Source of the DNA: Candidatus Sulfotelmatobacter sp.
GTDB lineage: Bacteria; Eisenbacteria; RBG-16-71-46
Assembly (NCBI GenBank): GCA_035498555.1
Contig: DATKAB010000046.1
Coordinates: 1-45,002, forward strand
DNA length: 45,002 nucleotides
Reading direction: 5' to 3'
Every line of letters starts with the position of its first letter. Position 1 is the first letter of the stretch. Positions 1 through 45,002 of the stretch are shown here, in pieces. Both the position numbers and the translations under genes were made by a program. The notes beneath the pieces were generated by a model that was given only the letters and a program-made list of their open reading frames with translations, was not told where the DNA came from and did not search any database.

Positions 1-3000
1 TGCCGAGGTTGGTCGGGCCCACGCTGGCGTTGCAGACGTCGGGGGTCGCGCTCGGGTCGTTGGGGCCGTTGTTGGCGCCCCACCAGCACTGCTCGGCGAA
101 CACGCAGTGCGAATTGCCGGCGTTGTAGACCGCGTCGTAGACGTGGCCGAGGAAACTGGACCCCTGGATGTGCGGGTTGGCCGAGCCTTCGACCGAAATC
201 CCGGTCGAGTTGTAGGCGAACAGGCACGAGTCCACCGCCGGGTTCGAGCTGTTGCAGCGCAGCGCGCCCTGGAAGCCCGATCCGCCGTAACGGAAGACGC
301 AATCGTGGAAATGGACCTGCCCGTCGATCGCCGTGTTCTGCACCAGCACGGTGCTCCAGTCGCCGGCGTTGGGCGCGGTGGTGGCGGAGGTGGTGTCGCT
401 GCGGCCGCCGTAGAAATCGTCGCGGATCGAGGTGAACACGATCAGGCTCTCGGGGACTGCCTTGCCGAGCGCGAAGAAGGCGCGATTCACGATGATGTTG
501 GCGCCCGGACGGAGCTTCACGATCAGGCCGGGCTGGAGCGTCAGGGTGGTGGCGAGGCCGGCCCCGACATTCCCGTCCACCAGATACGGCATGTTGTTGC
601 GTCCCGAGATCGGCCGGATCTTCCATAGCAGGTCCTGCGCGATGGTCTCGTTCACCACGCCAATGCCGGTGTAGCTATTGGACTTGAAGAACACGTTGGT
701 GAAGGTAGGGTTGCCGGCCAGCGACATGCGGATCGGGAAATACGTGCACGAATCCACGTTCACCGCGCTGAGCAGCGGCGCCGAGGTGCCGAGAATGTCG
801 ATCCCCTCGTAGCCGGCGGTGACATTGGTGTTGGTGATCGGGACGCTGGCGTTCGTCATCGAGATCGCCGGCACGCCGTTGCCGCCGGCGAAGCGGAGCC
901 GCACGTTGTTCATGACCGTGGCGGCCACGTTGGTCAGCGCGCTGAAGCCGATTCCCCACCAGTCCCCGGGGTTGCCGTGTGAAGAAGCACCGTCGCCGTT
1001 GCTATCGCCGCTGAACGCGTCGTCCGCCATCGAAGTGAAGATGATCAGGCTGTCGGGAGTGCCGTTCGCGGCCAGCGCGCCGTCGATCGCGATGTAGAAC
1101 CCGGTGGGATCAACCCCGTAGCGGCCGAGCTTGATCGTGAGCCCGGGCTCGATCGTCCACTTGGCCGAGCTGCCGATGGTGATGGTGCCGGTCGGCGCGT
1201 AGGCGATGTTCGAGAGTGGCCCGGGTCCCAGGTTGCGCGTGGTGAGATGCGCGTCCTGCCCGATGCTCTCGCCGAGGATGCCGATCACGCTGTAGGGATT
1301 CCCCGACCAGGTGATGTGCGTGAAGGTCGGGTCGGCGAGCAGCGACATGTTCACCGGCAGATTGTTGCAGTTGAGAATCGAGCAGGAATCCACCACCGAC
1401 GTGGATCCTGCGCCGAAGGTCAGCGCGCTGTTGTTGAACAGGAAGTCGGAGCTGACGATCCGTGGCTTCGAACCCACCGCCATCACCGCCGGTCCGCCGG
1501 AATTGCCCGAGCCGCCAAAGGTGAACAGGCAGTTGCGCACCACGCTGGTCGCGCTCGCGGTCGAAGTGAACGAGAACGCCGTGCCCCAGTTGCCCGAGGT
1601 CGGCGAGCTGGCGTTGGTGTCGCCGTTGGTGTCTCCGCCCACGGTGTCGTCCCGGTATGACGTGACCGTGATGCGGTTCGCGCCACCCGGATTCCCGACC
1701 GCGTTGAGCGTCCCCGCGATCGAGAAGGCGGGACCGTTCTGCACCTTGATCACCACCTGCGGTTGGATCGCGAGCGTCACCCCGAGCGGGACCGTGATGG
1801 TCCCGTTCACGACGTAGGCGAAGACCGAAGTCGCCGCCGGCGGCGGGAAGATGACCTGCGGGCGATACTTGATCGTCGCGTTTTGAGTCAGGGTCTCGCT
1901 GATCAGCGCCAGGCCGTTCTGGCCGTTGTTCGCGAAGTACGGCGAGGTGAAGGTGGGATCGCTCATCGCCGACATCAGGATCGGCGCGGTGACGCAGTTG
2001 GTGACGGTGTCGGCAGTCCCGATCGTGGGCGTGACCGCGCCGTTCACGCGAATCCCGTAGTTGCCACGGTTGACGTTGCAGTGGCTGATGGTCGGCGATG
2101 AACCATTGATCCACAGGTTGCAGGGATAGCCATCGAATGGCGCCGCCGAACCGCATTCGATGCGGCAATAGTTGAGCGCGCTGGCGCCCGCAGTGGAGTT
2201 GATCTGGATGAAGCCCCACTGGCCGGGCGCGGGCGAGGTCCCGCCGCCATCGCCGTTGGTGTCGGCGGGATTCCCCCAGACATTGTCGCGCTCGCCGGTG
2301 AAGACGACCGGGGCGCCGACCGTTCCGTTCGCGGTGAGCGTCCCGTCCGCGATGATGCCGACGCCGCCGCTCACCGGGAACTTGATCACGATGCCGGCGT
2401 CGATGACGAGCGACGATCCGGACGCGATGTCGAGATACCCGCCCTGGATGTAGTAGGTGATGTTGTTGTAGGGGGGAATGTTGCGCTGCGTGAGGTGAAG
2501 CGCGCCGGTCACCGTCTCCCCGATGAGGCCGAGTGCGGTGATGGTGTTGGCGTGAAAGCTCAGGTTGGTGATGCTCGGATTGCAGGTGAGCGACATGAGC
2601 GTCGGCGACGACGCCATGTTGTTGATCACCACGTTGGTCAGAGTGGGCGCCGAGGTGCCGTGAAACGTGAAGCCATGCCCGGCGTCGGTGAGCAGCGTGT
2701 TCGAGACCGGGAGATTGACGTTGAAGGCCTCGAGCATTCCGTTGCTGGTGCCGGTGGTGCCGAATCGAAGCTGGCAATACTGCAGCGACCCGGTCGAGCC
2801 GGCTTGGAAATTGATCTGAGACCAGTCGCCCCCATGCGGCGAGGTGGACGAGCCGTTGTCGTTGGTGTCGGCGGGCTGACCGATGGTGTCGTCGTGGATC
2901 GAGGTGACCGAGACGGTGTCGGTCGGCGTGCCATTCATGGTCAGCGTGCCGTAGTTGACCATGCTGGCGCCGCCCACCATCTTGAGCACGATTCCCGGCG

Positions 3001-3850
3001 AGAGAACCAGCGTCGCGGTGGGATTGATCGTCTCCCCACCCAACACCACGTAGGTGATGTTGTTGTAGAGCGTGGTCCCGACCGTGACCGTTCGCTTGGT
3101 CAGCGTGGCGGTGCCGCTGTTCAGGATGTTGGAGCGGATCCCGACCGCGTCGTAGGCGTTGTTGCCCTGCGAGAAGGTGAGGCGGTTGAACGCCGGCGTG
3201 GAATTGAAGTCCATGATGATCGGAGTCAGTGTCGAGTTCTGGATGTTGGTGTCGACGATGTTGGGCGCCGACGTCCCATTCATCGCGATCCCGCTGTAGG
3301 CGCGGCGCAGCGTGCAGTTGAGGACGTCTCCCGAGATGCCGGTCTGGAACGTGATCATGCCGTTGCCGCCGTAGCCGCCGTAGGCGATGTCGCAGAACAC
3401 GAATCGAGACGAGTCCGGGCTGGCGTGGCTGGCCAGGTAGATCGCGTTCCAATCGGAGGGCGCCGCCTGAGTCGAGGCGCCGTCGCCGTTGGTGTCCCCG
3501 CCCTGCGTGTCGTCACGGCTCGAGGTGATGTGGATCAGATTCCCGCCGGTGCCCACCGCGTGGATCGAGCCATTCACCTGGAGGTAGGTGCCCGGGTCGA
3601 ATTTCACGATGATGCCCGGGTTCAGAGTCAGCGTGAACGAGCTGGTCACCGTGACGGTGTTGCGGATCCAGAACACGTCCGCTTCGATCGACGAGCCCGA
3701 GCCCACCAGCCCCCAGCTCTGATTCGCGGACGGAATCGAGGTGATCTGCGCAACCGTGAGCGCCGCGGACGGTCGAGCGGCGAACAGGGTCAGCGGAAGG
3801 AGGATCAGCAGAAGAGGACGGGGCGCGAACCGGCGAAACACTCGGCGCAT
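1..3850 (-). CDS. Giant secreted right-handed beta-helix repeat protein (partial, C-terminus off the left edge)
   Basis: I read one uninterrupted frame from an ATG at 3850 to the window edge, at least 1283 residues with no stop. A GGGAG Shine-Dalgarno lies 6 bases upstream. Residues 1-29 form a signal peptide (RR-rich start, LLLILLPLTLF core, cleavage near PSAA), so the protein is exported. The rest is six copies of a ~207-residue unit. Each unit has a strand-rich stretch with 'PG(I/L)xxK' and 'xANGT', then an RDDT-type turn and a Ca-loop-like D(T/S)NGDG segment followed by GDW or a close variant, near residues 118, 328, 530, 741, 950 and 1155. Short N-rich strands resemble parallel beta-helix (PbH1/NosD-like) rungs. 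The family suggests a surface or matrix protein, perhaps polysaccharide-binding; no catalytic residues can be assigned. The missing C-terminus may carry a sorting domain. The last unit has lost the NGDG loop (DTTSATT). Confidence 0.88.
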   Translation of the reverse strand, partial: MRRVFRRFAPRPLLLILLPLTLFAARPSAALTVAQITSIPSANQSWGLVGSGSSIEADVFWIRNTVTVTSSFTLTLNPGIIVKFDPGTYLQVNGSIHAVGTGGNLIHITSSRDDTQGGDTNGDGASTQAAPSDWNAIYLASHASPDSSRFVFCDIAYGGYGGNGMITFQTGISGDVLNCTLRRAYSGIAMNGTSAPNIVDTNIQNSTLTPIIMDFNSTPAFNRLTFSQGNNAYDAVGIRSNILNSGTATLTKRTVTVGTTLYNNITYVVLGGETINPTATLVLSPGIVLKMVGGASMVNYGTLTMNGTPTDTVSVTSIHDDTIGQPADTNDNGSSTSPHGGDWSQINFQAGSTGSLQYCQLRFGTTGTSNGMLEAFNVNLPVSNTLLTDAGHGFTFHGTSAPTLTNVVINNMASSPTLMSLTCNPSITNLSFHANTITALGLIGETVTGALHLTQRNIPPYNNITYYIQGGYLDIASGSSLVIDAGIVIKFPVSGGVGIIADGTLTANGTVGAPVVFTGERDNVWGNPADTNGDGGGTSPAPGQWGFIQINSTAGASALNYCRIECGSAAPFDGYPCNLWINGSSPTISHCNVNRGNYGIRVNGAVTPTIGTADTVTNCVTAPILMSAMSDPTFTSPYFANNGQNGLALISETLTQNATIKYRPQVIFPPPAATSVFAYVVNGTITVPLGVTLAIQPQVVIKVQNGPAFSIAGTLNAVGNPGGANRITVTSYRDDTVGGDTNGDTNASSPTSGNWGTAFSFTSTASATSVVRNCLFTFGGSGNSGGPAVMAVGSKPRIVSSDFLFNNSALTFGAGSTSVVDSCSILNCNNLPVNMSLLADPTFTHITWSGNPYSVIGILGESIGQDAHLTTRNLGPGPLSNIAYAPTGTITIGSSAKWTIEPGLTIKLGRYGVDPTGFYIAIDGALAANGTPDSLIIFTSMADDAFSGDSNGDGASSHGNPGDWWGIGFSALTNVAATVMNNVRLRFAGGNGVPAISMTNASVPITNTNVTAGYEGIDILGTSAPLLSAVNVDSCTYFPIRMSLAGNPTFTNVFFKSNSYTGIGVVNETIAQDLLWKIRPISGRNNMPYLVDGNVGAGLATTLTLQPGLIVKLRPGANIIVNRAFFALGKAVPESLIVFTSIRDDFYGGRSDTTSATTAPNAGDWSTVLVQNTAIDGQVHFHDCVFRYGGSGFQGALRCNSSNPAVDSCLFAYNSTGISVEGSANPHIQGSSFLGHVYDAVYNAGNSHCVFAEQCWWGANNGPNDPSATPDVCNASVGPTNLG

Positions 3851-3983
3851 GGGGAGCTCCCGCAACGGAACGTGAAGGGACGACAGAGTTGCCCGGGGGC
3901 ACATTCGGGCTCGCGGGAGCCGCACGGAGTGGGGGTCCGCGTGTCACGAGAGTACTCACCCTGAGAGTGGCATCTCAACACCC

Positions 3984-4001
3984 AAACGCGCGAAACCGCG
4001 C
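3984..4001 (-). terminator. Weak hairpin after rph
   Basis: On the minus strand, 20 bases past the rph stop, GCGCG-GTTT-CGCGC forms a 5-bp stem followed by GTTTGGG. The stem is short and the T-run poor, so this is only a possible terminator of the tRNA-Leu/smpB/murI/rph cluster before the beta-helix gene. The rest of the 171-base gap (3851-4021) shows no clear promoter; it must hold the start signals of the beta-helix gene. Confidence 0.25.
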
Positions 4002-4021
4002 CGAATCGGCTCGTTCCCGCG

Positions 4022-4813
4022 TCAGGCGGCCGGCAGCAGCCCCGAGTCCCCCATCAACCGGCGATGGAGGGTGGTGACGCGGCGAATTCCGGTCCGCGCG
4101 AGCCGCAGGAGTTGACGAAGTTCGGCCTCGGTGAACGAAACGCCTTCGCCGGTGCCCTGGATCTCGACGTAGCGGCCGGAGCCGGTCATCACCACGTTCA
4201 TGTCCACGTGGGCGCCGGCGTCCTCGGCGTAGTCGAGGTCGAGGCAGGGAATACCCTGCACGACGCCGACCGAGATGGCGGCCAGGGAATCTCTCAGCGG
4301 CGGCCCCTTGAGCTGCCCGCGATTGGACAGCGCGACGAACGCGTCGTGCAGCGCCACCATCGCCCCGTTGATCGCGGCGGTGCGCGTGCCGCCATCGGCT
4401 TCGAGCACGTCGCAGTCGAGGATGATGGTGCGCTCGCCGAACACCGTGAGGTCGGTGACGGCGCGCAGCGATCGTCCGATCAACCGCTGGATCTCCTGCG
4501 CCCGGCCGCCGGTCTGCACCGAGCGCGGGGTCCGCTGGGTGGTGCTGCGCGGCAGCATGCCATACTCGGCGGTCACCCAGCCCTTCCCCTGGCCGCGCAT
4601 CCAGCCGGGCGCCTTCTCGTCCACCGAGGCCGAGCAAAGCACCCGTGTGCGCCCCATGGTGACCAGCGCCGAGCCCTCCGCGTTGGGCATGGGGCCACGC
4701 TCGATCTTGAACGGACGCGTCTGAGCGGCGCGCCGGCCGTCGTGGCGCGCGAATTCCGGAGTCTCCGGAGTCCGCGCTTCGCGCTCGCGAATCGCCGCCG
4801 GTTTGCGCGTCAT
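4022..4813 (-). CDS. rph: Ribonuclease PH
   Basis: RNase PH is a phosphorolytic 3'-5' exoribonuclease that trims tRNA 3' ends using inorganic phosphate and works as a hexamer in the cytoplasm. The 263-residue protein carries the family landmarks: DGR near residue 25, the EGSALVxxG segment, GKGWVTAEYGMLPRST near 77-92 (phosphate/substrate-binding region), TRTAAINGA, and the acidic DLDYxEDxxAxVDMNVV strand with the catalytic-site aspartates. It has about 20 extra residues at the N-terminus (MTRKPAAIREREARTPE) compared with typical RNase PH, so a later start is possible, but the ATG at 4813 overlaps the murI stop as ATGA, which supports it. It is the last gene of the smpB-amidase-gerM-murI cluster. 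The rdgB/ysnA pyrophosphatase that often follows rph is absent here. Confidence 0.96.
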   Translation of the reverse strand: MTRKPAAIREREARTPETPEFARHDGRRAAQTRPFKIERGPMPNAEGSALVTMGRTRVLCSASVDEKAPGWMRGQGKGWVTAEYGMLPRSTTQRTPRSVQTGGRAQEIQRLIGRSLRAVTDLTVFGERTIILDCDVLEADGGTRTAAINGAMVALHDAFVALSNRGQLKGPPLRDSLAAISVGVVQGIPCLDLDYAEDAGAHVDMNVVMTGSGRYVEIQGTGEGVSFTEAELRQLLRLARTGIRRVTTLHRRLMGDSGLLPAA

Positions 4814-5667
4814 TTCGGCTCACCTTCTCGAATCGAGGGCGTGCGCTCGAACCACGGCAGATCGGTTTGATCCACCACCGTGACCGGTGGCAGCTCCCGC
4901 CCGAGGAACGACTGCGCGATGCGCTTGAAGTTGCGCGGCTCGTCGCTCACGTAGAAGTGATGATCGGGCGGTCCCGAGGCGAGCTGTCCGCGCTCGGCGA
5001 GCAGGCGCGCCACCTCGCGGGCCGCTTCGGCGCCCGAGTCCACCAGCTGCACCGCCGGCCCCATCAGCTCGGCGATCAGCGGCGCGATCAGCGGATAGTG
5101 GGTACAGCCCAGGATCAGGCTCTCGAGCTGGCCGGCGCGCAGCTCGAGCAGGTATTCCTCGGCCACCGCGCGCGTCACGGGGTGATCGATCCAGCCTTCC
5201 TCGATCAGCGGCACGAACAGCGGACAGGCGCGCGAGATCACGGCGGCGCCGGGGGCGAGGCGCGCGATCGCCGCGGGGTAGGCGCCGCTCCCCACCGTGC
5301 CGAGCGTTCCCGTCACGCCGATGCGGCCGTGCGGGCTCGCCGCCACCGCGGCGCGCGCGGCCGGTTCGATCACGCCCACCACCGGCAGCGACAGCCGATG
5401 TTGCACCGCTTCGAGCGCGAACGACGAAGCGGTGTTGCACGCCACCAGCAGGCACTTGACGTTCTGGCGAACCAGGAATTCGCCGATCTCGAGCGCGAAG
5501 CGCGTGACGGTCTCGCGTGACTTGCTTCCGTAGGGCAGCCGCGCCGTGTCGCCGAAGTACACCACCGACTCCGACGGCAGCGCGCGGAACAGCTCGCGCA
5601 CGGAAGTCAGGCCGCCGAGGCCGGAATCGAAGACGCCGATGGGACGAGGATCGTGGGTGGCGGGCAT
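4810..5667 (-). CDS. murI: Glutamate racemase
   Basis: Cofactor-independent racemase making D-glutamate for peptidoglycan. The 285-residue length is normal. Visible motifs are FDSGLGGL near residue 13, GDTARLPYG near 40, the first catalytic cysteine in ACNTAS near residue 76, and the second in LGCTHYPL near 187, flanked by VDSG. ATG at 5667 lies 5 bases after the GerMN gene stop; its own stop overlaps rph by 4 bases. The neighbourhood (gerM, murI, rph) matches the known racE-gerM-rph order of Bacillus, with an amidase added upstream, so the cluster joins cell-wall synthesis and remodelling with RNA processing. Both catalytic cysteines are present, so it should be active. Confidence 0.97.
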   Translation of the reverse strand: MPATHDPRPIGVFDSGLGGLTSVRELFRALPSESVVYFGDTARLPYGSKSRETVTRFALEIGEFLVRQNVKCLLVACNTASSFALEAVQHRLSLPVVGVIEPAARAAVAASPHGRIGVTGTLGTVGSGAYPAAIARLAPGAAVISRACPLFVPLIEEGWIDHPVTRAVAEEYLLELRAGQLESLILGCTHYPLIAPLIAELMGPAVQLVDSGAEAAREVARLLAERGQLASGPPDHHFYVSDEPRNFKRIAQSFLGRELPPVTVVDQTDLPWFERTPSIREGEPK

Positions 5668-5671
5668 CAGA

Positions 5672-6214
5672 TCATGGCCAGTCCGAGACTTCGAGCGGCC
5701 GGTCCAGCGGCAGATGTCCGCCGAGGCTCGACAGCGGATTGCCGTCGGCGACCAGCATGACGCGCTTCACCCCGGGCAGATTGGCGGCGAGGGTGCGCAC
5801 CAGCGAACCGAGCGTCAGGTATTCGGCGCCCGCGCCACCACGAAAGCCCTGCTGGAACGCCCGCGACAGGTCCAGGGTGAGAAGCCCTCGGTCATCGAGA
5901 TAGACATGAAGCACCGCGGTGCCGGGCGGCAGGGTTCGGATGCCCGAGCGCTGCGGTCCGCGCTCCAGCTGAGCGACGATCTCCGCGACGCGCTGATGGA
6001 GCGCCTCGGGCTCCACCACGTCGCGCGCCTCGCGCACCAGGCTGTCACCGTCCGCCGAAGCGAACCACAGCTCCACCGAATGGACGCCGGTGCTGACCGA
6101 ATCCACGCCCGGCGGCGGCGGGGGAACCTCGGCGCGATGCATGAAACGCCACGCGGCCCACGCTAGCACAGCGATTCCGAGGCCCACAATCAAGAGTCGT
6201 CTCACGGTCCTCAT
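5672..6214 (-). CDS. GerMN-domain membrane-anchored protein
   Basis: A 180-residue protein with one N-terminal membrane segment (RRLLIVGLGIAVLAWAAWRF, residues 5-24), a proline-rich linker (PPPPPG near 32), and one GerMN domain from about residue 45. The domain shows VELWFASADGDSLV, a central LERGPQRSGIRTLPPGT turn, LTLDLSRAF, and a C-terminal LVxTLxANLPGVKRVMLVADG stretch. GerMN domains occur in GerM and in LpqB-type envelope proteins; their biochemical role is not settled, but they are often beside murI and cell-wall amidases, as here. I chose ATG 6214, which overlaps the amidase stop as ATGA, over a longer open frame lacking a membrane-compatible N-terminus. The domain would sit in the periplasm. 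GerM-like is a family label only; nothing suggests sporulation. Confidence 0.85.
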   Translation of the reverse strand: MRTVRRLLIVGLGIAVLAWAAWRFMHRAEVPPPPPGVDSVSTGVHSVELWFASADGDSLVREARDVVEPEALHQRVAEIVAQLERGPQRSGIRTLPPGTAVLHVYLDDRGLLTLDLSRAFQQGFRGGAGAEYLTLGSLVRTLAANLPGVKRVMLVADGNPLSSLGGHLPLDRPLEVSDWP

Positions 6215-7623
6215 CGCTGGCGCTGCCAGTTCTCGACGCCTTCGGCGATCGACGTGGCCAGATCGGTGATCCCGTTCGCGGAACGCAATCGGGCGAGATC
6301 CTCGTTCGAGGTGAGCGTCGCACATTCGAGCAGGAGCCCGGGCGCGTTCACTCCCAGCAGCGGGTACGCCAGGGTCTCGCGAAGACGCGCCGGCCCCTCG
6401 TCGCGCAGCTCGATCGACGCCATCACCGCTTCGGCGATTTCGCGCGCGCGCACCGCGTGCCGGGTGGCGACGTCACGCCACGGCAGGATCTCGATCGGCG
6501 CGGGAAATCCGGTCGCCGCAGCCGCCGTGGCTCCCGAGGTGGCGGGAGGACAGTAGGCGGTGAAGCCGCGGGCTCGCGAGCCCGGCAGGCCGTCGAAGTG
6601 GAGCGACAGCACCAGGTCGGCCCGCGAGCGATTCGCCGCCTCGGCGCGCTGATCGGCGGTGAGCGGCACGTCGGCGTCGCGCGTCAGGACCACTCGCGCA
6701 CCGAGGCGCTTCTCGAGTTCGGGCTTGAGCGCGCGGGCCAGCGCCAGCGTGAGATCCTTCTCGATCGCCTCCCCCACGATGACGCCGGCGTCTTCGCCGC
6801 CATGGCCGGGATCCAGCACGATCACGTGAAGAGCGCGCGGCCCGGGCGGCCCTTCGGGAGCGAAAGTCTCGAGCAGCGTCCCGGGGCGGCGCCAGAACTC
6901 GAAGGTGACGCGGTCCGGGTCGCGCACGACGCGCCAGCCCACCGCTTCCGGCCCGACGGTCATCTCGAACGCGCTGCCCGAAGCGGTCGGCAGCTCGCGC
7001 AGCTTTCGCACCAGCGACGGCCCCGGAATCGTGTCGGGCAAGAGGCCGGCGAAGAATCCTTCGAGATGCACCTGAAAATTGGCGTGCGCGCGGCCCACCA
7101 CTTTCGCCTGGTCCGAATGCTCGCAAGCGAACGTGACCCGGGTGATGCCTTCCGTGCTGGTGATGCGCGGGCTGCCGACCACCCCGCCGGGCGGCACCAC
7201 CACCAGGCGCTGGCCGCGGGGGTCGAGCACCAGCCGCGCCAGGGTCGAATCGCGGGGCAGCGAATCCGTCAGCGCCACCGGCACCTGCAGCTCACCGTGC
7301 AGCGAGCGCACCGGGACGGGCAATCGCACGGTGTGGTCGTCCACCACCACGAACGGATTGTCCACGGTCAGCACCACGCGATGATTGCCGCTGCGCAATA
7401 CCATCTTGCGGATGTCGGCGCGCCAGAAGCGCGTCGCCTGAAGCAGTCGGGCGAGCGCCGAACCGCTCACGTACGGCTGACCCTCGAGACGCTGGACCGG
7501 CTCGCTGAGCGGGGGCTCCGAGGCGCCCGCCCTGGGCGCGGGAACGGCGCCCGCCGCCAGCGCCAGCACCGCGATCGCGAACGCCCGGCGGAGGAAGCCG
7601 GGCGCGCCTGGAACCCGCGTCAC
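6211..7623 (-). CDS. N-acetylmuramoyl-L-alanine amidase (Amidase_3, AmiC-like)
   Basis: A zinc hydrolase that cleaves the bond between MurNAc and the stem peptide in the periplasm. The 470 residues start at GTG 7623 (GTGA overlap with smpB), then a signal peptide (FAIAVLALAAGAVPAPRAGA, to about residue 34). An N-terminal AMIN-like / copper-amine-oxidase-N-like beta region follows (about 40-250), then the catalytic domain from residue 266. Zinc-site residues are visible: H in LDPGHGGEDAG (~274), E in GEAIEKD (~288) and H in LSLHFDG (~346); the catalytic E is in LLECATLTSN (~440). SLHFDG replaces the usual SIHxN/D pattern but keeps the histidine. The cysteine next to the catalytic Glu is unusual but not disruptive. 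It is co-transcribed with the GerMN protein and murI. Confidence 0.93.
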   Translation of the reverse strand: MTRVPGAPGFLRRAFAIAVLALAAGAVPAPRAGASEPPLSEPVQRLEGQPYVSGSALARLLQATRFWRADIRKMVLRSGNHRVVLTVDNPFVVVDDHTVRLPVPVRSLHGELQVPVALTDSLPRDSTLARLVLDPRGQRLVVVPPGGVVGSPRITSTEGITRVTFACEHSDQAKVVGRAHANFQVHLEGFFAGLLPDTIPGPSLVRKLRELPTASGSAFEMTVGPEAVGWRVVRDPDRVTFEFWRRPGTLLETFAPEGPPGPRALHVIVLDPGHGGEDAGVIVGEAIEKDLTLALARALKPELEKRLGARVVLTRDADVPLTADQRAEAANRSRADLVLSLHFDGLPGSRARGFTAYCPPATSGATAAAATGFPAPIEILPWRDVATRHAVRAREIAEAVMASIELRDEGPARLRETLAYPLLGVNAPGLLLECATLTSNEDLARLRSANGITDLATSIAEGVENWQRQR

Positions 7624-8099
7624 TCGCCGCGCTCCCGGCCACGCCGCGCGCGCTCCATCTCGCGGCGCGCATCGCGCTCGGCGATCGAGGCGCGTTTGTC
7701 GAAGGACTTCTTGCCGCGCGCGACCCCGATCAGGAGCTTGGCGTGCCCCCTCGAGAAGTAGAGCTTGAGGGGCACCAGCGTCATGCCCTTCTGCTCGACC
7801 GCGCGCCGCAGTCGTTCGATCTCGGTGCGATGGGCGAGCAGCTTTCGGGCGCGCACCGGATCGGGATTGAACCGGTTGCCCTGCTCGTACGGGGGAATGT
7901 GAAGCTGGCGCACGAACAGCTCGCCGTTGTCCACCGAGGCATAGGCCTCGGCCAGGCTGGCCTTGCCGATACGCAGGCTCTTCACCTCGGTCCCGGTCAG
8001 CACCAGACCGGTCTCGAGAGTCTCGAGCACCTGATAGTCGTGATAGGCCCGGCGATTCTGGGCCACCAACTTTTCCGCGCTTTCAGTGGAGCGCGCCAT
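7620..8099 (-). CDS. smpB: SsrA-binding protein SmpB
   Basis: SmpB binds tmRNA and delivers it to stalled ribosomes in trans-translation. The 159-residue protein has the classic order: AQNRRAYHDY near 15-24, GLVLTGTEVKSLR near 34-46, GELFVRQLHIPPYEQGN, RxRKLLxHRxEI, and the basic C-terminal tail KKSFDKRASIAERDARREMERARRG whose residues enter the empty mRNA channel. ATG 8099 is chosen because the open frame upstream runs through the tRNA gene and is not protein. No strong Shine-Dalgarno is visible; translation may rely on a weak site. The stop overlaps the amidase GTG. tmRNA itself is not in this window. Confidence 0.97.
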   Translation of the reverse strand: MARSTESAEKLVAQNRRAYHDYQVLETLETGLVLTGTEVKSLRIGKASLAEAYASVDNGELFVRQLHIPPYEQGNRFNPDPVRARKLLAHRTEIERLRRAVEQKGMTLVPLKLYFSRGHAKLLIGVARGKKSFDKRASIAERDARREMERARRGRERGE

Positions 8100-8159
8100 G
8101 GCTCGAATTGAAGGGCCGGCGCGGAAGGAAGCGCGGGCCTCAGGAGGGGTCGCGAAGAG

Positions 8160-8246
8160 TGGTGCGGAAGGGGGGATTTGAACCCCCACACCCTTTCGGG
8201 CGCTAGAACCTGAATCTAGTGCGTCTGCCAGTTCCGCCACTTCCGC
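8160..8246 (-). tRNA. tRNA-Leu (anticodon CAG), CCA encoded
   Basis: Minus-strand cloverleaf. Acceptor GCGGAAG pairs with CTTCCGC, the anticodon stem CTAGA/TCTAG holds loop TTCAGGT (anticodon CAG, reads CUG), a long class II variable arm sits at CGCCCGAAAGGGTGT, and the T arm is GGGGG-TTCAAAT-CCCCC. The 3' end ACCA is genomic (8163-8160), so the CCA tail is encoded. The gene lies 60 bases ahead of smpB on the same strand and just downstream of a strong promoter, so it probably heads the smpB-amidase-gerM-murI-rph transcript. Confidence 0.98.
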
Positions 8247-8262
8247 ACGAAGCCGGGCGGGG

Positions 8263-8292
8263 AATATAGGAGCCCGGCGCAAAGGGCGTCAA
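8263..8292 (-). promoter_or_regulatory. Sigma-70-type promoter of tRNA-Leu / smpB cluster
   Basis: The minus strand shows TTGACG (8292-8287), an 18-base spacer, and TATATT (8268-8263), five of six matches at each box. The expected transcription start is about 10 bases before the tRNA 5' end at 8246. No other comparably good promoter was noticed in the cluster down to rph, and most of the gene joins overlap, so the site probably serves the whole cluster. The divergent plus-strand gene begins at 8322. Confidence 0.75.
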
Positions 8293-8321
8293 CGAGCGCG
8301 CCCGCGTGCTATAACCCCTGC

Positions 8322-10424
8322 GTGTCGAAGACTTCCCCTGCTCGCCCGGGCCGCTCGGCTCGCGAGAATCGTGCATCGCGCGCGATTTCGCCGATGCCCC
8401 CGGCCGGGGGCTGGCCGCTGGCCGCGGTGGCGCTCGTGGCCTTCGGCTGCGTCGCATACTCCGTGACCTTCCGCATGAGCACGCCCGACGTCTGGCAGCA
8501 TCTGCTGGTCGGGAAGGCGCTCTGGCAGCTCGGCCGCATCCCCCAGGAACACCTGTGGACCTGGCCGATGTTCGGACAGCCCGACGTGCTGCCCTCCTGG
8601 CTGTTCACGGTGCTGCTGTGGCCGTTCTGGAAAGTGGGAGGCGAACCGGGGCTCCAGGTCTGGCGCTGGCTCACGACGCTCGGTGCGTTCGGCATCGCCT
8701 GGGCCGTGGCGCGCAGGCTCGGCGCTCGCGGATTGACTCCGCTGCTGGTGATCGCGGCGTGCGCGCTCCCCTATCGCCCGCGCAGCCAGGTGCGCCCCGA
8801 AACCCTGGTGGCGGTACTGCTCGCCCTGCAGCTGTGGGTGCTGGAACGGCGCCGGGCTCGGGCGGCGGGCGGCGCCATCGGGCTCGTCGCGCTGGCCTGG
8901 GTGTGGGCGAACGCGCACATCTCGTACTGGCTGGGACTCGCTCTCATCGCGATCCACCTGCCCGCCGAGCTGCGACGTCGGTGGCCCGAGCCGGCGCTCG
9001 ATCGCGCGGATGGAACCGGGCTCGGCGCCCGGATTCGGGCCGCGATCGCCCGCTTCGACGACCTGCCGCTCTTGTGGACCCTGGCATTGTGCGCCGCGGT
9101 CTCGTTCCTCAATCCGTTCGGCTGGCGAGCGCTCTGGCAGCCATTCGAATACTTCCTGACCTGGCGCCACGAGCCGGTCTATCTCACCATCCCCGAGCTT
9201 TCGCCGCTGTGGCTCACTTGGCGCTCGCATCTGCGCAGCGGTCTGCCGATCCTGGTGGCGCTGTGGCCGCTGCTGGCGTTCTCGCGCCTGCGCCTGCGAC
9301 GCCTGGATGGCGTCGAGGTCGCGACTGCGACGCTGTTCGTGGCGCTCACGCTCTTCAACCAGCGCTTCGCCGGCTTCCTGGTGGTGGCGGCCGCGCCCTA
9401 TCTGGCGCGCGATCTCTCCGAGCTCCTGGGATCGCTGCGCTGGCCGGCCTCCTGGACGCGACCGGTCACGCGGGCGGCGATGGTCGGCGCCGCGATCGTG
9501 CTCGCCGGCATTCCCGAATGGGGTCGCCCCGAGTTCCCGGCCGGGATCGGCTTTGTCGCCACCTACTACCCGGGGCCGGCCTGTGACTTCATCGAGCACT
9601 TCGGGCTTCAGGGTCGCTTCTTCAATCCCTACTACTTCGGCGGCTACCTGCTGTGGCGCTTCTGGCCGCAGCGCGAACGGCTGCCGTTCATGGACATCCA
9701 TCAGAGCGGCTCCCGCCGCGACCGCGAGCTCTACGCCTATTGCTTCGCCAGCCCGGAGGCGTGGAACGAACTGATGCAGGAGCGCGACTTCCAGCTCGCG
9801 TTGCTCGACGGGCACCAGGATTGGGTGGAGAACGATCACCTGATGGATCGCCTCGATCAGGATTCGACCTGGGCGCTGGTGTTTCGCGATGACGCCTCGG
9901 CGCTCTATCTGCGCCGCTCGGGCGCGACCGCCGAGGCGGCCCGCGGGATGGCGTTCCACGTCATGCCGGGCGGGCGGGAGGCGCTCATGAACCTGCGCGA
10001 GTCGCTGGCATCGAATGCCGGCCTGCGCGCGCAGATGCGGGCCGATCTCGAGCGCTGCGTGCGCGCCTCACCGCTCAGCGCTCAGGCGCAATCCACGCTT
10101 GCGAATCTCGACTTCCTGGACGGCGACCGCATGGGTGCGCGGCGGCATCTGCTGGGGGCGCTTCAAGTGGACCCGCGCTTCTACAGCGCGCACCGGCGGC
10201 TCGGCTACCTGGCGCTCGCCGAAGGCGACTGGGGCGCCGCGATCGCCGAGTTCCAGAAGGAGCGCGCGATCGGCGGACCGCCGGTGGACGAGTATCAGCG
10301 GTTGGGCGAGGCGTGGGAGAAAATCGGCAATCGCGCGCGCGCCGCCCAGTATTTCCGCTACGAGCTGCAGATCCACCCGCAGAACGACGAGGCGCGCGCA
10401 GGGCTCCAGCGAGTCGGAGGCTGA
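8322..10424 (+). CDS. Polytopic membrane protein with C-terminal TPR domain (GT-C-like)
   Basis: 700 residues from GTG 8322; an in-frame ATG at 8394 (MPPAGGW) is an alternative start that removes a basic 24-residue leader. Residues ~29-430 contain many hydrophobic helices. After the first helix comes DVWQHLLVGKAL with nearby LPSWLF, resembling the DxWWHLxxG signature of bacterial multi-pass proteins related to GT-C glycosyltransferases; this assignment is tentative. Residues ~430-560 form an exported soluble part (YYPGPACDF, FFNPYYFGGYLLWRFWP). From ~565 to the end there are about three tetratricopeptide repeats (LANLDFLDGDRMGARRHLLGAL and similar). The likely role is transfer of a lipid-linked sugar, or assembly at the membrane, with TPRs for partner binding. 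It is the only plus-strand gene in the first 25 kb and converges on the transketolase pair with a 7-base gap. Confidence 0.72.
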   Translation: MSKTSPARPGRSARENRASRAISPMPPAGGWPLAAVALVAFGCVAYSVTFRMSTPDVWQHLLVGKALWQLGRIPQEHLWTWPMFGQPDVLPSWLFTVLLWPFWKVGGEPGLQVWRWLTTLGAFGIAWAVARRLGARGLTPLLVIAACALPYRPRSQVRPETLVAVLLALQLWVLERRRARAAGGAIGLVALAWVWANAHISYWLGLALIAIHLPAELRRRWPEPALDRADGTGLGARIRAAIARFDDLPLLWTLALCAAVSFLNPFGWRALWQPFEYFLTWRHEPVYLTIPELSPLWLTWRSHLRSGLPILVALWPLLAFSRLRLRRLDGVEVATATLFVALTLFNQRFAGFLVVAAAPYLARDLSELLGSLRWPASWTRPVTRAAMVGAAIVLAGIPEWGRPEFPAGIGFVATYYPGPACDFIEHFGLQGRFFNPYYFGGYLLWRFWPQRERLPFMDIHQSGSRRDRELYAYCFASPEAWNELMQERDFQLALLDGHQDWVENDHLMDRLDQDSTWALVFRDDASALYLRRSGATAEAARGMAFHVMPGGREALMNLRESLASNAGLRAQMRADLERCVRASPLSAQAQSTLANLDFLDGDRMGARRHLLGALQVDPRFYSAHRRLGYLALAEGDWGAAIAEFQKERAIGGPPVDEYQRLGEAWEKIGNRARAAQYFRYELQIHPQNDEARAGLQRVGG

Positions 10425-10431
10425 GCTCGAC

Positions 10432-11409
10432 TCAGCCGCGATTCTTCTTCCGCGCCAGCACGCGCTCGGCAGCCGCCACGATGTCCTTCGCGCGCAAGCC
10501 GAAGGCATCCATCAGCTCGGCGGGCTTGCCGGATTGGCCGAAGCGGTCGTGCACCGCGACCAGCTCCATCGGCACCGGCGTGTTCTGCACGACCGCCTCG
10601 GCCACCGCGCCGCCGAGCCCGCCGTTCACCTGATGCTCTTCGGCGGTCACGATCGCGCCGGTATCCCGAGCGCACTGCTCGATCGTCGCGCGATCGAGCG
10701 GCTTGACGGTGTGCAGGTTCACGACGCGCGCCTCGACGCCGCGCTCCAGCAGCTGCTCGCGGGCGCGAAGCGCCTCGTAGACCATGACGCCGCACGCGAT
10801 GATGCTGAGGTCCTTGCCGGACGCGAACACCTCGGCCTTGCCGAACGTAAAGGGGGTCTGCTCGGTGGTGACGAGCGGCACGTCCTCGCGGCCGAAGCGG
10901 ATGTAGACCGGCCCCGGCTCGTAGGCGGCCGCCATCGTCGCCTTGTACGACTCCCAGTAGTCGCAGGGCACGATCATCTTCATGTTCGGGATCGAGCGGA
11001 TGATGGAGATCTCCTCCATCGCCTGATGGGTCGCGCCGTCCGGGCCGACCGAAATGCCGCCGTGCGCGCCACCGATCTTCACGTTGAGGTTGGTGTAGGC
11101 GAGCGTCACGCGAATCTGGTCCGCGGCGCGGCACGAAGCGAACGCGCCGTAGGTGGACCAGAAGGGGATCTTGCCCATCGCCGCGAGGCCCGCGGCCACG
11201 CCGCACATGTTCTGCTCGGCGATCCCCACCTGAATGAATCGGTCGGGGAAGCGCTCGGCGAAGAAACTCACCATGGTGGATTCGGCGAGATCTCCCACCA
11301 GCACCACGATGCGAGGATCCTTCTCGCCCAGCGTCACCAGCGCGCGGCCGAAGCCTTCGCGCGTCTTCTTCATCTCGACTTTCTCGGGCAGCGTGATGGT
11401 GGCGGTCAT
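10432..11409 (-). CDS. Transketolase, C-terminal subunit
   Basis: Second half of a split transketolase (pyrimidine-binding plus C-terminal domains), 325 residues. Visible are GDLAESTM near 39, the catalytic glutamate in GIAEQNMCGVAAGLA near 64, and FWSTYGAFASCRAADQIR. IGGAHGGISVGPDGATHQAMEEI (~113-135) is the substrate/ThDP-facing loop. The C-terminal fold includes VNLHTVKPLD and EEHQVNGGLGGAVAE. With the N-terminal subunit it moves two-carbon ketol units in the non-oxidative pentose phosphate pathway. It lies 13 bases downstream of the N-subunit gene. The last residues are lysine-rich. The stop at 10432 is back to back with the convergent membrane-protein gene, with no terminator between them. 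Confidence 0.94.
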   Translation of the reverse strand: MTATITLPEKVEMKKTREGFGRALVTLGEKDPRIVVLVGDLAESTMVSFFAERFPDRFIQVGIAEQNMCGVAAGLAAMGKIPFWSTYGAFASCRAADQIRVTLAYTNLNVKIGGAHGGISVGPDGATHQAMEEISIIRSIPNMKMIVPCDYWESYKATMAAAYEPGPVYIRFGREDVPLVTTEQTPFTFGKAEVFASGKDLSIIACGVMVYEALRAREQLLERGVEARVVNLHTVKPLDRATIEQCARDTGAIVTAEEHQVNGGLGGAVAEAVVQNTPVPMELVAVHDRFGQSGKPAELMDAFGLRAKDIVAAAERVLARKKNRG

Positions 11410-11422
11410 GGGTGTCTTCGGG

Positions 11423-12331
11423 TCAGTGGCCGAGCAGCCGCGCCGACCACTCGGCGTAGTTGGTGCCCAGTTCCTTCAACGCGACCTCGCCCTGATCGGG
11501 CTTCGGCGGCTTACCGTGCCAGCGGTAGTCGTCGGCCATGAACGACACGCCCTGGCCCATCGCGGTGTGCGCCAGGATCACGCTCGGCCGGCCCTTGAAG
11601 GCGCGGGCTTCGGCGAACGCGCGAAGCACGTCGGGAATGTCGTGGCCGTTGCATTCGATCACGTTCCAATTGAAGCTGCGCCACTTCGCGTCGAGCGGCT
11701 TGATGCCCATCACGTCCTCGACGTCGCCGTCGATCTGCTTGCGGTTGTAGTCGATGATGGCGCACAGGTTGTCGAGCCGATAGTGCGCCGCGAACATCGC
11801 CGCTTCCCAGATCTGTCCCTCCTGCTGCTCGCCGTCGCCCATCACGCAGTACACGCGCCGCGGGTGATGGTCGATCTGCGCGGCCTTGGCGACACCGCAC
11901 GCCACCGACAGGCCCTGGCCGAGCGAGCCGGCGGACACTTCGATGCCCGGCGTGTCGTGATGCGACGGGTGGCCCTGGGTGTGGCCGTCGAAGGTGCGGA
12001 ATTTCATCAGGTCCCTGAGCGGGAAGTAGCCGCGCTCGGCCATCAGCGAGTAGATCACCGGCGTGACGTGGCCGATCGAAAAGTGCCAGAAGTCGCGTTC
12101 GGGCCACGACGGGTTCGCGGGATCGATGTTCAGTTCGTGGAAGAACAACGCCGTGCCGAAGTCCGAGCACGACAGCGGGCCGCCGGAATGCCCGGTCTGC
12201 GACTTGACCAGCATGGTGACGATGTCGCGGCGGATGTCGAGCGCCTTGGCCGTGAGCTTTTCCACCGGCCATTGCAGGCGCCCCTTCTGATGGGCGTCGA
12301 CGAGCTCGGCGGACGGCACGGTGGGGTTCAA
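11423..12331 (-). CDS. Transketolase, N-terminal (ThDP-binding) subunit
   Basis: First half of the split transketolase, 302 residues from TTG 12331. I chose this start because GGGAGG lies 5 bases upstream and a plausible promoter ends about 45 bases before it. A longer frame from TTG 12397 would begin upstream of the predicted transcription start and adds a basic, non-conserved leader. Motifs: TGHSGGPLS near 46, HxSxGH in FWHFSIGHVTPV, FDGHTQGHPS, GSLGQGLSVACGVA near 120, and the ThDP/metal motif GDGEQQEGQIWEA near 147, closed by IDYNRKQIDG. Split transketolases are usual in archaea and many bacteria; the pair here is complete. Confidence 0.94.
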   Translation of the reverse strand: MNPTVPSAELVDAHQKGRLQWPVEKLTAKALDIRRDIVTMLVKSQTGHSGGPLSCSDFGTALFFHELNIDPANPSWPERDFWHFSIGHVTPVIYSLMAERGYFPLRDLMKFRTFDGHTQGHPSHHDTPGIEVSAGSLGQGLSVACGVAKAAQIDHHPRRVYCVMGDGEQQEGQIWEAAMFAAHYRLDNLCAIIDYNRKQIDGDVEDVMGIKPLDAKWRSFNWNVIECNGHDIPDVLRAFAEARAFKGRPSVILAHTAMGQGVSFMADDYRWHGKPPKPDQGEVALKELGTNYAEWSARLLGH

Positions 12332-12376
12332 CGGGACCTCCCGGAGGGCGCACGGCGGGCGTGCGATTCGTGCGGA

Positions 12377-12404
12377 AGTTAACCGCCGTCGAGGCAAGGG
12401 TCAA
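12377..12404 (-). promoter_or_regulatory. Probable promoter of the transketolase pair
   Basis: Minus strand TTGACC (12404-12399), 16-base spacer, TTAACT (12382-12377). The -35 box is good and the -10 box weak (3 of 6). The predicted start near 12370 leaves a ~40-base leader before TTG 12331 and would exclude the upstream TTG at 12397. Confidence 0.42.
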
Positions 12405-12422
12405 TCGCGCGCCGTTTCACGG

Positions 12423-14015
12423 TCAGCGCCCGGGGTCGGCGATCGGCGTGCGCTGCACGTACAGGCGATGGCCGGGGATGACGTCCAGCGTTTCGGCGAT
12501 CGCGTAGTACTTCGCCATCTCGGGAACCCATTCGGTGAACACGAAAGGCTGCCGCGAGACGTCGTGCGCCCGCTGCCAGAGCCGCATGCGATCCGGCAGG
12601 CTGAACGCCGAAGTCTGCTCGAGTGCAAGGTCCGTTCGACGCCCTTCCACCGCCTGCAGATAACGCAGCACATTCAGCTCGCTCCAGCCCGCGATCACCA
12701 GCGCGCCTCGGGGGATCCGCTCGATCGCGCTCCGGCCATAGCGCTCGGGCTCGTCGAAGCTTCGCATGCTGGGAAGCCAGCCGGCGCGCAGGCTCGGATC
12801 CTCTTCCACGACCCGGAACTTCCAGCGCGTGAACGGGTGCACCTCCGCGTATTCGCGGAGCGCGTTGGCCGTGATCGCCACCACCGCCACCGCCGCGACC
12901 GCGGCGCCGATCAGCACTCCGCGCCCCCGACCCGCCGCCATCGGCTGAACCACCTGAAGCCCGGAACCGACCCAGAAGGTGACGATCAGCAGAACGGGCA
13001 GGAGGAAGAGCTCGAGCATGGGATTTCCGGCCAGCAGAATCGCGAACGCGCTCGAGGCGATGAGCCCCAGCGCCAGCACTCGCGCGCTTCCCGGGTCGAG
13101 CCGCACGTGGCGGCGCCAGCCGAGCCAGGCCAGGAGCAAGGCGATGGGGCCCAACTCGAACACGAAGACGTCGAACCCGGCCTCCAGAGGTCGAATCAGC
13201 ATGGCCCGCCACTGGATCGCCATCGGCGCCGGCGGATAGCTGTTGCGGCCGGCGATCATCCACCCCAGGCGTTTCCAGGGCGTGTCGAAATCGGGCATCG
13301 GGCGCCCGAACGGGTTCTGAACGATGCGCACCATGTCGTAGTAGTTGATCGCCGGATGGCGAACGTCGGCGATGACGAGGAACAGGTAGGGCGAGACACC
13401 GAGCAGGAATGAGCCGAGCAGCAGGAGCAGACTCGGAATCGGATGCGGATCGCGACGCCAGACGAGCATGACCAGCGACACGCCGAGCACCGCGACCAGC
13501 GGAGCGAAAATCATGTGCCCGGTGAGCGTGAGACCGAGAAGGACGCCGGCGAGCAGGGCATCGACGGGGCGCCCGCTGCGGTGGGCGGCCCAGGTCCTCC
13601 ACCCCGCCAGCACCGCGAACGCGTTGGCGAGCGTGTACACCTCGGCGCGAAGTGAAGTGCGCCATGGACTGAACGCGAGGCCGAACATGCAGGCTGCCGC
13701 GACCGAGGCCGCGACGCCGATGCCCAGCTCGCCCATCAGCACGACCAGCAGCGCCCCCGTCGCGGCTCCGAAGAAGGCGCTCATCCAGTTGACGCAATAG
13801 GCAGGGCTCGCGAACCCGAGGCGGCCAAACAGCCCGCCCAGCAGCACGAAGGTGGGGTAGCCGGTGGCGTGCGGGATGCCGGCCGTCAACGCTGCGGCCT
13901 GGAGCTCCCCGCTGTCGCCGTACAGGATTCCCGGTGCAGCGGTATAGGAGTAGAGGATGAGAAAGGCGAGGAGCACGCCGCCAGCGGCGATCGCTCGAAT
14001 CGACGGCCGTGGCAT
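12423..14015 (-). CDS. DUF2723 / TMEM260-like membrane protein, copy A
   Basis: 530 residues with about ten predicted membrane helices. The N-terminal signature is YTAAPGILYGDSGELQAAALTAGIPHATGYP (residues ~24-54), matching the DUF2723 pattern of an acidic DSGE site followed by GIPHxxGYP on the first exported loop. Human TMEM260 in this family is an O-mannosyltransferase, so bacterial members are inferred to be GT-C enzymes that add sugars to exported proteins. A soluble C-terminal region (from ~400) contains VVEEDPSLRAGWLPSM and FVFTEWVPEMAKYY. I used ATG 14015; a TTG at 14036 is possible. It is clearly paralogous to the gene at 14972-16615 along the whole length and is separated from it by a secreted lamin-tail protein. 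Confidence 0.84.
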   Translation of the reverse strand: MPRPSIRAIAAGGVLLAFLILYSYTAAPGILYGDSGELQAAALTAGIPHATGYPTFVLLGGLFGRLGFASPAYCVNWMSAFFGAATGALLVVLMGELGIGVAASVAAACMFGLAFSPWRTSLRAEVYTLANAFAVLAGWRTWAAHRSGRPVDALLAGVLLGLTLTGHMIFAPLVAVLGVSLVMLVWRRDPHPIPSLLLLLGSFLLGVSPYLFLVIADVRHPAINYYDMVRIVQNPFGRPMPDFDTPWKRLGWMIAGRNSYPPAPMAIQWRAMLIRPLEAGFDVFVFELGPIALLLAWLGWRRHVRLDPGSARVLALGLIASSAFAILLAGNPMLELFLLPVLLIVTFWVGSGLQVVQPMAAGRGRGVLIGAAVAAVAVVAITANALREYAEVHPFTRWKFRVVEEDPSLRAGWLPSMRSFDEPERYGRSAIERIPRGALVIAGWSELNVLRYLQAVEGRRTDLALEQTSAFSLPDRMRLWQRAHDVSRQPFVFTEWVPEMAKYYAIAETLDVIPGHRLYVQRTPIADPGR

Positions 14016-14073
14016 GGGAAGTGGCGACGACTCCAAGAGGTCGTGAGGGTGCGGATGGAGCGACCCACCCTCG

Positions 14074-14124
14074 GGGGGCGCGGCCGCGCCGACTCAGCTT
14101 CAAGCCTATCGAAGCCGCGCCCCC
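14074..14124 (-). other. GC-rich hairpin between LTD gene and DUF2723 copy A
   Basis: An 11-bp perfect inverted repeat: GGGGGCGCGGC at 14074-14084 and GCCGCGCCCCC at 14114-14124 on the plus strand. A nested GCTTC/GAAGC pair lies in the loop. It sits in the 183-base gap 14016-14198. There is no T-tract on the minus strand, so it is not a standard intrinsic terminator; it may still mark the 3' end of the lamin-tail transcript or slow transcription. The rest of the gap holds no gene. Confidence 0.45.
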
Positions 14125-14198
14125 GACCTCAACTGACCCCGGAATGAGGCCCGTGCCGGTCAGACGCTTTGGAACAACCGGGTGCCGGCCATTCCCTC

Positions 14199-14840
14199 TC
14201 AGTGATAGATCGCCTTGATCCTCCCCCACGTGACCGGCGCGGTCGGAGTCGAGTTGCAGAGATTCGCCTCTCCGGGCGTCGGCATGCATCCGGTCCCGGT
14301 CGGCGCGGTCGAGCCGGTGTAGGGATCGAGTCCGTCGAACAGGGCCCAGTCCGGGCCGCCATCGGGCGAGCGGCCCACCGCGCGATCCGCAGCCGCTTCG
14401 TGACTGCCGAAGACATGCGAGTCCACCAGCGTCGTGTCTGAGCCGCTCACGTGCCAGAGCAGCACGGCGTCGCCGGAGTTGCCGAGCGAGAGTCCGAAGG
14501 CCGGGAAGCCGTTGGCATGCTCCCAGTCGAACGACGTCTTGCCGTAGACCACCAGGTGCCCGCCGGGCGCGAGGTCACCGGTGAATGCGTAGCGCGGAAT
14601 GGAATCGCCGTCGGTGAGAAAGTACCCGTTGAGGTCGAGGGTCGCGCCGCCGGCATTGAACATCTCGACCCACTCGTCGTCGCGCGAGGAAAACGCGCCG
14701 CTTCCATCCCAGTCGCGCGCCGGGCCGGCCAGGATTTCGTTGATGACGAGCGGGGAGTCGGCGCGGGCTTCTGCAGCGATGACCGCTCCCTCGGCGATCA
14801 TGATCGCAACCATCACGATGTAGCAGAACTGTTTGAGCAT
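14199..14840 (-). CDS. Secreted lamin-tail-domain (LTD) protein
   Basis: 213 residues from ATG 14840 (GGAG 8 bases upstream). The N-terminus MLKQFCYIVMVAIMIAEGAVIAAEARA is a signal peptide. Residues ~30-150 are a lamin-tail domain: VINEILAGPARDWDG, DDEWVEMFNAGG, LDLNGYFLTDGDS, LAPGGHLVVYG, FGLSLGNSGDAVLLW. LTDs are immunoglobulin-like folds found in bacterial secreted nucleases and surface proteins, where they are thought to aid binding or attachment. After the domain comes RAVGRSPDGGPDWALFDG and a short tail ending VTWGRIKAIYH. There is no FlgD-like sorting domain, so the tail may be its own signal or it may simply be secreted. It lies between two DUF2723 genes on the same strand, a possible substrate of them (inference). 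Confidence 0.82.
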   Translation of the reverse strand: MLKQFCYIVMVAIMIAEGAVIAAEARADSPLVINEILAGPARDWDGSGAFSSRDDEWVEMFNAGGATLDLNGYFLTDGDSIPRYAFTGDLAPGGHLVVYGKTSFDWEHANGFPAFGLSLGNSGDAVLLWHVSGSDTTLVDSHVFGSHEAAADRAVGRSPDGGPDWALFDGLDPYTGSTAPTGTGCMPTPGEANLCNSTPTAPVTWGRIKAIYH

Positions 14841-14971
14841 CGGGCGTCTCCACGGGAGCGAACCGGGAGCGGCTCGAGGGCGTGGTGGCTCGCAGGACTG
14901 CACGCGCCGTGCCCGCCGGGGAAGCGCGATACGGCGGCCATGGCGCAGCGCGAAACCGGGACGCTGTCGCT

Positions 14972-16615
14972 TCAGGGCACGCGACTGTCCACGGCGCGCA
15001 CGATGTAGATCCAGCGCCCCGCGGCGACCTTCACCGAATCTGCGGCGCCGAGATAGGGCCGTTCGCGCTCCCCTCGCTCGGTGAAGACGATCGGCGCCGG
15101 CAATCCGTCGCGGGCGGCGAGCCAGCCGCGGACGCGCCGGTCGATGGTCTCGGGCGCGATCTGATCGAGCGTCAGATCGGGCCGCAACCCCTCCACCAGG
15201 CGCAGGTGCCGGAGCGGCGTGAAGTCGGGCCAGGAGGCGAGCAGCAGCGCGTTCCTTGGCGCCGACTCCAGCACCGATCGGCCCCACGGTGCTGCCTCGG
15301 CCGCGTGGCGCATGCCGGGAAACAGGCCGGCGTGAAGGGTCCGGTCCTCCTCGATCACCTGCCAGCCGCGCGGTCCGATCGGATGGGCGGCAGCGCTCGC
15401 GCGCAGCAGATGGGGCGGGAACACCAGCAGCGCCCAGATCGCGATGCCGGCCCACGCTCGTGCCGTGGGCGGCTCCGCCGGTCGCGAACGAGCGAAACGC
15501 TCGAGCAGTCCGTCCACCCCATCCGCCGCCAGCAGCGTTCCCAGCGCGGTCGCCGGCAGCAGGAACAGATCGAGCATTGCGCCGCGCGTGATCAGGGCGG
15601 CGAACGCCAGCGTCGCCACGATCGCCGCGGCGAGCAGCGCCGCCAAGCTTCGATCGCGGCGCCAGCGCCGCGCAAAGCCGAGTGCCGCCAGCGCCGCCGC
15701 CACCGGACCCAGCTCGAACAGGCACAGCAGCGCCGACCCATCCACGAGGCCATAGAAGATCGAGCGCGGATGGTGCTCGACCGGCAGCGGGGGATAGACG
15801 TTGCGCCCGGTGACCAGCCACCACACGCGCTGCCAGGGCGTGTCGAGCGGCGGATGATCCACTCCCATGATTGAGGCGGCGTGGCGCACCAGGTCGAGAA
15901 AGTTGGCGGGCACGCCGTGCGCGTCCATCCACACCAGCAGCAGATAGGGCGTGAGCCCGAGCAGGAAGGCGCCGAGCAAGAGCGCGAGTCCGACCGCGGC
16001 GCGAGTCGGAGATCCGGCAGGCGTTCCCGCGCCTCCCGAGAGTCCGCGCCGCCCCTCGCGCCAGGCGAGCGCGAGCCCGGCGATCGCCACCGCGGGCGCG
16101 AAGAACAGGTGCACCGTCATCACCAGGCCGAGCAGGAAGCCGGCCCCCAGCACCTCGCGCCGCGCGCCGGTCGCACGGGCGCGCAACAGCGCCCCGAGCG
16201 CAAGAAACGCCATCAGGATCGAGAGCGAATAGACCTCGGCGCGCAGCGCCACGCGCCAGAAGCTGAAGCTGAGGCCCAGGAGGCCGGCCGCGATCACCGA
16301 GCCCGCGAGCGAGACGCGCAACTCGCCGAGGCGGCGCACCATCAGCGCGAGCGCCGCCGCGCCCGCGGTCGCGCTCAGCAACGTGACGCGGAATTCGGGG
16401 GCGAACGCCGGCAGCCAGGCGAAGGCGCGGGCCGCGATCAGCCACAGCGGATAGCCCGACGAGTGGGGAATCCCGCCGAGCAGCGCCACGGTCTGGAACT
16501 CGGCGCTGTCGGCCCAGCGGAGCCCGGGCGCCGCGGTGAAGCCGTAGAGCAGCAGGAAGGCCGCCCCCACCCCGAGCGACGCGGCCGCGTGCTCGCGCGG
16601 GAGCGGCCTCTTCAT
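14972..16615 (-). CDS. DUF2723 / TMEM260-like membrane protein, copy B
   Basis: 547 residues from ATG 16615, multi-pass. The signature FTAAPGLRWADSAEFQTVALLGGIPHSSGYP (~25-55) matches copy A, but the acidic site is DSAE rather than DSGE. Further shared landmarks are FSFWRVALRAEVYSL, DTPWQRVWWLVTGRNVYPP and the exported C-terminal VIEEDRTLHAGLFPGMRH. The family's eukaryotic member TMEM260 is an O-mannosyltransferase; a similar sugar transfer to exported proteins is inferred. The gene starts 28 bases after the aminotransferase stop and is followed by the secreted LTD gene after 131 bases. Its GC content and codon use look like its neighbours, so old duplication rather than recent gain is likely. 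Confidence 0.84.
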   Translation of the reverse strand: MKRPLPREHAAASLGVGAAFLLLYGFTAAPGLRWADSAEFQTVALLGGIPHSSGYPLWLIAARAFAWLPAFAPEFRVTLLSATAGAAALALMVRRLGELRVSLAGSVIAAGLLGLSFSFWRVALRAEVYSLSILMAFLALGALLRARATGARREVLGAGFLLGLVMTVHLFFAPAVAIAGLALAWREGRRGLSGGAGTPAGSPTRAAVGLALLLGAFLLGLTPYLLLVWMDAHGVPANFLDLVRHAASIMGVDHPPLDTPWQRVWWLVTGRNVYPPLPVEHHPRSIFYGLVDGSALLCLFELGPVAAALAALGFARRWRRDRSLAALLAAAIVATLAFAALITRGAMLDLFLLPATALGTLLAADGVDGLLERFARSRPAEPPTARAWAGIAIWALLVFPPHLLRASAAAHPIGPRGWQVIEEDRTLHAGLFPGMRHAAEAAPWGRSVLESAPRNALLLASWPDFTPLRHLRLVEGLRPDLTLDQIAPETIDRRVRGWLAARDGLPAPIVFTERGERERPYLGAADSVKVAAGRWIYIVRAVDSRVP

Positions 16616-16643
16616 CACGCGTCGGTCGGCGCCGGCGTCCGCG

Positions 16644-17816
16644 TCAGCCGCGCGCGCGAACCGACAGAAACTCGTTGATGGCGCCGAGCGCGAAGCGAAT
16701 GTTCTCCATCGAATTCGCGTAGGAGAACCGCAGGTAGCCCTCGCCATGCACGCCGAACGAGGTGCCGGCGAGGCACGCGACCCCGGCCTCCTCGAGCAGT
16801 GCGGTCGACAGCTCCTTGCTGGTCAAGCCGGTACCGCGAATGTTGGGGAAGGCGTAGAACGCTCCGCGCGGCATGAAGCACTTGACGCCCGGGATCTTGT
16901 TCAGGCCCTCGACGATCTCGTCGCGCCGCACCTTGAATTCGGCGACCATCGCGTGCATCTCGCCCTGCGGACCGGTAAGCGCCGCCTGGCCGGCCTTCTG
17001 AATGAAGCTGGCCGTGCACGAGTTGGAATTGGTCATCAGCCGCGTGACGTGCACGGCGAGCGGCTTCGGCATGATGCCGAAGCCCAGACGCCAGCCGGTC
17101 ATCGAGAAGGTCTTGGAGAATCCGTCGAGCACGATGGTGCGCTCCGCCATGCCGGGCAGGGAAGCGATCGAGAGGTGCTTCCCCTGATACTGGATGCGCG
17201 CGTAGATCTCGTCCGACAGGATCCAGAAATCATGCTTGCGCGCCAGCGCCGCGAGGGCATGCACGGTCTCGGGCTTCATCACCGCGCCGGTCGGATTGTG
17301 CGGGGAATTGATCACCAGCAGCCGGGTGCGCGAGGTGATCTTCTTCTCGAGGTCCTTGAGATCGACGTCGAACTCGTCCTCTTCCTTGAGCTGGAGCGCC
17401 ACCGGGCGCGCGTTCAGGAAGTTGGCCACCGATTCGTAGATCGGGAAGCCGGGATTCGGATAGATGACCTCGTCGCCCTCTTCGAGCAGCGCGAGCATGG
17501 CGAAGAACATGATCGGCTTGGCCCCCGGCGTCACCACCACGTTGTCGGCATCGCACGGAATCGCGCGCTCGGCGCCGAACACGTCGGCGATGGTCTGGCG
17601 GAACTCCGGGAGTCCCGCCGACGGCCCGTAGTGGGTCCAGCCTTCCTCCAGCGCCTGTGCCGCGGCCTTGCGAATGAAGGCGGGCGTATCGAAGTCGGGC
17701 TCGCCGATCTCGAGATGAACGACCTTCTTGCCCGTCGCCTCCAGCGCACGGGCGCGCGCCAGCACCTCGAAAGCGGTCTCCGTGCCCAGCCGGGTCATGC
17801 GCTTCGCGAACGTCAT
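16644..17816 (-). CDS. Class I/II pyridoxal-phosphate aminotransferase (aspartate-aminotransferase type)
   Basis: 390 residues, fold type I PLP enzyme. The N-terminal LEIGEPDFDTP (~35-45) and HYGPSAGLPEFR are subgroup I-gamma signatures. VINSPHNPTG (~168-177) holds the Asn that contacts PLP, SDEIYARI (~201) holds the Asp/Tyr pair, and the Schiff-base lysine is in DGFSKTFSMTGWRLG (~K235) with a phosphate-binding Arg following. The C-terminal YLRFSYANSMENI supplies the substrate-carboxylate Arg (~368). Best guess is aspartate/aromatic or alanine aminotransferase; the exact amino donor cannot be read. ATG 17816 lies 10 bases after the barrel-protein gene, so it may be co-transcribed with it, although the roles look unrelated. 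Confidence 0.93.
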   Translation of the reverse strand: MTFAKRMTRLGTETAFEVLARARALEATGKKVVHLEIGEPDFDTPAFIRKAAAQALEEGWTHYGPSAGLPEFRQTIADVFGAERAIPCDADNVVVTPGAKPIMFFAMLALLEEGDEVIYPNPGFPIYESVANFLNARPVALQLKEEDEFDVDLKDLEKKITSRTRLLVINSPHNPTGAVMKPETVHALAALARKHDFWILSDEIYARIQYQGKHLSIASLPGMAERTIVLDGFSKTFSMTGWRLGFGIMPKPLAVHVTRLMTNSNSCTASFIQKAGQAALTGPQGEMHAMVAEFKVRRDEIVEGLNKIPGVKCFMPRGAFYAFPNIRGTGLTSKELSTALLEEAGVACLAGTSFGVHGEGYLRFSYANSMENIRFALGAINEFLSVRARG

Positions 17817-17826
17817 GCCTCTCTCC

Positions 17827-19221
17827 TCAGGATGTCGCGCCCTTCAAGCGCGCGCTTCGTGCCCAGCGTAGCGACCATTGCGTGCGCGACGGCGGCCTCG
17901 CCGCCGCGGTGTAACTCCAGCCGGCCCGCATGCGTCCCGCCGGGCCCGGCAGATTCAGCTCCACTCGCGTTCGCTCGCCGACCCCCGACAGGGCGCGCAA
18001 CACCACGCGATCACTGTCGAATTCCGGCAGCCTGAGACTCTCGCCCGACCCCGATCGAAACACCGCGTGCTCGATGCGAAGCCGCGCGCCGTGGGGCCCA
18101 AGCCCCTCGACGGCGGCGCGGCTCATCCCCCGCGCCGGTTCACGCGCGAACGCCTCGCCGCCCCAGGCTTCGAGGCGCATCTCGAGGCGCACGTGCTCCG
18201 AGCCGCCTCGCCACTCTCCCCACCAGCCCTGGCGCATGCCGCGTGGCGCGGCACCCTCGCGGCGCACCCCGTGCTGCTCTTCGACACCGAGCCTCAGCAC
18301 GGCATGGTGATCCAAACGGAACCCCACTTCAAGCACCGCACGCGCGCCCGTGCCGCCCGATCCGAAGCGCCACAGAGCGGCCGCGGCGCGTGGCCGAATG
18401 AAATTCAGCCCCCGCTCCCAGCTCACTCCGAGCGCCTGGGAAGGGCCGCTGCGAGACGGCGCCAGCAGCGACCGGAAGCCTCCTGATCCGGCGCGTGCGG
18501 ACACTCCCAGGCGTCCGCTCGGGCGCGACACCAGCGCCGACAACTCGCCGCGCCAGCGCCCGGCGCGATCCCCCGCCAGCTCGGCCCCGAGCGAATCGGA
18601 TTCGAGCGAGAGCCCGGCTCCCGCGAGGCCTGCGTGCGTCGCGGCCGCGCTCAAGCCCGCGATCCCGGCGCCGACCCGCATCGCCGCCACGTCGCGGCGG
18701 GCAAAGCGGCCGGCCAGCGCCTCGAGTCGGACCGGTCCGCCGGCCTCGGCCCAGGCGACGTCGCCGCGCGGCCCGGTCCGCAGGCGGTCCTCGCTCTCGA
18801 CGCGGGCATCGCTCCACGGCGCCCGCGGCGAGCCCACCAGCCAGCCGCGCCCCCACTGCGGCGCGTTGCGGCCGACGCGCCAGGCGAAGGTTTCCGAGCG
18901 CCCGCCGACGTCGGCGCCATCGAGCGGATCGTCGCCGCCTTCGCGCAGCGTGCCGTCGAGATCCGCGCCGCTGAAACGGAGTGCGCGCGCTCTCCGCACC
19001 GTCGAGTTCCCGCGCCCGTCGAGCCCGAGCTCCACCTCGACGCTTCCCGCGGCCATCGAATCGGCGCGCTCGTACGTCACGTCGGTGTTGTCGGGAGCGT
19101 CGACCGGCGGATCGATTTCATCGGCGAGCGCGAGCGCCGCGGCGAATGGCAGCGCGAGCGCCGCGGCGAGCGGCAGCGCGAGCGCGAATGCCGGCGCCAG
19201 GGCCGCGGCGCGCGCGTTCAC
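17827..19221 (-). CDS. Secreted beta-barrel-like envelope protein
   Basis: 464 residues from GTG 19221, overlapping the previous stop (GTGA). Residues 1-36 are a signal peptide rich in Ala/Leu with an internal duplication. The mature part is made of alternating polar/hydrophobic strands with many Gly/Arg/Glu and turn signals (FAWRVGRNAPQWGRGWLVGSP, RLEALAGRFARRDVAAMRVG, LRIEHAVFRSGSGESLRLPEFDSDRVVLRAL), as in outer-membrane barrels. The PQWGRG..VGSPR stretch resembles barrel parts of helix-hairpin-helix/barrel proteins seen in FCB-type genomes, but no HhH region is present here. A specific family is not recognised. It is third in an overlapping three-gene operon with an LTD/FlgD-type protein and another barrel-like protein. 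Confidence 0.68.
   Translation of the reverse strand: MNARAAALAPAFALALPLAAALALPFAAALALADEIDPPVDAPDNTDVTYERADSMAAGSVEVELGLDGRGNSTVRRARALRFSGADLDGTLREGGDDPLDGADVGGRSETFAWRVGRNAPQWGRGWLVGSPRAPWSDARVESEDRLRTGPRGDVAWAEAGGPVRLEALAGRFARRDVAAMRVGAGIAGLSAAATHAGLAGAGLSLESDSLGAELAGDRAGRWRGELSALVSRPSGRLGVSARAGSGGFRSLLAPSRSGPSQALGVSWERGLNFIRPRAAAALWRFGSGGTGARAVLEVGFRLDHHAVLRLGVEEQHGVRREGAAPRGMRQGWWGEWRGGSEHVRLEMRLEAWGGEAFAREPARGMSRAAVEGLGPHGARLRIEHAVFRSGSGESLRLPEFDSDRVVLRALSGVGERTRVELNLPGPAGRMRAGWSYTAAARPPSRTQWSLRWARSARLKGATS
19130..19195 (-). repeat. 24-bp tandem repeat coding the signal-peptide core
   Basis: Two adjacent 24-base units (19130-19153 and 19154-19177, two mismatches) and a partial third (from 19178). 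They encode repeats of the type ALPLAAAL/ALPFAAAL in the hydrophobic core of the signal peptide of the gene at 17827-19221. Slippage here would lengthen or shorten the h-region by eight residues without breaking the frame. Confidence 0.8.
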
Positions 19222-19994
19222 GAGTCCGGCCGGCGCCGCTCGAGGGCGAGGCTCATCCGCACCGTCGGCGCGAGCACCGGGTGGCCGTCCACCTGGCTCG
19301 CGACGCGGAGCGCGCCGACCGTGGCCTCGATCCCCACACCTCCTCGCAGCGGCTGGTCGCGCAGCTCGGTCCACGCCGTGATGCCGGCGAGCGCGAGCGA
19401 CAGCCGTGCAGCGTGCGCCGCGGGCTCGACGATTCCCTGGCGGGGCGCCTCGCGCTCGAGCCCGAGCGCCACGCCGCCGGCCGCCCACTCGACCCCCGCC
19501 GTGAGCCCGCGCGGCAGCGGCGGACTCTCGCCGGCGAGGAACGCCTGCGGCGCGCTGGCCCAGATTCGCATGGGCCCGAGGCTCATCCAGCCGCCCATGC
19601 CGGTCTCGACGCCGACCGCGGGCAGCTCCACCGGCGATTCGTGATCCCGGCGCACGACCGCGCGCGCCGCGGCGCCCGCGACGCGGTCGGCGATTCCGAG
19701 CGCGAGGCCCGCGGCGTTCCAGCCCAGCGCGTCGTCGCCGGCGCTCGCGACTCCGGCCTCGGCCGCGACACCGCGGAAGGCGCCGCCCGCGATCAGCGAG
19801 CGCGCGGTCATGGCCAGCGGCCAGCGCGTGAGGAGCGTCGCCAGCGACGCGCCGGTGGCGCCATTCGGCAGCGCGCGCTCGAGCAGCGCTCCGGGGCCGA
19901 GCGTGGCGCGCGAAGTGGGAGCGGCGAACTCCTGCGCGATCGCGACCGCCGGCAGCGCCATGGCGAGCATCGCGAGCACCGAGGCCGTGGTCAC
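19218..19994 (-). CDS. Secreted envelope protein, weakly PorV/PorQ-like
   Basis: 258 residues from GTG 19994 (GTGA overlap with the LTD gene). A signal peptide ends near AIAQ (residue 21). The segment GVASAGDDALGWNAAGLALG (~80-99) recalls the 'ADDAxAxYWNPAGLA' hallmark of PorV/PorQ and related FadL-like barrels. Later stretches (WMSLGPMRIWASAP, GLTAGVEWAAGGVALGLERE, LRGGVGIEATVGALRVASQVDG) look like amphipathic barrel strands. PorV proteins act as outer-membrane partners for cargo with type IX C-terminal domains. The gene directly upstream encodes just such a protein, so a shuttle or anchor role is a reasonable but unproven inference. The hallmark lies further from the N-terminus than is usual in PorV. 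Confidence 0.62.
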   Translation of the reverse strand: MTTASVLAMLAMALPAVAIAQEFAAPTSRATLGPGALLERALPNGATGASLATLLTRWPLAMTARSLIAGGAFRGVAAEAGVASAGDDALGWNAAGLALGIADRVAGAAARAVVRRDHESPVELPAVGVETGMGGWMSLGPMRIWASAPQAFLAGESPPLPRGLTAGVEWAAGGVALGLEREAPRQGIVEPAAHAARLSLALAGITAWTELRDQPLRGGVGIEATVGALRVASQVDGHPVLAPTVRMSLALERRRPDS

Positions 19995-21649
19995 GGCGCC
20001 GGCGCCACGACCCGGAGCGCACGCGTCTCGGTGAGTCGCTCACCGCCGCTTTCGGCCAGCGCCTGGAGCGAGGCCCAGAAGAAGCCGGGCGGCGCGGCCC
20101 CGAGCGACAGGTCGCGCACGCCGCGCCCGGCGGTCGAGATCTCGGGGAGGAGCGTGGCGACGCGGCGACCGTTGAGATCGTACAGCGTGACGCTCACCCG
20201 GGCGCGCGGCCACGGCAGGGACCATTCGAGATGGAGCGAGCCGGTCGGGCCCACCCGCGCCGGCGAGAGCGCGAAATGGCCGGCGACCGGCGGCAACGCC
20301 CGCGGCGGCTGGAGCGGGCTGCCGCGCGGATCGAGTGAGGGCTGCCAGAGTCCGTCGCGGCGCTCGATCGGCACCCCGGCCGGAACTCCGGATGCGCGGT
20401 AGGGGACGCGATCGCTCACCACGTCGTCGGCCTCGCGCAGCGTCGCGATGTCGGCGATGCCGGCGTCGTCGTCGGTGTTGTTGAGCGCGGCCCAGGGGCT
20501 CACCCGCCAGACGCGATTCGGATCGAGCTCGGGGCGGGCACCGAGCAGCGCGAGGCGATCCTGCGCGAACACCGCCAGGCTGTCGGGCGCGAGCGGGCCC
20601 AATCCTTCGCTCGGCACGCCGCGCGTGCTGCCGCGGTCCGCGAGCGTGAAGGCGGCGGGATCCAGTGGCAGCGCGGATTGATTTCGAACTTCGACCCACT
20701 CCCCCTCGCCATCGGCGGGATGGAACTGAATCTCGGTGAGTGCCAGGGGGCCGGGACCGAATCGCGCCCGCAGCGAATCGCGGTCGTCGTCGGGATTGCC
20801 GTCGGCGACGACCGCCAGATCCACCCACAGACGCTGTTTCCCGGCCGGCAGCGCGGCAAGATCGAGCGCGAACCCGAGCGTGTCGCCGGGCGAGAGGCCA
20901 GGCGAGGCCCACGGCTCCTGACTCGTCGTGGCGGATCCGCCCGGCCCATCGAGCGGCTCGACGTCGAGCGTGATGGCAACGTCGCTGGTCGCAACCCAAT
21001 CGCGACCGCGATTGACGATTCGCCCGGTGAGCCGCGCGGAACCGCCGGCATCCGGGCGCTCGGGGTCGAGCGCCAGCGATCCGGGCAAGAGCGCGAGATC
21101 GCGGCGCGGCTGGTTCTCGCGCCCGGGCGAAGGCGCCGCCGCGCGGAAGTCGAGCGCGTTGCTGCCGAGATCCGCGTCGTCGGGCATGCGCGAAAGCGAC
21201 AGCCCGGCAGCCACGTCCGCAGCCGGTGCGCCGCAGGAATACTCGGGATAGGCGAGCGCGCCATAGCCCACGACCTCGCTCGCGCCGTCCGGCCACACCA
21301 TGCGCACGGCGTCGGGCCCGTTCTGCAGGTCGAGCACCACGAGCCGCTGCGGCGCGGGCGAAACGCGCGCCCCGCCGATCACGAAGCGGGCGCCGGCGGG
21401 AATCGAATCCTCACCGGTCCCGCTCCACCGCAGCGACCACCGATCCGGTCCCGCGCCGTCGCCAGCCTCGAGCCGTGCGCCGGCGAGCGACAGCGTGGCG
21501 GCGGTGGGGTTGAACAGCTCGACGAACTCGTTGCCGGTGTCGTCACCGATGGCGTCGTAGAACACCTCGGTGACGATCGCGTGTGCGGGCGGCACGCAGG
21601 TGGTCGCCGCCGCGAGAAACAGGCCCCACACGGGCGAGAGCTCTCCCAC
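19991..21649 (-). CDS. Surface protein with two lamin-tail domains and a FlgD-like C-terminal domain
   Basis: 552 residues from GTG 21649; GTG 21631 is equally likely because GGAGAG lies 9 bases upstream of it. The signal peptide ends near PPAHA (~24). LTD-1 (~25-170) shows VTEVFYDAIGDDTGNEFVELFNP, LSLAGARLEAGDG and FVIGG. A CARDB-like beta domain (~185-310) has GRIVNRGRDW and DTLGFALDLAALPAGKQRL. LTD-2 (~310-420) has LALTEIQFHPADGEGEWVEVRNQ and FTLADRGS. The C-terminus (~465-552) has VSVTLYDLNGRRVATLLPE, the FlgD/type IX-like domain linked to export and cell-surface attachment. It is the first gene of an operon with two barrel-like proteins. LTDs and CARDB are adhesion or scaffold modules; no enzyme site is visible. 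Confidence 0.8.
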   Translation of the reverse strand: MGELSPVWGLFLAAATTCVPPAHAIVTEVFYDAIGDDTGNEFVELFNPTAATLSLAGARLEAGDGAGPDRWSLRWSGTGEDSIPAGARFVIGGARVSPAPQRLVVLDLQNGPDAVRMVWPDGASEVVGYGALAYPEYSCGAPAADVAAGLSLSRMPDDADLGSNALDFRAAAPSPGRENQPRRDLALLPGSLALDPERPDAGGSARLTGRIVNRGRDWVATSDVAITLDVEPLDGPGGSATTSQEPWASPGLSPGDTLGFALDLAALPAGKQRLWVDLAVVADGNPDDDRDSLRARFGPGPLALTEIQFHPADGEGEWVEVRNQSALPLDPAAFTLADRGSTRGVPSEGLGPLAPDSLAVFAQDRLALLGARPELDPNRVWRVSPWAALNNTDDDAGIADIATLREADDVVSDRVPYRASGVPAGVPIERRDGLWQPSLDPRGSPLQPPRALPPVAGHFALSPARVGPTGSLHLEWSLPWPRARVSVTLYDLNGRRVATLLPEISTAGRGVRDLSLGAAPPGFFWASLQALAESGGERLTETRALRVVAPAP

Positions 21650-21738
21650 CCGGGGGCGGGATCAGGACGATTCAGGGACGCGCGGCGCGGCTCGACCGGC
21701 GATCAGCGCAAGCGACGTGCCTTCATGGGTGGCGCTTT

Positions 21739-21884
21739 GGCGCTACGAGGGAAAGGTCCATCGGGAGGGCTCCGCGCCGAGCGGAAAGAGGACAGGACGT
21801 CCGGCGCTCAGCGCAGCGAGCGAGTCGGCGCCCGGATGGCACCGACGAGCCTACCCGACCAGGGGACCTTTCCCTCGAAGCGCC
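21739..21884. ncRNA. Long structured hairpin element, candidate small RNA or leader
   Basis: Within the 252-base gap 21650-21901, 21739-21759 pairs with 21864-21884 in 20 of 21 positions (single A-A mismatch), including a perfect 14-bp arm CGAGGGAAAGGTCC. After a small asymmetric loop (A21760 against 21859-21863), 21761-21772 pairs with 21847-21858 in 11 of 12 positions, one as G-U if read on the plus strand. An inner hairpin pairs 21801-21807 with 21828-21835, with one bulge. The whole folds into a single branched rod of ~146 nt. The wobble pair slightly favours plus-strand transcription. On the minus strand it would lie between the VWA gene and the LTD/barrel operon as a leader or terminator. 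No match to tmRNA, SRP RNA, RNase P or a riboswitch is recognised. Confidence 0.55.
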
Positions 21885-21901
21885 CGGCCCTCGCCGATCT
21901 G

Positions 21902-24040
21902 CTACGGCAGCCCTCTCCGCCTGCGCCAGCCCCATTCGACGCCGAGCGCGCCGACGATCGCGGCGAAGGTCCACGGCGATTCCCACAGCCGTCGCGACTG
22001 ACCCCGCCCGCGCGCCAGCTCGCGCGTCGGCATGTCGCGCGCCCAGCGCTCGATTCCTCCCGCCTCGGTCGAGCGCCCGCCGCTCGCCGCGGCGAGCTGC
22101 GCGAGCCCCACGCTGTCGGCGGCGGTTCGCGCCTCCTCGAGGCTCCAGCGATCCACCGCGACCTCGCTCGTGCCGCGGCCCAGCTCGTGGCCACCCTGCT
22201 CGGCGCGCACCGCGATCCGATAGCGGCCGGGCGGCAGATCGTCCAGCTCCGCCTCGTAGCTGCCGGCATCGCGCGCGGTGAAGGTCACGCTGCGCGCGCC
22301 TCCGTTCTCGGCGCGAACCTCGCCGCTCACCGTGGCGCCGGCCAACGGGTGGAGCGCCGCGTCCTGCACCGTGGCCAACCAGCGCACGGGTTCGCCACTG
22401 GAAGCCAGCCAGCGGTCCGGCCGCACCCGCACCGGCTCGCCCTGCACCGGCTCGGCGAGCCAGCGCACCAGGCGCCGCCACAACGCGCGGCCGCGTTCAT
22501 CGCCGTTCTCGTCCTGTGCGGCCAGCGACCAGCGCCACAGCCCGACGCCGTTCACCATCAGCACCGGGCCGCGCCCGATCCGGCGCGTGAACAGCAGCGG
22601 CGGCCCGGAGCCGGGAGTCGCAAGCAGCACGCGATCGCCGGCGCCGGGCTGGATCGGCGCCACGTCGGTGAGCGGGGCCGCCGACCGCCACGCCGCGTCG
22701 CCGCGGGCGGGATCCGGGTCCCACGCCAGCAGCTCGCGGCCTTCGGGGGTGGGCACCGGGGTTCCCGGCCGGCCGGCGAGCGCGCCCTCGAGGTCGACGT
22801 GGAGCTGCGCCCCGAGCGCACCCGCCCGATGGCGCGAAAGACCGGGAGGCGCGCCGCCCAGCACCAGCAGACCGCCGCCCGAGCGGGCGAAGTCGAGCAG
22901 CGCGCGATCCATCACGTCGCCGAGATCGGTGCCGGTGAGCGCGTCCAGCACGACCACCGAGATGCCGCGCAGATCTTCCGGCGAAGGAGCGCCACGCCGG
23001 CGGCGCGTTTCGATCGCACGCCAGCCCTCGCGTTCGCGTGACAGGGTGGTGAGCGCCAGGCTCGAATCGCCCGCCAGCGAACGGCGCAGGAACGAGAGGT
23101 CCCAGTTGAGGCTCCCGGTCAGCACCAGCACGCCGAGCTTGCCGGGCGCCACGTCCACCGCCACCTGTCGCGCGTTGTTGGCGAAGTCCATTTCCCCCGC
23201 AATCGAATCCACCCGCGCGGTCCACACCGCGAGCCCGGCCCGCGGCGGCGTCACGGTGAGCTCGGCGGTGGCCTCGGCGCCCGGTCCCGGCGCGGGCACC
23301 ACCGCGCGCGCGAGCACTCGCCCGCCGTCGAGCAGCGAGACCGGCAGCGGCAGCCCGCGCGGCTCGCCCGACGTGACGTGGACCCGGATCGGCGTGGGCT
23401 CGCCAACCCGCGCGATGCTCGAGCCCTCGACCTCCGTGATCACTCGATCGGGACCGGATCCGCCCACGATCACGGCGTGCACGGGTACGCCCAGCTCGCG
23501 CGCGGCCGTCAGGGGATCGTCGCCGCGATTGCTCACCCCGTCACTCACCACCACCACCGCGCTCGCGCCTTCGCCCGACGGCGAGCGCCCGAGCTCGTTG
23601 AGCGCCGTGCCGAGCCCGGTGCCGGAGCCGCTGCCGACGCCGGTCGAGTCGAGTGCCAGGCGGCTCGCGAAATCGAGCACCTCGACGCGGGCGCGACCAC
23701 GCCAGGCGCTCTTGAGATCAGCGACCGCCCGCGCGGCGAGCGCCGCGCGCGATGGCCCGCCCGCGGCGGCGGGCAGGTTCATGCTGCGCGAACGATCGAG
23801 CAGCACCACGACCCGCGCCGACTCCCCTCCCACGCGCTCCAGCACCGGTTGAGCCAGCAGCCAGATCAACGCCAGAAGCGCGAAGGCGCGAAGCAGCGGC
23901 AGCAATCGCTTGGCCAGCGCCGGCAGCGGCGGAATCGCGATGCGGTAGGCCCACAGCGCGAGCGCGCCGAGCGCCACGCTCAGCAGGGTCAGCCAGATCC
24001 ACGGAGCGTTGGGTGCGAGATGGAGAGACAGGTCGGACAT
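21902..24040 (-). CDS. VWA-domain membrane protein with glutamine-amidotransferase-like region
   Basis: 712 residues from ATG 24040. Two N-terminal helices (~14-34, ~46-65) precede a von Willebrand A domain (~72-200) with MIDAS motif DRSRSM and a second metal-site segment VVVVSDGVSNRGDD. Beta-sandwich segments and a class-I-glutamine-amidotransferase-like fold follow (GISVVVLDALTG, FARSGGGLLVLGG ~390-400, GRGPVLMVNGVGLWRW) without the catalytic Cys nucleophile. A final Ig-like region shows LPPGRYRIAVRAEQGG, and the C-terminus has one helix (~690-705) and a basic tail. This is the architecture of BatA-like proteins normally beside MoxR ATPase and DUF58 genes; neither is near it here. The function is unknown, probably envelope stress or assembly. 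A 72-base gap separates it from the upstream DUF4388 gene. Confidence 0.82.
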   Translation of the reverse strand: MSDLSLHLAPNAPWIWLTLLSVALGALALWAYRIAIPPLPALAKRLLPLLRAFALLALIWLLAQPVLERVGGESARVVVLLDRSRSMNLPAAAGGPSRAALAARAVADLKSAWRGRARVEVLDFASRLALDSTGVGSGSGTGLGTALNELGRSPSGEGASAVVVVSDGVSNRGDDPLTAARELGVPVHAVIVGGSGPDRVITEVEGSSIARVGEPTPIRVHVTSGEPRGLPLPVSLLDGGRVLARAVVPAPGPGAEATAELTVTPPRAGLAVWTARVDSIAGEMDFANNARQVAVDVAPGKLGVLVLTGSLNWDLSFLRRSLAGDSSLALTTLSREREGWRAIETRRRRGAPSPEDLRGISVVVLDALTGTDLGDVMDRALLDFARSGGGLLVLGGAPPGLSRHRAGALGAQLHVDLEGALAGRPGTPVPTPEGRELLAWDPDPARGDAAWRSAAPLTDVAPIQPGAGDRVLLATPGSGPPLLFTRRIGRGPVLMVNGVGLWRWSLAAQDENGDERGRALWRRLVRWLAEPVQGEPVRVRPDRWLASSGEPVRWLATVQDAALHPLAGATVSGEVRAENGGARSVTFTARDAGSYEAELDDLPPGRYRIAVRAEQGGHELGRGTSEVAVDRWSLEEARTAADSVGLAQLAAASGGRSTEAGGIERWARDMPTRELARGRGQSRRLWESPWTFAAIVGALGVEWGWRRRRGLP

Positions 24041-24112
24041 GGGCGGAACGCTCAGCGTCCCATTCCGGCGGGCGGCCGGTCAACGTGCGGTCGATGCGGG
24101 GTTCGGAGTTTG

Positions 24113-24622
24113 TCAGACCGCTCCGCCGGCGGCGCGCTGCTGGTCGGCGTGGCGCAGTCCCTCGAGGATCAGGCGGTCCAGCTCAAGGTCGAGCTGAATG
24201 TCCTCGGTCTGCACTCGATCGCCGGGGTAGAAACGAAAGCGCCCCTCCCGCCACAGCAGCACGCCGTAGACGATCCGCCGCAGCACTTCGCGCACCGCCT
24301 GCTGGAGCTGGTCGGGCGAGATGGCGCCGGCCGCCACCAGCATGGTGCCGAGGCGCTCGCCGGGCTGATCCTTCTGGATCGCGAGCGCCAGGTCGAGCGC
24401 GTCCTGAGAGATCATGCCGCGGTGCACCAGCACCTCGCCGGCGCGCACCGCGGCGCCCGAGGTGCGCGCGAACACCGGACGGCCGCGCTCGATGAAGAGC
24501 TCGACGATCTCGCGCGGGCGTTCGAGCTCGAGCCGTCCGTTGGCCTGCGCGAGCTGCAGCATCTGCAGCACCTCGGTGGGGAAGAAGTGGCGGAGGTCGC
24601 CCTCGAGCGCCGGATCGCTCAA
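24113..24622 (-). CDS. DUF4388 (PATAN-like) protein
   Basis: 169 residues from TTG 24622, overlapping the upstream stop as TTGA, with a GGAGC-type site just before it. The N-terminus LEGDLRHFFPTEVLQMLQLAQANGRLEL (~7-34), then ELFIERGRPVFARTSGA, is the DUF4388/PATAN pattern. VLVHRGMISQDALDLAL and LGTMLVAAGAISPDQLQQAVREVL (~65-125) are two copies of the GspE-N/MshEN-like 'GxLLxxxGxIsxxQL' helix pair, followed by VYGVLLWREGRFRFYPGD. Such proteins are linked to two-component signalling, gliding and polarity in deltaproteobacteria and relatives. It is not an enzyme by any visible motif. Overlap with the CDP-alcohol phosphatidyltransferase gene implies coupled translation. Confidence 0.83.
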   Translation of the reverse strand: MSDPALEGDLRHFFPTEVLQMLQLAQANGRLELERPREIVELFIERGRPVFARTSGAAVRAGEVLVHRGMISQDALDLALAIQKDQPGERLGTMLVAAGAISPDQLQQAVREVLRRIVYGVLLWREGRFRFYPGDRVQTEDIQLDLELDRLILEGLRHADQQRAAGGAV

Positions 24623-25533
24623 TGCCCGCTCCAGCGCACGTCGCCCACCACCCGCCCCGCGGCCTCCACCCGGCCGGTCAACAGCCGCAGATTGTGCCAG
24701 CCCAGCACGATCACGTGCGCCACCGTGACCGCGAGCAGCACGCCCAGCGCGATCTCGGTGAGCGGCACGAGGCGCGCCGCGAGCGCCCCGCGTACCACGT
24801 GCAGCAGTGTGAGCAGTCCCACCAGCGCGCTCAGCACCACTCCGGTCAGCCGGCCGAACAGCGTGGGCTGGATGCGCACCGGGCCCACGAACAGATAGAG
24901 CCACGCGCCGCCCGCCAGCAGGATGCCGTAGCGAAGTCCGGCCATCGCGAACGCCCAGCCGGGCAGCAATCCCGCGGCGTACAGTCCGGCGAAAATGGCG
25001 AGATTGAAGACGATGTCCACCACCGGATCGAGCACGGTCCCGAGCGGCGTGCACTGATCCCAGCGCCGCGCCAGCGCGCCATCCGCAACGTCGGAAAGGG
25101 CCGCGATCACGAACGCCGAGAGCGCCAGCAGGAAGCGGCGCTCGAGCAGGAACAGCAGGATGCCGGGGAGCATCGCCAGCCGCAGCAGGGTGAGCGCGAT
25201 CGGCAGATTGATCGCCGACAGCCGGAAGCCCCGGCGGTCGCGAAGCAGGTCGAGCGAAGCGCTCACGCCGGCGAACGAGATGAGGATCATCGCCGCGGTG
25301 AGCAGGAACACTTCCACCCCGAGCTGCGGCTCGAGCCGCAACGCGACTGCCGCCGAGGCCACGAAGTCCACGGCGAAGAACACCAGCGCCAGGCTCCACA
25401 CGCTGCGCACCGCTCCCGGATTGGAGTCCCATGTGGCCCGGACGTGACGGCTGAGGGCGCGGGCGTAGCCGATCAGCGCGGCCGGGGCGAACCGCTGCCG
25501 GCGCAGCTCCTGAAGCTCGGTCTCGATGAACAT
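24619..25533 (-). CDS. CDP-alcohol phosphatidyltransferase family protein
   Basis: 304 residues from ATG 25533, with about eight hydrophobic helices. The complete catalytic signature is visible near residues 164-190: SDVADGALARRWDQCTPLG then TVLDPVVD, that is D-x2-D-G-x2-A-R-x8-G-x3-D-x3-D. This holds the metal-binding and catalytic aspartates that join a CDP-linked diacylglycerol or alcohol to an acceptor, making phospholipid in the inner membrane. The substrate (glycerol phosphate, inositol phosphate, serine or other) cannot be read. It is longer than PgsA (~180-200) because of an N-terminal extension with two extra helices (~40-100). The 149-base gap to the divergent glycosidase-like gene must hold both promoters; none is convincing. 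Confidence 0.9.
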   Translation of the reverse strand: MFIETELQELRRQRFAPAALIGYARALSRHVRATWDSNPGAVRSVWSLALVFFAVDFVASAAVALRLEPQLGVEVFLLTAAMILISFAGVSASLDLLRDRRGFRLSAINLPIALTLLRLAMLPGILLFLLERRFLLALSAFVIAALSDVADGALARRWDQCTPLGTVLDPVVDIVFNLAIFAGLYAAGLLPGWAFAMAGLRYGILLAGGAWLYLFVGPVRIQPTLFGRLTGVVLSALVGLLTLLHVVRGALAARLVPLTEIALGVLLAVTVAHVIVLGWHNLRLLTGRVEAAGRVVGDVRWSGH

Positions 25534-25682
25534 GCGGCCTCCCGGGTGGCGGACGGTTCGGGCGAAAGAGTACGCCGGCCTCCGGGCCACCCGCAATCGC
25601 GGCGCGACGCCCGATGCTAGAGTGACCAGCCGCCGTCACTCGATTCCGTCCGCACGAAACCATTCCGGAAGGGGGCGACCAC

Positions 25683-27725
25683 CTGAAGCGCCTGGGCTTC
25701 CTGTCGCTCGCCGCGCTGGTCTCGTGCTCGCCGGGCCCGCGCACCGCCGCGCCCGCCTTCGATCCCGAGCGAATTCCCGAGGCCTTCCGGCGGGCGAGCG
25801 GCGCCCTGATGGAACCGGGCGGGACGCGAGCCTGGCGCTTGACCGCGGAGGGTGGCTTCGACAACGGGGCCTGGCAGCTGCGGATGTCTCCTTCCGCCGG
25901 CGGCCTCGCCGCCGCGCCTCCGTCCCGAATCGCCGCTGAAGCGCGCTGGCTTCCGGTCCTGCGCTGGTCGCGCGCGGGGGCGGGCGTGCGCTGGGATTTT
26001 CTGGCGGTCGCAAGGGCCCTGACCGCGCCGCGCGATTCACAGCTGGTCGCGGTTGTCGAAATCACGGCCACGAACGACTCGACGGCGCCGGTCGCGGCGC
26101 GACTCGACCTGGTTCTCGCCCGGCGCGACGCGACGCCGGGATACGCGGCGTGGGACGCCGGTGAGGTCGCCCCGCGATGGGGTGGCGCCCGGTCGAGCCG
26201 CGTGGCGCACGCGTGGGCGGAGGGCGCGTCGGGCGACTCGCTGGCCGAAACCTGGAATCTGGCGCCCGGCGGGAAACGGACGATTCGGCTGGTGCTCCCC
26301 TCCTATCCCATGCCCGAGCGCGAGCTCGCGCGCTGGGCCGATCGTCCGGCCGCCGCGCTCGCCGAGGACGAGCGGCGGCACTGGAGCGCCGAGCTCGAGC
26401 GTGGCGCCCGGTTCGAGCTCAGCGATCCTGAAGTCGAGAACGCTTTGCGCGCGGCGATGGTGGTGCTGCTCTGCTGCCGGGAACGTCAATCCGGGGTCTG
26501 GGTCCCGATCGGCGGGCCGTTCCAGTATCGCGACGTCTGGCTGCGCGACGGCGCGCGCGCGATCGCGGCGCTCTCGGTCGCGGGTCAGACCGAGGTCGCG
26601 CGCCGACTCACCGCGGGTTTGCTGGCGTTCCAGTGGCCGAACGGCGCGTTCCTCAGCCAGCGCGGACAGCTCGACGGCACCGGGCAGGCACTGTGGGCGA
26701 TGGAACAGTGCCTGTTGCGCCCGGCGCCCGCGCCGGAGCTTCAGCGCTTCGCGGAGTCGGCGATGCGCGCCCACCGCTGGCTGGATGCCGAGCGCGAGCG
26801 GGGCGATCCCGCCCACGAGCGATTCCCACGCATGCTGCCGTTCGCCGAACCGCGCGACGCCGAGCTGACGCGGGCACAGCTCCTTGGCAACGACGCCTGG
26901 GCGATCGCCGGCGAGCGCGCGGCGGCGCGCCTGCTCGCGGCGGCGCGTCGGTCAGACGACGCGCGCGAGGTCGAATCGGCGCGCGACCGCTATCGGGTCG
27001 AGTTCGCCGCGGCTCTCGAGAAGAGCGGGCAGCCCGATCTCCCGCCCTCCTGGCAGGGCGTGGGGCGCGACTGGGGCGCCTACGCCGCGGCCTGGCCATG
27101 CGGCGCGATCCCGCCGGGCGATGCGCGCGCCGCCAGGTTCGCCGAGCGCGTCTGGCGCGAAGGCGGCGGCGCGGGGCTCACGTTCTACGCCTCGCCCGAT
27201 TCCTTGCACGGCTATCTCGGCGCCGATCTCGGCGTGTGGGCGATGCTCGCGGGACGGCGCGCCGAAGCCGAAAGCGTGCTCGCCGCCCAGCTCCGCTGGC
27301 GCACCGCGAGCGGCGGCGGCGCCGAGTTGTTCAGCCGCGACGGCGATTTCGGCGTCAATTTCCCGCCGCACCCGAGCGCCGCCGCCTCGCTGTGGATGCT
27401 GGTGCGGAACGCGGTGATCTTCGATGACGACGACACGCTCCGACTGACGCTCGGCGCGCGCGATCGCTGGTGGCAGGGGGCGAAGATCACCCGCGCCCCG
27501 ACCCGATGGGGCGCGCTGCAGCTCGAGTTCTCCCGGCACGGAAGCGAGGCCCGCTGGGCCTGGAGCCAGGTCCCGGTCTGGACCACGCTCACGCTCCCGC
27601 CTGGCACGCGCCTGGCCGCGCCGCCGGCGGCTCCGCTCCGTGGCGCCGCCGGCGACACGCGCGTGCTCGCCCCACCCGGCTCTCGGTCGGCGATCGCGAC
27701 GATCGTGGAGCCGGTGGACCGATGA
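25683..27725 (+). CDS. Six-hairpin glycosidase-like lipoprotein (probable CTG start)
   Basis: The conserved frame clearly begins before the first ATG (25809). From CTG 25683 it encodes LKRLGFLSLAALVSC, a textbook lipoprotein signal with lipobox LVSC, with GGAAGGGGG 8 or so bases upstream and no ATG/GTG/TTG between it and the in-frame TGA at 25623. That gives 680 residues. The N-terminal beta region (~40-200) precedes an (alpha/alpha)6 toroid: YRDVWLRDGARAIAALSVAG (~280-300), FQWPNGAFLSQRGQLDGTGQALWAMEQ, LLGNDAWAIAGERAA, and WAMLAGRRAEAE near the end. This resembles GH15/GH63-type glucoamylase-like enzymes; catalytic acids cannot be assigned with certainty. It would be anchored in the outer or inner membrane. 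It overlaps the next gene (ATGA). Confidence 0.76.
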   Translation: MKRLGFLSLAALVSCSPGPRTAAPAFDPERIPEAFRRASGALMEPGGTRAWRLTAEGGFDNGAWQLRMSPSAGGLAAAPPSRIAAEARWLPVLRWSRAGAGVRWDFLAVARALTAPRDSQLVAVVEITATNDSTAPVAARLDLVLARRDATPGYAAWDAGEVAPRWGGARSSRVAHAWAEGASGDSLAETWNLAPGGKRTIRLVLPSYPMPERELARWADRPAAALAEDERRHWSAELERGARFELSDPEVENALRAAMVVLLCCRERQSGVWVPIGGPFQYRDVWLRDGARAIAALSVAGQTEVARRLTAGLLAFQWPNGAFLSQRGQLDGTGQALWAMEQCLLRPAPAPELQRFAESAMRAHRWLDAERERGDPAHERFPRMLPFAEPRDAELTRAQLLGNDAWAIAGERAAARLLAAARRSDDAREVESARDRYRVEFAAALEKSGQPDLPPSWQGVGRDWGAYAAAWPCGAIPPGDARAARFAERVWREGGGAGLTFYASPDSLHGYLGADLGVWAMLAGRRAEAESVLAAQLRWRTASGGGAELFSRDGDFGVNFPPHPSAAASLWMLVRNAVIFDDDDTLRLTLGARDRWWQGAKITRAPTRWGALQLEFSRHGSEARWAWSQVPVWTTLTLPPGTRLAAPPAAPLRGAAGDTRVLAPPGSRSAIATIVEPVDR

Positions 27726-28396
27726 AGCGTTCCCGCCCCGTCCGGCCGAAGTCACGCCTCGCGCCGCGACCGGCCGGCCGCGACGCCGCGACGCGCCGGC
27801 GTGGAGCGCGAGTGCCGTGGCTGCTCGGCTCGCTGACCCTGGCGGTTCTGGCGGCATTCGCCGCGTGGCGCGCGATGCCCGGCCGTCGCGAGGCGCGCCC
27901 GACCGGGCTCCCGTCGGTCTCGGCGTCCGCGGCGCTGGATTCGCTCCAGGCCCTCGACGACCAGGGACGCTCCTACGACCTGGTTCCCTACGCGCGGCTG
28001 CTCATGTCGCTCGCGCCCCAGAATTCGTTCGAGTTCCACGCGCGCTTTGCCGCCGCGCTCCAGAACGCGGCGATCGAGTCGCGACGGCAGGACGGAGTGT
28101 TGCGACCGCGGACGCGCTCATCGGTCGAGCGAATCGGCTTCCTGCGCGAGACGCTGAGCGAGCTGGATCGCGCCGAGGCGCTGGCACCCGATGCCGAGCG
28201 CCGCGGCGCGGTCGCCACCACGCGCGCCGAGGTGCTCGGGCTCTGGGGCTTCGAGCGTGAATCCCTGCTCGAGTTCCGGCGCGCCAACCGCTTCCATCCA
28301 CTCGACCAGAAGGCACTGGGCGAAGCGGCCTGGGTGCGCGCCATGCTCGCCGATCCGACCCAGGCGATCCCCTCGCCCGCCAATCCCGTACGCTGA
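27722..28396 (+). CDS. Small membrane-anchored helical protein
   Basis: 224 residues from ATG 27722, 4-base overlap with the glycosidase-like gene. The first 32 residues are very basic (RSRPVRPKSRLAPRPAGR); one membrane helix follows (WLLGSLTLAVLAAFAAWRA, ~34-52), then an exported all-helical part with a possible TPR-like pairing: DSLQALDDQGRSYDLVPYARLLMSLAP, LSELDRAEALAPDAERRGAVATTRAEVLGLWGFERESLLEFRRA. It is not recognised as a known family. Tight coupling suggests it works with the glycosidase-like lipoprotein, perhaps as an assembly or scaffold partner. It converges on ppdK with a 10-base gap and no terminator. Confidence 0.72.
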   Translation: MKRSRPVRPKSRLAPRPAGRDAATRRRGARVPWLLGSLTLAVLAAFAAWRAMPGRREARPTGLPSVSASAALDSLQALDDQGRSYDLVPYARLLMSLAPQNSFEFHARFAAALQNAAIESRRQDGVLRPRTRSSVERIGFLRETLSELDRAEALAPDAERRGAVATTRAEVLGLWGFERESLLEFRRANRFHPLDQKALGEAAWVRAMLADPTQAIPSPANPVR

Positions 28397-28406
28397 CCGG
28401 GGCCGG

Positions 28407-31286
28407 TCAGCGCTGGTCGCTGCCGGCGGCGCGCCCCCGGACCGCGGCCTGAGCCGCCGCGAGCCGCGCGATCGGAACCCGGAACGGCGAGCAGGAGACG
28501 TAGTTGAGCGCCGCGCCGTCGCAGAATTCCACGCTGGCCGGATCGCCCCCGTGTTCGCCGCAGATGCCGATCTTCAGGCTGGCTCGCTGCGCCCGGCCGC
28601 GATCCACCGCCCACTTCATGAGCGCGCCGACGCCCTCGACGTCGATCGAGACGAACGGATCGGCCGCCAGCACCTTGCGCGCCACGTACTCGGGCAGGAA
28701 CTTGCCAGCATCGTCGCGCGAGAAGCCGAACGTCATCTGAGTGAGGTCGTTGGTGCCGAACGAGAAGAACTCGGCGACCTCGGCGACGCGATCGGCGGTG
28801 ATCGCGGCGCGCGGCACCTCGATCATGGTGCCGACCAGGTATTCGACCCTCTGGCCCGAACGCGCGAGGACGTCTTCCGCCACCCGGCGAACGATCGCCG
28901 CCTGGTCCTTCAACTCGTTCACGTGACCGACCAGCGGAATCATCACCTCGGGCACCACGCGCACGCCCTTCTTCGCGCACTCGGTGGCGGCCTCGAAGAT
29001 CGCGCGCGCCTGCATCTCGGTGATCTCGGGATAGGTGATGCCGAGACGGCAGCCGCGATGGCCGAGCATGGGGTTGAATTCGTGCAGCTCTTCGACCCGC
29101 TGGAGCAGGTCGGGCAGGCCGCGCTTCAAGCCGGCGACGGTGAGCCGGTACTGCTTGGCCATCTCCTTCTTCTGGGCCGGAGTGGCGCGGGGCAGTCGCG
29201 CGATGTCCACCATCAGGTCCTCGCGCTTGGGCAGGAACTCGTGGAGCGGCGGATCGAGGGTGCGAATCGTGACCGGGTAGCCGTCCATCGCCGTGAACAG
29301 GCCGCGGAAGTCGGCGCGCTGGAGCGGCAGGAGCTTCGCCAGCGCCTGCCGGTACTCGCGCTCGGGACCGGCCAGCTGCTTCTTGAGCGCCGCGATCTCC
29401 GGCCGGATCCGCGCGGCGGCCAGCCGATCGGCGCCCTCGAGCTCCGCGGTCTTCGCGGCGAGCCGCTCGCGCAGCAGCTTGGCGCGCGGCGCGCTCATGA
29501 TCATCTGCACCACCCACGGCAGGCGATCCTCGGCGAAGAACATGTGCTCGGTGCGGCACAGCCCGATCCCTTCGGCCCCGAACGCGCGCGCCTGTTTCGC
29601 GTCGCGCGGAATGTCGGCGTTGGCGCGCACCTTGAGACGCCGCAGCTCGTCGGCCCAGCCCATGAAGGTGCCGAACTCGCCGGTCACCTCGGCTTCGATC
29701 GTCGGCGCCTGCCCCAGGTAGACGCGCCCGGTCGAGCCGTCGATCGAGAGCCACTCGCCTTCGCGCACCGTGCGGCCTTCCACGGTCAGCGAGCGTGCCC
29801 GGTCGTCGACGCGGATCCCGCCCGCGCCGCACACGCACGGCGTGCCCATGCCGCGCGCCACCACCGCCGCGTGGGAGGTGAGCCCGCCGGTCGAGGTGAG
29901 AATGCCCTGCGCGGCGTCCATGCCGTGAATGTCGTCGGGAGTGGTCTCCTTCCTCACCAGCAGCACCTTCTTCCCGTCATGACCCCACTCGGCGGCGGTG
30001 TCGGCGTCGAACACCGCCATGCCGACTGCCGCGCCCGGCGACGCGGCGAGTCCGGTGGCGAGCAGCGGGAGCTTCGCCTTCGGATCGAGGCGCGGGTGAA
30101 GCAGCTGATCGAGCGACGCGGGCTCCACGCGCAGCACGGCTTCCTCGCGTGAGATCAGGCCCTCGCCCACCATCTCCACGGCGATCCGCACCGCGGCCTG
30201 CGCGGTGCGCTTGCCGGTGCGGGTCTGGAGCAGGAACAGGCGGCTGTCCTCGATCGTGAACTCGAAGTCCTGCACGTCGCGATAGTGCTTCTCGAGGCGC
30301 TTGGTGATCTCGTGGAGCTGGCGGAACGCCGACGGCATCTCGCGCTCGAGATCGGAGATCGGATGCGGAGTGCGCACGCCCGCCACCACGTCCTCACCCT
30401 GCGCGTTGGTGAGGTACTCGCCGTAAAACTGATTCTCGCCGGTGGCCGGATTGCGCGTGAACCCCACGCCGGTCGCCGAGGTCTCGCCCATGTTGCCGAA
30501 CACCATGGCCTGCACGTTGACGGCGGTGCCGAGATCGTCCGAGATGCGATTCTGCTTGCGGTAGTAGATCGCGCGATCGTTCATCCACGAGCGGAACACC
30601 GCGTCGCGCGCGAGCGTGAGCTGTTCGCGGGGTTCCTGCGGGAATTCACGGCCGGTGCGCTTCCTGACCAGCGCCTTGAATTCGCCGACCAGCTTCTCGA
30701 GATCCGCAGTCGAGAGGTCCTGGTCGGTCTTCGCCTTGCGGCGACGCTTGAACGACTCGAGGTGCTCCTCGAAGTCGCGCTTCTCGAGCCCGAGCACCAC
30801 CGAGCCGAACATCTGCAGGAACCGCCGGTAGCAGTCCCAGGCGAAGCGGGAATTCCCGGTTCGCTCGGCGAGCCCGTGGACCGAGCGGTCGTTGAGCCCG
30901 AGGTTGAGGACGGTGTCCATCATGCCGGGCATCGAGAACTTGGCGCCCGAGCGTACCGACACGAGCAGTGGGTCGCGGGCCTCGCCCAGGGTCTTCGCCA
31001 TGCGACGCTCGAGCTGCGCCAGCGCCGCGTCCTGCTGCGCCTCGAAGCCTTGGGGCAGCGTGCGACCGTGGGCGTAGTACCAGCGGCAGACTTCGGTGCT
31101 GATGGTGAACCCTGGCGGCACCGGCACGCCGGCGTTGGTCATCTCGGCGAGCCCGGCGCCCTTGCCGCCGAGCAGGTCGCGCATCGAGGCGTTCCCGTCC
31201 GCCTTTCCCTCACCGAACGCGAAGACAAAGGTGGTGGTGGCGGCGGGTTCGGCGGTGGTCATCACTTCGGCAGGGCTCTCCGTCAC
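28407..31286 (-). CDS. ppdK: Pyruvate, phosphate dikinase
   Basis: 959 residues from GTG 31286, with AAGGAGG about 11 bases upstream. It interconverts pyruvate + ATP + Pi with PEP + AMP + PPi. The N-terminal ATP-grasp part shows LLGGKGAGLAEM (~40-51), VSVRSGAKFSMPGMMDTVLNLG (~109-130) and GFTRNPATGENQFYGEYL. The swivelling domain has the phospho-histidine in GGLTSHAAVVARGMGTPCVCG (~470). The PEP/pyruvate-binding barrel has GLCRTEHMFF, GTMIEVPRAA, FFSFGTNDLTQMTFGFSRDD and the catalytic Cys in NYVSCSPFRVPIARLAAAQ (~930). It is slightly longer than the usual ~880-900 because of an acidic N-terminal leader and a 'KTAELEGADRLAAARIRPE' helix insertion in the barrel domain. It is complete and probably active. 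Confidence 0.97.
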   Translation of the reverse strand: MTESPAEVMTTAEPAATTTFVFAFGEGKADGNASMRDLLGGKGAGLAEMTNAGVPVPPGFTISTEVCRWYYAHGRTLPQGFEAQQDAALAQLERRMAKTLGEARDPLLVSVRSGAKFSMPGMMDTVLNLGLNDRSVHGLAERTGNSRFAWDCYRRFLQMFGSVVLGLEKRDFEEHLESFKRRRKAKTDQDLSTADLEKLVGEFKALVRKRTGREFPQEPREQLTLARDAVFRSWMNDRAIYYRKQNRISDDLGTAVNVQAMVFGNMGETSATGVGFTRNPATGENQFYGEYLTNAQGEDVVAGVRTPHPISDLEREMPSAFRQLHEITKRLEKHYRDVQDFEFTIEDSRLFLLQTRTGKRTAQAAVRIAVEMVGEGLISREEAVLRVEPASLDQLLHPRLDPKAKLPLLATGLAASPGAAVGMAVFDADTAAEWGHDGKKVLLVRKETTPDDIHGMDAAQGILTSTGGLTSHAAVVARGMGTPCVCGAGGIRVDDRARSLTVEGRTVREGEWLSIDGSTGRVYLGQAPTIEAEVTGEFGTFMGWADELRRLKVRANADIPRDAKQARAFGAEGIGLCRTEHMFFAEDRLPWVVQMIMSAPRAKLLRERLAAKTAELEGADRLAAARIRPEIAALKKQLAGPEREYRQALAKLLPLQRADFRGLFTAMDGYPVTIRTLDPPLHEFLPKREDLMVDIARLPRATPAQKKEMAKQYRLTVAGLKRGLPDLLQRVEELHEFNPMLGHRGCRLGITYPEITEMQARAIFEAATECAKKGVRVVPEVMIPLVGHVNELKDQAAIVRRVAEDVLARSGQRVEYLVGTMIEVPRAAITADRVAEVAEFFSFGTNDLTQMTFGFSRDDAGKFLPEYVARKVLAADPFVSIDVEGVGALMKWAVDRGRAQRASLKIGICGEHGGDPASVEFCDGAALNYVSCSPFRVPIARLAAAQAAVRGRAAGSDQR

Positions 31287-31319
31287 GGGCTTCGCTCCTC
31301 CTTGATGTGGGTCGAGGGC

Positions 31320-31348
31320 AGGATAGTCGCCGCCCGCCGCCGCCTCAA
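31320..31348 (-). promoter_or_regulatory. Probable promoter of ppdK
   Basis: Minus strand TTGAGG (31348-31343), 17-base spacer, TATCCT (31325-31320), four of six matches at each box. It would start transcription near 31313, about 27 bases before the GTG, with the strong AAGGAGG in between. It begins right after the stop of the upstream M16 gene (31351). Confidence 0.5.
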
Positions 31349-31350
31349 AC

Positions 31351-33471
31351 TCAGTTCTTGGGCTGTCCCGAGCTGGCCGGACGCTGGAATTCGGTGTCCG
31401 GAATGTCGCTGTTCAGCTCGGCGCGCGTCACCTTGAGCTGCAGCACCGTGCGGTCCTCGATCTGGCGCTCCTCCTCGAACGGCAGCAGCACGCCGTCCAC
31501 CCTGCGCAGGTCGCGATAGATCCTTCGCGCCATCAGCCGGCTGCCGCGACCGCTTTCCTCGTTCTGATCCATCCCTATCACCCGGGCGCTGTCGGGACTC
31601 AAGTAGAGACGGCGGCGCTCTCCTCCCAGCGTCACGTCGAGCACGTGTACCTCGCGGCCGTCGAGCCGGGCCGCCCCGCGCGAGGCCAGCTTGGCCTGCG
31701 GATCGGCCAGCGAGAGGAGCAGGTGCGGCACGTCCGAGCTGAAGCCCGATTTCAGCGCGCGTAGTCCGATCGAATCGGCGTCCTGGAGACTCCCGTCGGG
31801 CGCCAGCGACCATGCGCGATCGCCGTTCAGCACCTGGCGGGTTTCGAACGATTCGAATGAGGTCAGGAACACCATGCGGTCCGGCTCCTTTCGGAGCTGC
31901 CGCATCTGCCCGTGCAGGGCGCGGCCCTCGAGCTGAATGGTCATGTCGCATTCCAACAACGAGCTTTTGATCGCCCGGAGCTTCTGCAGTCCGCCGTGCG
32001 CCGCGATCGCTCGCGCCGCCCACTCCTTCCCCAGCCGCTCGTCGTCCGGCGTCGGGGCTTGCATCGTGTCGCGTTCCGCCAGCGAGAGCTCGGCCGGGGG
32101 CTGATCGAGGGGAATCACGTCGAGATGGCCGAGCCGCAGGAGCGGGGTGCGGAGCCGCGCGGCCGGCCCGACCACCGCGAGCGCGGGATGATCGAGGTCG
32201 AGGCCGCGGGCGAGCGCGGCGCTCACCGAAGCGGGAGTCAGAGCGGCCGCTCGTTCCGGATAGTCGTCGAGCGCGCGAGTGGGATCGTCGCTTTCGAGAT
32301 CGGCGGCCAGCCATTGCGACAGCAACCCGGCCAGGGTCTCGAAGCGCAACGGATAGGTGGCGATGATCTGATGGCGCAGCGTCGCCAGCGGCTTCTCGGG
32401 AACCGTGGCGATCGCGGCGCGCATCGCACGCCTCACGCGCGCCACCGCCGCCGGCACCGAATCGGCCGGCGCCGAGAATCCCACCACCAGCATGCCGCCG
32501 GCGCGGACCTGGCTCAGCGCCACGTCGACGTGCGACGGAACGCGCGGCTTGAGCGCCTGCTGGAGCGTGGACTCGAGCAGGCTCGCGCCCGCGATGCGGT
32601 CGAGCTGGTCGGCGGCGCCGCTCCCCGGCGTGCGCCAGCCGATCCGCACCTCGGCGTTGGTCATCTCGGGCCGATCGATGAGACGCGAGCGCACCTCGGT
32701 CGGGCCGGAAGGCGCAGCCTCGGCCGCCGGCGTGGAGCCCTTCCCCGACCAGTGCGCGAAGGCCTGCTCGGCGAGCGTGAACGCGCGCTCCGCGGTGACG
32801 TCGCCGGCGATCCCCAGCACCGCCTGATTGGGGCGGTAGTGGTCGCGGTAGAAGTTTCGGGCGGTCTCACGCGTGGCGCTGAGCAGCGTGCCGAGCGTGC
32901 CCCCCGGAGGACGCGCGGCCGCGACTCCCGGCAGCACCGCCGGCCAGATCTGCTCGTCGGCCACCGCCGCCGGATCGAAGTGCTGCTGAACCAGGGCGCG
33001 AGCCGCCTGATTGCTGATCGAAAGAAAGCGCGAGTCATCGAACACCGGATTGACCACCGCGTCGGCCAGCAGATCGAGACCGCTGTCGAGATCCTGCGGC
33101 AGATACGCCGCCGCGACCGACGCGAACTCACGCGACGCGCTGGCCGCGAAGCTTCCACCCACGCGCTGGAGATCCTGGTCGAACGACGCGGCGGAGCGCG
33201 AGGTGGTGCCCTGATCGAGCATGCGCGCCGTGAGCGTGGCGGCGCCGGATTCCGCATCGCCCTCGGCCGACACCCCGGCCGCCAGCCGCAGCTGAACCTG
33301 GACGAGCCCGCAGCCGGGCCGGGGGAACACCACCACGCGAAGGCCGTTGCCGAGCGTACGCTGCTGGGGCGGCGCCAGCCGGAACTCGGAAGCCGCCAGC
33401 GTGGCTCCCGGCACCGCCAGCGCCAGGACCGCGAACGCGGCGAGCGGCGCGGAAATCTTCCGGGCTCTCAT
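31351..33471 (-). CDS. M16-family (insulinase-like) protein, zinc motif lost
   Basis: 706 residues from ATG 33471 (ATGA overlap with its partner). A signal peptide ends at TLAA (~26). M16 fold landmarks are LGNGLRVVVFPRPGCGLVQVQLRLAAGVSAEG (~39-70), YRDHYRPNQAVLGIAGDVT (~195) and a second M16 half up to ~480. In place of HxxEH, at ATLTARMLDQGTT (~78), both histidines and the glutamate are replaced (T, A, R). This is the pattern of inactive partner subunits. Residues ~500-706 add an outer-membrane lipoprotein-sorting-like or scaffold domain (AIAAHGGLQKLRAIKSSLLE, EPDRMVFLTSFE, KVTRAELNSDIPDTEF). As a periplasmic non-peptidase it probably forms a half of a chamber with its neighbour. Confidence 0.87.
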   Translation of the reverse strand: MRARKISAPLAAFAVLALAVPGATLAASEFRLAPPQQRTLGNGLRVVVFPRPGCGLVQVQLRLAAGVSAEGDAESGAATLTARMLDQGTTSRSAASFDQDLQRVGGSFAASASREFASVAAAYLPQDLDSGLDLLADAVVNPVFDDSRFLSISNQAARALVQQHFDPAAVADEQIWPAVLPGVAAARPPGGTLGTLLSATRETARNFYRDHYRPNQAVLGIAGDVTAERAFTLAEQAFAHWSGKGSTPAAEAAPSGPTEVRSRLIDRPEMTNAEVRIGWRTPGSGAADQLDRIAGASLLESTLQQALKPRVPSHVDVALSQVRAGGMLVVGFSAPADSVPAAVARVRRAMRAAIATVPEKPLATLRHQIIATYPLRFETLAGLLSQWLAADLESDDPTRALDDYPERAAALTPASVSAALARGLDLDHPALAVVGPAARLRTPLLRLGHLDVIPLDQPPAELSLAERDTMQAPTPDDERLGKEWAARAIAAHGGLQKLRAIKSSLLECDMTIQLEGRALHGQMRQLRKEPDRMVFLTSFESFETRQVLNGDRAWSLAPDGSLQDADSIGLRALKSGFSSDVPHLLLSLADPQAKLASRGAARLDGREVHVLDVTLGGERRRLYLSPDSARVIGMDQNEESGRGSRLMARRIYRDLRRVDGVLLPFEEERQIEDRTVLQLKVTRAELNSDIPDTEFQRPASSGQPKN

Positions 33472-34784
33472 GGACGGCCTCCCGGGGCGGTGGCGCGGGC
33501 GGGCAGCGCCCACACGATCGAACGGTGCTGAGAGTCGAGGAACTGCGCCGCCAGCCGATTCACGTCGCGGGGCTCGAGGGCTTCCAGTCGCGCCAGCTGG
33601 CGATCGTCGTAGCGCCAGTCGCCGTCGATCATCGCGGCGGCCCCGATCGACTGGGCGCGACCGCGCGACGTCTGTCGATCGAGCCGTGCCGCCAGCAGCA
33701 GCGGCTGCTTGGCGCGGAGCAGCTCGTCATCGGAGATCGGATCGCGCGCCAGCCGTTCGACCTCGGCGATCAATGCCCGTTCGACCTTCGCCGAGTCCGC
33801 TCCGCTGGCGGGCGTCGCGAGCGCGAACAGCAGCGACGCCTGCCGGCGAGTGTCCACGTCGCATTCCGTCCCCGATGCCAGCGCACTGTCGCCGCTCATG
33901 GCCGAGGCGAGCCGGCCGCCCTTGCCTCCCAGCAGGCGCGCCAGCACCTCGAGCTCGACGCCGCACACCGAATCGGCGGGCGCTCGCCAGCCCACCAGCA
34001 GGATCGGCACCGGCGACTCGAGGCGGAGGGTCGCGCGCCGCTCGCGCAGTGCCGGGAGCGCCACCGCCGGCGCCGGCCCGGTCGCGCGCTCGGGAATCGC
34101 GGCAAACCAGCGCCTGACCTGCGACTCCGCTTCCACCGGATCGAAGCGCCCGACCAGCGTGAGCAGGGCGTTTCCGGGTCCGTACCGGGCCTTCGAGTAG
34201 CTGGCGCACGCGGCCGGGGTGAGACGTTCGAAATCGGCCGCCTTTCCCTGCAGCGGCGCCGCGTAACCGTGCGCGCCGAACGCGGTCGCCTCGAGCGTCT
34301 GAAGGCCGCGCGTCAGCGGATTGGCCTCGTGCCGGCGTCGCTCGTCGCGCAGCGCCGACTTCTCGGCGGCCACGTTCTCGGCAGTCAGGCGTTGCCCCGC
34401 CATCCGATCGGCCTCCAGGTGGATTGCGGTCTCGAGCGCGCCGGCGGCCCCGGTCGAGTAGAAGCACGAGTAGTCCGGCGCGAGAAAGGTGTTGTAGTTC
34501 ATGCCCTGCTCGCCGAGCAGGCGGGCGTATTCGCCGGGCGCGAAACCGGGCGAGCCGCGAAACATCAGGCGCGCCATCAGGCTGCTGAGCCCCGACTGCC
34601 CGGCCGGCTCGTACGCCGTTCCGGCGCGATACCAGACCGCGACGTCCACGCCGGCGGCGAGCGAGTCGGGCGCCATCAGCACGCTCAGGCCGTTGGCGAG
34701 CCGAAAAGTCGTGGGCGCGGCCGCTTGGGCGGTGGTCGAAACCGTGAGCGCGACCATCGCGATCCAGATGAACCCGGGTCTCAT
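33468..34784 (-). CDS. M16-family protein, zinc motif also lost
   Basis: 438 residues from ATG 34784 (GGAAAGG 9 bases upstream; a GTG at 34808 is less likely). The signal peptide ends near AQAA (~22). The chain shows FRLANGLSVLMAPDSLAAGVDVAVWYRAGTAYE, LMARLMFRGSPGFAPGEYARLLGEQGMNYNTFLAPDYSCFY, and SALRDERRRHEANP (~147). M16 peptidases carry HxxEH at the position of SLMAR (~66-70); here it reads S-x-x-A-R, so neither zinc histidine nor the general-base Glu is present, although the downstream Glu helix (DERRR) remains. In bacterial M16 pairs this subunit is normally the active one, so the tandem is unusual. Its partner overlaps it by 4 bases. Confidence 0.87.
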   Translation of the reverse strand: MRPGFIWIAMVALTVSTTAQAAAPTTFRLANGLSVLMAPDSLAAGVDVAVWYRAGTAYEPAGQSGLSSLMARLMFRGSPGFAPGEYARLLGEQGMNYNTFLAPDYSCFYSTGAAGALETAIHLEADRMAGQRLTAENVAAEKSALRDERRRHEANPLTRGLQTLEATAFGAHGYAAPLQGKAADFERLTPAACASYSKARYGPGNALLTLVGRFDPVEAESQVRRWFAAIPERATGPAPAVALPALRERRATLRLESPVPILLVGWRAPADSVCGVELEVLARLLGGKGGRLASAMSGDSALASGTECDVDTRRQASLLFALATPASGADSAKVERALIAEVERLARDPISDDELLRAKQPLLLAARLDRQTSRGRAQSIGAAAMIDGDWRYDDRQLARLEALEPRDVNRLAAQFLDSQHRSIVWALPARATAPGGRP

Positions 34785-34848
34785 TCGAGGGTTGCCTTTC
34801 CGGGTCACGAGCCCGAGGCGGGTTCGGGACCCTGCGCGATCGAATCCG

Positions 34849-36738
34849 TCAGCGTAGCAGAGCGAGCCGCACCGTCTGGGTGCGACCCGCAGCGTACAAG
34901 TTTACGAAATAAATCCCCGACGGCGCCGAACGGCCTTGGGCGTCGTCGCCCGACCATTGCGCCACGTGCCAGCGGCCGCAAGCCAGCGTGCCCGAGTAGA
35001 GTTCCCGAACCAGACGCCCGCTCCCGTCGAACACGCGCAGCCTGCCGGTCTGGGACTCGGTGAAATGGGGGCCCAGCCCGAAGCGCACCTCGAGCGGCGC
35101 ACTCCGCGGCTCGAATGGATTGGGGCTCTGGATCGCCACCTCGACGTAACCGGTCGGCGGAAGCTCGGGCGCCGGAGGTCCGGGCGTCCAGGCGAGCGCC
35201 GCGGCGCCGTTGGGGATCCCCCAGCCGTAAACGTCGTCGGGGCCGCAGCAGCTCGAGGCGGTCTCGCGCAGGGCGCGGATCACCTCGGTGGGCGTCCACG
35301 CCGGTCGAGCCTCGAGCAGGCAGGCGGCGAGCCCGGCGATCAGCGGCGCCGAGAACGAGGTGCCGTCGGCCAGCAGGAAGCCGTCGGGCACTCCCGACCC
35401 CGAAACCACCCACGCCGCCTCTCCGCGCGCCATGAGATCAGGCTTGATGCGCCCGTCCGAGGTCGGGCCCCGCGACGAAAAGCTCGTCACCACGCCGAAC
35501 GAGTCCACCGCTCCCGCGGCAATCAGGCTGTCGCCGTTGACGTCGGCGGGCGCCACCAGGCGCGGCAGCGGCCCCTCGCCGTCGTTCCCGACGCTGTTGA
35601 CCACCAGGATGCCCTTGCTGGCCGCGATCTCGGCGGCCCGTGAGACCTCCGAGGTGTGTCCGTCCAGGTCGGCCGGACCGAGACTCGGCCACGGCGAATC
35701 GAAGCGGTTGTAGCCCACCGACGACGAGATCACGTCGGCCCCGAGACTGTCGGCCCATTCGGCGGCCTGCGACCAGTAGAGCATCTCGACCGGAGTCTCG
35801 CGGGTCTCGACCTCGGAGCGGGCGAGCGCGAAGTCGGCGCGATAGGCACTGCCGAGATAGACCCCGGGTTCGTAGCCGGCGATGCAGCCGAACGTCCACG
35901 TGCCGTGCTCGAACGAGGCGAGCTGAGTGGTGTCGGTCACGGTGGTGTCGCCGTCGACGAAGTCGCGCACCAATCCCGGGGCGATGATCACGTTGCGCAG
36001 CGCGTCGTGCCGATCGTGGAAGTTGAAGCCGTCGTCGAACAGCACGATCAGCCTGCCGCTCCCCGCGTAGCCCGAGTCGTGGAGCGCGGTGGCCCCGATC
36101 TGAGCGAGCTGGAGCCAGGCGAGGCCGCTCTGCGTCGACGGCACGAGCGGCGGCGACAGGACCTGATCCCCCGATGCGCGACGACCTTCCGTCCGGGTCG
36201 AGGACGGGCTCGAGCGACTCACCTCCGCGCCCGAGGCTCGCGGCGGCACGACACGCGTGAGTCGCACCGGCGCGATCGCCGAGACGAAGGGCAGGCCGGC
36301 CACGGGCTCGAGGTCGCCGGGCGTCACGCGCACCGCGGCGCGGTTCAGCCACCGCGACACCGCGATCGGCCTGAGCCCCAGCGATCGAAGCGCGTCCAGG
36401 TACTCGGACGGCACCGGCAGATCCGCGGCGTCCACCAAAGGCGAGACGTGGGCGCGGAGCCGACGAGCCAGCGCGCGGGGCGTGAGCGCGGCGCGCGCGG
36501 CATTCAGGGCGAGCGCCTCCGCGGCCGGACCGCCGGGCGATTTGTCGCGGAAGCAGATCCAGACGCTCGCCGAATCGCCGGACGAAAGTGCGAACGGAAG
36601 CAGCGACGGATCGAGCTTGGCGCCGAGCGCCGCCGGTGCTCGCGGCACGGCGGCCTCTCCCGGCTGCGCGACCGCCAACCATGCCATCCCGCAAAGGAGA
36701 CACGCCCAGGCGAGGTCAGCAGCAAGCGTTCGCGACAA
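34849..36738 (-). CDS. Secreted S8 subtilisin-like protease with FlgD-like sorting domain
   Basis: 629 residues from TTG 36738, chosen because it gives a signal peptide (SRTLAADLAWACLLCGMAWLAVAQPGEA). A propeptide-like region (~50-190) precedes the S8 domain. The triad is visible: Asp in LIVLFDDGFNF (~235), His in FEHGTWTFGCIAG (~278), Ser in DGTSFSAPLIAG (~461); the oxyanion Asn is in VVNSVGND. Variation at the Asp site (DDG for DTG/DSG) is within family range. The C-terminus has SPNPFEPRSAPLEVRFGL, then GRLRVFDGSGRLVRELYSG...SGIYFVNLYA (~540-629), the type IX-like domain for export and surface attachment. It degrades proteins outside the cell. Neighbours are an asparaginase upstream and the M16 pair downstream. 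Confidence 0.9.
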   Translation of the reverse strand: MSRTLAADLAWACLLCGMAWLAVAQPGEAAVPRAPAALGAKLDPSLLPFALSSGDSASVWICFRDKSPGGPAAEALALNAARAALTPRALARRLRAHVSPLVDAADLPVPSEYLDALRSLGLRPIAVSRWLNRAAVRVTPGDLEPVAGLPFVSAIAPVRLTRVVPPRASGAEVSRSSPSSTRTEGRRASGDQVLSPPLVPSTQSGLAWLQLAQIGATALHDSGYAGSGRLIVLFDDGFNFHDRHDALRNVIIAPGLVRDFVDGDTTVTDTTQLASFEHGTWTFGCIAGYEPGVYLGSAYRADFALARSEVETRETPVEMLYWSQAAEWADSLGADVISSSVGYNRFDSPWPSLGPADLDGHTSEVSRAAEIAASKGILVVNSVGNDGEGPLPRLVAPADVNGDSLIAAGAVDSFGVVTSFSSRGPTSDGRIKPDLMARGEAAWVVSGSGVPDGFLLADGTSFSAPLIAGLAACLLEARPAWTPTEVIRALRETASSCCGPDDVYGWGIPNGAAALAWTPGPPAPELPPTGYVEVAIQSPNPFEPRSAPLEVRFGLGPHFTESQTGRLRVFDGSGRLVRELYSGTLACGRWHVAQWSGDDAQGRSAPSGIYFVNLYAAGRTQTVRLALLR

Positions 36739-36764
36739 TCGAACCGTCCCGGTCGAGGGATGAA

Positions 36765-37775
36765 CTAGCGGGCCGTGGAGGCGAGAAGCCGCAGCTCGGC
36801 GCTGAGGTGGCCGACCTCGAGCCCGGCCACGTTCCGAAGCAGGGGCCGCTCCCAATCCGCGACCCTCGCGCGCGAGGGCTCCTCGAGCGCGCCGAGCTGC
36901 GCCAGAGCGGCGATCGTTGCCGGCGCCACCGCGCGCGCCGCTCCATCTTCGCACTTGACCGCGATGCCGATTCCACGCGCCGGCCAGCCGACACACTCGA
37001 GACCTTCGGCCCCGCCCTTCGCGACCAGCGCCGGGGACGCCTCCATCAGCTCGGTGCTGAAGCGCCCCTTTCCGCCCGTCGCCCACGGGTGCTTCATCAT
37101 CGCGGCGCGAATGCGCGACAGCGCCTGGCCGCGCGCGTCGTCGGCACTGGACGACAGCCGCGCGTAACCCAGGGCCATGCCCGAGAGCGGCAGCGCGAAC
37201 ACGCACACGCTGCACCCGTCGATCGCGATCGGCACTCGCTCCGGGCTCGTGCCGCACACGCTCGCCACCGTGCGATGCAGGAGTTGCTGGAGCGGGTGCG
37301 ATGGGCGCTCGTAGCCTGCGGTCGGCCAGCTCTCGGCGCGACACATCGCCAGCATTCCGGCGTGCTTTCCCGAGCAATTGTTGTAGAGCGGGGTTGGCGG
37401 CAGACGCCGCTCGCGGAATTCGCGCAGCGCGTCCGGATCCACCGGCTCGTGGAATCCGCACGCCAGATCGCTCTCGCGGCAGTCGATCTTCGCGAGGATG
37501 CCGCGAACCAGATCGAGGTGAGCCGCCGTGCCGGTGTGCGAGGCCGCCATCACCGCCAGCTCGGCGTCACTGAACGACCAGCGATCGGCGTGGCCGCGCT
37601 CGACCAGTGGCAGCAGCTGAAAGGGCTTGGCCGCCGAACGAAAGGTGGTGACGCTGTCGGCGGCCTCGGTGGCGGCGACTTCGGCGCCGTTCACGTCACA
37701 GGCGGCGAGCTGAAGGCGATGGCGCGATTCGGGGATCGTGCCGCGCCAGACCTGGACTTCGAGGTGGACTCGCAT
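36765..37775 (-). CDS. Asparaginase, PF06089-type
   Basis: 336 residues from ATG 37775. The family signature PLYNNCSGKHAGMLAMCRA (~128-147) is clear, with RSAAKPFQLLPL (~46-57), ASHTGTAAHLDLV (~78), and GCSVCVFALPLSGMALGYARL (~190). The enzyme converts asparagine to aspartate and ammonia, in the serine-beta-lactamase-like / asparaginase II family distinct from E. coli AnsA/AnsB. It has no signal peptide, so it is cytoplasmic. It sits 26 bases before the S8 protease and 21 bases after a sorting-domain protein, so it is likely in one transcript with secreted proteins. It may use amino acids released by them (inference). Confidence 0.92.
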   Translation of the reverse strand: MRVHLEVQVWRGTIPESRHRLQLAACDVNGAEVAATEAADSVTTFRSAAKPFQLLPLVERGHADRWSFSDAELAVMAASHTGTAAHLDLVRGILAKIDCRESDLACGFHEPVDPDALREFRERRLPPTPLYNNCSGKHAGMLAMCRAESWPTAGYERPSHPLQQLLHRTVASVCGTSPERVPIAIDGCSVCVFALPLSGMALGYARLSSSADDARGQALSRIRAAMMKHPWATGGKGRFSTELMEASPALVAKGGAEGLECVGWPARGIGIAVKCEDGAARAVAPATIAALAQLGALEEPSRARVADWERPLLRNVAGLEVGHLSAELRLLASTAR

Positions 37776-37796
37776 GGCGGGGCGCTCTCGCCCGGA

Positions 37797-38858
37797 TCAG
37801 CGGATGACGATGAACCGGCTCTGGAACGCGAATGTGCCCGCCTCGACCCGATACATGTAGATCCCCGAGGCGACATCCTGGCCGCCCGCGTTCTTGAGAT
37901 CCCATCGCTCGAAATCCCGCGTCGGATCGGAATGCTGCAGCACCCTCACCAGATCGCCAGCCGAGGTGTAGATCCGGATCTTGGCCGAGTTCGGGAGATT
38001 GACGAAGTGGATCTCGTGCTGCCCGGGCTGATCCCAGGACTCGGTGGCACGATAGGGATTCGGGACCACCATCACCGATTCGAGGTCGGTGGTGGGTCCG
38101 CCGGTCGGTTCGATCCCGGGCGTCAGATTGGCGAGCTTGTTGTTGAGGTTGGGGCAGGTGAACTTGTTCGAGGGGTTGGCGCACGGACCGTAGACCCCGG
38201 CGGTGTCGGGGACGAACATGTCCTCGTAGGTCGCTTCGGCCCCCGAATTGAACAGCTCGTAGGTCACCGAGTAGTAGGTGGTGAATCCGTTGTGGGGACC
38301 GGGTGGAATGATCAGGCTCAACACCGAGTCCGCGAGGCAACGGTTGGCGCGCAAGTCGATAATCGGGCAGGTCTTCACGTAGTGGCCGCACGAGTCCGGG
38401 TCGAGGAAGGTCGCGATGCTGTCGTTCATGACCTGGCCGCCGCACATGAACTGGAGCGTGGTCTTGTCGACGCGCGACATGAACCAGGTCAGGGTGTCGC
38501 CCGCTTGCACCGAGTAGCGCCGGATCAGCTCCATGTGGGAGCTGTCGGGCGAATTGACCACCCGATAGATCCGGTAGCCTCCGAAATCCGAGCGCGCCTC
38601 GGCGACCCGGTCGCGAAGGAAGCGCACCGTGACGGTGCGCTGCCTCGGCTGAATGCTGTCGGGCAGCGGCGCGAGTCCGAGACCCTGGCAGAGCTGGGTG
38701 TAGGGAAAGGTGGAGTGGGCGACGTCGCGATAGGCGCCGGCGTATGCCCAGATCGGGATTTTCGGGAAGGTATTGGCCGCCCGTGCCTGCGTTCCACAGA
38801 CCGCGCTGGCCATCACGGCCAGCGCGGCGTGGAACATCGTCCGCTTCCAGTCGAACAA
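37797..38858 (-). CDS. Secreted protein with type IX-like C-terminal domain
   Basis: 353 residues from TTG 38858 (MFDWKRTMFHAALAV); ATG 38837 is a shorter option, but the TTG start gives the positive n-region (KR) of the signal peptide, ending near TQARA. The middle is a beta-rich, cysteine-containing region (CGGQVMND, DPDSCGHYVKTCPII, LRANRCLAD, YGPCANPSNKFTCPN) with about eight cysteines after the signal peptide, likely paired outside the cytoplasm. The C-terminal ~80 residues carry VMVVPNPYRATESWD then KIRIYTSAGDLVRVL and ASGIYMYRVEA, the FlgD-like/type IX sorting domain. No known enzyme domain is recognised. It follows two paralogous lipoproteins and precedes asparaginase. Confidence 0.8.
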   Translation of the reverse strand: MFDWKRTMFHAALAVMASAVCGTQARAANTFPKIPIWAYAGAYRDVAHSTFPYTQLCQGLGLAPLPDSIQPRQRTVTVRFLRDRVAEARSDFGGYRIYRVVNSPDSSHMELIRRYSVQAGDTLTWFMSRVDKTTLQFMCGGQVMNDSIATFLDPDSCGHYVKTCPIIDLRANRCLADSVLSLIIPPGPHNGFTTYYSVTYELFNSGAEATYEDMFVPDTAGVYGPCANPSNKFTCPNLNNKLANLTPGIEPTGGPTTDLESVMVVPNPYRATESWDQPGQHEIHFVNLPNSAKIRIYTSAGDLVRVLQHSDPTRDFERWDLKNAGGQDVASGIYMYRVEAGTFAFQSRFIVIR

Positions 38859-38882
38859 GACGCTATCGTCCTTTCAAGTGCG

Positions 38883-41318
38883 CTAACGGTCTCGAACCCG
38901 CGCGTGAACCATCGCGCCGGTCGACGGGGCTCCCATGGTGACGGCCGGTGGACTCGAGATGGGGCTGTTCACCGTCGCGACCGGCCTGAGCCTGCTCGAG
39001 CCGCTCGGCGCCGATTTCGTCAGCCCCCAGAAGTTCTGGAGGACGGCGTCCACAAGATCCTGGGCGTCCTGGCGAGTGTAGCGCCAGAAACTGAATCCGG
39101 TGAAGATGATCGGCTTGATGGTGTCGAGCCCGTGATAGATGGTCATGCAGACGTTGAAGTTGTTCTGGACGAGGCTGATCTGCGACGCAGAGAACACGGT
39201 GTCGAGCGTCGACTGAAGGTTCTCCGTCAAGGGGCTCGGGTCGAGATCCTCCTGGATCCAGTTCGGCTGGCTCAGGTACTCGATGTCCAGGGCACTGGCG
39301 CTGTAGAAATCCGAACTCGAACGGAGCGGCGGAAGCGGATCCGTCGCCGGGGACTTCAGACGCATCTGCATGGGCATGTGCGCGTACGTGGCCGCGTAGT
39401 TGTAGGGCACCGTCGGCACGTTGGCCGGGAAGGAATCGTAGCGAGCCAGGGTGCGGCTGATCACCAGATTCGGCGGGCCGGCGACCTTGATCTCCGATTG
39501 CCAGTGCGCAAGGTCGAACATCATCCTCCCCGGCACCAATTCGGAATAGGGCGGCAATGTGGTGAAAGTCTTTCCCGCCCCATATCCGCCTGGCGGATCG
39601 TTGGTAGACTTGTTGTAGACGCTCAGGCTCGCGTACGCGATTCCGCCGCCCGTCAGCCACAAATGCCCTCCCTGGGACACATAAGCGGCGATCGAATTGG
39701 CATTCCCGGGCGAGGTCATGTATCTCAGCGCGGTCTGGCCTGCGATGAGCTGCGTCCCTGGGGCTGTGTTGATGGCGGCGACAGCATCCGTGATCCAGAT
39801 CAAGTGAGCGTACTGTCCTATCGTCGCCAGAGGAATGTGCAGGTCGGAGCGTCCAAGCCGGGTGTTGATCGTATCGAACGAGTACCCCGCGAACAGGCCG
39901 GGCGAGCTGAGGCTTCCCGCCGGATATCCCTTCCACGAGTATCCGCCCCGAGCGAATAGGAAGGTGTCCAACTCCGCGGTGTCGGGCCAGCGCCCCGTGG
40001 GCGACCTGTAGCTGCCGTTGGGGTTCTGGCTATCCAACACACCCCGCGTGTCGTTGACGATCCCGAGCGGCTTCGACAGCGTCGAGAGCACGGCGGTGAG
40101 GTTCACGATGCCGAGGCTCTTCAAGCCGTTGTTGTCCTCGGACTCGACGTAGAAGAGATGGTTCTCTCCGCCCCCGAATGGCCCCACCAGAGCCTGAGTA
40201 TTGCCCAGCGCCTGGTCGCTCCAGTGCCTGAAATCGGTGGCGGGAGGATCCCGCGGCGTCTCGTCGGACGGATCGCTGATGTCGAGCGCCCAGCGATAAC
40301 CCTTGACGGTCGCTCCCGGCCCGGCTTCCGCCGTCCAGTAGAACGGAATCGGCTGGCCCGCCCCGACCTCCAGCGGGATCTGGTACTGCGGGAGGATCGA
40401 GTAGGCAGCGGTCTTGTATGTGTAAGTGAAGATCGAATTGAAGATGGTGAGCAACGGACCGCCGGCCGCCGCGAACGTGACGCGGAGAGCCAGCATGTTT
40501 CCGTTCAGCGAGAAGACCGGCGAATAGGCTCCGGCTTCGTCGAACGCGACCACCACGAACAGGTAGTCGCCCTGCGGCACCAGGTTCGTGTATTGCACCT
40601 CGGTGGTGTCGCCGGAGGTGGAATCCCAGCCCGCCCAGTTTCTGGGTGCGTAGTAGCGACGCACCGAATCCGGCGTCGAGATCGCGACCGAGACCGGGAC
40701 CGGCGAATTGTTGGTGAGCATGATGAATTTGTACTTGACGGGCTTCTTCGAATCGAAGATCCCGTCGTCGTCCGTGCCGGTCCAGTTGATCCGCACCGCC
40801 GGCGTCACGTAGCTGCGCCCGCGGTCGCTGGGGGGCGGCTGCAGGATCATGACCGTGGGCGCCACGGTGTAGGTGAAGAACGAACGGTAGAGCGGGGTCG
40901 ACTGCAGCCCGCCGTTGTCGATCGCCTTGACCACGAAAGTATGGAAATCCGACGAGCCATTGACGCCCGGCTGGCTGCTGTCGGGCTTGGTGGCGCTGAA
41001 GTTGATCAACTCCTCACTCTTGAGGGTGCTGACCCAGGCAGTGTCCGGCTCCGGATCGGCGGCGGTCGGCGACGGCGGATCGATGGCGTAGAGATAGTGG
41101 TCGATTCGTCCATCGGGGTCGTAACCCAGCCAGTCCATGCGATACGAGTACTCGAACCGCGTGGACTGGTTGTAGGGCGCTCGCGTCAGCTCGATCGTCG
41201 GGCGGATGTTGGCGCGTGGATTCGTGATCGACTTCTTGCTGCAGCCGGCGGACAGGATCGCCAGCGGCACGATGATGAATAGAGTTGCCGGGGCGAGCAG
41301 GATTCGGCGGATGCTCAT
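38883..41318 (-). CDS. Large lipoprotein with Ig-like/FN3-like repeats (copy 2)
   Basis: 811 residues from ATG 41318 (ATGA overlap). Signal peptide with lipobox LSAGC (Cys at 26). Ig-like stretches include MDWLGYDPDGRIDHYLYAIDPP (~62-83) and INWTGTDDDGIFD; their D-x-DG-x-I turns match the partner lipoprotein. The region ~500-600 has HLIWITDAVAAIN, IAAYVSQGGHLWLTGGGIAYASL, resembling the glutamine-amidotransferase-like fold of DUF4159/DUF4350-type proteins without catalytic residues. Probable surface lipoprotein with binding function. A Pro/Ser-rich tail (NSPISSPPAV) follows. It has no sorting domain, consistent with lipid anchoring. The gene just upstream (41315-43441) encodes a paralogue. 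Confidence 0.82.
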   Translation of the reverse strand: MSIRRILLAPATLFIIVPLAILSAGCSKKSITNPRANIRPTIELTRAPYNQSTRFEYSYRMDWLGYDPDGRIDHYLYAIDPPSPTAADPEPDTAWVSTLKSEELINFSATKPDSSQPGVNGSSDFHTFVVKAIDNGGLQSTPLYRSFFTYTVAPTVMILQPPPSDRGRSYVTPAVRINWTGTDDDGIFDSKKPVKYKFIMLTNNSPVPVSVAISTPDSVRRYYAPRNWAGWDSTSGDTTEVQYTNLVPQGDYLFVVVAFDEAGAYSPVFSLNGNMLALRVTFAAAGGPLLTIFNSIFTYTYKTAAYSILPQYQIPLEVGAGQPIPFYWTAEAGPGATVKGYRWALDISDPSDETPRDPPATDFRHWSDQALGNTQALVGPFGGGENHLFYVESEDNNGLKSLGIVNLTAVLSTLSKPLGIVNDTRGVLDSQNPNGSYRSPTGRWPDTAELDTFLFARGGYSWKGYPAGSLSSPGLFAGYSFDTINTRLGRSDLHIPLATIGQYAHLIWITDAVAAINTAPGTQLIAGQTALRYMTSPGNANSIAAYVSQGGHLWLTGGGIAYASLSVYNKSTNDPPGGYGAGKTFTTLPPYSELVPGRMMFDLAHWQSEIKVAGPPNLVISRTLARYDSFPANVPTVPYNYAATYAHMPMQMRLKSPATDPLPPLRSSSDFYSASALDIEYLSQPNWIQEDLDPSPLTENLQSTLDTVFSASQISLVQNNFNVCMTIYHGLDTIKPIIFTGFSFWRYTRQDAQDLVDAVLQNFWGLTKSAPSGSSRLRPVATVNSPISSPPAVTMGAPSTGAMVHARVRDR

Positions 41319-43441
41319 CGCTCACCTCTCCTTCGTAAGACCTCTGCGGCCGTGCCCGGTGCGCTTGGGACCCATGAGGAACTGGCGGAGGGCGCCGGCG
41401 GCGGCGGAGGGGGCGCCGGCACCGTCACCAGATACGAGTAGTTCGAGCAGCGCCCCGCTCCCGGACGGTCTTCGCAGTCCGCGCAGTCGCACAGCTCGAC
41501 CATCACGCGGATCTGTGTGCCACCGAGCGAGTCGGGGAGGGTCACCGAAACCGGCAGGTTCGCGACCCGGAAACAGCTGGCGGGGGCAAACGTGACCGAA
41601 TCGGTCGGCGACGTCACGTTGCGCGGGCCCCGGAACGAAGCCGAGTAGCGGTAGACGGCGCTCGCCGGCGGGCCGCCCGGTGCGGGCGGAGAGCCGGACC
41701 CTCCGCCCTCGGGATCGAATGGATCGAGGTCGCTCCCGACCAGGTTGAGGGTCAGAATTCGGGTGAAATACACGTCCCCCGGATGCGGACGCATCGCCGC
41801 GGTGAACGCGAAATAAGGTGGAAAGTCCACGTTGAAAACCATGATCTGCTTGCGAAGCGCGATCTGTTGTGGTGTCCCGCCCCCGCCGTCCACCGCGGCC
41901 ACGATGTTCTGCGCCGTAAGATCGGGAGTGGATCCGATGCGATTGTCCACCGTGCCGTCTCCGTCCTGGGCGCGGGCGAAGAAGTAGTAGGTCCCGGCCC
42001 GATTGAACGACCAGTAGGCGCCGATGTTCGGTGAGCGGAAGACGTTCGCGGGATCGTAGATGGGGTAGAGCCCGGTCTGAGTTCCCGCCTGGTCGGTCGG
42101 CGGCACGCTCGTCAGGGTGGCGGGAACGCGGGAGCGGAAGCCGATGGGCGAGCCATTCGGCGGGCGGACCTGGATCACGGGATTCAGGAGGGTGTCCGAG
42201 GGCGGCGCATTGGGATCATTCCCCGTCCAGACCACGCTGTAGGGCGAGTCGGCGTCGAACCCCCCATTGAAGAACAGCAGCCACGAGTTCATCCGGACGG
42301 TCTCGAACTCGCGCACGCAGTAGATCTTGTTTCCATAGAACTCGAGGAAGCTCTTGTAGGGCTTGCGCTGGGACGGCAGCACTTTCAGCGAGTCGGCGCT
42401 GAGGTAGCAATGCGCGGGCCGCAAGTCCGCGAACGATCCGCCCGGATTGGAGTTGCTCGGCCAGATCGCCACGTCGACCGAGCGATCCCCGCCTGAACGG
42501 GTCCAGCCCACCCAGGACGTGTCCGCGCCCGCAAACCAGGAGTCGGGCGGAAAGTTCATCTGGAACTCGCGCGAGGTCTGCCGCGAGCCGCTCGAGCCAT
42601 CGATCCCCCTGAGATAGAAGATCTTGAGCCCGGGGCCGACGCGGTCGGCGACGCCGCTGTTGTAGGTCAGCGAGGTGACCGACGAGTCCACGGAGACGAA
42701 CTGCGGCTCGTCCATCTTGTACTTGTAGCCCACCGCCGCGTTCGACGCCGTCGTGACCTCGGAATGCCAGTGGATGTCGAGACGGGCACCCGAGGGCACC
42801 ACCGCGGTGGGCACTCGGCCAATCGCAAAGGTGTCGGTGGAACCCACCTGGAACTGTTGAAGCGAGCGAGTGAGCGCGAGCGTGTTCGGATCCTGTGTGA
42901 ACACGTAGCCGGTCGCGAGGAATTGATCGATCACCGCCAGCGGCGGGAAGCGGTCGAACGCGCGGAAGATGAAGCGCGCCGGCGTCGGATCGGGCTTGCC
43001 CAGGTTGTCCACGGCGTAGATGTAGAAGGCGTGCTGGCGGTCGGAATGTCCGTCCGAAACCGAGAACACGAAGGTGCTGTCGGTCCGGGCCGTGAAGTGG
43101 TAGTCACGCGCCTTGGGTCCCGGCAGCGGCGGCGGATTCGGGTCGATTTCCGGATTGGGAGGATCGGGTAGGGTCTCGGTCACCGCATAGAAGAACCCCG
43201 AGATGCTTCCGTCCGGATCCGAGCCGGCCCAGTAGAGGTGATAGCGAAAGGAAATCTGCAGGACCTGGGGGGGCGTCGCGTGACCGCTGGCGTCCCGCGT
43301 GAACAGGGTGTCCATCGGCGCGGCGGAGATCCAAGTCTCGGGAGCCTTGTTCCTGTCGAAGGTGGGGGCCATGGGCTTGCGACATCCGCCCGCGACTAAA
43401 GCGATGAAAAAAAGCAAAATGAGCCCAGCACGAAAGCGCAT
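41315..43441 (-). CDS. Large lipoprotein with Ig-like repeats (copy 1)
   Basis: 708 residues from ATG 43441 with GGAGGG 6 bases upstream. Lipobox VAGGC (Cys ~20). YHLYWAGSDPDGSISGFFYAVTETL (~67-91) and VFSVSDGHSDRQHAFYIYAVDNLGKPDPTPARF are Ig/FN3-like units shared with the downstream lipoprotein. Later GTYYFFARAQDGDGTVD and YFTRILTLNLVGSDLDPFDPEGGG repeat the theme. The cysteine cluster VELCDCADCEDRPGAGRC (~648-665) is compact (5 Cys in 18) and could bind metal or be disulfide-bonded. A proline-rich tail (PAPPPPPPAP) follows. No catalytic motif. It is the first gene of a long minus-strand run; the promoter must lie in 43442-43560 but is not clear. Confidence 0.82.
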   Translation of the reverse strand: MRFRAGLILLFFIALVAGGCRKPMAPTFDRNKAPETWISAAPMDTLFTRDASGHATPPQVLQISFRYHLYWAGSDPDGSISGFFYAVTETLPDPPNPEIDPNPPPLPGPKARDYHFTARTDSTFVFSVSDGHSDRQHAFYIYAVDNLGKPDPTPARFIFRAFDRFPPLAVIDQFLATGYVFTQDPNTLALTRSLQQFQVGSTDTFAIGRVPTAVVPSGARLDIHWHSEVTTASNAAVGYKYKMDEPQFVSVDSSVTSLTYNSGVADRVGPGLKIFYLRGIDGSSGSRQTSREFQMNFPPDSWFAGADTSWVGWTRSGGDRSVDVAIWPSNSNPGGSFADLRPAHCYLSADSLKVLPSQRKPYKSFLEFYGNKIYCVREFETVRMNSWLLFFNGGFDADSPYSVVWTGNDPNAPPSDTLLNPVIQVRPPNGSPIGFRSRVPATLTSVPPTDQAGTQTGLYPIYDPANVFRSPNIGAYWSFNRAGTYYFFARAQDGDGTVDNRIGSTPDLTAQNIVAAVDGGGGTPQQIALRKQIMVFNVDFPPYFAFTAAMRPHPGDVYFTRILTLNLVGSDLDPFDPEGGGSGSPPAPGGPPASAVYRYSASFRGPRNVTSPTDSVTFAPASCFRVANLPVSVTLPDSLGGTQIRVMVELCDCADCEDRPGAGRCSNYSYLVTVPAPPPPPPAPSASSSWVPSAPGTAAEVLRRRGER

Positions 43442-43560
43442 TCGCGCCCTCCGACACGCCCAGTCATGTAAGCGGGAAGTGAAAGAAAGCTAACAGGGAG
43501 GGTGGGGACCGTCAAGCAGGAAAAGGCCGGATTCCGCGATCCCGGAGACGCTTGGTTCCC

Positions 43561-43602
43561 CGAAAAGCCCGACGGGCGGGGCCCTTTGAGGGTCCCGCCC
43601 GT
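43561..43602 (-). terminator. Strong intrinsic terminator of the 43627-45002 gene
   Basis: Minus strand: ACGGGCGGG-A-CCC, loop TCAAA, GGG-C-CCCGCCCGT (43602-43572), 12 paired bases with one mismatch, followed by CGGGCTTTT (to 43563). It lies 24 bases after the TAG at 43627. The rest of 43442-43560 holds no gene; it must contain the promoter for the lipoprotein run. Confidence 0.82.
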
Positions 43603-43626
43603 GCGGTTACTTCCTTGCGACGACTG

Positions 43627-45002
43627 CTACTTCAGGACCGTCAGCTTCTTGGCGTCCGTGAAGCGGCTGTTCACGTACTTCACCTGCGTGAAGTACACAC
43701 CACGCGGAACCGTACGGCCGTCGTTGTCGACACCGTCCCAGGTCAGCGTGTGCCGGCCGGCCAGGAACTGGCGGTCAGCAAGCGTCCGCACCAGACGACC
43801 GCTCACGTCGAACACCTTCACCTCGACGCGATCGGCCTTGGCGAGGCCGAAGTCGACCGTCGCCTGACCAGAAACCAGCGGGTTGTTGCGCAGGTTCATG
43901 AAGTCCACGAACACCGAGCCGTTGTCGTTGTTCGGAACATCCGTGGTCTGCGGCGGGGTGCCGGCAATCGCACAAATCTTGCCGAAGATCGCCGTCAGCA
44001 CGTTGTACGAGTAGGCCAGCCGCCCGATGGACTTGTCGCAGAAGCGGCTCCGCAGGTTGCGGATGTCGAAGCCGTCGATCAGCGACAGCCAGAACTCACC
44101 TGTGCCCGTGTTCTTGTCGTGGAACACGCCCGAAACCAACGGCGCGAGCGCGGTGCCGTTCGGCGAATACAGAGACGCCGGCACGCCACCCACGCCAGGC
44201 GTGAGCACGTCGTTCGTGAACGTGCAACCGTTCCGGACGCCGTAAACGTCGCCATTCGTGGTGATCGGGTTGAGCGCCTGCAGGTCGACGCACTGATTGT
44301 CGACGTTGCTCAGCGCGAAGTACGACGGATCACGCAGCGACAGCTTGAAGAAGTTGTGCAACAGGTTGCCCTGGTCCACGCCCGACTGATCCGAGTCCTC
44401 GACGAATCCGTCGCCCTGCACCCACACGCCGCGGAGGTCACTGGACGTGCCGCCGAGCATGAATTCGCGGAGCATACGGGTGTCATCCTGGCTCTTGTTG
44501 CTGAACGGTCCGAGGATGCCCGAGTTCAGATCACCGGTCACCATGAGGATGACCTTGTAATAGGTCTCGAGCATGCCGATCGACGGACCCTCGAACGACC
44601 ACTTGCCGTCCACGTTCGAAGGAGCGTGGTTGCCGTAGTCGGCGCCGAGCGAGCCGGCGTTGGTGTTCAGCGACTCGGAAGCCTTGACTCCGAGCATGTC
44701 CCACGTGGTGCCAGGCGGCTGGTTGAGGTTGCGAACGAAGCCCGAAGGATCGTTCACGTCCACCTTACCCCTCGCGTGCCAACCATTGTGAGCGCCGTAC
44801 TTGGTGTTAGCGGTAGCGCCGGTCGAATCAGCAATCGACACCCACACGCGCTCGTCACCACGGCGATCATGATTGTCCACGAACAGCAGGCAGGCCTGGC
44901 CGAGACCACCGTAGGCGGTGTTCTTCCAGGCGTCCGGCAGAACGGTGAACTCCTGCCACCGGTGAGCGTCGGTCGAACCTTCGGTCAGCTGCGGGAACAC
45001 GA
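43627..45002 (-). CDS. C-terminal part of a large secreted protein with FlgD-like sorting domain (5' end off window)
   Basis: At least 458 codons read through to the right edge; the apparent GTG at 45000 is probably internal, since no signal peptide is present. The visible part starts FPQLTEGSTDAHRWQEF, then FVDNHDRRGDERVWVSIADS, MLETYYKVILMVTGDLNSG (~165-180), WVQGDGFVEDSDQSG, NVDNQCVDLQALNP and a cysteine-bearing region (FCDKSIGRLAYSYN, GKICAIAG). The C-terminal ~90 residues give NLRNNPLVSGQATVDFGLAKADRVEVKVFDVSGRLVRTLADRQFLAGRHTLTWDG and PRGVYFTQVKY, a canonical FlgD-like/type IX domain. Low rare-codon use (AAC, AAG, TTC dominant) and a strong terminator suggest high expression. The enzyme or binding role is unknown. 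Confidence 0.84.
   Translation of the reverse strand, partial: VFPQLTEGSTDAHRWQEFTVLPDAWKNTAYGGLGQACLLFVDNHDRRGDERVWVSIADSTGATANTKYGAHNGWHARGKVDVNDPSGFVRNLNQPPGTTWDMLGVKASESLNTNAGSLGADYGNHAPSNVDGKWSFEGPSIGMLETYYKVILMVTGDLNSGILGPFSNKSQDDTRMLREFMLGGTSSDLRGVWVQGDGFVEDSDQSGVDQGNLLHNFFKLSLRDPSYFALSNVDNQCVDLQALNPITTNGDVYGVRNGCTFTNDVLTPGVGGVPASLYSPNGTALAPLVSGVFHDKNTGTGEFWLSLIDGFDIRNLRSRFCDKSIGRLAYSYNVLTAIFGKICAIAGTPPQTTDVPNNDNGSVFVDFMNLRNNPLVSGQATVDFGLAKADRVEVKVFDVSGRLVRTLADRQFLAGRHTLTWDGVDNDGRTVPRGVYFTQVKYVNSRFTDAKKLTVLK

Follow-up and report, generated by a model that had tools for sequence, protein, structure and literature searches.

What is the 146-nt structured element that lies between two genes of an uncultured bacterium, and how did it come to be there? 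The window, that is, the whole 45,002-nt stretch of Candidatus Sulfotelmatobacter sp. DNA that was analysed, carries the element at 21739-21884, as supported by its fold and by the match of a covariance model (CM R1). The strand with the GGA loops described below is the plus strand, which is antisense to both flanking genes. The upstream neighbour (21902-24040, minus strand) is an open reading frame for a membrane protein ending in ...WRRRRGLP, and the same C-terminus precedes the downstream neighbour in relatives. This downstream neighbour (19991-21649, minus strand) encodes a lamin-tail-domain (LTD) protein, recognised by Pfam PF00932 (E 6e-10) and by synteny in relatives. The element lies 17 bases past the stop of the membrane protein gene and about 90 bases ahead of the LTD gene start.

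The outer arms (21739-21759, whose sequence is locus-specific, and 21864-21884) are 21 bases long and form 20 Watson-Crick pairs, exactly as an earlier note on this DNA had counted. Inside them, TCGGGAGGGCTC (21761-21772) pairs with GAGCCTACCCGA (21847-21858) in the MFE structure, and the 11 pairs of this inner helix, one of them G-U on the plus strand, agree with the 11 of 12 reported earlier. The note had placed a single nested hairpin within this helix, whereas the MFE structure has two. Hairpin 1 (21779-21809) has the apex GGAC-AGGAC-GTCC at 21790-21802 with an A-GGA-C loop of a class conserved in the family, and hairpin 2 (21824-21846) has the apex GCC-CGGAT-GGC at 21830-21840 with a C-GGA-T loop. 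The plus-strand fold is thus a three-way junction, composed of a stem and two hairpins. Its folding energy was -92.3 kcal/mol (z -7.4), that of the minus strand was -101.4 kcal/mol (z -9.1), and no shuffle matched either, which bears out the view that chance pairing was unlikely. The impression that the element belongs to no known RNA family also held, as a 221-base search of Rfam returned no family at gathering score for the window element, the best sub-threshold match having an E-value of 0.37.

When the same genome was searched by DNA similarity, one clear second copy was found, in frame within a dnaE-like gene, with a core 78% identical to that of the window element and arms that were quite unlike the window arms in sequence, yet still paired. 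Because DNA similarity alone gave only this copy, the family became visible only through a structure model. CM R1 was built from nine aligned copies, in which both GGA loops fell in register, and it matched the window at 21756-21861 on the plus strand (54.1 bits, E 1.1e-7; the window copy is among the nine model sequences). At E-values up to 0.01, which are rough for R1, at least 118 copies were detected in 16 of the 20 genomes of the window's family within Candidatus Eisenbacteria, these copy numbers being lower bounds, also because the number of candidates scored was capped. The earlier note had suggested looking for further copies in the host genome, and at least five were found there. Zero copies were detected by CM R1 in 27 genomes from other families of the class; the genomes analysed are MAGs, so that absence calls are soft. 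When 84,980 genomes were scanned for a sequence pattern, the 20 stretches that matched all came from Candidatus Eisenbacteria. The pattern GCCA(N)GGATGGCGA was also tried and rejected, since it was enriched over the reversed control but many of its matches were coding (AILA-type). Several copies lie at contig ends (L148, L150, L153, L154), where short-read assemblies break, and the copy number is therefore underestimated.

Nearly every copy folds into the same three-way junction of a long outer stem and two hairpins, with GGA present in 179 of 196 predicted hairpin loops in the form A(N)GGA. In an alignment of 99 distinct rows, the covariation score was 0.455, compared with 0.142 for shuffled alignments and 0.06-0.08 for slid partners, and the compensatory changes that the earlier note had named as a check were abundant, with 717 two-sided cells; this alignment was fitted to the structure, which inflates percentages more than pair-type contrasts. 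The C...G pair closing the hairpin 2 loop was unvarying (99/99 rows). Conservation in a set of 57 divergent representatives was 98-100% for the Gs of the loops, versus a mean of 61% in paired columns, and the two GGAs had a median spacing of 37 nt (range 34-43 nt). In the 307 kb of fetched loci, almost all inverted repeats with arms of at least 18 bases coincided with element copies, and shuffled sequence gave one.

To which strand does this fold belong? On the GGA strand, arm mismatches outside the model region comprised 54 G-U and 22 A-C (p 3e-4), and 72 and 22 when five core bases were added; per element, 32 leaned to G-U and nine to A-C. The mismatches were scored symmetrically on DNA, and the copies share ancestry, which makes these p-values optimistic. 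The excess of G-U over A-C indicates that selection acts on the GGA strand in a folded, single-stranded form. Such a strand-specific signal is equally expected from RNA or single-stranded DNA, and transcription-linked deamination could be an extra contributor to the G-U excess. When element orientation was set against GC skew, the skew was too weak to show a lagging-strand bias.

The core and the arms evolve very differently. Within a genome, the core comprises about 87 bases and consists of a short foot that bears both A(N)GGA-loop hairpins, and cores are 97-100% identical among many copies at different loci of one genome. In contrast, the outer stem of 20-45 bp differs in sequence from copy to copy while its pairing is kept: arms beside near-identical cores are mostly 55-86% identical between copies, whereas one arm and the reverse complement of the other have a mean identity of 93%. 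Between-copy identity was about 0.57 at 12-27 nt from the core and reached background (0.3) past about 28-35 nt, the same point at which within-copy complementarity ends. As arm identity fades gradually and reaches background only where complementarity ends, the arms are homologous, fast-evolving parts of the element. Two other origins of the arms were considered. Pre-existing inverted repeats used as targets were ruled out, since long inverted repeats without an element are almost absent; for fresh inverted copies of target DNA no sharp rule emerged, arm identity falling gradually to about 0.57. At one orthologous site in the genomes of two close species (G017, L169; G015, L189), the flanks were about 93% alike, the arms differed and were still paired, and the core was inverted. 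An empty-site comparison between these two genomes covered the dnaE-like site together with a paired locus; the linkers there were too different to assign the origin of the arms, and 130 kb of G015 contigs yielded no better pair. Near-constant cores within hypervariable yet complementary arms are unusual and call for explanation; concerted evolution or recent spread of the core, with a structure-only constraint on the arms, would fit the pattern. Separately, the window arm sequence CGCTTCGAGGGAAAGG(T/C)CCCCT recurs once in the genome without a core (G000:C81:52693-52714, 21/22 identical, E about 0.007).

With respect to genomic placement, most copies sit at the 3' ends of genes, in either orientation. 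For the 74 copies with both neighbours called by a simple codon-based gene caller, 43 contexts were tandem, 25 convergent and six divergent, compared with 245, 44 and 47 in background 20 kb stretches (p 8e-5); copies are enriched between convergent genes and depleted between divergent ones. In tandem contexts, 19 were sense and 24 antisense, which is random orientation. Eight close element pairs, with starts about 175-240 nt apart, were all head to head with their 5' ends facing, and these pairs lie mostly between convergent genes (L148, L150, L158, L180, L181, L117, L173, L111). About 15 copies lie within called genes. The dnaE-like polymerase gene carries in-frame elements at two linkers, in several genomes and both orientations, and these linkers are empty in other relatives, as in 'ARRRGIEIDVDRLPDPDP' and 'WDATLEDGAVRVGL'. 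This gene (L238-L254) receives elements in several genera, and may be a tolerated or a preferred target. At the LTD junction, the gene order is conserved in relatives. The gap measures about 100 nt in the several relatives where it is empty; in G006 and G014 it is about 250-300 nt long and contains an element of like shape and very different sequence. No clean target-site duplication was seen in the close species pair aligned, which offered few informative sites, and no fixed target motif was found.

The dispersal of the copies, the orthologous sites both filled and empty and the in-frame copies indicate a mobile element of REP/RPE-like kind, and the mobile inverted-repeat element that the earlier note had listed among its options is thereby supported. 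That the window element belongs to a mobile repeat family is, in our judgement, nearly certain. If the elements were instead stand-alone small RNA genes at fixed loci, strong covariation and strand asymmetry would be expected, and five element loci of G015 are indeed common to G017; this account is contradicted by the insertion pattern, with sites filled and empty or occupied in opposite orientations, copies in frame within coding sequence and near-identical cores at unrelated loci, which makes it very improbable. The new small RNA proposed in the earlier note may still apply in the sense of a transcribed function, given the abundant compensatory changes and the folding pressure on the plus strand, although single-stranded DNA would leave the same signal. 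The position upstream of the LTD gene had suggested a cis-regulatory leader of the LTD/barrel operon. Against this, the GGA strand in the window is antisense to both neighbours, most relatives have no element at the junction, the orientation is sense in G006 and G014, and elsewhere the element lies beside other genes in random orientation, so that we give the leader almost no credence.

Convergent genes might use the elements as bidirectional terminators or to stabilise their 3' ends, and the enrichment between convergent genes and depletion between divergent ones speak for such a use. However, a T tract is absent, intragenic copies exist, and termination needs neither a three-way junction nor conserved loops nor a strand preference, which leaves this function improbable. 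We regard the window element as a copy of a new non-autonomous REP/RPE-like family of mobile palindromes in one family of Candidatus Eisenbacteria, and consider it reasonably probable that this explanation holds as a whole. The GGA single strand, once folded, would be recognised and moved, most likely by a vertically inherited Y1 (HUH) transposase, and copies would persist where a palindrome of 150-200 bases does little harm, at gene 3' ends and in protein linkers.

The family was previously unlisted and has an unusual architecture for its kind. REP-type repeats are common, and it is still debated what makes them and what they are for; the systems studied are mostly proteobacterial. Like REP/BIME/REPIN repeats with their RAYTs, the elements are short dispersed palindromes, mostly extragenic at gene 3' ends, with close copies in opposite orientation and a single-copy Y1 transposase in the genome. 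REPs sit at unidirectional and convergent gene ends, and intragenic REPs are often in replication or repair genes (PMC3733652). In contrast to the REP hairpin of 20-40 bp, the element is a three-way junction of about 140-200 nt, and the REP foot tag GTAG (or GGAG) was not found in it, the feet being copy-specific and the arms locus-specific; GNAG often precedes the short apical hairpin 1 only, not the feet. Rickettsia palindromic elements (RPEs), which are palindromes of 105-146 bp (PMC2229807, PMC3733652), are likewise found in intergenic DNA as well as inserted in frame in protein genes. RPEs, as described, belong to an unrelated taxon and carry a CGTC tag together with terminal repeats; their descriptions mention neither copy-specific arms nor paired GGA-loop hairpins. 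Unlike a MITE, the element lacks terminal inverted repeats of common sequence, its arms being about 57% identical beside near-identical cores.

A candidate mover was found in the same genomes. A Y1 (IS200/IS605-type) transposase, which resembles TnpA proteins of known structure, is encoded in 19 of the 20 family genomes, usually in single copy and with homologous neighbouring genes in the 16 genomes compared; the search of 27 other-family genomes gave three weak, unrelated matches. One example of the gene lies at G000:C24:23562-23900. From this distribution, the gene appears to be inherited vertically across the family. It lies in conserved synteny family-wide (L226-L237, L258-L263), and apparently is no longer a mobile IS. 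Its NCBIfam scores were 72-78 for the IS200 model (cut-off 55) and 38.8-43.2 bits for REP_Tyr_transpos (cut-off 80), so that it scores as an IS200 TnpA and falls below the RAYT cut-off. In RAYT-REP pairs the repeats flank the transposase gene, whereas here no element was found within 1.5 kb at 12 transposase loci (best R1 score 14.7 bits). A vertically inherited Y1 beside structured repeats would be RAYT-like in logic, not a RAYT by membership as defined (PMC2817692). Four family genomes have the transposase and no detected copy, G008 bears elements and no transposase was found in it, and the co-occurrence of the two amounts to one clade versus the rest, not to many independent events. Movement of the elements by this transposase is thus a serious candidate, for which we put the case slightly short of even.

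The two loops also point to a possible protein partner. Were the GGA strand transcribed, a CsrA dimer could bind at both of its loops, which are 37 nt apart, and the copies might together act as a dispersed CsrA decoy or mark transcripts; this reading is compatible with mobility, and differs in that RNA binding would be what maintains the loops. The loop form C-A(N)GGA(U)-G agrees with RUACARGGAUGU, the consensus obtained for CsrA by SELEX, and an exact ACAGGGAUGU occurs in the copy within the dnaE-like gene. The conservation of the loop Gs over the paired columns also favours this reading. The apical stems are short and interrupted by an internal loop. CsrA bridges two sites over a range of 10-63 nt (PMC7652899), and the element carries A(N)GGA in hairpin loops with at least two sites spaced within that range. 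A csrA gene with an HREE motif is present in the window's genome, and csrA in 18 of the 20 family genomes. The Rfam RNA TwoAYGGAY (RF01731), predicted to bind CsrA (PMC4333381), is alike in its two hairpins with GGA-type loops and in the tandem G-A pairs of some copies, but it is a single-locus RNA whereas the element is multi-copy and mobile, and its covariance model gave no match in four loci even at E up to 1. CsrB/RsmZ small RNAs share repeated ANGGA hairpin loops; the element differs in having two sites per copy, many copies, a long closing stem and no known promoter or terminator.

Against CsrA binding, the elements are oriented at random with respect to host transcripts, CsrA does not require an outer stem of 35 bp, and csrA was found in 14 of the 16 element-bearing genomes, without a match in G010 (96% complete) and G005, and also in 16 of the 27 element-free genomes of the class. 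Given these two genomes and the random orientation, we treat CsrA binding as a rival or an addition to the mobile palindrome, not as a conclusion; binding by the two putative loop sites is plausible, although we lean against it. A fuller scheme would combine a mobile palindrome bearing a paired putative CsrA module, a domesticated IS200-type transposase as mover and family-wide transcripts that serve as a dispersed CsrA decoy, with arms that turn over very fast and a strand-specific process that keeps them complementary; we consider it unlikely as a whole.

The family offers an independent REP-type case in an uncultured phylum, with a defined structure, natural empty sites and a candidate single-copy transposase that is not a RAYT; its hosts are uncultured soil and groundwater bacteria of one family. 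Its loops moreover imply one particular protein as a partner, so that mover and function alike are open to test. The window's genome has two csrA genes (G000:C95:2259-2417 and C203:9288-9446), compared with one in most relatives. Within the window, a second inverted repeat with 19-base arms and a 32-base spacer lies at 10535-10604 and was not matched by CM R1, and a tRNA gene lies on the minus strand at 8163-8246 (Rfam RF00005, 54.7 bits).
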